From a virus: DNA of 64,000 nucleotides. The position numbers and the translations under genes are program-made. Of the stretch, positions 1 through 64,000 are shown piece after piece (the first letter of the stretch is position 1; each line of letters starts with the position of its first letter). The stretch spans positions 1 to 64,000 of IMG/VR virus record IMGVR_UViG_3300033146_000601. One strand, given 5' to 3'. The notes beneath the pieces were generated by a model. The model was not told the origin of the DNA. It worked only from the letters and a program-made list of their open reading frames with translations, and did not search any database.

Positions 1-783
1 TATGAAAATACTGAATTAGTTGCTATAATTGAAGATGTTGTTAGATTCAAATATAAGATTATTGAAAATAGCAAAACTAAAATTATAATTGATTTTGTCG
101 AATTTATAATTAAAATATATTTAATGGTGGATAAATTAAAAATTCATGATTTTATAAATACTATTATTAAGTTTAAACAATTAATAGTATTTAATTTAAC
201 GGAAGATATTGCTCAATTTAAATACATAATTGCTGAAAATTCTAGTTCAAATATTATATGTGATTTAGCTCAATATGCAATACATTTAATTAATATGGAT
301 CACAAATTAATAAATGATTCCCAATTATTTTTTAATAATTATAAATCAATCATGGCAATTAATTTAATCGAAGACATTGCTCAATTTCGACATACAATAA
401 CAAGTGACAGTACAACTAATATAATATTGGACATTGTTCAATTTATAATAACATATAATCATAATTTAAATATGATAATCAATGATAATTCAGAAGTAAT
501 TCCAACATATATTGAAAAAAATATATTTGTTATATTGGCTCCAATAATGATAATATTTAATATTAATATCCCTGAAATTCAAACATTATCAGAAATTAAA
601 TATATAAATTATAAAATTGATTATTATTCATTATTTCAATATTGGGATCAATTGTTAGTAATATTAAAAATTAACAAACTTGACAAGTTATTAGAAAAAA
701 AAGATAATATTAATATTATTAATACAATAATTACTGATGAATCTATATCTTTAACTGAAACAAATAATATATATAATATCTAA
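1..783 (+). CDS. Repeat-built protein of unknown function, 5' end outside window
   Basis: The reading frame is open from base 1 and the first ATG (124) has no ribosome-binding site, so this is the 3' part of a longer gene. I see about three degenerate repeats of some 70 residues, each with a core like EDIAQFKY, then an E/D-N/S-S patch, then a hydrophobic stretch like IILDIVQF (bases about 20-120, 190-290, 350-460). The last 100 residues lack the repeat. It sits 12 nt before a structural gene and is co-directional with sheath and tube genes, so a virion or tail role is likely, but I recognise no family. Confidence 0.7.
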   Translation, partial: YENTELVAIIEDVVRFKYKIIENSKTKIIIDFVEFIIKIYLMVDKLKIHDFINTIIKFKQLIVFNLTEDIAQFKYIIAENSSSNIICDLAQYAIHLINMDHKLINDSQLFFNNYKSIMAINLIEDIAQFRHTITSDSTTNIILDIVQFIITYNHNLNMIINDNSEVIPTYIEKNIFVILAPIMIIFNINIPEIQTLSEIKYINYKIDYYSLFQYWDQLLVILKINKLDKLLEKKDNINIINTIITDESISLTETNNIYNI

Positions 784-795
784 GGAGATCTAAAC

Positions 796-1452
796 ATGCA
801 GACAATATTTACTAGAGAAGATTACAAAGTATTTGATAGTTTAAAAAATCAAAAATCAAAAATTGGACCAGTTGGTTGGGTAAGAATGTTTATGAATGCA
901 GACAATAAACTCCCAGATGTCGATGGTCCAAATTTAATTGTTGCCCAAGGTCGTGAATTTGCTGCTCAAAAATTATTTGAAATTTGTGATAATGGAGAAG
1001 GTGGAAGGCCCAATTTTTATGGATCAAAAATTAGTCATTTTGCTGTAGGTTGTGATGGATCATCAGTAGATGGAGATATTGTTACAATTACAGAACCATT
1101 AATTAACGATACCCATTTGAGAAGTCCGATTGATTTAGGTAATGGTGAATATTTGACAGAACCAAGTGGAATATCTTGTTCAGTTAAACCAATTTTAACT
1201 GATGGTAATATTTTACTTGAAGCTGTTGAATATGATTCCTCCACATATTATACTCAAGTTAAATGTACTTGTGTATTAAATAATACCGAACCTACTGGAT
1301 TAGACCCAGAACAAGCAGTCGAAGTTTCAGAAGCTGGATTATATTTTGTTGGAGCCACCAATGAACCTAAATTATTTTCGCATATTTGTTTTGCTCCGAA
1401 ATGGAAAGAAAAAAGTTCACAAACAGTTATTGAATGGTATATTATGTTCTAA
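796..1452 (+). CDS. Probable tail or baseplate structural protein
   Basis: 218 residues, preceded by AAGGAGATCT 6 nt before ATG. The N-terminal third has LIVAQGREFAAQKLF and HFAVGCDGS, and the protein ends in FSHICFAPKWKEKSSQTVIE followed by WYIMF. This hydrophobic ending resembles those of small baseplate or fibre-attachment proteins of myoviruses. It lies directly before the sheath gene. No catalytic motif is visible. The structural role is inferred mainly from position. Confidence 0.6.
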   Translation: MQTIFTREDYKVFDSLKNQKSKIGPVGWVRMFMNADNKLPDVDGPNLIVAQGREFAAQKLFEICDNGEGGRPNFYGSKISHFAVGCDGSSVDGDIVTITEPLINDTHLRSPIDLGNGEYLTEPSGISCSVKPILTDGNILLEAVEYDSSTYYTQVKCTCVLNNTEPTGLDPEQAVEVSEAGLYFVGATNEPKLFSHICFAPKWKEKSSQTVIEWYIMF

Positions 1453-1502
1453 TTTTGATGATTTATAAAAATATACTAATTAAAAACTATTAAGGAGTTT
1501 AT

Positions 1503-3503
1503 ATGTTACCAGATAAAAGAGAACCCGGAGTATATGTTTCTATTGAAGATGCCAGTTATGTCGGATCAAATGTTGTTGAAGGCCGATCCGTATTTTGTGT
1601 TGGTTCTTGTTTGAAAGGGCCACATAATAGAATTAAAGAAATTCATTCACATGGTGAATTTTTAAATACGTTTGGACCTCCAGATTTTCGCAAAACCAGC
1701 ATGTCTCATTATTGCATGGATAATGCAATGAGAGAAACCGATAAAGGATTATATATTCGATTAGTTCCTGAAGATGCTCAACTTGCAAATTGTATAATTT
1801 CAGCTGATACAGATTCATCAGTTATTATCGGAAGTGATAATACAGAATTTACATTTAAAAACAAATGTTGTTATGTTAATAATATTAACCCTACCGTTTT
1901 TCATGAATATAAAGTAGGTGAATGGATTTATAGTTCAGACGATACCCAAACTGAAGCTCGCCAAATTATAGCAATTGATTATGAAAACAATATTTATACA
2001 TTAAATGCTGAATACTGTGGAACAAGCGGAACAACCTCAGCATTTCGATTCAATCCATACCACATAAGTAGTCAAACTGATTTAAACCAATCATCATATC
2101 CAGTATTTCCCCCAACTGATTGTGTTTATCAATTTTATGCATTAGGTGCAGGCTCGTATTATAATAATTTACATATTAAAGGAGTTAGAAATTCAACTCT
2201 TGAAAAAATGTATATGACCGAATCTGGAGATGTTAAATTTAAATTTTTATTTATGGATATTGCCATTTACGAAACCCAAAAAAATGGGGTTGACAAATTG
2301 ATGGAAGGTCCATGGACAGTTTCTTTAACAAAAGAAACCCCAGATGGAATGGTAATTCGAAATTTAACAAATGGAAATCCTTATTATATTGAACATATAA
2401 TTAATGAACAAAGTACATTAATCAATATGATTGTTGGGTCACGAATATCTGATTTAACTGAAGGTGTTGATGAAGATCATGAATTAGCTAGATCTCAAAT
2501 TATGTTATTATTAAGTCATAATAATCCAGTAAGTTCAGATTTGGTTATCCAAACACCAACTGGGGCAATATTCCAAAGTGGGTCAGATGGAACATCTGAT
2601 GATAAACCATTATATGATAATAATGGCAATCTTCAACTTGGAACTGATTTTAATTTTATAGCAAGATCTGCATATGATGGTAGTTTGCAAAGTTTTGATG
2701 GTTCAATTGAACAAATTCGAGAAGTCACATATCCATTATTTAATCCCGATTATATTATCACTGGTGGGTGGCCAATTGAAGTCCAAGATGGGGGTAGATT
2801 ATTAGCTAGTATTCGAGAAGATGTATTGCATATTGGAGACACTGGCCCAAATATTTCTCATAATATTGATTTGAAAATTCGAAAAAATGAAATGCCTTGG
2901 AATAATTGGACAAGTATGTTATATACCCAATTTAGAACCATCAAAGATATTTATACAAATGAATTAATTTCAATATCTCCAGTATATCATGCAATTGCTG
3001 CTCATCTTCGTAATGATAGATATAATTTTATGGGAAATCCGGTAGCTGGGTATGACAAGGGAATGGTTATCGAACCTATTGATTTGATGTATAGAAGTAA
3101 TCATACTGGTCGTGGAGATTTAGGAGATGCACAATTAAATTGCACAATAACTGAACCCGATGGTAAATATTTTTTAACTCAATTAACTACTCATAAAACA
3201 TTATCAATTTTGCAACGAGCACATGTTGCTAAATTTCTATGTTTTGTAAGAAAAAGTATTAGACCATTATTAAAACCATTATTACAAAAACTTGGAACCC
3301 CATATAATATTTCGATAGCGAATATGAAAATAACACAATTTTTAAATACATATTTATATTCTCAACAAGAATCTAGAAAAATATTAGATGATGCAAATGT
3401 ATCAGTTCAATTTGATGATTCCAATTTTGAAATTAATGTATATTTATCTTTGAAATTTATTAGAGTAATTGAACATATTAATGTTTATATAGCAGTATCA
3501 TAA
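1503..3503 (+). CDS. Tail sheath protein
   Basis: 666 residues, about T4 gp18 size. The N terminus carries the sheath signature: REPGVYVSIEDAS, then a glycine-rich segment VGSCLKGP and a T-F-G-P turn. The C-terminal third (from about residue 520) contains the conserved region with PIDLMYRSNHTGRGDLGDAQ and the long helix-strand stretch preceding the end, as in other sheaths. SD AAGGAG lies 7 nt upstream of ATG. The sheath polymer contracts around the tube to drive DNA injection. The next two genes are tube proteins, which supports the call. Confidence 0.9.
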   Translation: MLPDKREPGVYVSIEDASYVGSNVVEGRSVFCVGSCLKGPHNRIKEIHSHGEFLNTFGPPDFRKTSMSHYCMDNAMRETDKGLYIRLVPEDAQLANCIISADTDSSVIIGSDNTEFTFKNKCCYVNNINPTVFHEYKVGEWIYSSDDTQTEARQIIAIDYENNIYTLNAEYCGTSGTTSAFRFNPYHISSQTDLNQSSYPVFPPTDCVYQFYALGAGSYYNNLHIKGVRNSTLEKMYMTESGDVKFKFLFMDIAIYETQKNGVDKLMEGPWTVSLTKETPDGMVIRNLTNGNPYYIEHIINEQSTLINMIVGSRISDLTEGVDEDHELARSQIMLLLSHNNPVSSDLVIQTPTGAIFQSGSDGTSDDKPLYDNNGNLQLGTDFNFIARSAYDGSLQSFDGSIEQIREVTYPLFNPDYIITGGWPIEVQDGGRLLASIREDVLHIGDTGPNISHNIDLKIRKNEMPWNNWTSMLYTQFRTIKDIYTNELISISPVYHAIAAHLRNDRYNFMGNPVAGYDKGMVIEPIDLMYRSNHTGRGDLGDAQLNCTITEPDGKYFLTQLTTHKTLSILQRAHVAKFLCFVRKSIRPLLKPLLQKLGTPYNISIANMKITQFLNTYLYSQQESRKILDDANVSVQFDDSNFEINVYLSLKFIRVIEHINVYIAVS

Positions 3504-3526
3504 ACGATTATTGAAAGGAAATAATT

Positions 3527-4498
3527 ATGAGTAACTCTTCAATTAATATTATTAGTCGATTATCTGGTCGATTTGCAGGCGCACAAGTTAAGCGAATTCA
3601 TCCAGATTTTTTAACAAGAGATATTGGCGGACATTGGAGACAAAACCACCCTTATATTTCTGGATATTTTCAAATAATGGTAGGGTTGCCGGAAATTTTA
3701 TTTGATAACCCATCCACAGATGTCGATGGAACATCAAGTCGAGGGGGAACATCAGGAACAAATAATTCTAATTGGGCATCCAAATGGTTGCATTCAACTT
3801 GTGAATCATTTACTCCTCATACTCAAACAATCAACAAAGTAGATGTTCCTGGACAAGGACAAATTGGAAGTTCTTATGTTGCATCAGTAACAACCGGTAG
3901 AGAAATTTCGTTTGCATTTAGAGAGTATCAAGCTTTACCAATATTAGGAATTATTAAACAGTGGGCATCTGTTATGGATCCATTTACAGGAATGTCTCCA
4001 TTAGGGGGTAGTCAATATTTACCGCCTAATTATAAAGGTTGGATTGCAGTAGTACAAAACAAACCAACTCGATCACAGAATAATAGTTTTAAATTAAGTG
4101 ATATTGAAGAGTGTTATATATATCAAGGAGTATTTCCAACTACTATCCCACTAGATGCAATAAATAGTGACATTACAGCAAATGACACAACTAATTTATC
4201 AGTAACATTTTCATTTGATGGTGCTCCATTAACAAGTGCAGAAGAACAAGTTAGTGAAAAATGTATTGAATTGTTAAATAATATGCAAGTTATTGGTGAA
4301 GGAACTGTTGATGGAAGTAGTACATTTAATGAATATATGACTAATGGATTAGAAACCTCCCAGTGGGCACCAGTACTCACAGATTCTATTCCAACTACAG
4401 AAGTTGCACAGTTTTATGGGGGTGGTGCATCTGTTCTTCCAAATAATGTTAGCCCATCTAATCCAAGACCAGGTACACCACCTAATTCCGAAACCTAA
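3527..4498 (+). CDS. Tail tube protein, copy 1
   Basis: 323 residues, about 100 longer than T4 gp19 tube protein. Shared with the next gene: YISGYFQI-VGLP, KWLH-TCESFTPHTQT-NK, SVTTGREISF-FREYQALPILG, and NFSFDG/TFSFDG-PLTSAEE. These patterns (TTGREI, then a run ending in a Y-P turn) match the T4 gp19-type tube fold. This copy has a glycine/serine-rich insertion near residue 65-85 and a proline-rich C-terminal tail of about 25 residues that copy 2 lacks. SD AAAGGAA is present. Probably forms part of the inner tube or a special ring. Confidence 0.85.
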   Translation: MSNSSINIISRLSGRFAGAQVKRIHPDFLTRDIGGHWRQNHPYISGYFQIMVGLPEILFDNPSTDVDGTSSRGGTSGTNNSNWASKWLHSTCESFTPHTQTINKVDVPGQGQIGSSYVASVTTGREISFAFREYQALPILGIIKQWASVMDPFTGMSPLGGSQYLPPNYKGWIAVVQNKPTRSQNNSFKLSDIEECYIYQGVFPTTIPLDAINSDITANDTTNLSVTFSFDGAPLTSAEEQVSEKCIELLNNMQVIGEGTVDGSSTFNEYMTNGLETSQWAPVLTDSIPTTEVAQFYGGGASVLPNNVSPSNPRPGTPPNSET

Positions 4499-4516
4499 AT
4501 TATAAAGGAATAATAA

Positions 4517-5356
4517 ATGGCGGCCGTCAATATAATTAGTAGATTATCTAGTCGATTTGCTGGTGCACAAGATACACGAACTACTCCTGATTATTTGACA
4601 AGAGATAATAGTGGGCATCAAAGATTAAATCATCCATATATTTCTGGATATTTTCAAATAATTGTAGGTTTACCTAGTATTTTATTTACTAATATAAGTG
4701 GATCAATAAACAATACTGTTCCAGCATCTAAATGGTTACACACAACATGCGAGTCATTTACACCACACACACAAACAACCAATAAAGTAGATGTTCAAGG
4801 ATTTGGACAATTAAGTAGTTCATACATAACATCAGTAACTACTGGTAGAGAGATTTCATTTACGTTTAGAGAATATCAAGCATTACCAATATTAGGTATT
4901 ATTAAACAATGGTCATCTGTTATTGATCCTTTTACTGGGGTTTCTTCATTAAATGATAATCAATTTTTTCCACTTAATTATAAAGGTTGGATTGTAGTTG
5001 TTCAAACCAAACCAACCAGATCACAGAATAATCCATTACAATTAACTGATATTGAAGAATGTTATATATATCCAAATGTATTTCCAACTAATCTACCATT
5101 AGATGCATTAAATAGTGACGTTACAGCAAACGAATCTGCAAATTTACCTGTTAATTTTTCATTTGATGGGTCGCCATTAACAAGTGCAGAAGAAGGAATT
5201 AGCGAAAAATGTATTCAGTTACTTGGAATGTTTAAAGCATTAGGAAATGATAGCACATTTGATAAAACTATGAAAACTGGACTTGAAACGTCTCAATGGA
5301 CACCAGTTTTTTCTCAATCAATCCCATCTACTGAAGTAGCGTCATACTTTGCATAA
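4517..5356 (+). CDS. Tail tube protein, copy 2
   Basis: 279 residues, clearly paralogous to the preceding gene along its whole length (about two thirds of residues alike by eye), without the Gly/Ser insertion and Pro-rich tail. SD AAAGGAA lies 7 nt before ATG. Last gene of the + strand tail block, followed by a strong terminator. The shorter, plainer form makes it the better candidate for the main tube subunit. That division of labour is inferred. Confidence 0.85.
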   Translation: MAAVNIISRLSSRFAGAQDTRTTPDYLTRDNSGHQRLNHPYISGYFQIIVGLPSILFTNISGSINNTVPASKWLHTTCESFTPHTQTTNKVDVQGFGQLSSSYITSVTTGREISFTFREYQALPILGIIKQWSSVIDPFTGVSSLNDNQFFPLNYKGWIVVVQTKPTRSQNNPLQLTDIEECYIYPNVFPTNLPLDALNSDVTANESANLPVNFSFDGSPLTSAEEGISEKCIQLLGMFKALGNDSTFDKTMKTGLETSQWTPVFSQSIPSTEVASYFA

Positions 5357-5379
5357 AATTTAGCAAAAAAAATAATAAA

Positions 5380-5413
5380 GCCTCACACAAATTAATGTGT
5401 GAGGCTTGTTTTT
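5380..5413. terminator. Bidirectional intrinsic terminator
   Basis: Perfect 10-bp stem GCCTCACACA / TGTGTGAGGC with a 6-nt loop, followed on the + strand by TTGTTTTT and preceded by an A-rich run that gives U residues on the - strand. It separates the converging + tail block and - block. Confidence 0.85.
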
Positions 5414-5417
5414 AACG

Positions 5418-5600
5418 CTAATCGTTAAGGTTGTATTTATTTTTTAATTTTGTCCAACTGTCATTAATGACTGTGTCAAATTCAGAAATATTTCGATCTG
5501 CACCATCTTCATAAAGTTATTCAGCTAATATGATAAATGTCTCAGAGGATAATATTTCCGATAATATTAATTTCAAATTAGATTTTGTAATATTATGCAT
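5418..5600 (-). pseudogene. Short ORF interrupted by an in-frame TAA
   Basis: Starts at an ATG overlapping the queC stop region (ATGCATAA). It reads 27 codons, meets TAA at 5517-5519, then stays open in the same frame for 32 more codons to TAG at 5418. The second half (EDGADRNISEFDTVIND...) looks like ordinary protein. Either a small gene recently broken by one substitution, or two unrelated short ORFs. No homologue recognised. Confidence 0.35.
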
Positions 5601-6282
5601 ATTGTATCGGATCTTTTAACTTATTATTTTTGAATGCTTGTAATCTACTTAAACATGTAGAACATTTTCCACAAGATAATTCAGAATCGCAATAACACGA
5701 TCGTGTTAATTCAAATGGAATTTTTAATGCATTTCCAAGATTAACAATATCGGTTTTTGTCATATATGTTAATATAGCTTCAAGTTTTATTTCATTCTCT
5801 GTAGCTAAAATAATTGATTCATATAATGAATCCAAAAATTCTGGTCTGCAATCTTTATATGTTTCGTGATCATCCATATGAACACCAAAAGCAATCATTG
5901 TTGCTCCTATACTATCAGCATAACCGGCAAGTATAGACGCGAAAATTAAGTTTCTTGCTGGAACTACTGTTTTTTTAATATTTTCACTATTATAATGTTC
6001 TCCAAATGGAATTTTATTATCATTATTTAATAATAAATTTGATTTAAATAATTGATTAATAAAAGTCAAATCAATAGTTTGTAGCGGGGGCAATTCAACA
6101 TTATCCAGAGAATTATAATAATCAATTATATTATTAATTGATTTGTTTTCCCATTTATTATGTTTTGAACCATAATTAAATGTAACTGGAATCACATCAT
6201 ATCCGTTATCAATATAATGTGCTAATAATGTTGTTGAATCTAATCCTCCACTTACACTAATAATTACTTGTTCATCTTTCAT
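5593..6282 (-). CDS. queC: 7-cyano-7-deazaguanine (preQ0) synthase
   Basis: 229 residues, normal QueC length. The PP-loop VSGGLDSTTLLAHY lies at residues about 9-22, and a C-terminal zinc site CYCDSELSCGKCSTC near residue 200. QueC uses ATP and ammonia to convert 7-carboxy-7-deazaguanine to preQ0. Here it should feed DNA modification rather than tRNA queuosine, because FolE2, QueD, QueE and a DpdA-like protein are also encoded. ATG follows AAAGGAAATTTTT. Last complete gene of the - strand block. Confidence 0.92.
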   Translation of the reverse strand: MKDEQVIISVSGGLDSTTLLAHYIDNGYDVIPVTFNYGSKHNKWENKSINNIIDYYNSLDNVELPPLQTIDLTFINQLFKSNLLLNNDNKIPFGEHYNSENIKKTVVPARNLIFASILAGYADSIGATMIAFGVHMDDHETYKDCRPEFLDSLYESIILATENEIKLEAILTYMTKTDIVNLGNALKIPFELTRSCYCDSELSCGKCSTCLSRLQAFKNNKLKDPIQYA

Positions 6283-6293
6283 AAAAATTTCCT

Positions 6294-6668
6294 TTATGAT
6301 AGTGATCCGATTGGAATATCAGTTATGTTTAATGTTTTTGGTGCAACTTTTGTTTTTGTTTTTTTATTTTGTGGAGCTTTTCTTATTACTAATGAAACAC
6401 TTGTTTTTTGTGTAACAATTTCATCATATTTACTTTTATCTGAAACTATTTCAGACAATGCCATATAATTAATTTGTTTTCGAGTTGTCGATTGATATAT
6501 ACATTTCCATAATATACCATCCGCATCTTCGCCAATTTTTTCATTAACTTTATCTCTGTGTAAAATATCAGCTATATCAGATCGAATATCTTTTAATATC
6601 CCATCTAATTCTGTAGCTTGTGATTTTACTTGAGAATATTTTGTTATTAATTTATCAAGTTGTTTCAT
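6294..6668 (-). CDS. Hypothetical protein with N-terminal coiled coil
   Basis: 124 residues. The first 50 form a likely coiled-coil helix (KYSQVKSQATELDGILKDIR). The middle has an aromatic beta-like segment LWKCIYQSTTRKQINY, and the end is K/P-rich. ATG overlaps the upstream stop (ATGA), so translation is coupled. No family recognised. Confidence 0.65.
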   Translation of the reverse strand: MKQLDKLITKYSQVKSQATELDGILKDIRSDIADILHRDKVNEKIGEDADGILWKCIYQSTTRKQINYMALSEIVSDKSKYDEIVTQKTSVSLVIRKAPQNKKTKTKVAPKTLNITDIPIGSLS

Positions 6669-6865
6669 AATGGTCTATATCCTTTTAAACTTTTAATTGA
6701 TGGTTTTTTTTTAGATTGAAAATTAAAATTTAATTTATTCGGTGAAAAACTACTACCTGATGAAAGTGTTGCTCCTTCCCATATAGCTGATACGGCAAGA
6801 GCCAATACTGCTGGGATTCCTACCACTAATCCTAAATACATTGCTGTGCAAGCAACTTTTTTCAT
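6665..6865 (-). CDS. Small membrane or secreted protein
   Basis: 66 residues. Two lysines are followed by a hydrophobic segment of about 22 residues (YLGLVVGIPAVLALAVSAIW), then a basic, Ser/Lys-rich tail. It could be a single-span inner-membrane protein (holin-like or superinfection type) or carry a signal peptide. SD AAGGAAAATT precedes ATG. Its stop overlaps the next ATG. Confidence 0.6.
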   Translation of the reverse strand: MKKVACTAMYLGLVVGIPAVLALAVSAIWEGATLSSGSSFSPNKLNFNFQSKKKPSIKSLKGYRPL

Positions 6866-6880
6866 AATATAATTTTCCTT

Positions 6881-6900
6881 TTAAGTTAAGTTAAGTTAAG
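6881..6900. repeat. TTAAG x4 tandem repeat
   Basis: Four perfect copies of TTAAG just upstream of the gene starting at 6865. Probably slippage in AT-rich leader DNA. No function visible. Confidence 0.7.
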
Positions 6901-6950
6901 AAAAATTATATAATTAAAATCAATATGTTTTTTTACTATTTAAAAAGTAA

Positions 6951-7529
6951 TTATTCTATTTTCCAAATTATGTCTGTTTCATTTTTCACAAATAGTGGAA
7001 TTATATAATTCTTCAACAATGATTCAATATCTGAATTATTAATTAATAATAAATAAAATTTATATTTTTCAAATATATATAAAAAGTCTTTATTATTAAC
7101 AATAGCTTTATCAATTAATTGTAAATTTTGAAATTTTAATAAAATTTCATTTATAATTTTTAAAAATCCTGTTTTCAAATAACTCATATTATATGCAATT
7201 CTACCTGATAAATATGATTCAAATTCACTATAAGAATAAATTTTATAATGTTCTAAAAATGATGGTAAAATTGTTGAATAAAAATCTATACAACAAAAAT
7301 TATATATATGCTCTCCTAATTTATCATCATCATCATGAAGTTCTAATTGTAAAATATCATAATTTTCACTATAATAAAATGATATTTCATTATAAATTTT
7401 ATTTTTATATGGTTTAGAAATTGGATCCAACAAGTTAGATCCCAAATTATTAAAATCAATATATTGCTGTTTAATTATTTCAATCAATTGATCATAAATA
7501 TTTTCGTCAATAGTCATAGGTATCGCCAT
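6951..7529 (-). CDS. Hypothetical acidic protein
   Basis: 192 residues, rich in Ile/Leu/Asp/Asn, with no Cys/His cluster or recognisable motif. SD AGGAGACTTTT before ATG. A promoter motif lies about 40 nt upstream, so this gene may start a transcription unit. Confidence 0.6.
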   Translation of the reverse strand: MAIPMTIDENIYDQLIEIIKQQYIDFNNLGSNLLDPISKPYKNKIYNEISFYYSENYDILQLELHDDDDKLGEHIYNFCCIDFYSTILPSFLEHYKIYSYSEFESYLSGRIAYNMSYLKTGFLKIINEILLKFQNLQLIDKAIVNNKDFLYIFEKYKFYLLLINNSDIESLLKNYIIPLFVKNETDIIWKIE

Positions 7530-7565
7530 AAAAGTCTCCTAAAAAATAAATTTTATAATAATATA

Positions 7566-7591
7566 ATTTCTATATTAAATATTAGAATATT
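7566..7591 (-). promoter_or_regulatory. Candidate phage promoter (ATAGAAAT class)
   Basis: On the - strand AATATTC, 11 nt, then ATAGAAAT followed by TATATTA. It is intergenic, upstream of the gene at 7529, with the same spacing as eight other sites in the window. Confidence 0.6.
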
Positions 7592-7808
7592 AACTTGGTT
7601 TATCTTCTAATGCTTCTTCCCAAGTAATTACATTAGTTGGAAAAGGCCATTTTGGATGGCGCTCAAGATTATTTAGCATTGATGGTTTTCGAAAATCATC
7701 TTCAACCATAAAATCATACCCATATATTTTATCATTATCATCTAAATCTTCATTACACATAAATTCATTAACCAACTTATTTACATATAATTTTATATCT
7801 TTTCCCAT
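7590..7808 (-). CDS. Small protein paralogous to C-terminal domain of next gene
   Basis: 72 residues. From residue about 10 on it matches the C-terminal part of the 307-residue neighbour: EDLDDNDKIYGYDF here, EDLDGNNKVYGYDF there, both ending in an ITWEE(A/Y)L motif. It looks like a duplicated and trimmed domain. Function unknown. SD AGAGGATAT before ATG. Confidence 0.6.
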   Translation of the reverse strand: MGKDIKLYVNKLVNEFMCNEDLDDNDKIYGYDFMVEDDFRKPSMLNNLERHPKWPFPTNVITWEEALEDKPS

Positions 7809-7816
7809 ATATCCTC

Positions 7817-8740
7817 TTATATTGAATTTAAATATTCTTCCCAGGTAATAGATTCGATTTCATCATTGTCACTATCCCAATCATTTCTATTTTCTAACAT
7901 ATCTAAATCCGCAGGTTTTTCTGGACCATTTGTTATTTTAAAATCATACCCATATACTTTATTATTACCATCTAAATCTTCGGAACCTACAAATTCACTA
8001 ATCAATACAGCTGAATATGGAAGTTTATCTTTTAATTCTTTACTTTTGTAAGAAAACGCTTCAATACTATCATCAAACCCGGCAGACAAAGGACACTCAA
8101 ATACATCATTTACAATTACTTCTTTTGCATGTTCGGAACAAAATGCAATTATTTTATCTGAATTCATAGTAACAATTATATATGTTTTAGTTTTCCAAAA
8201 TTCGTCCCAATTTTCAATATCATATGAATGTGATTCTCCTATAACACATATTGTTGTTTCTGAATCAAAACCATTAAAATTTATTTTGTTTAATTTCCAT
8301 TTTTGTGAATTACTTCCAATCGATTCAATTTCATATATTCCATTTTCTTCAGGTGCAATTTGTTGAGCAACTAATATTAAATCTCCAGACATAATTTTCA
8401 CACCATTAATAAAGTCTAATTTTCCATTAATAGTTGCCGTTAATCTTTTATAAAATGGATCATATATTGCATTTAATGGCAATATAGTCATTGCATTAAC
8501 ACATTCATCATATAATGAATAAACAGATTCTAATGAAGGATAATCAAGTGAACAATATCTAAGTGTTCTATAAAGTTTTGGTAATTTTTGTTTTTCCTCA
8601 CAGTTATAACATTTGTGAAAATATTCTTCCGGGTCATCAATAACAATGGTTTTATCGGGAACCATTTCACCATCACTACATGAATCACATAAATAATGGG
8701 TTATAAACATTCGATGTATTTTAATTTGTTTTTCAGCCAT
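7817..8740 (-). CDS. Zinc-ribbon protein with a fibre-type repeat module
   Basis: 307 residues, three parts. Residues 15-50 hold two CxxC pairs (CDSC, CYNC), a likely zinc ribbon. Residues about 120-165 contain a module (NGVKIMSGDLILVAQQ, then ENGIYEIESIG and W) very like the DG-GDRVLV-NGIY-W units of phage tail fibres. The C-terminal 70 residues are duplicated in the downstream 72-residue gene. The combination suggests a virion-associated protein, but that is inference. Confidence 0.6.
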   Translation of the reverse strand: MAEKQIKIHRMFITHYLCDSCSDGEMVPDKTIVIDDPEEYFHKCYNCEEKQKLPKLYRTLRYCSLDYPSLESVYSLYDECVNAMTILPLNAIYDPFYKRLTATINGKLDFINGVKIMSGDLILVAQQIAPEENGIYEIESIGSNSQKWKLNKINFNGFDSETTICVIGESHSYDIENWDEFWKTKTYIIVTMNSDKIIAFCSEHAKEVIVNDVFECPLSAGFDDSIEAFSYKSKELKDKLPYSAVLISEFVGSEDLDGNNKVYGYDFKITNGPEKPADLDMLENRNDWDSDNDEIESITWEEYLNSI

Positions 8741-8752
8741 TATATTTGTCCT

Positions 8753-8793
8753 AAAAAAATAATATTGCTTCTAATATTATTAGAAGCAATATT
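8753..8793 (-). terminator. Intrinsic terminator
   Basis: 15-bp stem AATATTGCTTCTAAT / ATTAGAAGCAATATT with a 3-nt loop, followed on the - strand by ATTTTTTT. It closes the gene ending at 8803. Confidence 0.75.
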
Positions 8794-8802
8794 TTGGGGT
8801 TA

Positions 8803-9717
8803 TTAAAAAATTAAATTACCTTGATCAGATTCATCAATACTTTCAATAGTATTAACTTTAATTTTTCCTCCAACAGTACAATTGACCATAGATAAATATT
8901 TTTCACCATCTTTTACTACTGAAATTTGATATTGTTCAGCTTCAACAGTTAAGAAATTATTAAGTCGAAGAGTTAAATCAGAATTATTTTCATTTAAATC
9001 TTGACTATCTTTTTTATGAGCGGGGAATATGTAAATGGCTGTGTCAGGAATATGTATTCCTTTTACATATTTGTCTTTAATTAGATATTCAATATAATCA
9101 CTACTTTTACTTAGATTTTTGATTATTTTTCGTTCATTTTTATCGACTGTAAATTGAGCAATTGTTTCAGCAGCAGATGATATATCAAATGATTCAATAT
9201 TTTGTTGCAGTATTGAATCTTGTTTGGGCAAAAATAATTTAATTTCCCCATCAGTAACAACAAATCGACTATTCTCATCATCTGAAATGATAAAAATATT
9301 ATTATTACTACTAAATTGAGTAAACATTGAAATATATTTTTTTGGATTTATTATATCCAAATTAATAGTTTCACCTTTTTTATTTTTTAAAATTTGGGTC
9401 ATATCGGCCTGTATAATACAATCAACATTGCCTTGTGTAATTATTGAATCCCGTATCATAATAGTGTCATCATTTTCTTTTGATAACACAGATAATATTT
9501 TAGTCATATTATCAAAATTGGCTGGACTAATTTCTGTTACTACATTTTCTGGAGTTTCAGGAACATAGTTGTCATCTGGAATCATAGTTTGTTCTGAAAC
9601 AATATTTGAAGCCGAATCATTATTAGAATTATTAAATGGATCAACTAAATCCACATGTGGTGAGGGTGATATTTCTTGTTCTATATTTTGAATAACTGTA
9701 TCCATAGCATTTGACAT
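8803..9717 (-). CDS. Putative sliding clamp (T4 gp45-like)
   Basis: 304 residues. The first 70 are acidic and disordered (Asp/Glu/Ser/Asn/Pro). From there the order of segments resembles T4 gp45: a helix (NFDNMTKILSVLSK), beta strands (IMIRDSIITQGNVDCIIQAD), INLDIINPKKYISMFTQF with FIISDDENSRFVVTDG, and near the end a pair like LTLRLNNFLTVEAEQYQISV. In gp45 these form the clamp ring that tethers polymerase. The match is by pattern only, with no invariant motif. The acidic N-terminal extension is unusual. Confidence 0.5.
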   Translation of the reverse strand: MSNAMDTVIQNIEQEISPSPHVDLVDPFNNSNNDSASNIVSEQTMIPDDNYVPETPENVVTEISPANFDNMTKILSVLSKENDDTIMIRDSIITQGNVDCIIQADMTQILKNKKGETINLDIINPKKYISMFTQFSSNNNIFIISDDENSRFVVTDGEIKLFLPKQDSILQQNIESFDISSAAETIAQFTVDKNERKIIKNLSKSSDYIEYLIKDKYVKGIHIPDTAIYIFPAHKKDSQDLNENNSDLTLRLNNFLTVEAEQYQISVVKDGEKYLSMVNCTVGGKIKVNTIESIDESDQGNLIF

Positions 9718-9730
9718 AAATGTTTTTCCT

Positions 9731-10015
9731 TTACCAAGTTATATTTATAGTTATATTTTTTTTAGTCACTGAAAAAATCAATGATTTATCATATTCTTTT
9801 TCATTCAATGATTTAGATTTCAAACATTTAGAAATTGCAGAGAATATATGTTTTCCAAAATTATCTTCGAATTTAGTAGCCAATATATCATTTTCAAAAA
9901 ATAATATTATATTTCTTTTATTAATATGTTTATCAACAATTTTAATATTTGTCATCTTTGCTGAACTCATAATAATATCAGAATACCATTCAGTTTGAAT
10001 TTTTTGCTTATACAT
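9731..10015 (-). CDS. Hypothetical small basic protein
   Basis: 94 residues from the ATG at 10015, chosen because AAGGA lies 6 nt before it. An alternative ATG at 10030 overlaps the upstream stop as ATGA and would add five residues. It ends in a beta-rich SVTKKNITINITW. No family recognised. Confidence 0.6.
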   Translation of the reverse strand: MYKQKIQTEWYSDIIMSSAKMTNIKIVDKHINKRNIILFFENDILATKFEDNFGKHIFSAISKCLKSKSLNEKEYDKSLIFSVTKKNITINITW

Positions 10016-10026
10016 AGATTTCCTTT

Positions 10027-10284
10027 TCATTTAACAATTGTTAATTTTACTGGGGATTTTTTTGTTTGGATTTTTGAATATCCGATTATTTTAGATCTTT
10101 CTAATATAACAATATTATTAATAGGTATATAAAATTCGTTCCCATCAATATTATATATTTTTTTATTTACCTGTGAACATACTAATGTGTCTTTTCCTGC
10201 ATAATCAATTACACATTTAAACTCATTATTCCCTTCTGCGAATATTAATATTTCAGTTTTTAATGGATATTTTAAGTTTCCAAT
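10027..10284 (-). CDS. Hypothetical protein with apparent ATT start
   Basis: An 85-codon frame with a very good SD (AAAGGAGGTAATT) but no ATG, GTG or TTG anywhere in it. The codon 5 nt after GGAGG is ATT, a rare start used for example by infC. The stop TGA overlaps the next possible ATG (ATGA), which supports real translation. The protein is beta-rich (EILIFAEGNNEFKCVIDYAG), with no recognised family. Confidence 0.55.
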   Translation of the reverse strand: MGNLKYPLKTEILIFAEGNNEFKCVIDYAGKDTLVCSQVNKKIYNIDGNEFYIPINNIVILERSKIIGYSKIQTKKSPVKLTIVK

Positions 10285-10301
10285 AATTACCTCCTTTTGA
10301 T

Positions 10302-10340
10302 AAAAAAATAATATTTCCTGCCAAAAATTAATTTGGCAGG
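10302..10340 (-). terminator. Intrinsic terminator
   Basis: 9-bp stem CCTGCCAAA / TTTGGCAGG (10317-10340), followed on the - strand by AAATATTATTTTTTT. It ends transcription of the 10353-10610 gene. Confidence 0.75.
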
Positions 10341-10352
10341 AAAACTTTGTTT

Positions 10353-10610
10353 TTATGCTATTTTTTGGAGCTGTATTGCCAACTCCGTATTCATCTTATT
10401 TTCTTGTAGGTCGACTTCACAACTTACAAAGTCATTGTTGATGTTGACCTTTTTAATAAATTTTCTAGGCCAGCATATACAGTCTGGAAAGTTATTGGAT
10501 ATTAACTCGTTAACCGAGTTTTTCACGACAATCTCATCCCGTGTATAACGGGAATACGTAATCTCCAACAATCCCAATTTTTCATTTTTGCTAATCCAAA
10601 TTCGCAACAT
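10353..10610 (-). CDS. Hypothetical protein, codon use less AT-biased
   Basis: 85 residues, beginning MLRIWISKNEKLG. The ATG at 10610 follows AAGGAGAAAAATT. An upstream ATG at 10661 would add a hydrophobic stretch with no SD and is rejected. GC content is visibly higher than in neighbours, and it has its own promoter motif (10699) and terminator, so it is a self-contained cassette. No family recognised. Confidence 0.65.
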   Translation of the reverse strand: MLRIWISKNEKLGLLEITYSRYTRDEIVVKNSVNELISNNFPDCICWPRKFIKKVNINNDFVSCEVDLQENKMNTELAIQLQKIA

Positions 10611-10698
10611 AATTTTTCTCCTTTTAATAAATAAATAAATAAATAATAAATAATACAACATAAAATTAAAAAATATTTTTTAATCTTATAATTATATT

Positions 10699-10724
10699 AT
10701 TTCTATATAAAAAGTGAGAATATA
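10699..10724 (-). promoter_or_regulatory. Candidate phage promoter (ATAGAAAT class)
   Basis: - strand TATATTC, 11 nt, ATAGAAAT, in the gap between the RNAP beta stop (10729) and the 10610 gene. A TAAA tandem repeat (10625-10650) lies in the leader. Confidence 0.6.
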
Positions 10725-10728
10725 AAAA

Positions 10729-13700
10729 TTAATAATGTAGGCCCATACTGTTCATAAATGTCTTTAATACGGTTGATGTTGTTCCTTGTTTTATATTTTT
10801 TGGCATATTTGATTGGCCAGTAGTAGTTATATTATTAATGACCTCTCGTTTAGCATTATGATCATCCGCTCTCAAAGTATATAATTCATCAACAATATCT
10901 CCAGCATCAAATGTTAAAAACGCATGCAAATCTAAATTACCAACAGCTTGACCCCCACCACGCGATTTACCTTTAACAGATTGGGAAGTTAGCATATTAT
11001 ATTTTCCAGTAGATCGAGCAGTTACATAAGATTTTGAAGTTTGTTCTAATGATTGCATATAACATACCCCTACCGGAACTTTTTGTTTAGTCCAAGTTTT
11101 CAATTTAGGAATATATACATATTCATCTAATTCTATTTTTAATATATTTGCAGCTTCTTTAATATCTTCAAAATTAATTGTTTTAAATGGTGGAACCAAA
11201 ACATTCAACATAAAATCCGGATCATCTATTAATTGTTTTCGAAATTTAACTTGTCCCATTTTATCTAAATATTGATTTATACTAGCGATCAATTCTTTTG
11301 TTTTTAATGCTTGATATACATCAATTATTAAATTTATAATCCGTTCAGTTTGAACTGTTGTTAATTTAGCCATTTCTTTAATTTTTTTATTTAATATAAA
11401 TATCACTTTGCCTAAATATAATTCTTTAAGCATTGCTATGTTTTTTCTGCCAAACATTCCAACAGTACTAATGAACACATCAATTGGTAATTCACTTTTG
11501 CTATATGGAATATCTGGGGTTGGGATTATATAAGAAATAACACCTTTTGCTCCATATCGGGAAGCTAATTTATCTCCTAATTTTAAATTTTCTTTCTGTT
11601 TAATATAATAAACAATTTCCGCTCCAGTAAACTCCATACCACCTTTTAATTTATGCCCACCAATTTTTAAAAATTTTGTTGATATATTATCTAATGCTTT
11701 AATTTTATCATCTTTATTTTTATAAGATTTTTCCAATTTGGTAATTGTATTTTTTGTATCAACTGCTAAATCTTTATGAAAATTAATAATTTGACTATCA
11801 ACCTTAGTTTTATTATTTATAAATACTTTAACATCAACAATTTTTCCTTCATGACCCATTAATTTAATACTATTGTTACCTTGTTTATAATTAATAGTAT
11901 ATTCATCATCTGAATCTTCATCAAACCCCATAATATCATATGTATTTAAATATTCATCTAAATTATCATTATATGTAAATTCAACTAATACATCTTGAGG
12001 TGTTATGTCTTTTTTATCAGTTACTAATTTTAATATTTTAGTTTCAGGTGGAATTACGATTTGAACTTGTTTAATAATATCTCGATGTAAATCTTCAGCC
12101 ATCGTATCAGCAATACAATATGCATCTTCATACACAGTTCCCATATATTGCATAATAGCCATTGTGCAATTCCTACCTGAACAATACATTCCATTTTTAT
12201 TAAAATTTAAAGTCCAAGCAATCATTTGCCCTTTTTTAACTTTTTCACCTTCTTTAATAGTATCCATATCTAATCCAATAAATGCACCCATATATGTTTT
12301 AGATAATCGTGGAATAATATCAAATGTTTCTTCTGTATTATCCTTATATTTTATAGTCATAGTTTTATTAGGATCAACATTAATTACAACTCCATCTTGT
12401 TTAGATTTTTGAACAAATCGTTTAGATGATAATTCGGTTGTAATAAATTCGGCTCCAGTACCAACTAATGGGGGTTGATTGCCAACACTAGGAGTAGTTT
12501 GTTTCACATGTGTTGCGCCCATAACTAATCGATCACTATCAACTTCATTAGCAAATGGAATCAATGCTTCGTTTAAAGCAACAGCTTCCCATCCAGACAT
12601 ATGTTTTGGATCATTAGTACTATAACTTCCAAATTCATTAATAATAGATGGGGTCAATGTATGTGATGTAGTTAATCCAACATTACCAGATTCAGGAGTT
12701 GTATTTGCAGATATATTTCCAATATGACTTTTATGAATAGCTCTATGATTTGTTGTGAATGATTCTTTATTTGGTACTCCACCCGGTCCAGTTTTTATAA
12801 CTTGGGATGCTAATGTTATGCCTTCAATTGGATTCGGCCCACTAGTATATTGCAATACACCCGGTTGACTATAAATATTTTTAATAATATGGTCAGAAAT
12901 AATATTTATTTTTGCATCTTTTATTCCTAATGATATTTTTTTACGATATTCATTATGCGCCATAGTAACCTGTTTATACATAATATTCAACATCATTTCG
13001 GATAATCTTGATCTATAAATATTTAAATCAGCAATATCTTGAACGGGATCATTTAATAATTTATCTAAACATTGATTGGATAATAGATTTGATAAGTTAA
13101 CTGGTAAATTTTCAAATTCTAAAAGTTCTTTTGTTACTGGATCTATTTCATAATCATTCAATAACTTTAAATTTCTTGTTGCGCTTTGACCATGTTGTTT
13201 ATCGATAAGTGCATGAATTTCAGTAGGATCATCTAAATTATTTATTTTCTTTTTTATTTTAAATGCTAATAATCCATTGCATATAAATTCTTGTCTTGCA
13301 GTAGTTGGTGTAATAGATAATAATTTATTATTTTTAATATTAATTAAATATTTAGATTCAACATCTGCATTTTTATCTATTATTTCATAATCTAATCCGA
13401 ATTCATTTAATGCACTTAATAATCCTTTTTGTTGCCACATATAAGTGATTAATGGTAATTTTAATCCACCAATATAAATTGCAATATATTGAATTGATTG
13501 TTTTGTTTTTCCTAATTTATCATCAGGATTTATTATTTGAATCTGTTCAATAATTTTTTCATAAATGATTTCATTTCTAGTTTGTAATAATTTATCATTA
13601 TCATTATTATATATGCAATTAGTTTCTTTATCAAATGTTATATTATCACCGACAGAATCAGTATACACTATATCACCAACAAAATATATTTTTGAATTGT

Positions 13701-15303
13701 CTTTAAAAACGAAATATTCTTCGGTTCGTTCTTTAATTAGTCCCGGATATTTTAATCCAATATATGATAATATCTCTTCGGTTTTTGATAAATCAAATTT
13801 AGTATTTTCTAAAGATAAATGAATAATTGCATAATTGCTTAAAATACGAACTTTATTTTTTTCTGTTTTAGTTATTGGTTTCATAAATTGTTGGTTAGCC
13901 ATAATATATTGAGAGCCATTCAATTTAACATATCGATCATTAACTATACCTGGAATATTTAATGTTATATCATATTCATCTGTATTATCTCCACTTGTAT
14001 TTTGAAGAGTTATCGTATATTGAATTAATCTATCTGCATTATTATCAATTATAGAATGCTTAATTTTTTTTACTTTAACTGCATGATCTGGAGTTTCTTC
14101 AAATGTTGAAAATAATTTTTTTATATTTTCATGTATTGTTTCTTCAAATTCGTATTTTTGTCTCCAAGCTCCAGTAGTATAATCAATATCAATTACTGAT
14201 TTAGGATTAATAATGTTATTAGTTACAGATTCAGAAAAAACAAGTGGGGTTGTATAATTATTTACATCACTAATTTTATTTAATAATTTTTCAGGATTAG
14301 CTAAATAATCAGGATCAACAACATCCGTATTAAATAATGTTTGATGTATTGATTTAAATACAATTTCAGATGCATCATATTCGGACATAGATTTAATTGA
14401 ATTTAATTCAATATAATCTTTAATTGAATTTTTAGCATTAGCAATAATATCTGGGTTCGTTATATTATATTTTTTTAAAATTCCAGATAATACTTTAGTA
14501 TTAACATTTACGACTACTGAATCATCCGTATCATTTATTGAAATTAATAAATTCTTGTTTAAAGTGTTTTCTTTTTTGTCTATTTGTGAAATTTTTGATT
14601 CATCAGTATTTAATAATAATGATGGAAGTTTTTTAATATTATTTGTTAATAATATATTATTATTATTTTCTTTTCCAAATACTGGAACTAACGAATTAGG
14701 AGTATGAACAAATCCATATGTTGTGTACAAATTTAATTTTAAAAATACATCTTTACTCAAATAAGTTTTAATATTATGAAACATATCACTAAACAAACCA
14801 TTAGAATCTTTAATACAAAACATTAAAATAATATTAATATCTTCATTTTTTAATTTGATTTTATCATATATTTTTGATAATTCATTAAAAATCATAGGTG
14901 TTGATTGATTCATATTAGATTTTGATGTTATAAATTCATATGAATTTGAAAATAATGTCATATCATATATTAGATATTCATTTTTATTAATATCTATATT
15001 TCTCATAACATTTATTATTTTAAGTTTTTTAATACTATTTTGTTTTGTTAATTGTGTTTTAAGTTTAGTATTTTGTTGTTTCCCATTAAACATTTTATTA
15101 CCAATAGTCATAGTTGTATTTGGAGAAATAATACCAAGACATTGACTTAAATATAAATTCAAATTTGGTAAAAACCCAACTAAATCAACATTTGTATCTG
15201 GAATCACTAGAATAATTGAAGGTTTATCAATTTGTATTTGTGTTTTTGTTATTGATGTATTTTTAAGTTTTGAATACGCTACTTCTTGTATTATTTGTTC
15301 CAT
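10729..15303 (-). CDS. RNA polymerase beta subunit, set 1, one piece
   Basis: 1524 residues from the ATG at 15303 (GAGGGTTAT before it; an upstream in-frame ATG inside the preceding gene is rejected). Beta landmarks run in order: HKSHIGNISANTTPESGNVG (rif-region equivalent), YEDAYCIAD, the catalytic-lysine region GDKLASRYGAKGV, the PIDVFISTVGMFGR stretch, and the C-terminal GKSRGGGQAVGNLDLHA with TLRADD. Both nucleotide-contacting lysine contexts (GDK, GAKG) are kept. Partner subunits are beta' halves at 23690-24982 and 15846-17612. Known phiKZ-like phages carry one virion and one non-virion enzyme. I cannot tell which this is. Confidence 0.9.
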   Translation of the reverse strand: MEQIIQEVAYSKLKNTSITKTQIQIDKPSIILVIPDTNVDLVGFLPNLNLYLSQCLGIISPNTTMTIGNKMFNGKQQNTKLKTQLTKQNSIKKLKIINVMRNIDINKNEYLIYDMTLFSNSYEFITSKSNMNQSTPMIFNELSKIYDKIKLKNEDINIILMFCIKDSNGLFSDMFHNIKTYLSKDVFLKLNLYTTYGFVHTPNSLVPVFGKENNNNILLTNNIKKLPSLLLNTDESKISQIDKKENTLNKNLLISINDTDDSVVVNVNTKVLSGILKKYNITNPDIIANAKNSIKDYIELNSIKSMSEYDASEIVFKSIHQTLFNTDVVDPDYLANPEKLLNKISDVNNYTTPLVFSESVTNNIINPKSVIDIDYTTGAWRQKYEFEETIHENIKKLFSTFEETPDHAVKVKKIKHSIIDNNADRLIQYTITLQNTSGDNTDEYDITLNIPGIVNDRYVKLNGSQYIMANQQFMKPITKTEKNKVRILSNYAIIHLSLENTKFDLSKTEEILSYIGLKYPGLIKERTEEYFVFKDNSKIYFVGDIVYTDSVGDNITFDKETNCIYNNDNDKLLQTRNEIIYEKIIEQIQIINPDDKLGKTKQSIQYIAIYIGGLKLPLITYMWQQKGLLSALNEFGLDYEIIDKNADVESKYLINIKNNKLLSITPTTARQEFICNGLLAFKIKKKINNLDDPTEIHALIDKQHGQSATRNLKLLNDYEIDPVTKELLEFENLPVNLSNLLSNQCLDKLLNDPVQDIADLNIYRSRLSEMMLNIMYKQVTMAHNEYRKKISLGIKDAKINIISDHIIKNIYSQPGVLQYTSGPNPIEGITLASQVIKTGPGGVPNKESFTTNHRAIHKSHIGNISANTTPESGNVGLTTSHTLTPSIINEFGSYSTNDPKHMSGWEAVALNEALIPFANEVDSDRLVMGATHVKQTTPSVGNQPPLVGTGAEFITTELSSKRFVQKSKQDGVVINVDPNKTMTIKYKDNTEETFDIIPRLSKTYMGAFIGLDMDTIKEGEKVKKGQMIAWTLNFNKNGMYCSGRNCTMAIMQYMGTVYEDAYCIADTMAEDLHRDIIKQVQIVIPPETKILKLVTDKKDITPQDVLVEFTYNDNLDEYLNTYDIMGFDEDSDDEYTINYKQGNNSIKLMGHEGKIVDVKVFINNKTKVDSQIINFHKDLAVDTKNTITKLEKSYKNKDDKIKALDNISTKFLKIGGHKLKGGMEFTGAEIVYYIKQKENLKLGDKLASRYGAKGVISYIIPTPDIPYSKSELPIDVFISTVGMFGRKNIAMLKELYLGKVIFILNKKIKEMAKLTTVQTERIINLIIDVYQALKTKELIASINQYLDKMGQVKFRKQLIDDPDFMLNVLVPPFKTINFEDIKEAANILKIELDEYVYIPKLKTWTKQKVPVGVCYMQSLEQTSKSYVTARSTGKYNMLTSQSVKGKSRGGGQAVGNLDLHAFLTFDAGDIVDELYTLRADDHNAKREVINNITTTGQSNMPKNIKQGTTSTVLKTFMNSMGLHY

Positions 15304-15310
15304 ATAACCC

Positions 15311-15832
15311 TCAACAAGTTTTAATATTCCATATATTTGGAAATAATTCAAAGAAATTTAATTCAAGCAATTCGTTTAATATATAAATATAAAAATACCA
15401 TATTTTATCACCATATATAATTGGAATAGCTAAATTAAACAAATTGATATTAGGATCAATTAAATAGTTTGTTAATAAAATTGTTTTTTGATATTTAAAT
15501 TTTACAATTAAAAAAATTGTAGTCTGTTCAGTTGTTTGGGATTGTTCATCAATACATTTAGTTAACCATTTTTTTAATTTATATTGATTTATTAATGTAG
15601 GAATATTATCTTTATATCCGTGTTTACATTCAATTAATAATGGATACATTCCATTAAATTTTATTGGAAATTGTTTTATTGGAACGATATCTCCCATATA
15701 AGTCGTTTTGATTGCCCCACTTGTTAAATGACGTCCTAGTACATTTTTATCATCAAAAATCCAAGTCCCCAATTGTTTTGCAGTAGTGTTTTCAAAAGCA
15801 TTTCCTTTTGATTTTGATTTTCCAGGTTTCAT
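15311..15832 (-). CDS. PD-(D/E)XK nuclease, Holliday-junction-resolvase-like
   Basis: 173 residues from the ATG at 15832 (TTGGAGAATTTTT before it; the longer frame from 15871 starts inside the neighbour). GNAFENTTAKQLGTW provides the helix with Glu. GDIVPI and LIECKHG supply the D and E-x-K of a PD-(D/E)XK site, the order seen in phage and archaeal resolvase-like enzymes. It lies between RNAP beta' C-terminal and beta genes. The exact substrate (junctions or other branched DNA) is inferred. Confidence 0.65.
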   Translation of the reverse strand: MKPGKSKSKGNAFENTTAKQLGTWIFDDKNVLGRHLTSGAIKTTYMGDIVPIKQFPIKFNGMYPLLIECKHGYKDNIPTLINQYKLKKWLTKCIDEQSQTTEQTTIFLIVKFKYQKTILLTNYLIDPNINLFNLAIPIIYGDKIWYFYIYILNELLELNFFELFPNIWNIKTC

Positions 15833-15845
15833 AAAAATTCTCCAA

Positions 15846-17612
15846 TCAATTATAATTACTATCTCTAACAATTATTTTGTCAATTGGTGATAATTTTTGT
15901 TGATCATTATCATCAGCATCGACTAAACTAGTTTTAATTGCTTTATTCAGATCTTGAAACGCTAATCGATTTATAAAAGTTCCAGTTACAAATGGTAATT
16001 GTTTGCATCCAATTATTTTAACATTTTTATAATTTGATAATCTAGCCGGAGTATTTGGATTATCAGCATCTCTGAACATATTTCCTACCAATATTTCTAA
16101 ATGAACTAAATCCATTTTAGGCATTTCATCAACCAATGCATTTAATAATAATTGTTCATCTTTAATATGTTTAACACTATAATTTAATAATTTATCAACA
16201 ATTCCAGGATTTAATGTTGATGTATATTTATCTCGGCTAAATATTAATTCACCTTTATCATATGTGAATGTTTTTAATTTTCCTTTACTTTCAAATAAAT
16301 TTGGTTTCATAATGTAAATATCAAAATTAAATGGAGTAGTAAACACTTGATTTTTAAAATGTATTGGAATTATTCCAGGAAATAACATTTTATCTGGTAA
16401 ATCCGAATAATTATTTGTATATTCATTTAAATCAATTTGAATTTGGATATTATTTTTATTAGCATATATTTTATTTTTTTCAATAACTAAAATTTTGGAT
16501 AATGATTCTTTATCAATAGATGATTTATCAATTAAATCATTAAAATCTACATCAATAACTTCAAATCGTTCAGCTTTATGTCTTAATCCCATCATAATAT
16601 TAACAGTTACCATATTTAATGCACCAGCTGCTAAAATTCCAATATTATCTGTTTCAAGATTAGCACTAAGTTTTCCATAACAAATAGGACAAATATTATT
16701 ATCTTTATTTTTACAATATAATGGAGATCTTAATTTAATTTTTTTATTAATATAATTTTTAATATTTTTTTTAGTTAATAAAACTAAATCTTCCCCATCA
16801 ACAATGTATCGATTAATTAAAGTTTTAGCATTTGTGGGATTAACAAATAAAATTAAATATCGTTTAGTATTACATCCTTTACTATTATTATCTATTTTGA
16901 TATTAGAAGCGGCCATAGTTGCGGTTCGACTTAAATATCCTGGTACCCGAACGGCTTGGGTTTTTACATAAAATCCATTTCTTGCTTCATTAGCTGCATG
17001 ATAATAATCTTCAATTGAATAACCATCTCCGACTCCAGATGATACTCTGATACTGTTGCCATTTATATCTGAGCAATAACCTTTACTAACCATTAAAATT
17101 TCAAATGTCTTTTTAGACATTTTGCCAGAAATTCCAGATTGTAAAGCGTCAACAAATGATGTATCATTTACTGATTCTTTCATTAATATGTCAACTAATT
17201 TTTGACCTTCTTCTTTAAATTCTTCATCTGACATATTTTGTGCACGTTCCATAAATTCTTGTTTTAATAATTTAAAATCATCAGATGGAGTAACATTATC
17301 AATACTTATTGAATTTGGTGAAATCGTTGACAATTTAAATGCTTCTCGATTTAAGTTAGTTAAAATTTTGCTCATTTCTGCAGGTTCATGTTTTGTTGTA
17401 AGTTCTGCAACAATTTCATCTATTTTAGATTTATCAATTGGTTCATTTATTAATCTAAAATTATTTGGTAACATAATATTAAACCAAATTCTACCTAAAC
17501 TCATTTTAATTGATATATTTTTAGTTTTTTTATTAGCATATCCATATTGAGTGGTTAAATTTACTTTATCATCTTTTAAAGTTTCATATATTTTTTCTAA
17601 TGTCCATTCCAT
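15846..17612 (-). CDS. RNA polymerase beta' C-terminal subunit, set 1
   Basis: 588 residues. KIKLRSPLYC then ICPICYGKL is the conserved CxxCYG zinc element. It is followed by NIGILAAGALNMVTV and IMMGLRHKAE where cellular beta' has the bridge helix/trigger loop (AAQSIGEPGTQLTMRTFH). The His is kept, but MRTFH reads MGLRH, so the Arg and Phe are lost. The C terminus has the usual late beta' segments. The N-terminal half, with the catalytic aspartates, is the separate gene at 23690-24982, about 6 kb upstream in transcription order. Confidence 0.85.
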   Translation of the reverse strand: MEWTLEKIYETLKDDKVNLTTQYGYANKKTKNISIKMSLGRIWFNIMLPNNFRLINEPIDKSKIDEIVAELTTKHEPAEMSKILTNLNREAFKLSTISPNSISIDNVTPSDDFKLLKQEFMERAQNMSDEEFKEEGQKLVDILMKESVNDTSFVDALQSGISGKMSKKTFEILMVSKGYCSDINGNSIRVSSGVGDGYSIEDYYHAANEARNGFYVKTQAVRVPGYLSRTATMAASNIKIDNNSKGCNTKRYLILFVNPTNAKTLINRYIVDGEDLVLLTKKNIKNYINKKIKLRSPLYCKNKDNNICPICYGKLSANLETDNIGILAAGALNMVTVNIMMGLRHKAERFEVIDVDFNDLIDKSSIDKESLSKILVIEKNKIYANKNNIQIQIDLNEYTNNYSDLPDKMLFPGIIPIHFKNQVFTTPFNFDIYIMKPNLFESKGKLKTFTYDKGELIFSRDKYTSTLNPGIVDKLLNYSVKHIKDEQLLLNALVDEMPKMDLVHLEILVGNMFRDADNPNTPARLSNYKNVKIIGCKQLPFVTGTFINRLAFQDLNKAIKTSLVDADDNDQQKLSPIDKIIVRDSNYN

Positions 17613-17630
17613 AAAAACTCCATATTATTA

Positions 17631-17665
17631 TTTTGACTGAATAAAAAATAATTATTCAGTCAAAA
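17631..17665 (-). terminator. Intrinsic terminator
   Basis: 14-bp stem TTTTGACTGAATAA / TTATTCAGTCAAAA directly after the reductase gene. The - strand downstream side is A/T-rich. Confidence 0.7.
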
Positions 17666-17672
17666 GTTTTAA

Positions 17673-20075
17673 TTAACCACAAGTACTATATCCACAAACT
17701 AAACATACATCACATCCACCCGAATGTATAAGTTCAGGTTTACCACATTCAGGACAAATACTATTTTCTACTTGATTTTTATTATTATTTACTTTTGGTG
17801 AATCATCAATATTAATAAAATTTTTTAATATACTACTGATGATACTACTTAGTTCTACCATTGACACTGCAGATTTTTCTAATTGTTTAATAATTTCAGG
17901 AATCGGAGCATTTAATCTTAATAATAAACTAACTAATCTGGTAGTTGAAAACCAATAACTTTGTTTTTCTAAAAACTCAGCCGTATTTTGCATATGTGGA
18001 AGATTTGCAAAAATTTCAATAGGTCTCCCATTTGGACTGACTGTGACCGTTACATATATTTTAATTTGTTTCCACATTCGTATATAACGATATGCTCTGC
18101 AATTTCGATCAATATTAGATTTAACTTCATTAAGATGTTTTGTAATTTTTGAAACTGATAATATATTTGTTTTTTCTTCAATGTCATTTGAAGTTGATAA
18201 TATTCCGGTTTTTGATCCGTCTCTAAATATAGTTATTCCTTTAATATTATGTTCATATGATTTCATATATATATCATACACATGTTCAACAGTTGCATCA
18301 TTTGGTAAATTAATAGTTGAACTGATTGATGTATCTATCCATTTTTGAATAGTTGATTGCATTTTAATTCTATCAATATAACTAATATCATGACTTTCAA
18401 TATAATGAAATTTTTCTTTAATTTGAGATTTTGATAATTTTAATATATTATGCCCGACATGTTTGGCTAATGGATAATGAATTAATCGAAATTTTTTGCC
18501 ATTTAAAATACGGGTTTGACGAAAATATTCAATAGCAAAAATTGGTTCGATTCCACTTGTCATGTTGCCTGCAATTATTGAAAGTGATCCAGTCGGACCA
18601 ATAGTATTAAATGCACAATTACGGATTCCATAGGTAACAATATCATTAATTATTTTATTTTTATTTCCACTAAGCATATTATTTAATATATTTTGAATAT
18701 ATTTTTGCTTAATAAATTTATTTCTTGATCTTTTACTTTTTAAACATGGTGAGCATCCTTTTTCTTTTGATAATAAAATACTGGTTTTAATTTCTTGAAT
18801 GGCTTTATGATAAAATAAATCATCAACGAAGTCTAATGCTGTTTCAGAATTATAATTAATATTTAACATAGCCAACATATCATTTAATCCAGTAATTTCT
18901 ACACCGATACGTCGACCATATTGATCAATTGTTGTTTGTTTATGTAATGGATGGCGATTAATATCAATTATATTATCTAATAATATTACCGAATAATTAA
19001 CAGATTCTAAAAATAATTCAATATTAAATTGAGCTTGAGGAGTATAAGGATTATCAACAAAATTTGGCAATATTAATGCTCCCAACAAACAATTTCCCCA
19101 AGGGTTAAGTACTTGTTCACCACATGGATTGCAAGAAAATATTTCTAATTTTTTATCAAATGAACACGAACTATATTTTTTAGCATGATCAAAAAATAAT
19201 ATTCCTGGATCTCCAGATTGCCAAGCAGATTCAGAAATCATCATCATTAACTTACGAGCTTTAATGGTTTTATAATTTTTAACTGGATATCCTTTTTCAA
19301 ACCAATCATCATAATTTCCATCCCACGTTGAATATTCATCACAATAAATATCAGGAAATTTAAATGTCCAATCTTTATCATTTTTGACCGCTAACATAAA
19401 TTCATCAGTTATTTTAATACTAATATTAGCATGAGAGATATTTGGATAACGATTAGGATTTAATGGATCTTGTGCAAATACTTTTTCGGGATTGGATTTA
19501 CAATTAATAAAATCAATAATATCTGGATGATTAATACTAATTGTTATAATAATTGCCCCAGATCTTCCTTCTTGCCCAATTAATACTGCTAAGTCTGAAA
19601 TTTGAGGCATAAATGATACTGCACCAGTTGAAAAATTAGCAGCATTATTTATTGAACATCCTTTTGGCCGAATAACACTAACATCAGTTCCAACCCCACC
19701 TCTAGACGCTAATGTTTTTGATATTTCTTTTTGAGCTTGAAATATACCTTCTAATGAATCTTCTAAAATTGGGACAAAATAACAATTACTTAATGATACA
19801 TTTTTAGTATAATCTCCAATATTAGTTAAAATACTTCCAGCGGGAATAAATAATTTATTATATAATATATTTTCAATTCCATCTATATGGTTTTTATTAA
19901 GTTCATTAGTTTTAATAATTGGAATTAATCGTTGATTATATAAATCATCTAAACAAGTTTCTTTGTTTTTTAAATATTTTGTTTTTAAAACTTGATTAAT
20001 AAAACTTTCAGTTTCAGTAATAATCTCATCATATTCCTCAACAATACTAATTTCATCAGTCGAAGTTATTGTCAA
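17673..20075 (-). CDS. nrdJ: Class II (B12-dependent) ribonucleotide reductase
   Basis: 800 residues. SLSNCYFVP (first redox Cys), ASRGGVGTDVSVIRP, FSCNPCGEQVLNPWGNC (catalytic-Cys loop), and IGPTGSLSIIAGNMTSGIEP are the reductase signatures. The C terminus, CPECGKPELIHSGGCDVC then CGYSTCG, is the zinc/thiol tail typical of NrdJ. It reduces ribonucleotides to deoxyribonucleotides for phage DNA synthesis, probably with adenosylcobalamin from the host. No small subunit is seen, as expected for class II. The start is TTG (20075), 8 nt after AAGGA, since no ATG is near. Confidence 0.9.
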   Translation of the reverse strand: MTITSTDEISIVEEYDEIITETESFINQVLKTKYLKNKETCLDDLYNQRLIPIIKTNELNKNHIDGIENILYNKLFIPAGSILTNIGDYTKNVSLSNCYFVPILEDSLEGIFQAQKEISKTLASRGGVGTDVSVIRPKGCSINNAANFSTGAVSFMPQISDLAVLIGQEGRSGAIIITISINHPDIIDFINCKSNPEKVFAQDPLNPNRYPNISHANISIKITDEFMLAVKNDKDWTFKFPDIYCDEYSTWDGNYDDWFEKGYPVKNYKTIKARKLMMMISESAWQSGDPGILFFDHAKKYSSCSFDKKLEIFSCNPCGEQVLNPWGNCLLGALILPNFVDNPYTPQAQFNIELFLESVNYSVILLDNIIDINRHPLHKQTTIDQYGRRIGVEITGLNDMLAMLNINYNSETALDFVDDLFYHKAIQEIKTSILLSKEKGCSPCLKSKRSRNKFIKQKYIQNILNNMLSGNKNKIINDIVTYGIRNCAFNTIGPTGSLSIIAGNMTSGIEPIFAIEYFRQTRILNGKKFRLIHYPLAKHVGHNILKLSKSQIKEKFHYIESHDISYIDRIKMQSTIQKWIDTSISSTINLPNDATVEHVYDIYMKSYEHNIKGITIFRDGSKTGILSTSNDIEEKTNILSVSKITKHLNEVKSNIDRNCRAYRYIRMWKQIKIYVTVTVSPNGRPIEIFANLPHMQNTAEFLEKQSYWFSTTRLVSLLLRLNAPIPEIIKQLEKSAVSMVELSSIISSILKNFINIDDSPKVNNNKNQVENSICPECGKPELIHSGGCDVCLVCGYSTCG

Positions 20076-20100
20076 TTTTTTTTCCTTTTTAAAAAATAAT

Positions 20101-20126
20101 TAAATAGGGAAGGTTTCTTCCCCATT
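20101..20126 (-). terminator. Probable terminator
   Basis: Stem AAATAGGGAAG / CTTCCCCATTT with GTTT loop, followed on the - strand by an ATTATTTTTT run. It ends the small genes at 20135-20475. Confidence 0.6.
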
Positions 20127-20134
20127 TAATTGGA

Positions 20135-20272
20135 TTATTTTTTTTGACGAGCTTGAGGCAATGTCATTTTACCATATTTTTTTTGAATTAATTGTTTATA
20201 TTTTAAATATTTCTTTTTTGATTTGGCATAATTAGCATATAATTTTGGATTCTCTTTTTTTGCTAATTTCAT
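20135..20272 (-). CDS. Small, very basic protein
   Basis: 45 residues, about 16 of them Lys or Arg (MKLAKKENPKLYANYAKSKK..., ending ARQKK). GGAGAAG precedes two ATGs. The first (20278) reaches a stop after 15 codons, and only the ATG at 20272 gives this frame. Likely binds nucleic acid. Unrecognised. Confidence 0.5.
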   Translation of the reverse strand: MKLAKKENPKLYANYAKSKKKYLKYKQLIQKKYGKMTLPQARQKK

Positions 20273-20298
20273 TAATCATAAAACTTCTCCTATTAAAT

Positions 20299-20475
20299 TT
20301 AAAATTTCCAAATCAAATTAAGATTTTTAATTTCATTAATAATATCAAAATCATTTTTTTCAAATACATGTTGTTTAATAATTTTTAAGCATTTTAATGT
20401 TTGAGTTCTTTGTTTTTTTTTAATAAATTCATTATCATCACATACATCTTTAGTATTTGAATCTTTAATACACAT
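20299..20475 (-). CDS. Hypothetical small protein
   Basis: 58 residues with AGGAAAG 8 nt before ATG. Charged, helical (IKKKQRTQTLKCLKIIKQHV), with no motif. It lies between the dUTPase and the basic 45-residue gene on the same strand. Confidence 0.55.
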   Translation of the reverse strand: MCIKDSNTKDVCDDNEFIKKKQRTQTLKCLKIIKQHVFEKNDFDIINEIKNLNLIWKF

Positions 20476-20496
20476 TTGTTATACTTTCCTTTAAAT

Positions 20497-21033
20497 TTAA
20501 ATATGTTGTTTAATGTCTGAATGCGGTATGTTACTACGAAATGTTTCTGGAACTTTATCAATTTTATTAAAATTTAATTTCGGAACAAATGCAATTTTAG
20601 CTTGTGCAATTTGATCCCCAGGATTAATTCTATAAGAATTGGATCCATTATTTACTAATATAACAAATATTTCTCCTCTATATTTACTGTTTAATGTTCC
20701 AATTCCATTAGACACTACGATTTTATATTTATCTGCCAATTTGCATTTAGATCTTATTTGCATTTCAAAAAAATTATTATTCGGCAATTCAATTTTAATT
20801 CCGGTTGGAAACCAATGAGTTTTGGTTGGCATTAAATTGAATGGATCATCAATTGCTGCTCTTAAATCAAAACAACAATCGCCAATATATTCATGTTGGA
20901 TTTCATTATATTTACTAAAATCGTAATTATCCAAATATTCAATATTAATACTTGGATATAATATTGACATTACAATATTTTCAACGTGTTGAATTTTTAC
21001 TTTATTATTTAGTTCTTTATAATTTTGATTCAT
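20497..21033 (-). CDS. dut: dUTP diphosphatase
   Basis: 178 residues, trimeric dUTPase motifs in order: CCFDLRAAID (I), MQIRSKCKLADKY (II), NGIGTLNSKYRGEIFVILVN (III), and NPGDQIAQAKIAFV (IV). The C-terminal Gly-rich motif V is not evident (ends FRSNIPHSDIKQHI), so the flexible lid may be altered. It converts dUTP to dUMP, keeping uracil out of DNA, so this is not a PBS1-type uracil-DNA phage. Preceded by a duplicated hairpin leader. Confidence 0.88.
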   Translation of the reverse strand: MNQNYKELNNKVKIQHVENIVMSILYPSINIEYLDNYDFSKYNEIQHEYIGDCCFDLRAAIDDPFNLMPTKTHWFPTGIKIELPNNNFFEMQIRSKCKLADKYKIVVSNGIGTLNSKYRGEIFVILVNNGSNSYRINPGDQIAQAKIAFVPKLNFNKIDKVPETFRSNIPHSDIKQHI

Positions 21034-21035
21034 AA

Positions 21036-21083
21036 AACTCTCCTATCTACGAGAACCCCAAACTTCAGTTTGGAGAATCCCGC
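21036..21083 (-). promoter_or_regulatory. Duplicated hairpin leader before dut
   Basis: - strand reads a CCAAACTGAAGTTTGG hairpin, then TTCTCGTAGATAGGAGA and ATG. A near-identical copy lies at 55768-55818. TTCTC can pair with GAGAA and so cover the SD (AGGAGA). Either a terminator plus leader or a translational control element. Confidence 0.5.
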
Positions 21084-21123
21084 ATTTAAATAGATTATAT
21101 AGATATACAACTATAATAAGATT

Positions 21124-21291
21124 TTAATAAGCTACCATTCCAAAGTTATTATAAATAACTTTGGAATCTTTGCGTTTGGCTTCGGCAACATCAGTAAACA
21201 TTACTTTACCTTGTGTAGATGTCCATCCTTTACAAACTGAATAATTATTATTATGTTTAATAATATCACCAGGTCGAAATTTAATAAACAT
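21124..21291 (-). CDS. Hypothetical small protein
   Basis: 55 residues, MFIKFRPGDIIKHNNNYSVC..., preceded by AAAAGG. Starts with a beta-strand/PGD turn and ends with NNFGMVAY. It lies between helicase and dUTPase genes. Unrecognised. Confidence 0.5.
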   Translation of the reverse strand: MFIKFRPGDIIKHNNNYSVCKGWTSTQGKVMFTDVAEAKRKDSKVIYNNFGMVAY

Positions 21292-21375
21292 CCTTTTAAA
21301 TATTATTAAAATTAGGGGTACAGTACAGGGTACATACTATAATATTTTATTGACATAATTCTCCTTTTCCTAGTA

Positions 21376-23343
21376 TTATATTAAATTCATACCATATCCA
21401 ATTGCTGGTCTAAATATCGAAAACATCATAAATAATTTTTCAAATGTGTTCATTTTAGTAATTTGATTCAAAATTGTTGTGTCGTTAAAATCAACAACAT
21501 CTCGGTGGTCAAATTGTTCGTTTCCAATTGATATTGCATATATAACATCATCAACATGTTCAGCCGGAGTATGTATTGTAGAAACATCAAATGCTCGTCG
21601 TCCTACTCTATTATATAATTGACTAGCATTTGCTGCTCCTAATTTTTTCATTTCTTGGCCATCAAATTTAAATATTGATGGGATGTACATATTTTTAACT
21701 TTAATATTCAATCCAATTCCAACAGCATCAGTTGCTAAAATAGTTCGTATTTTACCAGAACTAAATAAATTTACAACAATTTGTTGATCTAATGTTCCCT
21801 GTTTAAGTTCAGATTTTGACATACCAGGTTCGTCCATTCGAAAAACATATCCAAATCCATGCAATACAGCAGTTCGTAAAATTGAATTTGAAATCCGTTC
21901 AGCTCCTGGCATTTCTTTTGCTTTTTTAATCATATAACCACTATTAATTTTTAAATTTTGGGACACTTTATTATTAGTTCGTCTAAACGATGAAGTTGGC
22001 ATAGCGCTAAATGATTTTTGTTGAATTACTCCATTATTAATATCTTTTGCAGAATAAACATTTCCTGAACTTAATTTTATAGCTTTTTCTATTAATTGTA
22101 TAATTAATTTTTTATTAAACAAAATAATTAAATTTGAATTTTCTTTTGGATTAATTAATAAATTAATTAATGTATTATTATCATTTATTCCATCATTTGC
22201 CAATACTGTAATTTTAGAAGCGTTTCCCTCATTACTTTTTAATATTTTAATTTCAAATCCCATATTTGCATTCACAAAATTAATAAAATTTTTTGCTGAT
22301 ATAGGATTAATTGTTCCACTTAATAATATTACATTTGTATCTTTATTTTTTTCATTAAACATTTTATAAATATTTTTTGCACTTGTTTCTGCATTATCTT
22401 GGGAATTATCGGGATCACTTTGAATTGTATGGGCTTCATCAATAATTATACTATCAATATGATTTATATTTTTAAATACTTTTTCATATGCAGTATCATG
22501 AACTGAAATAACAAATAATGAATTATTAATATTTGTAGGAGTATAAACTGCATTTGCTCTTTGTACTAAAACTTTATCAACATATTTTTTAATACCATTT
22601 GAAAGTTGATCAAGAACAATACGATCTAATTGTTTTATTTCATCTGTTATGCGATACATTGATTGTTCAATGTATTTATTTTGAGTAGTATCAAATTGGG
22701 TTTTTAAATGATCATATTGTTTATATAACCCATTTCTACGATTAATTTGGCCCTCAATATTAATTTTAATATTTCTAGTTATGAATTTCATAACAGCATC
22801 AAATGGATTAATATCCTTATTTGTGTGTTTTTTTTTTGAATTTATTTTTTCTAGAGATTCATATTGTTGAATCATTGATAATGCTTCAAACAAAACTTGG
22901 TATAATATTTCACAAATTTCAGAATAAATTTGATCACATAAAGTTCGAGTTGGTACTGAATAAATGACAGTTGGTATTTGATCAGACTCAGTTAATATTA
23001 ATTTAATTCTATTTATTAAATTATAATAATATTGTATACTATTATTTCCCATATTATTTTGCATAGATGGGTTTATTTGCAATGTATTTTCTGCCCATGA
23101 ATAAACAACAGGAGCAGTTTTTCCTGCTCCTGGAGCAGCAACAACATATATTGAATTGTTTTGTCTTAATGCTTTAATTATTTGGGTTTGCCAATCAGCA
23201 AATCGATATGTAAATAATTGTATCCCTTGTAAATTATTTGCCATTGCTCTATTTTGATGCAGTCCCATTGGTGGACGGACAGCATTAGCAGCTTGTGATT
23301 TATAATTTTGTATAAAACTTAAACTTTCACATAAATTTGACAT
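21376..23343 (-). CDS. Superfamily 2 DEAH-box helicase
   Basis: 655 residues. VVAAPGAGKTAPVVY (motif I, residue about 70), YSVPTRTLCDQIY (Ia), IIIDEAHTIQSD (II), ILLSGTINPIS (III), LATDAVGIGLNI (V) and LYNRVGRRAFD (VI). A long insertion between Ia and II holds a charged helical region. An ATP-driven RNA or DNA helicase, whose substrate cannot be read from sequence. ATG follows GGGTAACTT. Confidence 0.85.
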   Translation of the reverse strand: MSNLCESLSFIQNYKSQAANAVRPPMGLHQNRAMANNLQGIQLFTYRFADWQTQIIKALRQNNSIYVVAAPGAGKTAPVVYSWAENTLQINPSMQNNMGNNSIQYYYNLINRIKLILTESDQIPTVIYSVPTRTLCDQIYSEICEILYQVLFEALSMIQQYESLEKINSKKKHTNKDINPFDAVMKFITRNIKINIEGQINRRNGLYKQYDHLKTQFDTTQNKYIEQSMYRITDEIKQLDRIVLDQLSNGIKKYVDKVLVQRANAVYTPTNINNSLFVISVHDTAYEKVFKNINHIDSIIIDEAHTIQSDPDNSQDNAETSAKNIYKMFNEKNKDTNVILLSGTINPISAKNFINFVNANMGFEIKILKSNEGNASKITVLANDGINDNNTLINLLINPKENSNLIILFNKKLIIQLIEKAIKLSSGNVYSAKDINNGVIQQKSFSAMPTSSFRRTNNKVSQNLKINSGYMIKKAKEMPGAERISNSILRTAVLHGFGYVFRMDEPGMSKSELKQGTLDQQIVVNLFSSGKIRTILATDAVGIGLNIKVKNMYIPSIFKFDGQEMKKLGAANASQLYNRVGRRAFDVSTIHTPAEHVDDVIYAISIGNEQFDHRDVVDFNDTTILNQITKMNTFEKLFMMFSIFRPAIGYGMNLI

Positions 23344-23365
23344 AAGTTACCCTATGGTTAATGTT

Positions 23366-23391
23366 AATATTTAAAAATTTTAGATAGAAAT
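23366..23391 (+). promoter_or_regulatory. Candidate promoter on + strand
   Basis: AATATTT, 11 nt, ATAGAAAT, then TATATAA, on the + strand, opposite to the surrounding genes. It points into the structured 23.4-23.7 kb region. Confidence 0.6.
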
Positions 23392-23402
23392 TATATAAAT
23401 AA

Positions 23403-23690
23403 GAAATGTATTGTGAGGGAACCACTCAGCGAAAGCTGAACCCTTCAGTACATTTTGATGGATGCCGTGTTACTTTTAAGGACACGGGGTATATTAAATT
23501 GATGAGAATAGATGTTGAAATCTATTGTACGCTCAGAAAATTTGGTATATTATCAGAGTTGAGAAGCTATTCTCACGGTACGATGTAATTTATTACACGT
23601 ATTCAAAGGTTGTATATTTGTCTGATCTCGGATTTTCCCAACGTTCGCGAACAGCGGCTAGTAAGGAATTTCTTGTTTGTTTCTTTTTTT
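23403..23690 (+). ncRNA. Candidate structured RNA
   Basis: No - strand gene fills this gap, and its base composition is less AT-rich than the flanks. From the + strand promoter the RNA would fold as AAATGTA (23404) pairing TACATTT (23449), enclosing GAGGG/CCCTT and CAGC-GAAA-GCTG (GNRA loop). Then come CCGTGT/ACACGG, AATAGAT/ATCTATT, GAGAA-GCTA-TTCTC, GTAA/TTAC and GTTCGCGAAC. A T-rich run at 23681-23699 may end it, overlapping the beta' N-terminal stop. A 60-codon ORF (23406-23588) lies in it but has no SD. I match no known RNA class. Confidence 0.45.
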
Positions 23691-24982
23691 TATTTTTTTG
23701 TTGCCGAATAAATAATAATAGCGGCATCATGCTCTAATGAATAATTAATAGATTGATTAACTGCTGATTTCCACTGACTTTTTGTTTGGCTTGGGTTTAA
23801 TTGTTCATAAGCTTGTTTAATACTTTCATTAGTTAATAATGAATATATTGCCATAGTATCACCATCGAAATCTGCACCACATCGAACACAATCTAATGGA
23901 TTAATTCCCATAACACTATTAGTATCTTTAACAATAGGTTGGGCAGACATATAACTTTCACGATTTTCAACTGGATCTCGTTTATATAAAACTTGTTTTC
24001 CAACAAGAATTTCATTTAATGATTCTATTAATTGTTCTTTAAACATCGCAGGAACACTTTCAGGTTCATCATATATCATCGAAATAAAATTAGTTATTGT
24101 TTTATTGGTTACATCATCAACCCCCATAAAATCTTGAATTTGATCTAACATAGTTTTATGTTTAAATGCATAATGAATAAAAAAAGGTTCAAACAACTTT
24201 AACAATATATGCCAAGAAATTCCAACTTCTCCTAAATTTAAATTCATATCTTGTGCAATTACTAATCGAGCACTAAAATCTAGTACTTTTTTCATAATCC
24301 CACCACGAATCATTCCATATTTACCTTTAAGTAATTCTTTAATTTGTTTATTAATATTAATTAATAATTTTTGAGCATTTTCATATAATTCTTGTGTCAA
24401 ATTGGGATCTAATAATTCAACATCTGTTGGTAATATTTGAATATAATTGATAAGTCTAGTATATAAAACATTAATTTCAGAATATTGTATTTGTGTTTTA
24501 TTTTCTTTAATTATAATATCACGCAATCCAGCTGGCATTACAATATATTTAGTGATAAAAATCTTTGATTTATTATCTTTTAAATATTTAATATTTTTAA
24601 TATTTTTATCACCAAAAGAATCAAAATTAATCTTATCAAAATTTTGAATAAAAAAAACAATGCCAGATTCACCAGTTTCATCTTCTATTAATTCACCGGA
24701 ATCAGTTATTGTATATTTGGTTTTGTTTAAAATTAATTTTGTTAATGATGGATGCACGGATAATGCGATTGGATAAGCTTCAGGATGTATAAATGGTAAA
24801 TATAAATCAATATATCCAAATGTAGATTTTCTATTACGACTACCTAATTGCCCGAAAATTGATTCTGAAAATAATCCTTTAGGGTCAAATTGTCTCGCAC
24901 TTGTATAATATTTTGAACTTTCAACAGGGTTTATATTTTTATCAGTAATGAATCTATTAATATCCAATAATGTAAACTTCAA
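23690..24982 (-). CDS. RNA polymerase beta' N-terminal subunit, set 1
   Basis: 430 residues. GKYGMIRGGIMKKVLDFSAR is the beta' GK-R-nLLGKRVDySGR region. NPLDCVRCGADFDGDTMAIY contains the Mg-binding DxDGD, but the usual N of NADFDGD is G. It ends a little after the active site (LEHDAAIIIYSATKK), where split phiKZ-type subunits also end, and the rest is at 15846-17612. The start is TTG at 24982, with SD GGAAGGGG in the loop of a small hairpin (ATTGGAA-GGGG-TTCCAAT). Confidence 0.87.
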   Translation of the reverse strand: MKFTLLDINRFITDKNINPVESSKYYTSARQFDPKGLFSESIFGQLGSRNRKSTFGYIDLYLPFIHPEAYPIALSVHPSLTKLILNKTKYTITDSGELIEDETGESGIVFFIQNFDKINFDSFGDKNIKNIKYLKDNKSKIFITKYIVMPAGLRDIIIKENKTQIQYSEINVLYTRLINYIQILPTDVELLDPNLTQELYENAQKLLININKQIKELLKGKYGMIRGGIMKKVLDFSARLVIAQDMNLNLGEVGISWHILLKLFEPFFIHYAFKHKTMLDQIQDFMGVDDVTNKTITNFISMIYDEPESVPAMFKEQLIESLNEILVGKQVLYKRDPVENRESYMSAQPIVKDTNSVMGINPLDCVRCGADFDGDTMAIYSLLTNESIKQAYEQLNPSQTKSQWKSAVNQSINYSLEHDAAIIIYSATKK

Positions 24983-24997
24983 TTGGAACCCCTTCCA

Positions 24998-25023
24998 ATC
25001 GGAATCTAATTAAAGATTCCGAT
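24998..25023 (-). terminator. Probable terminator after RNA ligase
   Basis: 9-bp stem ATCGGAATC / GATTCCGAT downstream of the gene ending at 25036. The U-tract on the - strand is poor. Confidence 0.5.
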
Positions 25024-25035
25024 CAAATTATTTTT

Positions 25036-25953
25036 TTACTTGATGAATTTAATTAACCAACTCGTAAGTTTTGCCGTATAATCAAAAATTTCAATATCTT
25101 GACCACGTGTAACATTATATTTTGGGTATTGCTTATTAAAATCAAATCGAACATCTTCAATATATAAATTAATATATCGTTGAATATCGCTTGTTTTTTT
25201 AATAATTCCATATTTATTAAATATTTTATGTATCCTATCTTCAATTATAAATTTTGAATTATTATGTCTCCAATATGATACAATTGGACAATTTTTTGGA
25301 GGAGGGGTTATATCGTCTTGAACTTGTTTTGAATTAAATTTAGATTGTTTTTTCTTTAAAATTAAACGTTTTTTACCCAAATATAATTCACTATTATAAG
25401 GTTTAATAACACACCCGTATATTGGATTATGTTTAACTGAAATCACACTTGTATTTAATTTTTCAATATTATATTTTAAAGCATTAGTTAATGAAATATT
25501 ATAATTAAAAATTGGAGCCATTTTTAAATTAATTTCATGTAAAAATTGAATTAATTTCTTAGCTGGCATAAAATTATTATTTTCAAATACATCATGAATC
25601 ATTAATGTATTTCGTCCATATTTAACTTTGCGATTAATTGAATTTCCAATAAGAACTCCATATAAAATATAAATTGTATTTGTTGCAGTACTATGCTGTT
25701 TAATTAAATTAAACATATTCGAATTAATTATTGTTTGATAATTATGATATGGTTCATCATTTAATAAATATTTGTCTCTAGTACCATATAAAATTTCATT
25801 ATTTGGAAAAATAGACACTTGGAAACTTCTTCCTAATAATTTTTCCATCATTATACATTTAATTGAATTACTATTATATCTATTATTAAATGCAGTAATA
25901 ATATGATTATTTGTTGTTCGTTCAATATGATCGAATCTATAAAATTTATACAT
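25036..25953 (-). CDS. RNA ligase, T4 Rnl2-like
   Basis: 305 residues from the ATG at 25953 (GAAAG before it; a longer frame overlapping queE is rejected). Motif I MMEKLLGRSFQVSI has the lysine that would carry AMP (about K38), in the E-K-x-x-G-x-x-F context of Rnl2. Motif IV is YGCVIKPYN and motif V LILKKKQSK. Rnl2 enzymes seal nicks in double-stranded or bridged RNA, so it may repair cleaved host or phage RNA. ATP-grasp-type DNA ligase is a separate gene at 37570. Confidence 0.7.
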   Translation of the reverse strand: MYKFYRFDHIERTTNNHIITAFNNRYNSNSIKCIMMEKLLGRSFQVSIFPNNEILYGTRDKYLLNDEPYHNYQTIINSNMFNLIKQHSTATNTIYILYGVLIGNSINRKVKYGRNTLMIHDVFENNNFMPAKKLIQFLHEINLKMAPIFNYNISLTNALKYNIEKLNTSVISVKHNPIYGCVIKPYNSELYLGKKRLILKKKQSKFNSKQVQDDITPPPKNCPIVSYWRHNNSKFIIEDRIHKIFNKYGIIKKTSDIQRYINLYIEDVRFDFNKQYPKYNVTRGQDIEIFDYTAKLTSWLIKFIK

Positions 25954-25972
25954 AATTTTTTCTTTCAATAAA

Positions 25973-26716
25973 TTATTTAGATATTTCTGAAGTATCTTTT
26001 TCAAAAACATCAACATGTATTCTAGGAGAATATCGATATCCATAAGATTTGCAGAATTCAATTGTATCTAAACAATTGTGTTTATAATGTTTTTTAAAAT
26101 TTTCTGAATTTAAAGATGGAGTCATTGGCATAAAAAATAATTTAGATTTATCTTCTATTGATAGACAAAAATTTATTATATCATTTTTATATTTTTCACA
26201 ATAAATTAATTTATAAATAAAATTCACATGATAAAATGATAATTTTTCATATAATTCGTTATACATAAAAATTAATTTATTAATTGACATTTCATATTCA
26301 CTAACATAACAATTAATATCTAATTTAGGAGATATATTTAATTGTATTTGTTTATTATCAGCTGAATCCAAAATAAATTTATTAGCAATATCGAATCCAT
26401 TTGTTTCAAATTCAATAATATCAAATATTGATTTAAAATTTGATATTAATAAGTTGATTAATTCTTGTTGAATAAATGGTTCCCCTCCAGTAATCATTAA
26501 ATGTTTTATATTTGGATATTTATATAAATTTTCATATATCATTCGTTCAATATCTGCAAACTCATATTGATGATTTTTCTTTTGAGATATAGAATATTTA
26601 GAATCACAAAATGGACATTTTAAATTACAACCTTCGAATCGAATCAATAATGATGGGTGACCAACTAATGGCCCTTCTCCTTGAACAGTTGGAATTATTT
26701 GATTAATATAATACAT
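25973..26716 (-). CDS. queE: 7-carboxy-7-deazaguanine synthase
   Basis: 247 residues. TVQGEGPLVGHPSLLIRFEG then CNLKCPFCDSKYS gives the radical-SAM CxxxCxxC cluster site, and LMITGGEPFIQQ the SAM-binding GGEP. It converts 6-carboxytetrahydropterin (QueD product) to 7-carboxy-7-deazaguanine. Upstream on the same strand and 10 nt away is the DpdA-like transglycosylase, which ties this pathway to DNA. SD AAGGAGAAAA. Confidence 0.92.
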   Translation of the reverse strand: MYYINQIIPTVQGEGPLVGHPSLLIRFEGCNLKCPFCDSKYSISQKKNHQYEFADIERMIYENLYKYPNIKHLMITGGEPFIQQELINLLISNFKSIFDIIEFETNGFDIANKFILDSADNKQIQLNISPKLDINCYVSEYEMSINKLIFMYNELYEKLSFYHVNFIYKLIYCEKYKNDIINFCLSIEDKSKLFFMPMTPSLNSENFKKHYKHNCLDTIEFCKSYGYRYSPRIHVDVFEKDTSEISK

Positions 26717-26725
26717 TTTTCTCCT

Positions 26726-28006
26726 TTAAAATAAATCTCCTGGAAATCCAATATCTTTAGCAAATAAAGACACACCTCGATCTAACCGATCTACATCTGC
26801 ACCATCCATATAGGCATAATGGAAAGAACTTATATAGAAAAAACAATTTAAAATTCGACTACATGTGTTTTTATTAAACACTTTTGGATAATCTTTATTA
26901 ATATTAAATAATAATATTTTTAATTTATTACGAAATTGGTTATTTCCATGAGAAATGAATAAATTTAATATGTCATATTGATCAATTACTTTATTCATAA
27001 TCTCATCAATAATATATTCATAAATGACATGTATTAATGAATATAATTTAGGATTTGTTAAATTTTCATTATTTTTAATATGATTGAAATCCTTTTCAAT
27101 TATCGAATATAGGTGTTCATTTGGAATAAATGTTTTTAATTGATTAATATCTGTGATAAGATCAAAAATTGGAAGTTCTCTAATTTTATATAAAGCAGTA
27201 ACAGTGTAATTAATAGTATCAAATGTAATATTAACAGATTCTTTTTTATTTTTAAAATATACTTTATTAAATAATTTATCTAAAAACAACATAACAAATC
27301 TATCATATCTATGATACACACCCAAAACATGTAATATTGATTCAGATTCTAAATTATTAGTTTCTATCATTTTTGCAATTTTAAAGGCTTGTCCAATAAA
27401 TGGTGAAAATTTAATACCTGTTATACCTCTTAAACTAACCAATCCACCAATTGAAAAATGTTTTAGTGATGATTTTTTCCAAATATCATTATACATTTCA
27501 TTCCATATTTGTTGTTGTTTTTTAATTTTAAAATGGGTAACAAATATAAATTTTTCATATAATTCTGGATTTGCATCTAATATTTTTTTTGTTTCAATAC
27601 AAGATTGATAATTTAATCGTTTAATATTATCAAATGTATTATGTTTTGGTTCATTTAAAAATATTGGAATATCTAATGATAATATATGATTAAATGTGTT
27701 ATGATATTTTTCAATAAAATATACATAACATTCAATAAATTTTGTAATATTTCGAAAAGGAATGTCTCCTGTTATAATTGAATATCCACCACTATCTATA
27801 ATTAATTTTTCATCTGGATATAAATTATTATAAAATTTTTCAATTTTATTAATATTATTATCTATTGTATTATATCCAAAATTAGATCCTTCACTAAAGA
27901 AATTATATAATGAATATAAATATTTTTTAACATAAATTTGTAGTATTTGTTTGTCTGGTCCGCGTTCAAAAACAGCCCCAGTTGTATGGATATAATTATA
28001 ACTCAA
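26726..28006 (-). CDS. dpdA: DpdA-like DNA guanine transglycosylase
   Basis: 426 residues, related to queuine tRNA transglycosylase: LIIDSGGYSIITG matches the substrate-binding DSGGF loop, ILSLDIPIF carries a conserved Asp, and HFSIGGLVSLRG the G-G-L loop. LHVLGVYHRYD follows as in TGT's glycine-rich end. The tRNA enzyme's zinc site is not evident. In DpdA enzymes this fold swaps guanine in DNA for preQ0. It sits next to queE, and the phage encodes the rest of the preQ0 route. The start is TTG, with AAGGAG upstream. Confidence 0.75.
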   Translation of the reverse strand: MSYNYIHTTGAVFERGPDKQILQIYVKKYLYSLYNFFSEGSNFGYNTIDNNINKIEKFYNNLYPDEKLIIDSGGYSIITGDIPFRNITKFIECYVYFIEKYHNTFNHILSLDIPIFLNEPKHNTFDNIKRLNYQSCIETKKILDANPELYEKFIFVTHFKIKKQQQIWNEMYNDIWKKSSLKHFSIGGLVSLRGITGIKFSPFIGQAFKIAKMIETNNLESESILHVLGVYHRYDRFVMLFLDKLFNKVYFKNKKESVNITFDTINYTVTALYKIRELPIFDLITDINQLKTFIPNEHLYSIIEKDFNHIKNNENLTNPKLYSLIHVIYEYIIDEIMNKVIDQYDILNLFISHGNNQFRNKLKILLFNINKDYPKVFNKNTCSRILNCFFYISSFHYAYMDGADVDRLDRGVSLFAKDIGFPGDLF

Positions 28007-28022
28007 CTATAAATTCTCCTTA

Positions 28023-28718
28023 TTATTTAATTTGACAAATTTTAGTTGTATGAGGTGTTAATATAAAATCTTTTGGCCACACATCTAATTCATGATCAGA
28101 AAAGTTTATTTTATATCCAGCATATTTACAAGCAAATGATATAATCGTTGAACAAATTAATGGTTCTTTATAATCTTCTACATTTGCTTTAGATAATTTA
28201 CTAAAAAATGGTATAAATTTTCTAGAAACAAATCTATCCCAAGCACTTTTAAGTAATCCAATAGTATCATAGTCCATACCAAGTCTTAAATAAATATAAT
28301 GTATTACTTTTTTTTGTTTTTCTTTAGTAGAATCTTTAATACGAATTAAACATGCACGATCCATACGATCTAAAACTGCTGCAAAATTATCAATCCCAAC
28401 TTGCGTTGCATTTTTACTATCTGGACCAGTTACACCATATCCAATTACTTGTTTTTTTGACATAATTAATTTACTTGATGTATATGGGGATCCTTGAGCT
28501 TTTGCTAAAAAATTTGAAAATAATCCAGCATCTTTTAAATAAGAAACCATAATATCTCCAGGTTTACTTTGTTTTATAAATTCAGGTCTACTAACCACTG
28601 GAACATCATCCATAATGGTATTAATTATAGACTCTTCTAATAATATTTGTTCTTGCATTTCTAATATAGTATTTATATTATTATTTTCGTAATTAACTTC
28701 AAAAATTGATTTATACAT
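28023..28718 (-). CDS. Permuted papain-like (YiiX/NlpC-type) hydrolase
   Basis: 231 residues. KPGDIMVSY opens the core, DRACLIRIKD follows, YDTIGLLKSAWDRF resembles the YD-xx-A/F segment, and PLICSTIISFACKYAGYKI carries the probable catalytic Cys in a (C/S)S-x-(I/F) helix. WPKDFILTP ends it. The order (His/Asp part before Cys) is that of permuted papain-fold enzymes such as YiiX. These act as amidases, lipases or transferases. The role here is unknown. Confidence 0.5.
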   Translation of the reverse strand: MYKSIFEVNYENNNINTILEMQEQILLEESIINTIMDDVPVVSRPEFIKQSKPGDIMVSYLKDAGLFSNFLAKAQGSPYTSSKLIMSKKQVIGYGVTGPDSKNATQVGIDNFAAVLDRMDRACLIRIKDSTKEKQKKVIHYIYLRLGMDYDTIGLLKSAWDRFVSRKFIPFFSKLSKANVEDYKEPLICSTIISFACKYAGYKINFSDHELDVWPKDFILTPHTTKICQIK

Positions 28719-28722
28719 AAAA

Positions 28723-29286
28723 TTAATTCCTATTTAATTGTTCACGTTTTGTGACCCATTTTGAATCTAATTCATCAAAAAATTTAGATTTTTCAGCTTT
28801 GTCTTTTAAGTCTGAAAACTTATTAATATTATATTTTTTCATAGTATCTTTAACAATCTTATCGTATTCAGATTTGTTTTCAGGTATAGTAGATTCTTCA
28901 ATATTAAAAAATAAAGATAAATCATTAATATCAATGACGGTTTCCCCAATATTAATATTAATTTTTTCGGTACAATTATGTTTTTTAGCTAATTCTATTG
29001 CTTTTTTTTCAATATCCTTTTGATGATGTTGTTTACTTCTTGCAATTGCCGCACTAATTAATCGACAATCAATCTTATATGATATAGGATTATATATTGG
29101 GTATTTTAAATTTGTCGGATCAATAAATGCCTCAGATCCTAATTTATCTAACATTTTTTGTCTAGTTTCTATTTTGGATAAAGATTTATGAACCACATCT
29201 GGAATTGATTTTTTTACAGCTTCTGTAACTGTTTCAAATAAATATGATTCAGAAATAATATTTTCATCTAATATAACATTAGGCAT
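28723..29286 (-). CDS. Phage structural or accessory protein with conserved YPI domain
   Basis: 187 residues. Residues 40-110 (MLDKLGSEAFIDP, KYPIYN, then a helix with ISAAIARSKQHH and AIELAKKHNC) match a small domain common in phage head and protease-related proteins, of the form LP-S-FA-P-RRYPI-D--HARNALARV. The rest is charged helix ending in WVTKREQ. Function of the domain is not known to me. Confidence 0.5.
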   Translation of the reverse strand: MPNVILDENIISESYLFETVTEAVKKSIPDVVHKSLSKIETRQKMLDKLGSEAFIDPTNLKYPIYNPISYKIDCRLISAAIARSKQHHQKDIEKKAIELAKKHNCTEKININIGETVIDINDLSLFFNIEESTIPENKSEYDKIVKDTMKKYNINKFSDLKDKAEKSKFFDELDSKWVTKREQLNRN

Positions 29287-29299
29287 AATAATTTCCTTT

Positions 29300-29349
29300 A
29301 AAAAAATAATCAGTTTGATCTTTTATAAATTAATATAAAAGATCAAACT
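29300..29349 (-). terminator. Intrinsic terminator
   Basis: 16-bp stem AGTTTGATCTTTTATA / TATAAAAGATCAAACT, followed on the - strand by ATTATTTTTTT. It ends the SSB-like gene. Confidence 0.75.
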
Positions 29350-29366
29350 AAAATCCATTTATTTAA

Positions 29367-30158
29367 TTAAAATGGGTTATCATCTCCAAATGGAGATGGA
29401 GTAGATGGTTGTTGAGACTGAGCCTGTTGTAAAGGTTGGGGTTGGGGGGCTTGTTGAGGCTGAGTCTGTTGTTGAGGTTGTTGAGGTTGATATTGTTGGG
29501 GTTGGGGGGCTTGTTGAGGCTGTGGTTGATATTGATATTGTTGTTGCTGCTGCTGAGATTGATATTGTTGGGGTTGGGGGGCTTGTTGAGCTTGAGGAGT
29601 TTGTACATTTCCAATTGAAATGTTTTTGTCTGCAAATTCAAGTTTAAGTGCATTGTCTCCTACAAAATCCATTATTCGTGAAACTGCTAACGCTTCAGAG
29701 GGTGAGAAAAATACACTAATTGCTTTGTTTTGTCCTTGTTTCATAGAAATTGTTACATTTTTTTTAGCTTGATTAGTAGTTTTATCCTGGGTTTCAAATT
29801 CAGAAACAAATGCCATTTTAATTCCTACATTTGCTCCTCCATATCCAGATTTGGATGAATCAGCAAATATTTGGAATGCACTTGTTTTAGAATCCGCACC
29901 ACTAGCAACAGCTTTTAATGAATTTGATAGAGCAAAAACTTTCACAATATCAGCTTTGATTGTTATTTTTCCATTCTTATCAAATGTACGTTGTCCATTA
30001 TCTCCTTGTACTCCTGGTGTTACCGACAAAAACATAAAATATTTAGGTTTATAAAATGGTAAATTAGGGTCAGTGTCTTTAACCAATGAAATTTCAAATA
30101 GGTTTTGTGCAGGGAACGATTTACTAAACACTGGTTGTAGCGAGCTATTTTGAGCCAT
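29367..30158 (-). CDS. Single-strand DNA-binding-like protein with Q/P-rich linker
   Basis: 263 residues. The folded part is residues 1-170, ending in VFFSPSEALAVSRIMDFVG, a strand-helix resembling PC4/Whirly-type ssDNA-binding folds. Then come about 75 residues of Gln/Pro repeats (QQAPQPQQYQ units) and an acidic-aromatic end PSPFGDDNPF like the DDDIPF tip of SSB, which recruits partner proteins. The layout core-linker-tip is that of an SSB, although the core is not an OB fold by eye. A true OB-fold SSB is at 42194. Confidence 0.55.
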   Translation of the reverse strand: MAQNSSLQPVFSKSFPAQNLFEISLVKDTDPNLPFYKPKYFMFLSVTPGVQGDNGQRTFDKNGKITIKADIVKVFALSNSLKAVASGADSKTSAFQIFADSSKSGYGGANVGIKMAFVSEFETQDKTTNQAKKNVTISMKQGQNKAISVFFSPSEALAVSRIMDFVGDNALKLEFADKNISIGNVQTPQAQQAPQPQQYQSQQQQQQYQYQPQPQQAPQPQQYQPQQPQQQTQPQQAPQPQPLQQAQSQQPSTPSPFGDDNPF

Positions 30159-30187
30159 GTGATTAACTTCTCCTTATTTAATAAAAT

Positions 30188-30946
30188 TTAATTAGACCAA
30201 TATATAAAATGATCTGGGGGGATATTCTCAAGATCTTGTTTGATTTTTTCCATCTCTTGTTTTGAATCAGATTCTAATTTATTCCAATTCATTTTCATTA
30301 TCCCCATTGGGGTTTCAATTGATTCATATTTAGATCTTAATGCTGAAATCCAACGTTTAACAAATGCTAAACATAATGGTTTAAATAATCTATGAAAATA
30401 ATCTGGTAATATAGTAGTTACATCTTTATGTGATACATTATATATTATAACCCCATTTAGAATTTCTTCGTCAAACATTATTTTATTTGGCATAGAAAAT
30501 TCCCAAGTATTTTTAACAGACATCGATTCAATTATATCAGAATATTGATTATTAATAGCAACATCAACTAATCCTTCACCAAATGTATTACTTACACCTT
30601 GTCCAAACACATTAGTTGAATCCATTAAATTACCAGATGCATATTTAGTTCCATAAAATAAATCACTATTATTTTGAACATATGCATCTAACACATCAAT
30701 AATATATTCTTCTGGATCAGAAGGTATAATATATGTCCATTGATTTTGTCCAGAATCTAAAACATGATTAATTTTTTGATCTGGTCCGATAATACAATAT
30801 TTATTATTAGGTGAGTATTGAGAATAAAATGGAAGAATATCTTCATTAATTCCATCTATTATTTCTTGTTCAGACATCTCTAATAGATTTAATTTAGATC
30901 CCATCTCACGTTTGATATATGATAAAATATTATTATATGTTTGCAT
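30188..30946 (-). CDS. Putative neck or head-tail connector protein
   Basis: 252 residues. The N terminus (NNILSYIKREMG, LEMSEQEIIDGINEDILPFY) has the layout of T4-like neck proteins. The C-terminal third is a long amphipathic helix region (FHRLFKPLCLAFVKRWISAL) and WNKLESDSKQEM. The family is suggested by pattern only. Followed without gap by the next gene. Confidence 0.45.
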   Translation of the reverse strand: MQTYNNILSYIKREMGSKLNLLEMSEQEIIDGINEDILPFYSQYSPNNKYCIIGPDQKINHVLDSGQNQWTYIIPSDPEEYIIDVLDAYVQNNSDLFYGTKYASGNLMDSTNVFGQGVSNTFGEGLVDVAINNQYSDIIESMSVKNTWEFSMPNKIMFDEEILNGVIIYNVSHKDVTTILPDYFHRLFKPLCLAFVKRWISALRSKYESIETPMGIMKMNWNKLESDSKQEMEKIKQDLENIPPDHFIYWSN

Positions 30947-31342
30947 CTAATCCCCTCGTTCAATTTCATCCATAAACTGATCAATAAATGGAATAAATTT
31001 ATCACTAATTGTTCGAATTTTAATTCCTCCTTCTTTATTATCTAGATAATCCATCAAATCCGAATTAGTTTCTTTATAAAAAACATTCATTTGATTTTCT
31101 ACAATTTTATTAAATGCAGTATCTGTCGGTTTAATGGGAACAATATGCAAATCATATCCTAATGAGTCAATCATCCTAGTTAATGGTTTAATACCTAAAT
31201 CAGTATCATCGATAAATTTTGTAAATTGTGGATTAAATGATTTCCCTAATGTTACCTCTGTAATTGATGATTTAGTAAAACCATCATTTATTAATTTGAC
31301 AAACATTTCTCTCAAACAAGCATTCAATTGACTAATTTCCAT
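30947..31342 (-). CDS. Helix-turn-helix-like protein
   Basis: 131 residues. DLGIKPLTRMIDSLGYDLHI, followed by VPIK, matches the closing helix and strand of Xre/HigA-type DNA-binding proteins (L-R-ALGL-L-VP). The earlier residues would supply the two recognition helices but are weak. Possible regulator. SD AAGGGAACTTAACA before ATG. Confidence 0.4.
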   Translation of the reverse strand: MEISQLNACLREMFVKLINDGFTKSSITEVTLGKSFNPQFTKFIDDTDLGIKPLTRMIDSLGYDLHIVPIKPTDTAFNKIVENQMNVFYKETNSDLMDYLDNKEGGIKIRTISDKFIPFIDQFMDEIERGD

Positions 31343-31354
31343 TGTTAAGTTCCC

Positions 31355-32320
31355 TTACTTTAAATAGTTTTTAGATCGTCTTAATTGTTCTTCAAATGAT
31401 GTCATTTTATAATTCTGAATAATAAGATCAATATTATCTTCAATAATTTTTGGTAAATTATCATAATGTTGAAGATCCACTATATCATATGGTAAATTAT
31501 AATTTGAAATCAGATTAATTCCTTTGGCCGCACCAATACCTTTTAACCCAAATATTCCATCAGCTTTATCTCCCATTAATGATAATAATAATGGAATATA
31601 TTCGGATGTTAATTGTCCAATTTTAAATTTTTTATAAATATATTGGATAGCAGTATGAGTGTCAAATAATTCGATAGCCATTTGTTTTTTCCCAGATTGA
31701 GATGGAAAAAACCTATTTGTAACTTGCATAGTATTTTTAAATTTACAAGTTTGTAACAAATCTTTATCATTACTAATAATTATATTTAATGTACCAATTT
31801 TTGTACTATCAAATAAATTATTCATAATAACATAATGTGGAATAAAATCTGCTTCCAACTGTTTTAAATAATATACTTGGTTTAATATTTTTAATGAATC
31901 TTTATTTAATAATTTTTCTAATTCAATAAAATAATTAGTTTTAATTTTTTTAAACAGTTCCGATTCATCATCTTTTAAGAAATGAGAAAATGTTGATCTT
32001 CCTTGTTTATATGCAGATGAAATTGCTGTATTTTGTTCATTAATTCCATCATCAAAAAACGTTACAAAAAATGGTGAATATGGACGATAAATATTATATA
32101 ATTTATTTAAATATGTTCGATATTCATTAATTAATATATCAGATGGTTTTTGATTATTAATAAAATAATTAATTTCTGTAAATACATTATTCTTTTGATA
32201 TAATCCTTTTGCAATAGATTGTAAATCTATATAAAAAATAATTTTATTAAGATTATATTTATTCAAAATAGTTTTTATTTGTGAATGAGGTATTGAACTC
32301 TTAATATAAATATTTGCCAT
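31355..32320 (-). CDS. FEN-type 5'-3' exonuclease
   Basis: 321 residues. FYIDLQSIAKGL (first metal Asp), FFVTFFDDGI (second), then AYKQGRS, LEADFIPHYV and IIISNDKDLLQT (metal Asps), and LLSLMGDKADGIFGLKGIG (helix-hairpin-helix with the last Asps). This is the order of T5/T4 RNase H-type flap nucleases that remove RNA primers. Two promoter motifs lie upstream (32358, 32412). Confidence 0.85.
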   Translation of the reverse strand: MANIYIKSSIPHSQIKTILNKYNLNKIIFYIDLQSIAKGLYQKNNVFTEINYFINNQKPSDILINEYRTYLNKLYNIYRPYSPFFVTFFDDGINEQNTAISSAYKQGRSTFSHFLKDDESELFKKIKTNYFIELEKLLNKDSLKILNQVYYLKQLEADFIPHYVIMNNLFDSTKIGTLNIIISNDKDLLQTCKFKNTMQVTNRFFPSQSGKKQMAIELFDTHTAIQYIYKKFKIGQLTSEYIPLLLSLMGDKADGIFGLKGIGAAKGINLISNYNLPYDIVDLQHYDNLPKIIEDNIDLIIQNYKMTSFEEQLRRSKNYLK

Positions 32321-32357
32321 AAAAAATCCTTTAATAAAATTAATATATATTATTATT

Positions 32358-32365
32358 ATTTCTAT
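32358..32365 (-). promoter_or_regulatory. Candidate promoter (ATAGAAAT class)
   Basis: - strand ATAGAAAT with AACATTT 11 nt upstream, 40 nt before the FEN start. Confidence 0.5.
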
Positions 32366-32411
32366 ATAAAATATTTAAATGTTAATTTTTTAAAATACCC
32401 ATTAAAAATTA

Positions 32412-32419
32412 ATTTCTAT
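32412..32419 (-). promoter_or_regulatory. Candidate promoter, AAATTTCAT subtype
   Basis: - strand TTTAAATTTCAT then ATTTTAT then ATAGAAAT. The same extended form recurs at 54791 and, with changes, at 46632. Confidence 0.5.
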
Positions 32420-32445
32420 ATAAAATATGAAATTTAAAAAATACA

Positions 32446-33966
32446 TTAATATCCGGGTTCTTCATTCCCAGGTTTATTAGATAACCAAGTACCATCATGT
32501 TGACCAACTTCTGTAAATTTTGGATCACCTCGTTTACTTTGATCCCCAGCTGATGATTTAATAAGATGACTATCCTCAGATCCATCTGGATTAAAATCGG
32601 TAGGAACGGATTCTTCTTCACATATAGTTGTTACATGATCTCCGGTACCTTCAATATCATCTGGAGTAGGATCATCTTGAATATAAGAAACTGGAGGAAT
32701 GCGATATCTTAAAAATAATGTTTTATTAGAATGATATAAATATGGTTCGTTGTAATTTTCTCTAATAAATATATTCATAATATTTATTGGAGTATGTAAA
32801 AATTGATCTTCTAAATGTGGATCTAGATTATAAATCTTTCCAAATTGAACAAAATCCGGAACACAATATGAAAATTCATAAAATGCAAATTCTTTAATTG
32901 CATCATCAAAAAATGTTCCCGCATTTTTATATCGTATAGTAGCATTTTCGTATGAATCAGAACAATATAGTCTAGTATCAGCAGAAGTAGTTGGATATGC
33001 CTGTGTCATTTCTAATCCAGGTTTAAAATAATTAACTGACCTTCCTTCTAATAGAGGTTCAGTTACCATTTGTCCTTGCATTTTATATGGCACAAATCCA
33101 GATGGTGCCCACCATTCTTGGCTATATCGACTATCTTTTTGATTAAATAATATTTTATCTATTGGATTTTTATTATATAAACATTTTTTAAAATCAGATA
33201 TTGATACACTTTTATAAAATGTATACATTGATGACATATCTGAATATTTATTAACATCAACTGAAACGAAGTTGGTTTTTGTTCCATAATTAATATAAGT
33301 ATTAACTATTTCTTTAATTTTATCTGAACTAAATTCGAAAGGATCGAAAAAATAACTTGCAAATGAATGACTAAAATGATATTTATCTATAATATAAGCG
33401 GGAATATCTAAATCAGTTTCTGCTTTAGTTAATATATGTTCGTAATGAAATTCATTTATTTCATGAGCAGGACCAATCCAACGATATTGAAAAATATCTC
33501 CAAATGTATTGGTAATAAAATCATGAAAATCTATCAATGTATCTTTAGCTCGTTTATTAGAAACGATTTTATTATAGGTGTTAAATTTCCCCATATAATA
33601 TAATATTGGATGAACTAATATTAAAGTACACACATTAGTTTGTTGATTAAATTTAGATGGATTATCTGGAAATACACCAATACATTGTAATACACAATCA
33701 TATAATATTTTATCAAATATATCATCTCTATCCCCATGTTGTATTGAATGGATAGATAATCTCATTTTTGGAAAATAATTTTTAGTTACCATTGACAAAG
33801 CTTCAATAATAATTTTTTCAGGTAATATTAATTTAATTGAACAAAATGCTGAGGTTTTAGTTATATTTGCTTTAATAAATGCACAATATTGTACATCAAT
33901 ATAAGTCATATTATTATCTAATAATACTAACACAATTTCATATCGTTGTAATTTAACTTCGGTCAT
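32446..33966 (-). CDS. Probable virion (tail or baseplate) protein
   Basis: 506 residues, aromatic-rich with scattered beta segments (VCTLILVHPILYYMGKF, IPAYIIDKYHFSHSFASYFF) and an acidic, Gly/Ser/Pro-rich C-terminal 80 residues. I recognise no enzyme motif. Size, composition and position beside other possible structural genes suggest a baseplate hub or similar part. That is a weak inference. SD AGGAGAAATTT. Confidence 0.45.
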   Translation of the reverse strand: MTEVKLQRYEIVLVLLDNNMTYIDVQYCAFIKANITKTSAFCSIKLILPEKIIIEALSMVTKNYFPKMRLSIHSIQHGDRDDIFDKILYDCVLQCIGVFPDNPSKFNQQTNVCTLILVHPILYYMGKFNTYNKIVSNKRAKDTLIDFHDFITNTFGDIFQYRWIGPAHEINEFHYEHILTKAETDLDIPAYIIDKYHFSHSFASYFFDPFEFSSDKIKEIVNTYINYGTKTNFVSVDVNKYSDMSSMYTFYKSVSISDFKKCLYNKNPIDKILFNQKDSRYSQEWWAPSGFVPYKMQGQMVTEPLLEGRSVNYFKPGLEMTQAYPTTSADTRLYCSDSYENATIRYKNAGTFFDDAIKEFAFYEFSYCVPDFVQFGKIYNLDPHLEDQFLHTPINIMNIFIRENYNEPYLYHSNKTLFLRYRIPPVSYIQDDPTPDDIEGTGDHVTTICEEESVPTDFNPDGSEDSHLIKSSAGDQSKRGDPKFTEVGQHDGTWLSNKPGNEEPGY

Positions 33967-33981
33967 AAATTTCTCCTAATT

Positions 33982-35721
33982 TTAAAACTGAACACTTTGA
34001 ATAGCATCTAAATAATAATTAGGAAATAAAACTTTATTTTGATTTAATAATCGGTTAAAATTGCCATCTAAAATATATGTATTTGCATAGTCTTCAACAC
34101 TTCTGATTGATCTACCAGAACATTGAATAATATTTATTACGGCATTTCTTGTATACCACATATTATTTAATTGCATTTTAGTTTTTATCCAAACATCTCC
34201 AAGATTTAAATATGGAACTTTAAGTAATATTTGGAACCTAGACAAATTATCATATAAATCAATTCCAGCCATCATAGATGGACTGACTAATATTTTATTT
34301 CCAGATTTTACTAATTTTGGAATATTATTTTTCTGATGAGCTGTTGGAATTATTATATCTTTTTTATATTTGCTATGTTTTTTAATAAATTCAGCATTAG
34401 CATAACTAACACTATGAATTACCCCATTTACAGATTTATCATGTTTTCGATGATATCCAATTATATGATCAATGACTTTAACAAAATTAGGTAAAACTTT
34501 TTCTTTATTTCGAAAATTTAAACTTCCAATATTATTTATAAAATATACTTGTCTATTTTGCACAGGAATAACTGCGGATACTTCATTATATACATAATTA
34601 GTTAATCCTAAATTTGAAGAGAAAACATCTTTTCCACAAATTGTAGCAGACATAAAAATCATTTTTTTACATTTTGAACTTATGGTACTATGAAAGAATT
34701 CATAAACATCTAATGGTTTAATTACAATTTTATAATTATCAATATCTAATTCTCGATGAGATACAACCCATTCCGTATTTGATTTTAAAAATGTTGAATA
34801 TTTATCAATATGATTAGATAAATTATCAATAATTTTTCCAATTTTAATTAACTTAGGATCAAATTTATTATTTGATTCTAATTCTTTATTTAATTCATTT
34901 GTTGCTTCTAATACAATAGGGGTATATGTTGTTATAAATTTTTTAATATATGATTTAATTTCATCAATTGTTGATCCTTTATTATTTGATAAATCCTGAA
35001 TTTGGTTTAAAAATTGAGAATTATTTGGAACTTTAATTGATTTAAATCTAGTTAAACAATTAGTAAATTTTATTAATTTAGCAGAAGATATTGTTACAGT
35101 TGCTATATCAGCTAAAATATTTTCAATTTCTTGACATTCATCAAACACAACAATATCAGCAGTTAATTTACAATTATGTAAAAAATAATGATAATTAACA
35201 ATTCCAATATTATGAGTATAAAATTCTTTTTTTTGAAGAATGAATTCACAACTAGAAAACATTGGACATTTTTTTCCTTGACATCCTGGAGATCCATAAT
35301 AAACCGCTTCTGGAGTATTATTACTATCAAGATGATAAGAACATTTATAATTTCTTGCAGACCATATAAAACTAGTATCTTTTTGTGATTTAAACGAATC
35401 AATATACTGATTTTGTAATTGTTTTGTTAATGTACAAAATATTATTTTTGGTTGTTTCTTTTTAACTGAAGTTTCATCATCATCTTCACAATCAAAACAT
35501 TCTAATTTAGAATCAGAATCTGATTTTTTCGATTCCATATTTTCTAATATTGTTTTAGCCGCTGTATAAGCAATAACTGATTTACCAGTTCCAGTAGAAG
35601 CTTCTAATATATAATTATCAGCATCTTTCAAATTAGTAACCATATGATCAATAATATCATATTGATTATCACGAAAATTTTCAAATGGAAAATTTGATTT
35701 GATTTGTTCTGAAACAGACAT
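33982..35721 (-). CDS. DinG/XPD-like helicase
   Basis: 579 residues. YILEASTGTGKSVIAYTAAK is motif I. The four-Cys region YKCSY, GCQGKKCPMFSSC fits an iron-sulfur cluster as in DinG and XPD. IVVFDECQEIENI is the DExH box, then IFMSATICGK (III), and VSPSMMAGIDLYDN and IIQCSGRSIRS (V, VI). A 5'-3' DNA helicase for unwinding damaged or R-loop DNA in that family. A short acidic insertion follows motif I. Confidence 0.82.
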   Translation of the reverse strand: MSVSEQIKSNFPFENFRDNQYDIIDHMVTNLKDADNYILEASTGTGKSVIAYTAAKTILENMESKKSDSDSKLECFDCEDDDETSVKKKQPKIIFCTLTKQLQNQYIDSFKSQKDTSFIWSARNYKCSYHLDSNNTPEAVYYGSPGCQGKKCPMFSSCEFILQKKEFYTHNIGIVNYHYFLHNCKLTADIVVFDECQEIENILADIATVTISSAKLIKFTNCLTRFKSIKVPNNSQFLNQIQDLSNNKGSTIDEIKSYIKKFITTYTPIVLEATNELNKELESNNKFDPKLIKIGKIIDNLSNHIDKYSTFLKSNTEWVVSHRELDIDNYKIVIKPLDVYEFFHSTISSKCKKMIFMSATICGKDVFSSNLGLTNYVYNEVSAVIPVQNRQVYFINNIGSLNFRNKEKVLPNFVKVIDHIIGYHRKHDKSVNGVIHSVSYANAEFIKKHSKYKKDIIIPTAHQKNNIPKLVKSGNKILVSPSMMAGIDLYDNLSRFQILLKVPYLNLGDVWIKTKMQLNNMWYTRNAVINIIQCSGRSIRSVEDYANTYILDGNFNRLLNQNKVLFPNYYLDAIQSVQF

Positions 35722-35753
35722 ATTACTCCTTTTAAGTAGTAGTAAATTTAATA

Positions 35754-36470
35754 TTAATTATTTAAATAATAATTAATAGTATATTCTAAATCTTTATTAT
35801 TTTTAAGCATGCTGGATTGGTTAGCCATCCATTCCAAATATCCTAATTCATGTTTCGCAATCCACGTAAATAATTTATCTTTATGTTTGCCAAACATCAT
35901 TTTTTTTAATAATAATGGTGAAGTACTAATATTAATCATTTGGTTTAATATATCTGAAATAGTTTTTGAATCGTCTGTTTGAAATTTATGATAAATATAA
36001 TAAAAAATTTGTTCTAATACTAAAATATCACCCAATGCATCATGAGCATTAATTTTCTCATTTAATTGAATATTTAAATAATATCTTAAATATTGTAAAT
36101 TGTATTTAGGAATTTTTAATTCTTTATCAATAAACATAATTAATTTATAAGTACAAATATAATGAGGAATTATTAATCCTTCATTTTCTAATATTGAAAC
36201 ATCGAAATTTGCATTATGTGCGATTAAAATATTTTTTTTATCATTTAATATTTTTTGAAATTCAATATAAGAACCACTATCTTTAAATGTTGGTTTATCT
36301 GTTAAAAAATCGTTTGTTATATGATTAACAGCCATAGTATCAAAACTTACGGGAATAGGCGGTTTAAAATATTTATTAAATATAGTTTTATCCATTTTGT
36401 ACGCTAATTGACATAAATAGTCGGCTTTTGGATCTGGTCCTGTAGTTTCAACATCTGTAAAAATTAACAT
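35754..36470 (-). CDS. DnaQ-type 3'-5' exonuclease with C-terminal GKHK domain
   Basis: 238 residues. FTDVETTGPDP (ExoI), LIAHNANFDVSILE (ExoII) and NAHDALGDILVLEQ (ExoIII, His then Asp) make a DEDDh nuclease. The last 50 residues, MMFGKHKDKLFTWIAKHELG then YLEWM, match a small phage and bacterial add-on domain (FGKYKG...YLxW). Possible proofreading or RNA-trimming role. ATG follows AAAAAGGGGACAAA. Confidence 0.82.
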   Translation of the reverse strand: MLIFTDVETTGPDPKADYLCQLAYKMDKTIFNKYFKPPIPVSFDTMAVNHITNDFLTDKPTFKDSGSYIEFQKILNDKKNILIAHNANFDVSILENEGLIIPHYICTYKLIMFIDKELKIPKYNLQYLRYYLNIQLNEKINAHDALGDILVLEQIFYYIYHKFQTDDSKTISDILNQMINISTSPLLLKKMMFGKHKDKLFTWIAKHELGYLEWMANQSSMLKNNKDLEYTINYYLNN

Positions 36471-36512
36471 TTTGTCCCCTTTTTTAATAAAAAAAATACC
36501 ATTTAAAATATA

Positions 36513-36520
36513 ATTTCTAT
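36513..36520 (-). promoter_or_regulatory. Candidate promoter, - strand of a divergent pair
   Basis: - strand ATAGAAAT with an A/T-rich upstream box, 43 nt before the DnaQ-type gene. Back to back with the + strand promoter at 36539. Confidence 0.5.
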
Positions 36521-36538
36521 CTATAATTTGACAATTAA

Positions 36539-36564
36539 AATATTCAATAGTTTTATATAGAAAT
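36539..36564 (+). promoter_or_regulatory. Candidate promoter, + strand of a divergent pair
   Basis: AATATTC, 11 nt, ATAGAAAT, TATATTA: a full match to the consensus, 9 nt before ATG 36574. Confidence 0.65.
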
Positions 36565-36573
36565 TATATTAAT

Positions 36574-37107
36574 ATGAAAAATTCGAAACGAATTTTTCTT
36601 GCTATCAAGACAACTAAAGTTTTTTCAAAGGTTGGGACAATTCCCCCCCAATACTTTGAAAAAACTTTAGCTAGTCGCCAACCTGATGGGGTTGGTTCGA
36701 TTTTTAATAAAGTCATCACTGAAGATGACATTATTAATGCTAATTGGGCCGATTACCATCATCCAAACTTAATGTTTGGGTGTACAGCGTTCAGATCGTC
36801 CATACCAGGACGGTTGGGTGTTGTAAGGTTGAAGGATCTCAATCCGTCTATAATGGTATCCCTCGTGGATCCAAAAGAGACGGGTCAGGTCTCAGCTGTA
36901 ATTAAGACTTCGGCGCAGATAGTTGCTCCGGATGTTGATTTTACGGTTGTTATCCTGGGAAAAGAGGGAGGACAAGAAATTGTGTTTACCCTCCATCCTG
37001 GAGATCCTATTTTACCCAGTGAAGTTTCTTCAAAACTTGCTGGGAAGACCATTTCAATTTCAGAAGCAATTGCTTTGGGATTGGAATGGGCTTCATTGAA
37101 TCATTAG
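36574..37107 (+). CDS. Hypothetical protein on an isolated + strand unit, GC-richer
   Basis: 177 residues. The promoter ends only 9 nt before ATG and there is no SD, so the transcript may be nearly leaderless. Beta-rich, with TFVVILGKEGGQ-like strand and VFTLHPGDPILPSEV, the kind of G-D-P turn seen in small phage proteins, then an ALGLEWASL helix. Codons use more G and C than in neighbours (ctc, gga, cgg, acg). Possibly acquired. No function recognised. Confidence 0.65.
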   Translation: MKNSKRIFLAIKTTKVFSKVGTIPPQYFEKTLASRQPDGVGSIFNKVITEDDIINANWADYHHPNLMFGCTAFRSSIPGRLGVVRLKDLNPSIMVSLVDPKETGQVSAVIKTSAQIVAPDVDFTVVILGKEGGQEIVFTLHPGDPILPSEVSSKLAGKTISISEAIALGLEWASLNH

Positions 37108-37132
37108 ATTCAATGTAAACGTGCAAAGAGTT

Positions 37133-37300
37133 CATAGTTAAGCTTATGACTACGTAAAGTCATGAAAACTATGTCAGGTTGTTAATCTATTCCTGTTAAA
37201 AAAAAGATTAATGCGGTCGTCACTGCCAAAGGGTCATAAGTGATACAGGAGTAAACCTGTATAAACAATCAACGAATTACATTGGGTAATTCGTTTTTAT
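37133..37300 (+). ncRNA. Candidate structured RNA with own terminator
   Basis: Between the + gene and the next small gene. Stems are CATAGTT/AACTATG enclosing ATGACT/AGTCAT, then a junction closed by GGTTGTT (37177) and AACAATC (37264) with arms TTAATCT/AGATTAA, TCACT/AGTGA and TACAGG/CCTGTA, then the ACGAATTAC/GTAATTCGT terminator. The layout looks like a folded RNA, or a 3' UTR, with no ORF of note. No known family recognised. Confidence 0.45.
37272..37298 (+). terminator. Intrinsic terminator
   Basis: 9-bp stem ACGAATTAC / GTAATTCGT with a 5-nt loop followed by TTTTT. Confidence 0.8.
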
Positions 37301-37352
37301 TTGAACCTGATATATTAATAACCAAAATCTAAAGATTCAAGGAGAAGTTTTT

Positions 37353-37514
37353 ATGAAATTTACAATTTCGAACGAAAAAGGATCTGTTTCAATTGAGAAA
37401 GAATCTAATACATTTAAAGTTAAAGGATCATTTCAAGGAGTCAAACTTGAATTTGAAGCCCCAGCAGTTTCAGAAAAAAAAGATAATTTAATTTATTTAA
37501 AAGAAATCGGTGAA
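37353..37514 (+). CDS. Hypothetical small protein
   Basis: 53 residues, MKFTISNEKGSVSIEKESN..., ending LIYLKRNR. Strong SD AAGGAGAAG 6 nt before ATG. Beta-rich, acidic-basic alternation, no family. Last gene of the + strand unit, followed by a bidirectional terminator. Confidence 0.6.
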
Positions 37515-37536
37515 CCCGGTATATAAAAAAATTAAT

Positions 37537-37567
37537 CCTCGCATTCAATTAGAATGCGAGGACTTTT
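37537..37567. terminator. Bidirectional terminator
   Basis: 10-bp stem CCTCGCATTC / GAATGCGAGG, followed by T-rich sequence on the + strand. It separates the + gene at 37353-37514 from the convergent ligase gene ending at 37570. Confidence 0.8.
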
Positions 37568-37569
37568 AT

Positions 37570-38904
37570 TTATTTTTTTTTAACGATTGTTTTATAATGA
37601 ATAGATTCGGAAAAATCTACACAATCATCAGGATCTTTATCAATTCTATTAGCGACAAAAATCGGAAAACGAGGTTTAGATGCATTAGTAAATCCTTGAA
37701 ATTTTATTTCAATTACTTCCGGAATATTATCTAACATATCTTTTCGTTCCATATCAGTAAATCCTGAACCTACTTTAAATGATATTTTTTTATCATCAAT
37801 CATATAATAGCAATTCAATTTACCAACTAAATTAGAATATTTCCCTTCTCCAAAATCAAAATCTTCAACAATAACATCAAGATCGATTTCATCCGAATAC
37901 ATAAACTTTTTACATTTTAACCAATTATTAGATCGTTTATATTCATATTTAGAAGATAAATTTTTACAAACTATTCCTTCTTCTCCAGAATTACATATCT
38001 GTTCAGTTAATTTTATTAAATCATCATTTGTTTTATAATCAGAACAAATATGATGTTCAACTAATTTTAATTTTTTAAATTGTTTAGTTTTTGCTGCATA
38101 TTTAAATATATTAAATAATATTTTATAACGTTCACTAAATGGAATTTTCGGAATAGTTAAATCAAATATATTAAAAGTAAAATTAGAATTATCAAATTCT
38201 TTACTTCGACATTCACCCATTAAATTTTGGAAATCAGTAGTTATGACTTCACCATCTTTTAAAATATCATCTGTATAATATGGAGGAACGATCTTTTTAA
38301 ATATTTTATCAAATCGTTCTAGTTCTTTATCAAAAATTGAAAAATTATTATAATTCAATCCATTTCGACTAAAATATGATCCATTATTTGCTACAACTCT
38401 AACCCCATCTAATTTAATAGACCAACACATATTATCAAATGTATTACAAGCTTTTATATGTTTATCTATATCATCTATACATAACATAACACCAAAATCA
38501 GGAAGATTCGGGAATACTTTTTTAAATGTTTTTAATCCTGCCCCAACTTTTAATTTTTTATTAATAATGCGTTTAATTACGTCTACCGTATATTCATCAT
38601 ATGATGCAAATTTAGACAACCAAAGATTATCATCATTAGTTGCCCCATTTTTAGTAGTTAAATAATCTAACATTTTCCATAAATTAATATGATCTTCTGT
38701 CATATATTTAGATTTAAATTCATTATCTAATTTAATAAATTCAAGTTTTGTCACATTATACCGTTTATAAATATTCAAACATAATTCAACAACTTTACTA
38801 AAATCAGAATTAGTTTCATATTGTTTGATTATTTTCAATTTTTCAGATGATTTTGATGTTTCTGATATTAATTGCAAAATATCATAAACTGGTTTTAAAG
38901 ACAT
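37570..38904 (-). CDS. ATP-dependent DNA ligase
   Basis: 444 residues. CWSIKLDGVRVV has the adenylated lysine (about K164) in the K-x-D-G-x-R form. KDGEVITTDFQNLMGE and GEEGIVCKN are motifs III-IV, and NWLKCKKF motif V. VDVDLIVEDFDFGEGKYSN-like segments and the C-terminal OB part follow. Seals nicks in replicated phage DNA. ATG follows AAGGAATTTAATT. Confidence 0.9.
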   Translation of the reverse strand: MSLKPVYDILQLISETSKSSEKLKIIKQYETNSDFSKVVELCLNIYKRYNVTKLEFIKLDNEFKSKYMTEDHINLWKMLDYLTTKNGATNDDNLWLSKFASYDEYTVDVIKRIINKKLKVGAGLKTFKKVFPNLPDFGVMLCIDDIDKHIKACNTFDNMCWSIKLDGVRVVANNGSYFSRNGLNYNNFSIFDKELERFDKIFKKIVPPYYTDDILKDGEVITTDFQNLMGECRSKEFDNSNFTFNIFDLTIPKIPFSERYKILFNIFKYAAKTKQFKKLKLVEHHICSDYKTNDDLIKLTEQICNSGEEGIVCKNLSSKYEYKRSNNWLKCKKFMYSDEIDLDVIVEDFDFGEGKYSNLVGKLNCYYMIDDKKISFKVGSGFTDMERKDMLDNIPEVIEIKFQGFTNASKPRFPIFVANRIDKDPDDCVDFSESIHYKTIVKKK

Positions 38905-38918
38905 AATTAAATTCCTTA

Positions 38919-40118
38919 TTATATATTAATAATTTGTTTTTCTGTACTGAATAACCCACAAGCATCCAATGTAGTATCGGGCACTAATGAAATTATTTCG
39001 CCAGGATCTTGATTCGATATAGTTGTTGTGCATGCTTTTCCAAATGAAGATGGATGTATATTACTAACTTCTGACGGGGGTCTTGTCATATTAGGAGTAA
39101 TTAAACTAATTCGAGACAATAATAATGGATATAAATTAGTAGTGTCATATAAAAAATTACCACTTAATCCTGAATTTGCTCCATTAGAAAGTTTGGCTGA
39201 TGTTAAAAAATATTTAATAATATTTAACTCATTTATATTTAATCTACTTTTTATTCCGCCTTTCGATGTGTCGATTGACAATGAAGTAATTTTATTAATA
39301 TATGGTTTTAGAATAAACTCCAAAAATGTAACACGCTTAAATGAAAAATCTATAAAACTGACCGGTCCAGATAATGATAATTCAAAACTTTTTAATATAA
39401 TTTGTTTTAAATTAATTTCTGGCAAATCAGGATAACATTGCCGATATATATTCTTTGTATAATCATCCAAAATTATCAATTCTAATTTTTCAATTATAGT
39501 TTTCAAATCTGGATCTGTATTAAATTTAATACTAAATAAATGTGTTAAATCATCAATTGTGTAAATTTCTTGATCTAATTTATTAAAAGCACAAAAATCA
39601 TTATATAATTTTACCTCATTTTCATTTTCTTCATCTATAAATAATTGTAAAAATGCAGTTAATGGAATATTCTGTCTAGTAATTATAACTAATCCTTGTT
39701 CAAAATAATATGTAATACTATTAAATAATGTTGAAATAATTAAACTATTTTTTTTAACTGTTATTGGATAATCAATCAAATATAACCCTGGAACATAATA
39801 ATTTCCATTTAAATAAAAGTAATTATCTTCAATTAAAGTAGGAACAAATAATGATAAAAACTCATCTTCTTCATTTGTTATATTATTTTTAACTGTTACA
39901 CTAATTTTTGAAAACTTTGAATTATACATTCCTGTATAATTTATTTTATCTTCAATTTTTTTATCAATTATTGTTAAATAATTATTTCTTAGACTAGAAA
40001 CAAAATTAACACCATATTCAATATAATTTAATATTTGGAAATATTCATATTTTCTAAATGATATCGGGTTAATATATTTGTAAAAATCTGAGGTTTTTCT
40101 AGACTGTAATAAATTCAT
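38919..40118 (-). CDS. RNA polymerase beta N-terminal subunit, set 2
   Basis: 399 residues. It ends with NIHPSSFGKACTTTISNQDP then GEIISL, the rif-region LHPSH-G---P-E-PGE equivalent, and TTLDACGLF just before the point where the C-terminal gene begins. Domains before it fit the beta lobe. Third of the set-2 genes in transcription order (beta', SSB, beta C, beta N). Promoter motif 55 nt upstream of the ATG at 40118. Confidence 0.78.
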   Translation of the reverse strand: MNLLQSRKTSDFYKYINPISFRKYEYFQILNYIEYGVNFVSSLRNNYLTIIDKKIEDKINYTGMYNSKFSKISVTVKNNITNEEDEFLSLFVPTLIEDNYFYLNGNYYVPGLYLIDYPITVKKNSLIISTLFNSITYYFEQGLVIITRQNIPLTAFLQLFIDEENENEVKLYNDFCAFNKLDQEIYTIDDLTHLFSIKFNTDPDLKTIIEKLELIILDDYTKNIYRQCYPDLPEINLKQIILKSFELSLSGPVSFIDFSFKRVTFLEFILKPYINKITSLSIDTSKGGIKSRLNINELNIIKYFLTSAKLSNGANSGLSGNFLYDTTNLYPLLLSRISLITPNMTRPPSEVSNIHPSSFGKACTTTISNQDPGEIISLVPDTTLDACGLFSTEKQIINI

Positions 40119-40171
40119 AAAAAATCCTTTTTTTAAAAAAATTAAAATAAATAAATATTATTATTTAAATT

Positions 40172-40179
40172 ATTTCTAT
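40172..40179 (-). promoter_or_regulatory. Candidate promoter
   Basis: - strand ATAGAAAT after ATTATTT box and 11 nt, 55 nt before the beta N-terminal start. Confidence 0.5.
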
Positions 40180-40200
40180 ATGAAATAGTTAAATAATAGA

Positions 40201-40238
40201 AGCCCATACTAATATAATTATTAGTATGGGCTTTTTTT
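40201..40238. terminator. Terminator-like hairpin
   Basis: 12-bp stem GCCCATACTAAT / ATTAGTATGGGC next to the stop of the beta C gene. The T-run is on the + strand side, so on the - strand it acts as a plain hairpin before the beta N promoter. Confidence 0.6.
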
Positions 40239-42189
40239 AGTCGTCTAGAAATTCAATAAATACTGAAGCAACCCGTTTGGTACCTCCACTATGGTTTTTA
40301 ATATCAGGCATATGATATTCTCCAGTGTCCATTAACTGTTCAATTAAATCTGTTTTTTCACTTACATAATCTGATTTAACTGTTAAAAGTTCTTTAAGAG
40401 CTATATCGCAACCGCTAGTAGCGATGGATTCAGTTTCCATTTGTCCAACGGTTTGACCTCCTTTTTTAGCTCGTCCTTTATAAGGTTGCCCAGTAATAAA
40501 TTTATATTTTCCTAATGCCCTAGAATGTATAATTTTATCGGCAATTTTATTTAATTTCATAATATATGTAGGCCCGCATAAAATATTTTTTAATGTGACA
40601 TCTCCATTAATTGTGAAATTTAATTTAAAATCTAATTTGTCTTTCATATATAATAATAATTCTTTTTTTAATATTATATCTTCTCTTGGAGGAATAGATG
40701 CCTTCATAATATTTTTAATATCAATTTCTTTAAAAGCTGGCGCTTCTATAAATAAATTAGAATCGTTAATATTTTTAATTAATTTTTGTTTTTCATCTTC
40801 ATCAGTTTGAATAGTTTTGATTAAATCTTTTACTTGATTATAATATTCTTCATCATTCAAATTATAAATAATATCATTATTTAATTTAGTCAAATATTGA
40901 TCAATATTATCTGGATCATTTTTAATTTTAGATTCAATCGACATTACATTTTTACTAACAATACATTCACTAATTTGGCTAATATTCATTCTACTATATA
41001 CACCAAATGGATTAAAAATTAAATCCAATGGCAATTTAGTATCTTTGGTCATAGGTCGCAATTCATCTGGTAAAATTAAAGATGTTACCCCTTTGCCTGC
41101 ATATCTATTACATAACTTATCACCGAATTGACATATATTATCATCAACCAATTCAATTTCTAATATATATAATGCATGTTTCATTGTTTCATTATTAGAA
41201 GTGATATCATTAGATTGATATACTAATTGTTCTTTTGCAACTTTAATTGCCAATTGTTCAGTAAATTCAGTTTTAATATCATTAAATGTTGTGAATATAT
41301 CTTGATCACAATAAGCATCATATAATATTTGTAATATTTTTTCTAATTGAGGATCAATCAAATTAATTGTTTTATTCAATTTATGTATTTTGATATTATT
41401 AACAACTGCATTTGACAACTTAGTTTTTGTATCATCAATTGTATAAGATGTTAACATAGAACTATCTGATAAATTAATCAAATCAATAATATTCATATTT
41501 TTTACAATAGATAATTTACGTTTAATACTTTTTGAAGATAAATTATTAGCTTGATTTGGTTTAATTTGACTACATACGATTTTATTTTTAATTTTATCAC
41601 CAATATTAGGAAAATATATTAATTCCGAATCAAATATTTTTCTTAACACTGTATGTTCAAAAATAGGAATTAATATGTTTTCTCGTAATTGAGTTTTAGC
41701 TTTATTACTAAATAATTCACTTATAACTAATGCATCTTCATGATTATAACCGAAAAAATTAAAATATCCAGTCATAGTATTATATCCAAATGAGGGAACA
41801 CCATTTTTAAAATCATTATATGAAAATATAATATCATGTTTTTTAAAATGAGTATCCTTAGGCAAAGATGTTCTTAATTTAGATGTAAAAATTCCAATAG
41901 TTTGTTTAAATATTGGAATATATCTAACATTCAATTTATCTAATTTTATATAATGAAATATAATAATATTATTATCATTATAGAGTACTACACCATCATC
42001 TTCAGCAATTTGAATTGAACGGTGGGCAGTATTAGTTAAATTTCTATAATTATTTGAAATTACATATGGTATATCTGCATTTTTATGAACAAGAGCTTGA
42101 CCTAATTGTTTAGTAGCCATGCCAGATCTTGTTGCATCACAACTTCCAATAAATGGTAAACTATTTAAATTGATACTTGATATTCCCAA
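40237..42189 (-). CDS. RNA polymerase beta C-terminal subunit, set 2
   Basis: 650 residues. LPFIGSCDATRSGMATKQLG opens where cellular beta reads FLEHDDANRALMGSNMQ. FGYNHEDALVISE, QFGDKLCNRYAGKGVTSLIL (catalytic lysines kept), NPFGVYSRMNISQI and KGRAKKGGQTVGQMETESIA are all canonical. Starts at TTG (42189), 5 nt after the SSB stop, with AAGGAC upstream, so translation is probably coupled. Confidence 0.9.
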   Translation of the reverse strand: MGISSINLNSLPFIGSCDATRSGMATKQLGQALVHKNADIPYVISNNYRNLTNTAHRSIQIAEDDGVVLYNDNNIIIFHYIKLDKLNVRYIPIFKQTIGIFTSKLRTSLPKDTHFKKHDIIFSYNDFKNGVPSFGYNTMTGYFNFFGYNHEDALVISELFSNKAKTQLRENILIPIFEHTVLRKIFDSELIYFPNIGDKIKNKIVCSQIKPNQANNLSSKSIKRKLSIVKNMNIIDLINLSDSSMLTSYTIDDTKTKLSNAVVNNIKIHKLNKTINLIDPQLEKILQILYDAYCDQDIFTTFNDIKTEFTEQLAIKVAKEQLVYQSNDITSNNETMKHALYILEIELVDDNICQFGDKLCNRYAGKGVTSLILPDELRPMTKDTKLPLDLIFNPFGVYSRMNISQISECIVSKNVMSIESKIKNDPDNIDQYLTKLNNDIIYNLNDEEYYNQVKDLIKTIQTDEDEKQKLIKNINDSNLFIEAPAFKEIDIKNIMKASIPPREDIILKKELLLYMKDKLDFKLNFTINGDVTLKNILCGPTYIMKLNKIADKIIHSRALGKYKFITGQPYKGRAKKGGQTVGQMETESIATSGCDIALKELLTVKSDYVSEKTDLIEQLMDTGEYHMPDIKNHSGGTKRVASVFIEFLDD

Positions 42190-42193
42190 ATTA

Positions 42194-42529
42194 TTAGTCC
42201 TTTTCTTCTAATTTAATTAGTTTTGAACAAATAATTTCTGGCAATTTTATAATTTTATTTTGAGAATCAACCACTTCATGGTAATGTAATTTACCAATAA
42301 TATATATTTTAGTACCAATTGCTAAAGATAATGCAAAAATAGCATGTTTTTTCCACAATTTTAAATTATGATATTCAGTTTGGGTCACCATTTTATTATG
42401 TTTTTTACTAAAATAAGTTTCATTAGTCGCTATTCGACATTTAACACCAATTGGGTCATTGTTAATTTTCATAGGATCCAGAACAATATACCCAACTAAA
42501 ATTACTTTATTTTCACAAGTGTAATCCAT
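42194..42529 (-). CDS. ssb: Single-strand DNA-binding protein (OB fold)
   Basis: 111 residues. NKVILVGYIVLDP opens strand 1, then FSKKHNKMVTQTEYHNLKLW and GTKIYIIGKLHYHE give the usual SSB strands. There is no acidic tip (it ends LEEKD), so it is a minimal SSB. It lies between the RNAP set-2 beta' and beta C genes, so it may couple transcription and replication, which is inference. Confidence 0.82.
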   Translation of the reverse strand: MDYTCENKVILVGYIVLDPMKINNDPIGVKCRIATNETYFSKKHNKMVTQTEYHNLKLWKKHAIFALSLAIGTKIYIIGKLHYHEVVDSQNKIIKLPEIICSKLIKLEEKD

Positions 42530-42553
42530 AAAAAACCTTTTTAAGTTATATGA

Positions 42554-45500
42554 TTATAATTTATCTAACCAAATCTTTTCATATAATGTTAATTTTGTTC
42601 CAGTATTATCTGTTAAATATGGTAATGATTTTATATTTGGTTGAAATAAACAACTTAATCTTGGACGTATATTATATGCCATATTAAGTTGTCCAGATTT
42701 ATAAACTATTTTATTATTTTGATTATATCTCCAAAATACATTTGGGTCTTTATTAGTTAAAAACATATTAGCAAATATACATTCAACAAATGATGAAAAT
42801 AATGTCCCAACTTCTAATAAATATGACATAAGTTCTTCATAATATTCAGTCGGATGCTTGTTAATTATAGTTTGAGTTTTTAATATTTGTTTAATATGTA
42901 CAAGAATAGCAATAACATCATTATTTTCAACAGGATATTTAATTTCATCAAAAACAATTACATTATCATGGCATAACAAAAACCCTTCAATCCCATCAAA
43001 AATATTTACTGGATTACTATCAAAATATAATTCACATTTACCATTAATGTTTTTAATATTTATTAAATGATCATGAATAAATTGTTTAACATTTTCATCA
43101 ATATCTAAATTTGCTGCACCTGAAGTATGAAAAGTTCGCATAACTAATTGTGTTAATCGTTCTGATACTAATTGACCAGCCATAATCCCAACATAATTGG
43201 TTCGAAGCGATCTAGCACCAAAACATTTTTTACAAATTTGAAAATTTTGGGTTTGACATGTAATTGGTGATCTTATTGATATTTTTTTATTTATATATGT
43301 TTTGGCAGTATTAAAATCTAATATTTTCCAATTACGATCATTTGAATAAATATCTCTATAATATTTACCAGTTAATGTTTTAGCATGTGTTTTACTAAAC
43401 ACAATAGTATCAATATGCAAATCAGTTCCACAATCATTTTCAATAATTTCCAATGGGGATAATGCCATTGATAAAGTTCGTTGCATATATCCAGATTCAG
43501 GTGTTGATTTACTTTTATCAACAACTCCTTTTCTAGCTCCCAAACTTGTTTCAAGAAAATCTGCTTGATTTAATCCTTTAATTAAATTTGATGTTATTGG
43601 TTTATTTGATACAATATTTTGTGCGTCGGCAATATATCCAATATTCATACATGTTCTAGCTAATTGAGATTTACTAAATCGTGATCCAGATTTAAATAAT
43701 TTATATAAATCACAATCTTTATTCATTTCTGTTAAACACTTATCAATTAATGCTTCATTAATATGTGTCCCAATATATGGATTATTTTTAGGTAAATTCA
43801 TAAATAAATGTTCTATTTTATCATTTAACATATTTATCATTTCATTAACATTAATTGATGGACAATGATCAGTACTACTGATAAAAAATAATATTTGTCT
43901 GTTTAAATTGTGTAAATTATCATGAAATTTATCTTGATTGAATTCAAATATTATTTTACTAACTAATTCAGATTCAGATTTACCAATAAATTGATTAATT
44001 AATATTGAATCGAACCCAGCCCATTTATTAATCAAACACATCCCATATGAATATGTTTTATTAATAAAGTTAACTGGACAATCCAAATTATAATTCCAAT
44101 AATCAAAATTTTCAGGTAATAAGTCCAAAGATGTTAATTGAATTGGAACTTTATCATAATTAATATTAAATGAACTTATTATAAACATTCCATATAATGC
44201 TTCATGTCGAAGTGTAGCTAACATTGTTTCATTAGAATCATATTTAAACTTATATTTCAAATATGATTTATCATGCATTTCTTTTAATGCTGATTGATCC
44301 GCAATTGCAAATAATGCTAATGTATCCCCATCTAAATCAGCATTCATTGGAGCCAATGTTAATGGAGATATTCCAATTGTTAAATCATTTTTATCCTTAT
44401 TAGGTAAAACTTGAACTGTTGGAATACTATGTGAATATAATGTAGGGGCTCTATTTAAAAACATCAATCGTTTTAATTCATATTTATCTTGACAAAACCA
44501 CACCAAAAATTCTTGAAATAATCTTTCATTTTCTTCATTTTTAATACCTTCTAATAAAATTTTATTAAAGCAATATGTATAATCATAATCTTTATATTTA
44601 GTTAACCAATACACAAAGTATGGCCCCCATAATTCTTTTAATATATCATGAGGTGCCGTAATTTGATAACAGTTTAAACTTGGATCAATTTTAATAACTG
44701 ATCTGGCTGAAAACTCTACTGATTTTCCTAAAATATTTTTCCTAATTATTCCAGGTTTGCCTGATAATAATTTATATACTTCTGCATAAATATTATTAAT
44801 TTGTTCTTGATACGCACAAGATTTAATATCATATTCAAAAAATTCGGATTCAACAATTGCCTGAGTTAATTGACCAGATTTAATCGTTATTCGAATTTTT
44901 TCAATAATTTGCGGTTCAATTTCATGTAAATAATCTGCGAATGGTAAATTAATTTTATTACAATTTAATACTGATTTATAATATTTATTAATTATTGGAA
45001 ATCGTTTTTTATTTTGATCAATATCAATTGTAAACATTCGTGCATTTGGGGGTAATACTTTAAGTGATTTAGTAAAAATATTATCTGTAATTAATTCAGT
45101 AGCAATAGGGACATTTAAATGTTTATGTAAAAATGTTAATCCTAAAAATAAAGTATATATTCCAGTAATTCTAAATGGGATTACTAAATATCCTTGTTCA
45201 GAATTTAATGTTTTTACAATTTTAAGTTTAGTTTTATCATATTTTACAGCTAAATATCGTTTATTGATAATATTAACATCAGATTTTTTTGGGTCAATTA
45301 TTAATTTGCATAATTGACCCAAATATTTAATAACCAATTTTTGTTTAGTTGTCTTAATATATGGAAATATAGTTTGAATTTCTCCAAATTGTGTAAACCT
45401 AAGGTCACTAGACCCACATAAAACATTACATTTTGGACAAATTTGGTTATCAAAATTAATACTATTATATTTTCCACATAAACATTGATGATCTCGTATT

Positions 45501-45607
45501 GGCCCAAAAATCACTTGTGAAAATAATCCATCTTGTGTTTCTCTATTAATTTGTGTTTTTCCTTGAAAATCTTTAGCATTGGTTACTAATCCACCAAGAT
45601 GTGACAT
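42554..45607 (-). CDS. RNA polymerase beta' subunit, set 2, one piece
   Basis: 1017 residues. CLCGKYNSI then CPKCNVLCG zinc ribbon near the N terminus. KPGIIRKNILGKSVEFSARS and FLNRAPTLYSHSIP follow, then LAPMNADLDGDTLALFAI with the catalytic Asp triad. ICKKCFGARSLRTNYVGIMA with LVMRTFHTSGAANL is a canonical trigger loop. The C terminus ends near KIWLDKL. Unlike set 1 it is unsplit and keeps the normal catalytic loop. Confidence 0.92.
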   Translation of the reverse strand: MSHLGGLVTNAKDFQGKTQINRETQDGLFSQVIFGPIRDHQCLCGKYNSINFDNQICPKCNVLCGSSDLRFTQFGEIQTIFPYIKTTKQKLVIKYLGQLCKLIIDPKKSDVNIINKRYLAVKYDKTKLKIVKTLNSEQGYLVIPFRITGIYTLFLGLTFLHKHLNVPIATELITDNIFTKSLKVLPPNARMFTIDIDQNKKRFPIINKYYKSVLNCNKINLPFADYLHEIEPQIIEKIRITIKSGQLTQAIVESEFFEYDIKSCAYQEQINNIYAEVYKLLSGKPGIIRKNILGKSVEFSARSVIKIDPSLNCYQITAPHDILKELWGPYFVYWLTKYKDYDYTYCFNKILLEGIKNEENERLFQEFLVWFCQDKYELKRLMFLNRAPTLYSHSIPTVQVLPNKDKNDLTIGISPLTLAPMNADLDGDTLALFAIADQSALKEMHDKSYLKYKFKYDSNETMLATLRHEALYGMFIISSFNINYDKVPIQLTSLDLLPENFDYWNYNLDCPVNFINKTYSYGMCLINKWAGFDSILINQFIGKSESELVSKIIFEFNQDKFHDNLHNLNRQILFFISSTDHCPSINVNEMINMLNDKIEHLFMNLPKNNPYIGTHINEALIDKCLTEMNKDCDLYKLFKSGSRFSKSQLARTCMNIGYIADAQNIVSNKPITSNLIKGLNQADFLETSLGARKGVVDKSKSTPESGYMQRTLSMALSPLEIIENDCGTDLHIDTIVFSKTHAKTLTGKYYRDIYSNDRNWKILDFNTAKTYINKKISIRSPITCQTQNFQICKKCFGARSLRTNYVGIMAGQLVSERLTQLVMRTFHTSGAANLDIDENVKQFIHDHLINIKNINGKCELYFDSNPVNIFDGIEGFLLCHDNVIVFDEIKYPVENNDVIAILVHIKQILKTQTIINKHPTEYYEELMSYLLEVGTLFSSFVECIFANMFLTNKDPNVFWRYNQNNKIVYKSGQLNMAYNIRPRLSCLFQPNIKSLPYLTDNTGTKLTLYEKIWLDKL

Positions 45608-45626
45608 TATAAATCCTTTTCAAATA

Positions 45627-46064
45627 TTAATTATCGGATTCTAAAATATTAAGTATTTCATTAGTTGCCATTTTATAATTAGTTTGGACTTTAGTATTTT
45701 CAACAATTAATGCTGATACATTAGTTAAATTAGTTTTTTTAACGGGATTACATTTTTTTTCATGTTTATCTGTAAATTCATGTTTAGCATGTATTGCCAG
45801 ATTATTTACTATGTAATTATCATTTTTAATTCTATTCATAAATGAGACAGAGTGTTTAAATTTAAATCTCATAGTATCATGTCCTAACCGACTAGAAAAT
45901 ATTTTAAAAGCTATAAATTTTCCAAATCCTCGAATAGGACATGATCCTACAAAACAACTTTTTTGGATTATCATGTTAAATAAATCATGAATTAAATTAA
46001 CAATATCAACATTTGGATATTTTTTCATTAAATCATGCTCTATATCTGGTGGAAGTTTAAACAT
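45627..46064 (-). CDS. HU/IHF-like DNA-binding protein, tentative
   Basis: 145 residues. The first 75 residues follow the HU layout: helices, then CPIRGFGKFIAFKI (as in xGFGTF), then a beta arm, then FKHSVSFMNRIK at the place of FKxGKxLK. The C-terminal half is basic and Cys/His-containing with no match. Would bend or coat DNA. Promoter motifs are distant, so it is probably in the beta' operon. Confidence 0.4.
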   Translation of the reverse strand: MFKLPPDIEHDLMKKYPNVDIVNLIHDLFNMIIQKSCFVGSCPIRGFGKFIAFKIFSSRLGHDTMRFKFKHSVSFMNRIKNDNYIVNNLAIHAKHEFTDKHEKKCNPVKKTNLTNVSALIVENTKVQTNYKMATNEILNILESDN

Positions 46065-46094
46065 AATTAGTCCTTTGATTGTTTTTGAATATAA

Positions 46095-46565
46095 TTACCA
46101 AACTACACACAGACGTTGTTTATCTTTAATTAAAATATTATGCTTTAAAGCCATAATTGACGCAATGCCATTTTTAATATATCTAATATCAATGTTATCT
46201 GACATATCTGAAAACATTTTTATATTATCATAATCATCACTATTTATATCAGTATTAACTGGAATAAAATAAAATCTATTTTGCAACAATCTAATTTCTT
46301 GATTAATAGCAATAACTTTATCTTTATGATTAGTCGCAGTAATAATACAATTAATTGGAGTTACATTTTTTTCAAAATTTATTAATATGTGATGTTTATT
46401 AATTTTTTTTTCAGAACATTCACATTTTGATTTTGATTTTTCATTAACAATTAATGTTTCTTTAATTTTAATCGGTTCAGTGTTTGGTTCCATATTTACC
46501 TCAATTTTTGTTTCAGATTCTACATCTTTAGCTACAAATGGATCTTCCAGATCATAATCAGCCAT
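46095..46565 (-). CDS. Hypothetical protein
   Basis: 156 residues. N-terminal 45 residues acidic, then a CECSEKK patch, then a beta-rich domain (HHILINFEKNVTPINCIITA). Ends KDKQRLCVVW. No family recognised. SD AAGGAATTATTT. May be a virion protein. Confidence 0.55.
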   Translation of the reverse strand: MADYDLEDPFVAKDVESETKIEVNMEPNTEPIKIKETLIVNEKSKSKCECSEKKINKHHILINFEKNVTPINCIITATNHKDKVIAINQEIRLLQNRFYFIPVNTDINSDDYDNIKMFSDMSDNIDIRYIKNGIASIMALKHNILIKDKQRLCVVW

Positions 46566-46631
46566 AAATAATTCCTTTGTTTAATAAATAAAAATAATTT
46601 AAAAAATAAAAAATTCCATCTTATAAATATA

Positions 46632-46639
46632 ATTTCTAT
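46632..46639 (-). promoter_or_regulatory. Candidate promoter, AAATTTCAT subtype
   Basis: - strand AAATTTCATAATATATATAG then AAAT, like 32412 and 54791. It lies 67 nt before the gene at 46565. Confidence 0.5.
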
Positions 46640-46661
46640 ATATATTATGAAATTTGAAATG

Positions 46662-46697
46662 TTCTTCCATATCATACATAAGTACAATATGGAAGAA
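46662..46697 (-). terminator. Hairpin, probable terminator
   Basis: 11-bp stem TTCTTCCATAT / ATATGGAAGAA just after the micro-ORF at 46706, without a long U-run. Confidence 0.45.
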
Positions 46698-46705
46698 TTG
46701 AGATA

Positions 46706-46753
46706 TTAATACCCAGTGGCAATAAATATCTCTATGGTTTCATCTTCAGTCAT
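46706..46753 (-). CDS. Very short ORF with SD
   Basis: 15 residues, MTEDETIEIFIATGY, preceded by AAGGAGAAAAAC. It lies between a promoter motif (46822) and a hairpin, so it could be a tiny expressed gene or an attenuator-type leader peptide. No homologue recognised. Confidence 0.35.
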   Translation of the reverse strand: MTEDETIEIFIATGY

Positions 46754-46821
46754 GTTTTTCTCCTTTTATTTAATTAAAAATTAAACATTTATACTAATAT
46801 AAATGTTTTCATATATTAATT

Positions 46822-46847
46822 ATTTCTATATGAAAATGGAGAATTAT
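46822..46847 (-). promoter_or_regulatory. Candidate promoter
   Basis: - strand ATAATTC, 11 nt, ATAGAAAT, 70 nt before the micro-ORF. Confidence 0.5.
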
Positions 46848-46993
46848 TTTTCAATAATAGTATAAATTTTAGACAATTCTTTTATAATATCCTTAACATG
46901 TTGTTCTAATATACTTCTTCTTATTCGTTTTTCTTTTTGAATTTTTAATAACAAATCTACTATTAAATCTACTAATTTATGATTTGTCTTCAT
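46844..46993 (-). CDS. Hypothetical small helical protein
   Basis: 49 residues. ATG at 46993 lies inside the last codons of the upstream gene (17-nt overlap), with GGGGA 6 nt before. Leucine-rich helix (LVDLIVDLLLKIQKEKRIRR) suggests a coiled coil. No family. Confidence 0.5.
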   Translation of the reverse strand: MKTNHKLVDLIVDLLLKIQKEKRIRRSILEQHVKDIIKELSKIYTIIEK

Positions 46994-47243
46994 GAGTGTC
47001 CCCAGTTCGAGTATTCCAATTGTAAATGGCCTGGTTTATAGATTTTGACAAAGGGCCACTAGATTTGCAATTATCGCAATAACACCGATATCGAATAACA
47101 TTTAACAAATTATATGGAGAATATTGTTTTATTTTAATAACTAATCGATTACAAAATGGACATTGGAGTTTAGAAATGTTTTCCGAATCTACACTATCCT
47201 GACTAGTAAAAATATCAAATAAACTACTATTATTTGTTTTCAT
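46977..47243 (-). CDS. Lar-like zinc-finger protein (restriction alleviation family)
   Basis: 88 residues. LQCPFCNRLVIKI, then YRCYCDNCKSSGPLSKSIN and AIYNWNTR match the Lar pattern CPFCG...C-C-A-GP...AI-WN-R. In lambdoid prophages Lar modulates the host type I restriction enzyme. Many phage proteins share the fold with no test of function, so the activity here is open. SD GGAGAATTTTT, with part of the leader resembling the 21 kb and 55.8 kb repeat (GCAGATAGGAGAATTTTT). Confidence 0.6.
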   Translation of the reverse strand: MKTNNSSLFDIFTSQDSVDSENISKLQCPFCNRLVIKIKQYSPYNLLNVIRYRCYCDNCKSSGPLSKSINQAIYNWNTRTGDTHEDKS

Positions 47244-47253
47244 AAAAATTCTC

Positions 47254-47466
47254 CTATCTGCGATTTTGTCGTTTTGATTTTTTTATTTGTTTTTTCTTTT
47301 TCTTTTTTTCTAACTTTTGTTTGTATTTTAATTTAGATTTCATCAATAACAATTTCTGTTTTTTCTTATTTTTAATTTCCATTTTTCGTCGAGTATCTTC
47401 AATTTCTTTCCAATTAGAATTGAATGAAAAATTAGGATTTGCAATATCTAATATACCAGGTTGCAT
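47254..47466 (-). CDS. Small lysine-rich protein
   Basis: 70 residues. The second half is nearly all Lys/Arg with KKKKKKQIKKSKRQNRR. Could bind RNA or DNA, or be processed. Low complexity makes the homology hard to judge. SD AAGGAAATTTATT. Confidence 0.5.
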   Translation of the reverse strand: MQPGILDIANPNFSFNSNWKEIEDTRRKMEIKNKKKQKLLLMKSKLKYKQKLEKKKKKKQIKKSKRQNRR

Positions 47467-47482
47467 AATAAATTTCCTTTAA

Positions 47483-48082
47483 TTATAAAGTTTCACTTTG
47501 ATTAAATAACTCATCGTTATTTAATATATATGCAGTATTTATAGATTTATTAAATGGTAAACAAGGTTTTAATGACAAATATAATAATTCAATATCTTTT
47601 TTTATTTGAAATATTGTGTAATGTTTTCGAATTAAATCTAAATTAATATACATATATAACCGAATATTATGATATACATTATAATTTAATTCATTATTTA
47701 TAATATCACAAGTAAAATAAATTTCCGAAATAAAATTAAATTTTTTATAAAATTCTAAAACATATTTGCTATTTGCAATAATTTTTATTTTTGGATTTAA
47801 TATAACTAACCCAAAGTTTGAATTAATTACAGGAATATTAGATAAATCTATATTATCACTAGCTTTTAAAATTATATTTGAATTATTTGAAATTATTTCA
47901 TTTGAATTAATTGACGGGCATATACAAATAATATTTTTTGATTTATCAATATCGTGATATAATAATGATGAAAATTCAGAAGATTCAATTATCATTATGT
48001 TTTTATCCTTTCTTTCATCAATTAAAAAATATGTTAAATTATCATTTAATAATTGTTGAATATTAATCCGTTCAAACAACAT
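47483..48082 (-). CDS. Hypothetical protein
   Basis: 199 residues, Ile/Asn-rich with no Cys/His cluster. Alternating strands (NIICICPSINSNEIIS, GLVILNPKIKIIA, YNVYHNIRLYMYI) suggest an alpha/beta fold. Not recognised. Upstream of the Lys-rich and Lar-like genes in the same operon. Confidence 0.5.
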   Translation of the reverse strand: MLFERINIQQLLNDNLTYFLIDERKDKNIMIIESSEFSSLLYHDIDKSKNIICICPSINSNEIISNNSNIILKASDNIDLSNIPVINSNFGLVILNPKIKIIANSKYVLEFYKKFNFISEIYFTCDIINNELNYNVYHNIRLYMYINLDLIRKHYTIFQIKKDIELLYLSLKPCLPFNKSINTAYILNNDELFNQSETL

Positions 48083-48097
48083 AATTTAGAACCTCTT

Positions 48098-48193
48098 TTA
48101 AATTTCTAACATTGTTTTTATAAAAATTGATGCTGGCACTTTTTTATAATATTTAATAGATTTTTTAATATACTGAATTAATTCAGTTTCCAT
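48098..48193 (-). CDS. Very small ORF between FolE2 and 47483 gene
   Basis: 31 residues with GGAGAACTAAA before ATG, basic (IKKSIKYYKKVPASIFIKTM). Plausible small gene. Unrecognised. Confidence 0.4.
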   Translation of the reverse strand: METELIQYIKKSIKYYKKVPASIFIKTMLEI

Positions 48194-48205
48194 TTTAGTT
48201 CTCCT

Positions 48206-48994
48206 TTAAAGTGATGATAATGAACAATATGCATCATGTTGGTGAATAGATTCTTCATTACTTACTAAAACTTTATACCAATTTACTTTATCTTTAATTG
48301 TATGAGTTAAATCATCAAATAATTCTCTAACCATATCTTCAACAAATTTAGGATTCTCATATGCTTGTTCAGTAACAAATTTTTCATCAACCCGTTTTAA
48401 CACACTGTATATTGGGCAACTTGCATTTCTTTCAGAAATTTCAATCAAATCTTCAATATAAATAAATTCAAAATCTTTAATTTGACATTGAATTTTTATT
48501 TTTGATCTTTGATTGTGAGCCCCATATTTACTTATTTCTTTAGAACATGGACATAAACTAGTTGCTGTAGTTTCAATAGTCATTATAAAACATGAAGTAT
48601 TCCCATTTGAATTTGTAACATCAAATGTAACATTATAATAAACTATTCCGATTTCTTCTGAAACCGGTGCAGATTTATTAATAAAATATGGAAATTTATA
48701 TATTATCTGACATCGATCTGCTTCTGAAATGTTTTTAATATTTTCAGCAATATCATTAATTTTTTTAAGACTTAATTTGGTTGATAATTGTTTTTGTAAT
48801 TGCTGAGGCAATCTAGACATGTGTATACCTTTTTGATTACCAGCTAAATCTACAAACACATCAATGTCTGCAACAGTATGTTGATCTTCATTATTGTTTT
48901 TTTTAACAATAAAAATAGGTAATTTTAAATTTCTAATACCAACCGTTTTAATTGGAATATTTAATTTGGATGATCCATTTTGGATGTCTAACAT
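48206..48994 (-). CDS. folE2: GTP cyclohydrolase IB
   Basis: 262 residues from the ATG at 48994, which overlaps the upstream stop as TAATG and has AAGAGGAAATG before it. MSRLPQQLQ and CPCSKEISKYGAHNQRSKIK, with the catalytic Cys and Glu-His residues, are FolE2 signatures, and the family size is normal. It converts GTP to dihydroneopterin triphosphate, first step of the 7-deazaguanine route. Being zinc-independent, it works when metal is scarce. Confidence 0.92.
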   Translation of the reverse strand: MLDIQNGSSKLNIPIKTVGIRNLKLPIFIVKKNNNEDQHTVADIDVFVDLAGNQKGIHMSRLPQQLQKQLSTKLSLKKINDIAENIKNISEADRCQIIYKFPYFINKSAPVSEEIGIVYYNVTFDVTNSNGNTSCFIMTIETTATSLCPCSKEISKYGAHNQRSKIKIQCQIKDFEFIYIEDLIEISERNASCPIYSVLKRVDEKFVTEQAYENPKFVEDMVRELFDDLTHTIKDKVNWYKVLVSNEESIHQHDAYCSLSSL

Positions 48995-49197
48995 TAACAT
49001 TTCCTCTTTTTTTTCTTAGTTATATAAATGTTATTAATCGCACTTCGAAACCGCAAATAAGTATGATGTTGTATTAACTGCGGGTAATTAGTATCAAATT
49101 CTGAACATACTCGACCACATAAATATTTGCAAAAATTCGCATATTCTTCTGGGTAATGATAGTTTAATATTTCTAAATCAATATTGTCTTGATACAT
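48994..49197 (-). CDS. Hypothetical small protein coupled to folE2
   Basis: 67 residues, HHTYLRFRSAINNIYITKKKK, with three Cys. Its stop overlaps the folE2 start. No family recognised, but co-translation suggests a link to the pathway. Confidence 0.55.
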   Translation of the reverse strand: MYQDNIDLEILNYHYPEEYANFCKYLCGRVCSEFDTNYPQLIQHHTYLRFRSAINNIYITKKKKRKC

Positions 49198-49229
49198 AAA
49201 TTACTCCATTAAAATAATATAAGTAAATA

Positions 49230-49271
49230 AAAAAAATCTCTCGTAGAGACGAGATTTTTTAGCAAGTAGCT
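49230..49271. repeat. Direct repeat copy 1 with hairpin
   Basis: AAAATCTCTCGTAGAGACGA, then GATTTTTTAGCAAGTAGCT. It contains AAATCTCGTCTCT-type inverted pairing, a hairpin that may end transcription. Copy 2 is at 49709-49750. Confidence 0.7.
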
Positions 49272-49650
49272 ATAATTCCTTTAATCCTTGAACTACATGC
49301 AATGCCAAGTGCATGTATTCTTTAAGTTGTTTTGAAGGCACCTCTTCGTTTATGGCTTGCAATGTATCACATCCTGAACATGATCCATATAATATTTTTA
49401 CAGTCCAATAATCAGTTGGTTGATAGCCTTTTTCAGCTATCACATATACTAACGACCCCTGATAATCTCCGTCATCTATTTCATGAATTCGACGCGGATC
49501 AGGATTATGATCACCATATTCATCATCATCAGTAATAGTCTCAATGATCATCTTAACCAATGAGTTATAATTTGCAACCCCCTCTTTTGTAATTTTTTTT
49601 TCTAATTTATGTTTATTTTCCATGAACCGATCAATAAATAATTGAATCAT
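49270..49650 (-). CDS. Conserved hypothetical protein (SCSGCDTLQ type)
   Basis: 126 residues. Opens IQLFIDRFMENKHKLEKK, then ETITDDDEYGD, DDGDYQGSLVYVIAEKGYQP, and YGSCSGCDTLQAI with MHLALHVVQGLKEL at the end. This order recurs in proteins of many phages and bacteria, but I know of no function. GC-richer than surroundings. Flanked by two copies of a 42-nt repeat, like an inserted cassette. Confidence 0.65.
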   Translation of the reverse strand: MIQLFIDRFMENKHKLEKKITKEGVANYNSLVKMIIETITDDDEYGDHNPDPRRIHEIDDGDYQGSLVYVIAEKGYQPTDYWTVKILYGSCSGCDTLQAINEEVPSKQLKEYMHLALHVVQGLKEL

Positions 49651-49698
49651 AAAAATTCTCCTTTTAAAAAATAATAAAACTATCCATTGGTCTTATAA

Positions 49699-49706
49699 GT
49701 TTCTAT
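49699..49706 (-). promoter_or_regulatory. Weak promoter motif
   Basis: - strand ATAGAAAC (one mismatch), upstream of the 49650 gene. Confidence 0.35.
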
Positions 49707-49708
49707 AT

Positions 49709-49750
49709 AAAAAAATCTCTCGTAGAGACGAGATTTTTTAGCAAGCAGCT
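49709..49750. repeat. Direct repeat copy 2 with hairpin
   Basis: AAAATCTCTCGTAGAGACGA, then GATTTTTTAGCAAGCAGCT, differing from copy 1 by one base in the last ten. Brackets the 49270-49650 gene. Confidence 0.7.
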
Positions 49751-49932
49751 CTTACGTTTGAATTTTACGTCGGGTTTTAGCTGCTACCAACCGACGGAAT
49801 GTCTTTTGAGACGTTACTCTCTAAGGGATTCAATCCTTAAATTTTGTTGGGTTTATTCCCAATGCATTTTTAACCAACTATTACGTTGTTGGCAGGCTTA
49901 TATGCATAAACCTTTTGATACGCTTGAAATCT
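49751..49932 (-). pseudogene. Gene-poor, GC-rich stretch, possible decayed ORF
   Basis: No intact ORF with SD. On the - strand fragments such as KPANNVIVG, VKNALGINPTKF and SQKTFRRLVAAKTRRKIQT appear in succeeding frames separated by stops and frame changes, the pattern of a decayed small gene. A + strand frame through it has no SD. Otherwise I see nothing. Confidence 0.3.
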
Positions 49933-50223
49933 TTACCCGTGGGCACAGATCTCAAGGACGTTTCCTCTGCCATCATCATAAACCACTTTACGGGTTTTAT
50001 GACCGATGACATGGAAAACGATCATATAACACCAAACGGCCATAGGGCCGGTTAGTGTTACTTGATCGTAATCGACTTCAAGATTATCAGCATTTCTGCC
50101 AATAATCTCCTTGGCTATCCCCGGAGGGGTAACCAAGTTAAGTCGACCGCCAACGGTCTCAATTTCACAATCATGATACAATGTATCATTTGTGAGACTG
50201 AGATCGATAACTTTCAATCTCAT
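49933..50223 (-). CDS. Csx3-like protein, putative cyclic-oligoadenylate ring nuclease
   Basis: 96 residues. The C-terminal half LTGPMAVWCYMIVFHVIGHK then VVYDDGRGNVLEICAHG matches the order of Csx3 (Crn3): GR-PiWLYA-LvHelhp...vavyDPRlGgaVVv-sH, including H, D and R residues near the Csx3 active site. The N-terminal part ends in P-Y/D strands like Csx3. Stand-alone Csx3 cleaves cyclic tetra-adenylate, the type III CRISPR signal. A phage copy would be an anti-CRISPR. GC-rich, with its own promoter. Confidence 0.5.
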   Translation of the reverse strand: MRLKVIDLSLTNDTLYHDCEIETVGGRLNLVTPPGIAKEIIGRNADNLEVDYDQVTLTGPMAVWCYMIVFHVIGHKTRKVVYDDGRGNVLEICAHG

Positions 50224-50258
50224 ACAAATCTCCTTTTCAAAGATTGCATATTAATATA

Positions 50259-50284
50259 ATTTCTATCTGAACTTCGAGAATAAA
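50259..50284 (-). promoter_or_regulatory. Candidate promoter
   Basis: - strand TTATTC, 11 nt, ATAGAAAT, 36 nt before the Csx3-like gene. Confidence 0.6.
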
Positions 50285-50289
50285 AAAAA

Positions 50290-50313
50290 TAAAAGAAGTC
50301 GTGAAGACCTTCT
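50290..50313 (-). terminator. Probable terminator
   Basis: Stem AAAGAAG / CTTCTTT around TCGTGAAGAC after the gene ending at 50334, followed on the - strand by TTTTTTATTC. Confidence 0.55.
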
Positions 50314-50333
50314 TTGGTGTTGGTGAGCTTGGA

Positions 50334-50549
50334 CTACGTCCAAGAACTCACACCTGTAAATTCTCGCCCAAGGGCGAGAATTTTGTTAGCCATCCGGATG
50401 AACCATTCTCCGTTTTCGTCTTCCAAAGAATCCGAATTAGACACCAAAACCGACTTGGTAGTCGGTTCTAATATCACAACTGTTTCACCGTCGTCAATGA
50501 TTGTCAATGTAAACTGTTGTCCATTTGACAATGTTACTATTTCTTTCAT
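50334..50549 (-). CDS. Small GC-rich hypothetical protein
   Basis: 71 residues, SD AGGAGAATAAG 4 nt before ATG (strong). MKEIVTLSNGQQFTLTIIDD... is beta-rich, ending GREFTGVSSWT. The + strand frame over it has no SD and is rejected. Single-gene cassette with promoter (50598) and terminator. No family. Confidence 0.6.
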   Translation of the reverse strand: MKEIVTLSNGQQFTLTIIDDGETVVILEPTTKSVLVSNSDSLEDENGEWFIRMANKILALGREFTGVSSWT

Positions 50550-50597
50550 CTTATTCTCCTAATTATGGATAGACGATATTGCCTATCCACTTATATA

Positions 50598-50623
50598 ATT
50601 TCTATCTGAAATGTATGAATATT
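50598..50623 (-). promoter_or_regulatory. Candidate promoter
   Basis: - strand AATATTC, 11 nt, ATAGAAAT, TATATAA, 49 nt before the ATG at 50549. Consensus match. Confidence 0.65.
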
Positions 50624-50630
50624 AACATGT

Positions 50631-50665
50631 AAACTCCCCAAATATTTTGCATATTTAGGGAGTTT
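50631..50665 (-). terminator. Terminator hairpin
   Basis: Stem AAACTCCC / GGGAGTTT with inner AAATAT / ATATTT, after the gene ending at 50670. Confidence 0.65.
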
Positions 50666-50669
50666 TTCG

Positions 50670-51404
50670 TTATCTATTTTGATTTAAAATATTAGATCTC
50701 ATAGTTAATCCATTGGTATAAGTCATTTTTAATGCTTCTTTAAACGCATTAATTTGCCAATCTACAAATTTATAAAAATAAGTTTTATTTGTTAATTTAT
50801 TGTAAATATTAATTTGAATATCATCTGCACTTTTTTGCAATGATACTATTGGTCGTTCGTTTTGCCATGGTTCATTTGTATTGGTAATTAGTTGTTCAAT
50901 GCATGTAAATTTAATATTCCCATTAACATTTAATAATTTAAATGCTGATGATGGATATATGGTTCCAGAAACTAATAGATTCATATTTTTAATAAATACA
51001 ATATTATCTTTAATTGAATCTGGAGTTATATCATATAATGTAACTTTTAAATTACCAAAATCTAAATTATAGGATATAGTTATAAATTTAGATTCTATAT
51101 CATCATTTGATGTTTCGTGTTTACGATTAGATGGTTTGATTAACCAAAATAAATCTAAAATATTATATTTTTGTCCATTAGTTTGTGGTTGAAATTGTGG
51201 TATATTTTTTTGAGGTGGAGGATTATCCTCATATTGGACATTTGGGACTTCAATATCTGGAATTTGAATATCACTAAAATCTGGAATTTGAATGTCTGAA
51301 AAATCAATGTCTTGATCATCAGAATTTGTTAATTGTTTATTTTTAAATATGATTGGAGTTGTACCAATTTGTACAGCGGTTGGATCTGGTATTTTAGTTT
51401 CCAT
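50670..51404 (-). CDS. Hypothetical protein with tandem D-F/I-S-D-I-Q-I-P repeats
   Basis: 244 residues from the ATG at 51404 (GGGAACTTTT before it; the ATG at 51416 has no SD). Residues about 35-60 hold FSDIQIPDFSDIQIPDIEVP, a tandem short repeat, then a Pro/Gln-rich stretch and a beta-rich C-terminal domain. Could be a virion or scaffold-linked protein. No family. Confidence 0.5.
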   Translation of the reverse strand: METKIPDPTAVQIGTTPIIFKNKQLTNSDDQDIDFSDIQIPDFSDIQIPDIEVPNVQYEDNPPPQKNIPQFQPQTNGQKYNILDLFWLIKPSNRKHETSNDDIESKFITISYNLDFGNLKVTLYDITPDSIKDNIVFIKNMNLLVSGTIYPSSAFKLLNVNGNIKFTCIEQLITNTNEPWQNERPIVSLQKSADDIQINIYNKLTNKTYFYKFVDWQINAFKEALKMTYTNGLTMRSNILNQNR

Positions 51405-51425
51405 AAAAGTTCCCATATATGTTAT

Positions 51426-51869
51426 TTAAAAATTCAATATAAATCCGGCAGAGTTTTTATCGGTTTCCCAAATTTCAATTTTTATCTGAGAAAGATTTAA
51501 AATTTTAGATTCAAACATATCAGCAAAATCATAGCATAGTTCTTCGGCCATATTTTCAGCTGTTGGATTTTTATCATATACTAAATATTTTTGATTATTA
51601 TCTTTTAAAAATTTCAATAATCGTTTATCATTATGATTTACAATAGTTCCATGATCATAATATGTATCTAAATAAGTTTGAAACTTTTTCAATTCACCAA
51701 AATCGATAATCATACCAGTTTCAAGTAAATTATCAGATATAACCGAAGATTTTAATTTATATGAATGACCATGTAAACTTGAACAAGGACTATCATATGG
51801 CAGGGTTAATCTATGACTACAATCAAATTTATACATTTTAGTAATAAATCTTTGTGTATTTTTCTCCAT
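51426..51869 (-). CDS. queD: 6-carboxytetrahydropterin synthase
   Basis: 147 residues, QueD length. FDCSHRL has the first zinc His, CSSLHGHSYKL gives the catalytic Cys and two more zinc His. DTYYDHGTIVN and NPTAENMAEEL and IEIWET complete the family set. Converts dihydroneopterin triphosphate to 6-carboxytetrahydropterin. Second step of the preQ0 route. SD AAGGAAAAACG. Confidence 0.92.
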   Translation of the reverse strand: MEKNTQRFITKMYKFDCSHRLTLPYDSPCSSLHGHSYKLKSSVISDNLLETGMIIDFGELKKFQTYLDTYYDHGTIVNHNDKRLLKFLKDNNQKYLVYDKNPTAENMAEELCYDFADMFESKILNLSQIKIEIWETDKNSAGFILNF

Positions 51870-51883
51870 ACTACGTTTTTCCT

Positions 51884-53974
51884 TTAAAAATTATTATTAA
51901 TATATTCTTCTCCAGCAACTTGTGATAATTTCAAAACTAGTCGTCCAGTCAATGTAGTACTTGCAGCACATAATCTATTACTATAAATGAAACTCGATAA
52001 TCCACTTAACCCATATGATGAATTAACATTAACTTTACTTGATTTTTGTCGAGAATCATAAAAATTATATTCTGGACTTCCAACTGAATAAGTGTCTCGC
52101 TTAGTTTTATATTGTTTTCTAAATTCTAATTTATTTGTAATAAATTTATTTAATATGCCTGTATATTTTTCGTGTGTATAAAATAATGCACCAGATAAAT
52201 TAAAACTAATATTCTCTTGATCTAAATAATGAGCTAATGAATTTTTTGGAATATTTACTATTCGAATATTCATTTGATTTACATTTTCAACTATATAAAG
52301 ATCATGTTCAATATCTTCATTATTAACAATATATCTATACGCATCAATATGATGGTCTTCTAATGTTTGTATTTCTGTAAATAAATGTAATAATGGCAAC
52401 AATACAGTTTTTAATATAATATATTCATTTAATGTATTCGGTGCCATTATATTTTTCATTGAAGTTTTACTATTTAATAATTGATTTACTAAATAATAAA
52501 ACATATAAAACATATATTGTTTATAATTAGTTTTATTTTGTGGACTAATATAATCTACTTTCTTTTCAATTTTTGAAAATATATTATTTTTAATACTTTG
52601 AGAAAATGTAGCGTTTGTATTTGTAATTGTTATTAAATATTTTAAAAATTTATATGTATTAGATTGTAATACATATCCAAACAAGGAATCAAACGAAATG
52701 TTACACATACTCATACAAGATGGATATAATGCTGTGGCATCACTATCAACAATAATTACATCATCTTCCATTGTTATTATATCATTATATCCATTACTAA
52801 TATAAGCTCCTGGAAATTTAGACATAACAGATCTAAATGTTTTATTATCAATATTAGTAACTGTCCATTTTTTTATACTTTTAGTTTTTGGAGGATCAAT
52901 TTGTTCAATATCAATTTGATTTATTGAATTTTCTAATTCAGCATGAACTCCATATCTCATATATTGTGATAATTCTTGTATTTCATAAGAAAACATTGCT
53001 GAAAATAATGCTGATACTCCACGAATACTATTAGATAATGAACATTTCATATCTCGTCGAAGTGTGTTATGAAAATCAATATGTTTCAATTTGTCATTTA
53101 ATCTAACTGTAAGAATAACATCAATTATATTATATTTAAAATAATTTAATGGATCATTTAAATAAAATGTATCCAAGTTTGAATTGCCAGATCCTTTATA
53201 ATCTAACTTTTTAAGATTAAGTTCAACATTAGATATATAATCTAATGAATAACTAGGTTGTTTTTTTCCATAATTTAATCCACCTTCATCACGAGGACAA
53301 TATAAATGTTTAATATCTAATATTGGATATTCAGGTATATTAATAATAACTTTATTTCCAAACTTACGTAATTTAATTATTCGTAATTTAGACATTGTAT
53401 TTGCTACTTTTTGAGCATCATTTTCATATAATATAAATAACCGATTATAAATATATGGAATATCATATCCATCTGAATAATATCCAGAAATAGTTACTGG
53501 ATCAATTTCATGAATTTTAGACCAACAATTTTCAATTAATAATAATTCATCAGTATAAAACTCAATTTCAATTTGTTCGTTTTCTGGTATATATTTATGT
53601 TCAACTAAATCAATTTTAAATTTATTAATTAATTCTGATATATTAATATCATTTGAAATCAAATGTGAAATTTGAGGTAAAATTAATAAATATGCATAAT
53701 AAGTTTTATTTTTTGAATTATATATTGTTATTGCCGATATTGGTGATATTGCATTAGATGGTAAAAATTGACCTGTATGATTACTAAACACTTCAATATC
53801 AATAAATATTGTTGATATATTTTGATCTGTATTTATAGTATCATGATTATTTTTTTTATAATGTTGAATTGAATAATATTCTGGAACATCAATATCAACA
53901 TTATAAAATTGTGTATAATTTAAATTATTATTTTTTAATTGCATTATAACATCGTCAAATTCTATAGTTTGCAA
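51884..53974 (-). CDS. DNA polymerase family B, N-terminal fragment
   Basis: 696 residues from TTG (53974, AAGGAG before it). TIFIDIEVF is exonuclease motif I, NIIDVILTVRLNDK exonuclease motif III. IIVDSDATALYPSCMSM (polymerase motif A, DxxALYPS) and SKVNVNSSYGLSG (motif B, K-x-x-x-N-S-x-Y-G) follow. It ends soon after motif B, and motif C is in a different gene, 56016-56891. Proofreading exonuclease and part of the polymerase domain are here. Must act with the other piece. Confidence 0.9.
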   Translation of the reverse strand: MQTIEFDDVIMQLKNNNLNYTQFYNVDIDVPEYYSIQHYKKNNHDTINTDQNISTIFIDIEVFSNHTGQFLPSNAISPISAITIYNSKNKTYYAYLLILPQISHLISNDINISELINKFKIDLVEHKYIPENEQIEIEFYTDELLLIENCWSKIHEIDPVTISGYYSDGYDIPYIYNRLFILYENDAQKVANTMSKLRIIKLRKFGNKVIINIPEYPILDIKHLYCPRDEGGLNYGKKQPSYSLDYISNVELNLKKLDYKGSGNSNLDTFYLNDPLNYFKYNIIDVILTVRLNDKLKHIDFHNTLRRDMKCSLSNSIRGVSALFSAMFSYEIQELSQYMRYGVHAELENSINQIDIEQIDPPKTKSIKKWTVTNIDNKTFRSVMSKFPGAYISNGYNDIITMEDDVIIVDSDATALYPSCMSMCNISFDSLFGYVLQSNTYKFLKYLITITNTNATFSQSIKNNIFSKIEKKVDYISPQNKTNYKQYMFYMFYYLVNQLLNSKTSMKNIMAPNTLNEYIILKTVLLPLLHLFTEIQTLEDHHIDAYRYIVNNEDIEHDLYIVENVNQMNIRIVNIPKNSLAHYLDQENISFNLSGALFYTHEKYTGILNKFITNKLEFRKQYKTKRDTYSVGSPEYNFYDSRQKSSKVNVNSSYGLSGLSSFIYSNRLCAASTTLTGRLVLKLSQVAGEEYINNNF

Positions 53975-53992
53975 TTAAGTTTCTCCTTTAAA

Positions 53993-54748
53993 TTAAAATT
54001 TATTAGTTTGTAAAAATTTAGCAACTAATGGTCCAATTTCAGGATTATTAATAAGTTGTACGTGATTATATGGAATTATACGTTTATCTGTTATTTTAGA
54101 ATCGTGCAATCCGAGAGCCGAATCAACTGTTACTAATCCATCATTTGGTTCTTCTCCAGTAATTAAATCTTTTCGAATATTATACACTCTATCACTTAAA
54201 TTTTCTTTTGAATATGGTTTATTTCCTGCAATAAGTCCCACATTATATTTTTTATTTTTTGGTATTTGAGTAATGCAATGATTAAAAATATCATCACTTT
54301 CTCGAACAGCAAACGATATCACGCCTTCAATCCCATTTTTCATAGTATCTATTATTTGTTGAGGGGCTTTTTTCCAAGGAGTCCCAATAGTAACAAAATT
54401 TCCCATATTTTCAAATTCATAACTTCCTTGAATTAACCTACATAATAATCCACCAAATGAATGTCCTACCAAATGTACTTTTGAATAGCGATTTTCATAT
54501 TTCATAGCTGATTGAACTTGTTCTCGAAGTTCTGATTTTAGATTATTAAATGATCCAATTGTTGCAGAAACATCAAAATTAAAAGTTGCAAAATTTTGAT
54601 TTATTAGTTGATTTTCTAATGGTCTCATATACTTTGCTGCACTAGTAAATCCATGAACAATTAAAATTAATTCATCTGCTTTTTTATTCTTAATACTCGG
54701 AATATAAAACATTGACCCTAAACTTTTTTCTTGAATAAGTGAATACAT
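53993..54748 (-). CDS. Alpha/beta hydrolase (lipase/esterase)
   Basis: 251 residues. LILIVHGFTSAAKYM is the oxyanion region, VHLVGHSFGGLLCRLI the GxSxG nucleophile. TVDSALG and PYNHVQLINNPEI give the Asp and His. Resembles bacterial lipase-like hydrolases. Between the two DNA polymerase fragments, it may be a moron gene. Substrate unknown. Confidence 0.75.
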   Translation of the reverse strand: MYSLIQEKSLGSMFYIPSIKNKKADELILIVHGFTSAAKYMRPLENQLINQNFATFNFDVSATIGSFNNLKSELREQVQSAMKYENRYSKVHLVGHSFGGLLCRLIQGSYEFENMGNFVTIGTPWKKAPQQIIDTMKNGIEGVISFAVRESDDIFNHCITQIPKNKKYNVGLIAGNKPYSKENLSDRVYNIRKDLITGEEPNDGLVTVDSALGLHDSKITDKRIIPYNHVQLINNPEIGPLVAKFLQTNKF

Positions 54749-54790
54749 ATTACCCCCAATTTCTTAATAAAATTATTTCCTAATAAATTT

Positions 54791-54798
54791 ATTTCTAT
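54791..54798 (-). promoter_or_regulatory. Candidate promoter, AAATTTCAT subtype
   Basis: - strand TTTAAATTTCATATTTTATA then TAGAAAT. It is 43 nt upstream of the hydrolase gene. Confidence 0.5.
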
Positions 54799-54824
54799 AT
54801 AAAATATGAAATTTAAAATATAAT

Positions 54825-55010
54825 TTATTTATTGACTTGATTAATATATTGTTTTATTGCTATTTTAATCTGGTCCTCTGTAAATAATGCATTGTGCACT
54901 TTTCCTTGTTTAGTTCTAATTAAACAAGGAAAATAATATTTAGCTAATTTAATATGGCTTCCAATTGGCAATATACTATTTGCCAAATATATTATTGATT
55001 TAATATCCAT
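54825..55010 (-). CDS. Hypothetical small protein
   Basis: 61 residues, MDIKSIIYLANSILPIG..., basic, one Cys, with AAGGAAATTTT before ATG. No family. Confidence 0.5.
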   Translation of the reverse strand: MDIKSIIYLANSILPIGSHIKLAKYYFPCLIRTKQGKVHNALFTEDQIKIAIKQYINQVNK

Positions 55011-55066
55011 AAAATTTCCTTAAAATATGAATTTTAATAATTCTTCTTGACTTATAAATTATTACA

Positions 55067-55486
55067 TTACATATACATTTTATCAACAACATTTTCTTGA
55101 TTTTCCCAAGGAAAAACAATCCAATTATCATTTGCACTTTCTAACACATAAATATCAGGATTGATAATTCTTCGAGGTTTAACAAATAAAGTTGCAATGA
55201 CACAATCCATTTTTTTAAATTTTTGTAATGTTCCACCACTATCTACTAAATCATCAACTAATAATGTATAATTTAATCTCATTTCTGGAACAGACTCAAT
55301 GTCATGTATATATTTAATATTTAACATATGAGATAAATGAATTGCTATTGGTAATCCTCCTCTAGGAAGTCCACAAACATATCGGATGGATATATTATTG
55401 TCTACCACATATGTTTTTATAGACTTTGATAAGGTATCCATATATGATACAAAATCTTTATATGAAACTTTAATAATATTAACCAT
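55067..55486 (-). CDS. Phosphoribosyltransferase-like protein
   Basis: 139 residues from the ATG at 55486 (AGGTGAATAT before it; a GTG nine bases upstream is less likely). VCGLPRGGLPIAIHLSHML and LLVDDLVDSGGTLQKF (the PRPP-binding DD-DSGGT loop) are typical. Short for a purine PRTase. Could act in nucleotide salvage or as a regulator. Confidence 0.75.
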   Translation of the reverse strand: MVNIIKVSYKDFVSYMDTLSKSIKTYVVDNNISIRYVCGLPRGGLPIAIHLSHMLNIKYIHDIESVPEMRLNYTLLVDDLVDSGGTLQKFKKMDCVIATLFVKPRRIINPDIYVLESANDNWIVFPWENQENVVDKMYM

Positions 55487-55498
55487 TATATTCACCTT

Positions 55499-55693
55499 TT
55501 AAAAATTTATTATATCTTCACAACACATTCGATCACACTCATAAACATCCATCCCCATATTATAATAATTTTCTCCTAATATAGTTGTGATCATTGATTG
55601 AAAATGTTTTCGTAAACTATTATATTGTAAAATAGATATTCGATTATTTTCATAAAAATCTTTATAAAATTGAAAAGTTTTTTCGTCTTCCAT
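55499..55693 (-). CDS. Hypothetical small protein
   Basis: 64 residues, acidic, ending CDRMCCEDIINF with three Cys close together, maybe metal-binding. SD AGGAGATAGTT overlaps the end of the previous micro-ORF. No family. Confidence 0.5.
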   Translation of the reverse strand: MEDEKTFQFYKDFYENNRISILQYNSLRKHFQSMITTILGENYYNMGMDVYECDRMCCEDIINF

Positions 55694-55695
55694 AA

Positions 55696-55767
55696 CTATC
55701 TCCTAAAAAAATTAATATTTAATTGTATAAAACCCAAGATTCCTCTTCTATATTTAAATGCCATCAT
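55696..55767 (-). CDS. Very small ORF
   Basis: 23 residues, MMAFKYRRGILGFIQLNINF, then FRR. GGAGAATTTT precedes the start, and its last codons contain the SD of the next gene, so translation is coupled. Preceded by the second copy of the hairpin leader. Confidence 0.4.
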   Translation of the reverse strand: MMAFKYRRGILGFIQLNINFFRR

Positions 55768-55818
55768 AAAAATTCTCCTATCTACGAGAACCCCCAAACT
55801 TCAGTTTGGGGAGTTCCG
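55768..55818 (-). promoter_or_regulatory. Duplicated hairpin leader, copy 2
   Basis: - strand CTCCCCAAACTGAAGTTTGG then GGG, TTCTCGTAGATAGGAGAA, ATG. Near-identical to the leader of dut at 21036-21083, with a longer perfect stem. Confidence 0.5.
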
Positions 55819-55831
55819 TATTTTAGATTTA

Positions 55832-56005
55832 TTATTCCTCCTCTGACAAAATATCAACCCATTGACCATCACAAAATTGAGTCGGTTTAAATGGATCAGT
55901 AATATTAATAATATCTATTACTCCATCAATACAATTTAATTTATATTCCTCATTAATAGTTTTTATTTTTTGAATTGTCATATCTTCAAAAATAATTAAA
56001 TACAT
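55832..56005 (-). CDS. Hypothetical small acidic protein
   Basis: 57 residues, MYLIIFEDMTIQKIKTINEE..., ending SEEE, with AGGAGATTTAAA before ATG. Beta-rich. No family. Confidence 0.55.
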   Translation of the reverse strand: MYLIIFEDMTIQKIKTINEEYKLNCIDGVIDIINITDPFKPTQFCDGQWVDILSEEE

Positions 56006-56015
56006 TTTAAATCTC

Positions 56016-56891
56016 CTATTTTTTATATTTTTGTTTAACTAAATCAACAATTCTTCGACAAGTAGTTGTGTATATTTTTTTTGACCATTGTTCTTCATCA
56101 TTAATCTTAATATTATGAACTTTAAATTTTTCTTTCAATAATAAATTATCATAAACAAACGGAACAACTATCGTTTTGCATTTTAAAAAATGAAGTTTCT
56201 TTAAAATTTGACTTTGAGAAAAATCGCAATAAATTTGTTTACCTGCACTTCCAGGAGCAAATATTTCGTCATTCATTATATAATTATATAATTTCATAGA
56301 TTCAATAATTTGTGGATTTTTCCCAAATTTAACATTATTGGATATATTCATAAAATCAAAAGACTTTATATCTTTTAAAAATTGATTGTGTGATTCCGTA
56401 ATAGCTTTACTAATCATATTAAATTTATTAATTGATGGTATTTCATTATTTAAAATAATATCTTCTATCATAATTTTTAATAATTTTTTAGTTAATTGCG
56501 GAGCATCAGCTTTCACAATTTGGATTCCAGTGTGATTTACTTTTGGTATTTCTAAAACATTACCTTCTTTAACAACAAGTTTATAACTATATTGTTTTTT
56601 TACATCTAAAAACATTATATCACTCATTAATAACTCTGTTTTAAAAAAAATCTTATTATGTTCTTTTTTTATATTACATCTCGGAAGCAAAATATCATCA
56701 ATATGTTTGACTAAATTATCATTAATATTTTGTGAATGGTGAATAGCAATTTCCCAAAGATCTTTTACATTTTTTTCCTTAGGAGATTTAACGGGAAACT
56801 TAAGAAAAATACTATCTGTATCAGAATATAATATATGTTTTAATACTCTATATCCCTCATTTTCTTTATAAAAATCTTTTTTTAATTCCAT
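56016..56891 (-). CDS. DNA polymerase family B, C-terminal fragment (palm motif C, thumb)
   Basis: 291 residues. HILYSDTDSIFLKFP is motif C with both catalytic Asp. FKTELLMSDIMFLDVKKQYS then YKLV matches the KKRY-type K motif, followed by thumb-like helices. It begins just where the 696-residue fragment stops, so the two genes together make one polymerase. In transcription order this fragment comes first, and at least six genes lie between them. Confidence 0.88.
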   Translation of the reverse strand: MELKKDFYKENEGYRVLKHILYSDTDSIFLKFPVKSPKEKNVKDLWEIAIHHSQNINDNLVKHIDDILLPRCNIKKEHNKIFFKTELLMSDIMFLDVKKQYSYKLVVKEGNVLEIPKVNHTGIQIVKADAPQLTKKLLKIMIEDIILNNEIPSINKFNMISKAITESHNQFLKDIKSFDFMNISNNVKFGKNPQIIESMKLYNYIMNDEIFAPGSAGKQIYCDFSQSQILKKLHFLKCKTIVVPFVYDNLLLKEKFKVHNIKINDEEQWSKKIYTTTCRRIVDLVKQKYKK

Positions 56892-56929
56892 AAATTAATC
56901 CATTTTTTGAATTTTATCAATGAACGAAA

Positions 56930-56954
56930 ACCACTAGGTCTTTAGCCTAGTGGT
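56930..56954 (-). terminator. Terminator-like hairpin
   Basis: 9-bp stem ACCACTAGG / CCTAGTGGT with a 7-nt loop, between the gene ending at 57008 and the polymerase fragment. Confidence 0.65.
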
Positions 56955-57007
56955 CAACCATTCACCATATTACTAATCCACAATTACTTACAAGTTTTTG
57001 ACAATGT

Positions 57008-57147
57008 TTAATAATTATTTATTTTTAACCATTTATGAAACTCTTTAGCAGTATAAACACATTTTTTAAGTTTACACTGACATTCATTATTATTAAAGTA
57101 AGAACAGTCTATGGCTACACAAAATTCGTATTTTTATAAGTTGACAT
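57008..57147 (-). CDS. Cysteine-rich small protein requiring a frameshift
   Basis: ATG at 57147 with AGGAGAATTAA, frame stops after 10 codons. Reading one base back at the TTTT run (57116-57119) enters a frame giving a coherent Cys-rich chain: FCVAIDCSYFNNNECQC, KKCVYTAKEFHKWLK, to TAA at 57008. Total length 140 nt, one short of a multiple of three. Similar small CPY-C-ECVYTAKEFH proteins occur in phages. Could be a real slip site, mutation or sequencing error. Confidence 0.5.
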
Positions 57148-57156
57148 TTAATTCTC

Positions 57157-58827
57157 CTAAGGCACAAACGATTCTACTATAATTTGTGGATTAATTCTCC
57201 CATTATATTCATTAATTCCTATACGATAAATACAATTAACAACATCATTTTTATGTATTGGCATTTGATCGTTTGGCGATTCAATAGCAAAAAATTTCAT
57301 TGCTCGTGTACCGTTTAAAGTCATCATTAAATGAACAGGATTTTCTTTTCCTACCATTTTACAAAATGAAACATTCATAGAATCATAAAAAATAGGTTTT
57401 GGAAAATCTTTTCCAAATGGCTTTAATGATTCATATTGTTTAATTAATGATAATGATATTCTTTTCTTATTTAAGGATTTATCAATATATATTGCATCTG
57501 GTAATTCAATAGTGTATTTTATAGAAATTTCCATAAAAACTTTTCTAAATAATTCAAAATTTTCAATATTCATCGACAATCCAATTGCCGCCGCATGCCC
57601 TCCAAATGAAAGTAATATTTCAGGATAGAGTTTATCGATTTCAATTAAAGTATTTATTATATTTAATGAATTACCACCTCTACCAGATGCGTGCAATATT
57701 CCATTTTCATCTGGACCAGAAAAAATAATAGTAGGTTTATTAAATTTTTCAGTTAATTTTGAAGCAACTATTCCTTGAACCCCAGAATGAAATGTTTTAT
57801 CATAAACAATAATGCTATTTTCAAAATCATAATGCTGTGTATTAGCAATAGTTGTCATTTCTTGTTCAATTTGTTTTCGGATATTATTATATTCAATTAA
57901 TTTCTTATAATATTTTTCAGCTTCTTTTAAATCTATAGCCAATAAAAACATAACACTATCATATGGGATTCCAGCTATTCTGGAACTTGCATTAACAAGT
58001 GGTCCAATTTGAAAAGCTAATGTTTCTTCATCAATAATATTATCAGATATAATTCGCCAACAACATTTGTTTTTTGTATTAATCTCTTCTAACCCAAATT
58101 TAACAAATGTTCGATTAATAGGAGATAGCATTGAGACCACATCAGCCACAGTTCCTAATGCAACATAATCTAATAATTTATAAATATTATTATGTGGAAT
58201 GTCACAAATATTATTTAATTCTAACATAATTAACCAAGCAACACCACATCCTGCTATTCTCGAATCATATCCACATCCCTTTTGATGAGGATTTACAATA
58301 GTATATGCATTTGGATAAATTTCAGGCATAACATGATGGTCAGTAATTATAACATCAATATTTTTACTTGTTAAATATTCAATTTCTTTATGTTCAGAAC
58401 TACCAACATCAGCAGTAATAATTAATGACGGATTAATGTCAATAATTTGCTGAACTAATTTATCATTTAATCCATAACCATCCATTTTACGATTCCCAAC
58501 TAATGCTCTAATTTTAGTTGTTGAGACACCAAATATTTGAGTTAATGCAGAATATAATACACATAAACTAGTGCATCCATCGGCATCATAATCGGTAAAT
58601 ATTAAAATATTTTCATCATTTTCAATAGATTGTTTTATACGTTCGGCTGCATAAGTACAATTTTTCATTAAATTTGGATTTGGAATATTTGACAATTTAA
58701 GATTAACAAATATATCATCATATTTAGTTATTCGACTTGCTAACAATTCTGAAACTTCTTCAGAGTTATTATTAGAAATACTATCTTCATATACCTTGTT
58801 ATTGATTGGCCTAAATAAAATATTCAT
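57157..58827 (-). CDS. recJ: RecJ-like single-strand exonuclease
   Basis: 556 residues. ILIFTDYDADGCTSLCVLY (DHH motif I), ADVGSSEHKE (II), VIITDHHVMPE (III) and GTVADVVSM (IV). The C-terminal part has ASGRGGNSLNI and LSFGGHAAAIGLSM (DHHA1) and an OB-like tail. A 5'-3' ssDNA exonuclease. Sequence order matches cellular RecJ at near-normal length. SD AGGAAACTTT. Confidence 0.9.
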   Translation of the reverse strand: MNILFRPINNKVYEDSISNNNSEEVSELLASRITKYDDIFVNLKLSNIPNPNLMKNCTYAAERIKQSIENDENILIFTDYDADGCTSLCVLYSALTQIFGVSTTKIRALVGNRKMDGYGLNDKLVQQIIDINPSLIITADVGSSEHKEIEYLTSKNIDVIITDHHVMPEIYPNAYTIVNPHQKGCGYDSRIAGCGVAWLIMLELNNICDIPHNNIYKLLDYVALGTVADVVSMLSPINRTFVKFGLEEINTKNKCCWRIISDNIIDEETLAFQIGPLVNASSRIAGIPYDSVMFLLAIDLKEAEKYYKKLIEYNNIRKQIEQEMTTIANTQHYDFENSIIVYDKTFHSGVQGIVASKLTEKFNKPTIIFSGPDENGILHASGRGGNSLNIINTLIEIDKLYPEILLSFGGHAAAIGLSMNIENFELFRKVFMEISIKYTIELPDAIYIDKSLNKKRISLSLIKQYESLKPFGKDFPKPIFYDSMNVSFCKMVGKENPVHLMMTLNGTRAMKFFAIESPNDQMPIHKNDVVNCIYRIGINEYNGRINPQIIVESFVP

Positions 58828-58835
58828 AAAGTTTC

Positions 58836-60173
58836 CTAGTTAACTAAAAAATTATCATTTAAATGTTCATTATATTCTTTATGTATAATATTGCCAATTC
58901 GTTTAATATCTGGTAAAAACATATCAATAAAATTTTCATCAAATAATGAAACAACTATTGCTTCAGATTTATTTTCATATTTTCTCAAAATTCGACCAGT
59001 ACATTGTATAAATGATTTTTGACCAGATAAAGGAGATCCAAATATTAATGCATCTAATCTAGGAATATCTAATCCAGCTCCAGCAAATTTATAAGTTGCA
59101 ATAATAACATTTGATGTTTCTCCTATTTCAGTACTTTTGCTATATAATAATTCATTATCAATATTATGATAAGTTAATTGATCAGATATTAATTGTACTT
59201 GATCGACTGTCATACAAATAATTAATATATTTTTATTCATATTTCTTAATTTTATAACAGTTGATATTAAACAATCGAAATATTTTTGAGATTTAACAAT
59301 ATTTTTATTATACATTGCTCGTTGTTTAACAAAATCAGATACTTTTTCAATATATTTATAATTTTTTAATTCAGAATTAAAAAATTGTATATAAAATTTA
59401 GGTATTATTTCATATTGTTTACTTGAAAATATAATATCACCAATTGTATTATGCATTAATATTTTTTGATAATTATGATGAAATGGAGTTGCACTCAATC
59501 CAATTACATTTTTAGTTCTAAATAATAAACTAATTTTTGAATTTAATTGTGCTGCTGAGCTAGCATGAACTTCATCAAATATAACTAATCCAAATTTTGC
59601 CGTATCAACTTCATTAAAAATTTTAATAATATTATCTTTCATTTTTGACCCTAATGTTTGGGACATACATAACACTATTTTTTTATTTTTATGAGATATA
59701 ATATTTTGCGAAAACAATCCAATATCAGATTCACATAATTTAGTAAACTTTAAAATAGATTCAATCCATTGTTTTAATAATTTTTTATTATTCACAATAA
59801 TTGCAGTTTTATATCCTAATTTAGAAGCTAAATATATAGCCAATACAGTTTTTCCAACACCAGTTGGAAGTTTTAAAATCCCATTAACATACCCTTGTTC
59901 ATTTAATATATTATTAAATACATTAAATGCTTTTTGTTGTTCCGGTCTAAGTTTTACTGAATGGTTAAATTTTATTTCAACTTTTTTTGGAGTTATTTGT
60001 TTTTTACCTTCCCATTCAATTAAATGAATAGAAGAATATTTTTTAGCAAATAATCTTGGTAAAAACGTAATAGTATTTGTTTTAAGTAATTCATACATTT
60101 CCCAATGTTCACTCAATTCATCATGATTTGCGATAAAATTAGAAATATTTTTATTTTCAATATATGTCCACAT
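58836..60173 (-). CDS. UvsW-like superfamily 2 helicase
   Basis: 445 residues. LKLPTGVGKTVLAIYLAS (I), VIFDEVHASSAAQLNS (II), IGLSATPFHH (III), VIIATYKFAGAGLDIPRL (V) and FIQCTGRILRKYE (VI). N-terminal 90 residues precede motif I, as in UvsW. Acts on recombination junctions or stalled forks in that family. ATG follows AAGGATAGTTTTTAC. Confidence 0.85.
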   Translation of the reverse strand: MWTYIENKNISNFIANHDELSEHWEMYELLKTNTITFLPRLFAKKYSSIHLIEWEGKKQITPKKVEIKFNHSVKLRPEQQKAFNVFNNILNEQGYVNGILKLPTGVGKTVLAIYLASKLGYKTAIIVNNKKLLKQWIESILKFTKLCESDIGLFSQNIISHKNKKIVLCMSQTLGSKMKDNIIKIFNEVDTAKFGLVIFDEVHASSAAQLNSKISLLFRTKNVIGLSATPFHHNYQKILMHNTIGDIIFSSKQYEIIPKFYIQFFNSELKNYKYIEKVSDFVKQRAMYNKNIVKSQKYFDCLISTVIKLRNMNKNILIICMTVDQVQLISDQLTYHNIDNELLYSKSTEIGETSNVIIATYKFAGAGLDIPRLDALIFGSPLSGQKSFIQCTGRILRKYENKSEAIVVSLFDENFIDMFLPDIKRIGNIIHKEYNEHLNDNFLVN

Positions 60174-60180
60174 GTAAAAA

Positions 60181-61773
60181 CTATCCTTTGTCTGGGTTTA
60201 AAGCTGAATATTTATTTGATATGATATTGTCTCTTAATGTTTTTGTTAATTTATATTTTTCAGATTTAGTTACATAAAATATTTGATCAACTTCATTAAC
60301 TAACATATTCATATTAGACAATGATGAATTTTTAATATAGATTGGAATTTTGATTGAATCAAATAAATATTTTTTTATTCCATCCGGAGATAAATATATA
60401 TGAACAATATCATTATAATTTAAAGTAATTGAATCTAAATATGTTAATGATGGATCTATATCCGTAATCACATGCTCATCAGGAATATTATATTTTGATG
60501 AATTAGATTGTTTAATATTTGAAATAATACTATCAACTGATGGTTTTGTTTTTTTTTCAATAGTTGATATATTTGGGATAGTATTTTTTGAACTTTTACT
60601 AATACTAATTTTATCTGTTACTAATTTAATAACTTCAAAAGTTTTATCAAATATAATTTTATTTGAATCATTTCTTAATGCTGCACTTGGATGAATTATT
60701 GGAATAATATTATTAAATACTTGTCCACTATTTTCAATAATTGATCCTGAAATGTCAAACGATTCCATTGCATGTTTTCCAATAGGAATATAGATTTTTG
60801 CTGGAAATTTATCTATAATATATTTAAGATTTGGTTTACATTTTTTAATAACTTGATTAAGTTTCTTATCAGTTTTTCCAGTATCTGCTTGTGTACGTGT
60901 ACTACACATTATAATATTAGATATTATATATGTAATATTTGGATTAATATTTAATAATTTTGATCTAAATAATTTTCCAGATTCACCAACTAATAATCTA
61001 TTATATAAACTTTCATCATACCCAGGATTTAATAAAATAAATCCAATATCTACAGGTTCAACTTTCAATAAATTGGAATCCACTGCAATTAATTTATTAT
61101 TAAACAATGGACAAGATTGACAATTTTTACTATTCATCTTTTTTGCATTTAATTCAATATTAATATTTATTATATCTTCAGACAATGGAATTGATAATTG
61201 ATCTTCTATTTTTGAATTAATATCTATTTGAGATTCTGTATTATTATTTTGAGAATAATTAGCAATTTTTAAATTTAATTTGCTAGTTTCCCCATTTATT
61301 AATTTATTAATTGTCTCTAAATATTCGATATCATTCTTTAGCATTTCATACAAAAAATTTAATTCTAAATCATTAATATATGAATTTTTTATCATATTAA
61401 AATAAGTTTTTAATAAACTTTTAATTATTGGTTTATTATGATCTTTTAAATCATTAAATTTAATAAAATATAATTTATCTACATTATTCATTTGCATAAT
61501 AAATTTAATTGAATTTATCATTTCCATTTCATCAAATGAATAAAAATCAAATTTATTATTCATATAAGTATTAATATATTTAATTATATATGGATTGCTA
61601 TAATTATAACTAATTAATCGTTTAAATATTTCTCGTTTATTAACATTATATTTTGATAATATCTGCGAAAAATTATTATTATTTGAGTCTTGTAAAATAT
61701 ATAAACTTAATAATTTTAAAAAATCAATATAATTAGTTTTCTTTTTTATCGTTTTTCCTTTGGCATCAGTCAA
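60181..61773 (-). CDS. Uracil-DNA-glycosylase-like protein with extra domains
   Basis: 530 residues, start TTG at 61773 (GGAG 7 nt before). The middle third is UDG family 4/5-like: NCQSCPLFNNK, then GFILLNPGYDESLYNRLLVG, ESGKLFRSKLL, ISNIIMCSTRTQA, KKCKPNLKYI and IPIIHPSAAL, with four Cys positions for an iron-sulfur cluster. N-terminal 220 and C-terminal 130 residues are not recognised. Removes uracil from DNA in family 4/5 enzymes, but the catalytic residues are uncertain here. Confidence 0.7.
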   Translation of the reverse strand: MTDAKGKTIKKKTNYIDFLKLLSLYILQDSNNNNFSQILSKYNVNKREIFKRLISYNYSNPYIIKYINTYMNNKFDFYSFDEMEMINSIKFIMQMNNVDKLYFIKFNDLKDHNKPIIKSLLKTYFNMIKNSYINDLELNFLYEMLKNDIEYLETINKLINGETSKLNLKIANYSQNNNTESQIDINSKIEDQLSIPLSEDIININIELNAKKMNSKNCQSCPLFNNKLIAVDSNLLKVEPVDIGFILLNPGYDESLYNRLLVGESGKLFRSKLLNINPNITYIISNIIMCSTRTQADTGKTDKKLNQVIKKCKPNLKYIIDKFPAKIYIPIGKHAMESFDISGSIIENSGQVFNNIIPIIHPSAALRNDSNKIIFDKTFEVIKLVTDKISISKSSKNTIPNISTIEKKTKPSVDSIISNIKQSNSSKYNIPDEHVITDIDPSLTYLDSITLNYNDIVHIYLSPDGIKKYLFDSIKIPIYIKNSSLSNMNMLVNEVDQIFYVTKSEKYKLTKTLRDNIISNKYSALNPDKG

Positions 61774-61809
61774 TATGCATCTCCATATAATTTTAGTTAA
61801 AAAAAATTA

Positions 61810-61848
61810 TTTGGATCATAATCATAATAATTATGATCCAAATTTTTA
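61810..61848 (-). terminator. Intrinsic terminator
   Basis: 13-bp stem TTTGGATCATAAT / ATTATGATCCAAA, followed on the - strand by TAATTTTTTT. Ends the gene at 61853. Confidence 0.75.
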
Positions 61849-61852
61849 AGGG

Positions 61853-62356
61853 TTACAATTCAGCTAGTAGGGAATCTAGGGCTGAATCCAGGGACTGTTT
61901 ACTCTTTCCTCCTCCACCTGGTTTGGAAACGGCATCAGATTTACACAATTTGGTTAAAATTAGCTTCTCAGCCTTTTTAGCCTTATCGGTTAGGGGAGTA
62001 GCATAATCAGGGACTAATCCTCCTTTTTTATTGGTTTTTTTTTCATATGCATTATCATCAGCTTCTAAAACTCTATTTCTAATTCCGGATTTTAATGTTT
62101 GTAAGATTCGATTTACCTGATGCTTTGTTAAACCTGTGGCCTTTGCCATTTCATCATATGTTTGACTCTTAATATTAGCCATAACATAATCAATTTTTTC
62201 TGAATCAATAATGATGTCATTTCTTTTTTTCTTTTCAGGAACTACTTTTTCTACTTCTTCTACAGTTTCTACAGTTTCCATACTTTCTTCTACATTGGTT
62301 TCTGTTTCTGCATTTACATCTTCAACAGTTGAAAACGGTGGGGTTGTGAAAGCCAT
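61853..62356 (-). CDS. HTH DNA-binding protein with acidic N-terminal region
   Basis: 167 residues. Acidic Thr/Glu/Val-rich start (residues 5-40), then YDEMAKATGLTKHQVNRILQ, a clear helix-turn-helix, then GIRNRVLEAD and a basic K-rich part with GGGGKSKQSLDSALDSLLAE at the end. GC-richer. Two promoter motifs upstream suggest strong expression. Could be a regulator or an abundant DNA-binding protein. Confidence 0.65.
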   Translation of the reverse strand: MAFTTPPFSTVEDVNAETETNVEESMETVETVEEVEKVVPEKKKRNDIIIDSEKIDYVMANIKSQTYDEMAKATGLTKHQVNRILQTLKSGIRNRVLEADDNAYEKKTNKKGGLVPDYATPLTDKAKKAEKLILTKLCKSDAVSKPGGGGKSKQSLDSALDSLLAEL

Positions 62357-62428
62357 TGTAATACTCCTTATGTTTAGTTTTTGTTTTTTTATTTTTTCAC
62401 AAAGAAAAAATAATTTGTTATTGAGATA

Positions 62429-62454
62429 ATTTCTATATTAAATCTTTGAATATT
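62429..62454 (-). promoter_or_regulatory. Candidate promoter
   Basis: - strand AATATTC, 11 nt, ATAGAAAT, 73 nt before the HTH gene. Consensus match. Confidence 0.65.
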
Positions 62455-62494
62455 AAATTCATGACTTAAATAAAATTATATCTATTATAAGTTA

Positions 62495-62502
62495 ATTTCT
62501 AT
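62495..62502 (-). promoter_or_regulatory. Candidate promoter, second copy
   Basis: - strand ATAGAAAT preceded by an A/T-rich spacer and no clear box. The 277-base gap 62357-62633 otherwise holds no gene, only these two motifs. Confidence 0.4.
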
Positions 62503-62633
62503 ATATTTTTTGACATGCGAAAAAATACATGAATATAACATATTGAAATTATTAGATATTTTTGTCAATATTTAACTAAAAACTAATAATTAACTTTATT
62601 CACATATTTTTTACAATAAAATATACATTGATT

Positions 62634-64000
62634 TTATGATTTTTTGTCTAACACAATATTTAATATAGTATTAAAGCAAAATTGTTCATGATTTAATATA
62701 GATCGTTTTAAATCCGAATCTAAAATTACTTGATTCATATAATTTTGTTTTTCAATAGTATCTGGCCATTCAACAACATATTCTATGCCTGAACGGAGTA
62801 CTTGTTTAATTTGATCCGCCTCCATTTGACCTAGCCCTTTAAATCTTTCAATATAATATTTTTTATTTTTATATTGAGCAATTAATGATTCATCAAATAA
62901 TGGAATATATTCTTTTTTATTCAATGCTGCATATAATGGTGGAATCATAACACTGACCCGTTTTTGTTTTATCATATCTGGAGCAAATTTTTGCAAAGCC
63001 AATAAAACCAACACAGAAATGTGTCTTCCATCAGAATCAGCATCTGCTAATATTTTTATATATTTGTATCGTCTATTATTTTCTGTTCCTATTGCTTCTC
63101 TTAAATCGGTTAATTCTTTATTTTTACCAATTTTATCAGCAGTAGCTTTTAATACATTAAGAACTTTACCTTTTAATGGGAAAATAGCTTCAGTTTTAAT
63201 ATTACGAGTACGTTTCAATGGACCAGCAGCACTATCTCCTTCTACAATATATAACACGTCTCCATATTTATTTGTGCAATCACACAATTTATTAGAGGCT
63301 TTAATAAATTTATTATTACCATTTGAGCTTATTAATTTTTTATGTAATTTGTGTTCAATATTTTGTTGAATAGTTTGCATAATATTTTTATCAAAATATT
63401 TAGTTAATTTTGAACTGATTTTATTAAGTAAATAAGTAATATCACTAATAGTTCTAGTTTTAGCCTGTGAATCAAATTTAGGTTCATTAACCGTAACATT
63501 AACATATAAATTAATTCCTAATAGAAATAAATTTGGATTAATATTTTTATATTTATATCCAAATTTAGTTTGTAAAATATGTTTGATACATGTTTGAATG
63601 TTTGTTAAATATGTACCAGAACATGGTCTCAAATTTATATCACCAATAATATTCATTTTTTGGGAATTTTCATAATTAATATAAATTGATAATTGTTCAG
63701 AATCATCTGTCATAGAAATGACATTTAATTCTGATTCATCAACTTTTAATAATTCTGAAACATATGTTTTCATTGGGCGTTTTGTCAATTGTTTATCGTT
63801 AAAATAAAAATCAGATGTAAGATATTGAGATTGAGCTAATTTTAATCTATTAACAACTGATTGTAAATCAATATGCATAAGATCAAAATATTTAGAATTT
63901 GGTTGAAAATTAATTAATGTTGAATAATTATCATTATCTTCTAATATTTCTTTACTTATAAAAATTGAATTTTTAAAAATATATTGATAAACTTTAGTTT
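62634..64000 (-). CDS. Type IIA DNA topoisomerase (GyrB/T4 gp39-like), 5' end outside window
   Basis: The frame stays open upstream of the ATG at 63878 to the window edge, so this is a partial gene. YIVEGDSAAGPLKRTRN, IFPLKGKVLNVL, KILADADSDGRHI are the TOPRIM motifs, and ERFKGLGQMEADQIKQ the following GyrB segment. The ATPase domain lies outside, with its transducer part at 63300-64000. The A subunit gene is not in the window. Confidence 0.85.
   Translation of the reverse strand, partial: TKVYQYIFKNSIFISKEILEDNDNYSTLINFQPNSKYFDLMHIDLQSVVNRLKLAQSQYLTSDFYFNDKQLTKRPMKTYVSELLKVDESELNVISMTDDSEQLSIYINYENSQKMNIIGDINLRPCSGTYLTNIQTCIKHILQTKFGYKYKNINPNLFLLGINLYVNVTVNEPKFDSQAKTRTISDITYLLNKISSKLTKYFDKNIMQTIQQNIEHKLHKKLISSNGNNKFIKASNKLCDCTNKYGDVLYIVEGDSAAGPLKRTRNIKTEAIFPLKGKVLNVLKATADKIGKNKELTDLREAIGTENNRRYKYIKILADADSDGRHISVLVLLALQKFAPDMIKQKRVSVMIPPLYAALNKKEYIPLFDESLIAQYKNKKYYIERFKGLGQMEADQIKQVLRSGIEYVVEWPDTIEKQNYMNQVILDSDLKRSILNHEQFCFNTILNIVLDKKS

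Follow-up and report, generated by a model that had tools for sequence, protein, structure and literature searches.

A divergent phage subfamily of Csx3/Crn3 ring nucleases with a probable role against type III CRISPR

A 96-residue protein carried by a phage belongs, as a divergent member, to the Csx3/Crn3 ring-nuclease superfamily. With its relatives on other viral contigs it forms a new subfamily, found in phages, within a known class of enzymes. In bacteria, Csx3 serves to turn off the alarm signal of type III CRISPR. The window (the whole stretch of DNA that was analyzed) takes in 64 kb of a linear virus record 65,620 bases long, itself a fragment. We put at about two in three the probability that the protein is a phage-borne, stand-alone ring nuclease of the Crn3/Csx3 fold that degrades cyclic tetra-adenylate (cA4) and so defeats type III CRISPR. 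Homology, the predicted fold, and the counterparts of catalytic residues make both cA4 degradation and anti-CRISPR action plausible. In such a scheme, the phage would carry the csx3-like gene on a small accessory cassette and express it from the gene's own promoter, and dimers would stack head to tail with cA4 sandwiched between them, as in AfCsx3 of Archaeoglobus fulgidus. One face of the dimer would present G59, D84, and R86 (the D face) and the other the metal-binding residues H71, H75, and H95 (the His face). A metal-dependent cut would convert the cA4 ring to linear di-adenylates and, with cA4 lost, the Cas10 alarm would fall silent and effectors such as Csx1 would stay off.

The preliminary description of this DNA had assigned the protein to Csx3 (Crn3), and profile searching gave a significant match: the window protein matches the PADLOC Csx3 model PDLC01040 with an E-value of 2.9e-4, and Csx3 models are its only PADLOC matches. 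For five of five relatives, too, every PADLOC match is to a Csx3 model (best E 1.8e-7). No Csx3 match to the window protein emerged from Pfam, NCBIfam, PHROGs, or phmmer searches. The curated cut-offs of Pfam PF09620 and NCBIfam Csx3, which are detection thresholds rather than properties of a protein, are not reached, and the protein is therefore filed as a divergent Csx3/Crn3 subfamily; PF09620 is matched weakly by three of the five relatives (best E 0.011). When the profile of the phage family was compared with a canonical Csx3 profile built from nine sequences (hhalign), the score was 30.7 (E 7e-5, 84 columns), against a maximum of 21.2 in 300 column-shuffled controls of the same pair. Given the PADLOC match of the window protein, the agreement of all five relatives, and a real profile pair that outscores every one of the 300 shuffles, the likeness to Csx3 exceeds chance. 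It is the family, the PADLOC model, and the fold that carry the case for Csx3 identity. Chance or convergence might be read into the weak single-sequence signal (Pfam, NCBIfam, phmmer) and into the score of the window protein alone against a small home-made profile (9.5 bits, inside the shuffled range), but with the profile, the shuffle control, the fold, and the active-site residues in agreement, we consider that explanation extremely unlikely.

The AlphaFold2 model of the window protein (pLDDT 88, pTM 0.76) has a predicted fold like that of AfCsx3 (AF1864; PDB 3WZG, 3WZI, 6VJG, 6YUD), a protein of similar size. Foldseek ranks 1–13 are all AfCsx3, with probabilities of 0.80–0.99 and E-values of only about 0.02. 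AfCsx3 also makes up the best five rows from VIA, where the Z of 7.2 (rmsd 1.9 across 72 residues) lies within the range reachable by unrelated folds. Alone, the VIA Z and the Foldseek E are middling; what counts is their agreement with the sequence evidence. As far as a predicted model can indicate, the fold appears to be that of Csx3. A Foldseek search of viral models (BFVD) returned no good match.

AfCsx3 cannot do without H60 or D69, loses much of its activity in the R71A and H80A variants, and has an absolutely conserved H57; moreover, immunity that depends on cA4 is weaker in E. coli when Csx3 is present (PMC7371418). The catalytic residues H57, H60, D69, R71, and H80 have the phage counterparts H71, H75, D84, R86, and H95. 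MAFFT L-INS-i and HMMER place one extra phage residue between the H57 and H60 positions, after which H75, D84, R86, and H95 are in register with AfCsx3 (R86 is K in two members). H95 is invariant, although it was absent from every search pattern. The preliminary description had recognized the Csx3 order of residues and had made its assignment depend on an active-site His/Asp pair. All of the counterparts are there, the pair itself (H75 and D84) included, in a register slightly different from the naive one: H60 corresponds to H75 after the insertion, and D69 is likely D84. With the profile match and AfCsx3 as the top fold match, the assignment to Csx3/Crn3 was right, and the role that the description proposed against type III CRISPR is plausible. 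From the alignments, which leave the D83/D84 register with a one-residue ambiguity, D69 of AfCsx3 is most likely D84 and not D83. The register that equates D69 with D83 was set aside: D83, which follows the conserved Tyr, varies (four relatives have N there), D84 does not vary, and the extra residue is put between the histidines by HMMER, MAFFT, and hhalign alike.

Other features depart from AfCsx3, with which the phage form shares only ~16%–20% identity. The cA4-contacting S44-G45-R46 of AfCsx3 becomes T58-G59-P60, so that G is retained and R46 is replaced by P, and I49 is retained as V. The phage form has HxxxH where AfCsx3 has HxxH and DGR where AfCsx3 has DPR, and it is phage-carried, without an adjoining Cas10. 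Its N-terminal half is different, with conserved family motifs (GR-L-TP and VGRN) not seen in canonical Csx3, and the window protein, which ends with H95-G96, lacks the extension that canonical Csx3 has at its C-terminus. The main doubts about the ring-nuclease reading come from this missing extension, the loss of R46, the extra residue, and the N-terminal motifs specific to the phage family, which could signify a changed ligand or a slow enzyme. One possibility is a sponge, which would bind cyclic oligoadenylate and sequester the signal without cutting it at a useful rate. The change of R46 to P, the variability at D83, and the short C-terminus would suit such a protein, and Csx15, a slow ring nuclease but a good binder, provides a precedent (PMC13148439). 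However, a pure sponge needs none of the five catalytic counterparts, metal-face histidines included, that are kept here at 49%–58% identity, and we regard this explanation as unlikely.

Features that set the phage form apart from AfCsx3 recur in a cellular branch of Csx3 (GP...HxxxH...DPK...AHG). Bacteroidota Csx3 proteins with HxxxH and GP match Nostoc proteins annotated as Csx3 and Synechocystis slr7080, a putative Csx3/Crn3 fused to AAA+ (PMC9676260). The GP (and thus P at the R46 position), the HxxxH, and a near-terminal His-G are common to this slr7080-type branch and the phage form, and their profiles align without gaps from G59 to H75. In contrast, the phage tryptophan is missing from the branch, which has DPK where the phage form has DGR. 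Its members are cellular and sometimes part of a larger protein, and in several genomes Cas10 is found on the same contig (about 3 kb away in G027). In a Saprospiraceae genome, canonical Csx3 likewise shares its contig with a Cas10 match. The one Bacteroidota match of the phage profile, a 500-aa protein with a Csx3-like C-terminus, was discarded as it is not a stand-alone relative.

The phage protein may instead be an active phosphodiesterase of the Csx3 fold with another target, such as the type III or CBASS signals cA3 and cA6, some mixed cyclic nucleotide, or the ends of RNA. The GR-L-TP and VGRN motifs leave room for this, as does the original report of AfCsx3 as an RNA deadenylase (PMC7371418). 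We hold it to be possible but not probable, because cellular Csx3 adjoins Cas10 in several genomes and characterized Crn3 is reported to be cA4-specific (PMC13148439; PMC12830947). Destruction of cA4, our preferred reading, is a role proposed for the phage protein in common with the viral ring nuclease AcrIII-1/Crn2 (DUF1874), whose fold is unrelated; the window protein has no Pfam match to DUF1874. Crn4b, Csx16, Csx20, and AcrIII-2 are also virus-borne (or proposed) ring nucleases, and belong to other folds or families.

The family was recovered from viral contigs by sequence patterns. Of 11 matches to a degenerate DNA motif written for the presumed active site, four were real, and an alignment of the members found in this way then retrieved further ones. 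Chance matches (L003, L005–L007, L009, L010, L013, L015–L017) were discarded upon translation. It should be noted that the motif fixed W64, H71, H75, Y82, D83, G85, and R86, so identity at these positions among the four members that it retrieved is by construction; the remaining members were found via different peptide patterns, namely LTGP..W, YDDGR, or one from the N-terminus. The phage family comprises twelve proteins on eleven contigs: the window protein, nine at 49%–58% identity, the stand-alone L068, and one tandem paralog. The last of these is the second copy of a tandem pair in L046 (G007:C1:29640-30417); it is ~30% identical to the others and has R at the H57 position.

The family contigs range from 23% to 65% GC and, except for one closely related pair, share almost none of their other genes. 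Most carry phage hallmarks (terminase, helicases, primases, DNA polymerase, ligase). The type III CRISPR locus context that is usual for cellular Csx3, but not required of a viral one, was not seen for the phage members: Cas10 was not found in 17 viral records (that of the window and 16 others, possibly fragments). In the preferred reading, the gene has spread among unrelated phages on its small accessory cassette. Alternatively, the gene might have no counter-defense role and serve nucleotide or RNA metabolism, or phage-borne defense against rival phages. This would accord with the genes that flank the island in the window, which are FolE2-type GTP cyclohydrolase and QueD-like genes (48206–49000, 51426–51869) of the 7-deazaguanine pathway, perhaps for DNA modification. 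However, a patchy presence in unrelated phages, across such a GC range and in changing neighborhoods, is typical of counter-defense cargo, and with Cas10 not found in these viral records we judge a role outside counter-defense to be decidedly unlikely.

When the window protein and its relatives were compared by tblastn with sequences of cultured phages and of plasmids, no match emerged, and neither divergent nor canonical Csx3 matched among 50,697 cultured-phage records. AcrIII-1, Csx20, and Csx16 were found when 28,114 phage genomes were surveyed in a published study, whose list includes no phage Crn3 (PMC12409355). Separately, seven further viral contigs (L070–L076) carry canonical Csx3 whose active site is complete, with neighbors that include terminase (L070), primase (L071), tape-measure (L072), and an RNA polymerase subunit (L076); the copy in L074 is on a 272-kb contig.

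Ring nucleases are an already known route by which phages get past type III CRISPR, and a phage Crn3 subfamily would give viruses a further class of such enzymes, one that is metal-dependent and forms oligomers. We give even odds to a broader proposal, that Crn3 is a weapon in general use among phages and has been overlooked in surveys of cultured phages, with at least two lineages (divergent, GP/HxxxH/DGR, and canonical, GRxPIW/HxxH/DPR) in unrelated phages, some of them jumbo-type with an RNA polymerase of their own, and that the divergent lineage may have shifted its ligand specificity via the N-terminal half. Phage Crn3 would fit the action of type III systems against nucleus-forming jumbo phages, to judge by the title of a report (Mayo-Munoz 2022, cited in PMC13148439). 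The natural active-site variants (HxxxH, DGR, and GP) are material for probing the mechanism of AfCsx3.

Within the window, the protein is encoded by an ORF with an ATG start (Table 1), just 5′ of which is AAGGAGATTTGT, which resembles a ribosome-binding site. The stretches VWCYMIVFHV and YDDGRGNVLEICAHG, quoted in the preliminary description, are both present in the ORF. Its remarks on the surroundings of the gene also held: that the gene is GC-richer than they are, has its own promoter, and sits in a small accessory island. The GC content of the gene is 43.3%, versus 25.3% for the window, and stretches of 291 nt reach this level in only 0.46% of cases; the GC-rich patch around it spans 49681–50621. 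The promoter-like motif upstream of the gene, ATAGAAATTATA, has seven copies in the window (at 7562, 23384, 36509, 36557, 46628, 50255, and 50594) versus 0.23 expected, a frequency reached in 0 of 100 shuffles. Most copies lie some tens of bases 5′ of genes. Two neighboring ORFs accompany the csx3-like gene in the island.

Table 1. Features of the csx3-like gene and its island (window coordinates)
Feature	Position	Strand	Basis or remark
csx3-like gene, divergent phage Crn3	49933..50223	−	ORF, PADLOC Csx3, alignments, AF2 model, fold match
Phage promoter-like motif ATAGAAATTATA	50255..50266	−	32 nt upstream of the csx3-like ATG
Terminator-like hairpin and T-run, 3′ end of csx3-like transcript	49709..49750	−	
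GC-rich 3′ untranslated stretch after csx3-like gene	49740..49932	−	Folds better than its shuffles
Island neighbor ORF, 71 aa	50334..50549	−	Own promoter motif copy at 50594–50605
Island neighbor ORF, 126 aa, phrog_12588 (unknown function)	49270..49650	−	

The untranslated stretch downstream from the gene folds with a z of −3.2 relative to its shuffles without the terminator and −4.4 with it, and it matches no Rfam family; tRNA and Rfam searches found nothing. A second terminator-like hairpin (49230–49271) is 98% identical to that in Table 1 (42 nt each). The paired hairpins flank the 126-aa ORF, an arrangement that suggests a gene cassette.

The preliminary description had placed the gene in a phage, and this was sound. 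The window encodes a tail sheath, RNA polymerase beta-type subunits, helicases, a ligase, a RecJ-like exonuclease, and a family B DNA polymerase. Such a gene set suggests a large tailed phage that has a multi-subunit RNA polymerase of its own. The family B DNA polymerase seems to be split between two minus-strand ORFs (51884–53974 and 56016–56891), with motifs A and B in one and motif C (YSDTDS) in the other. The motif C ORF is upstream on the same strand, and thus the halves are in reversed gene order.
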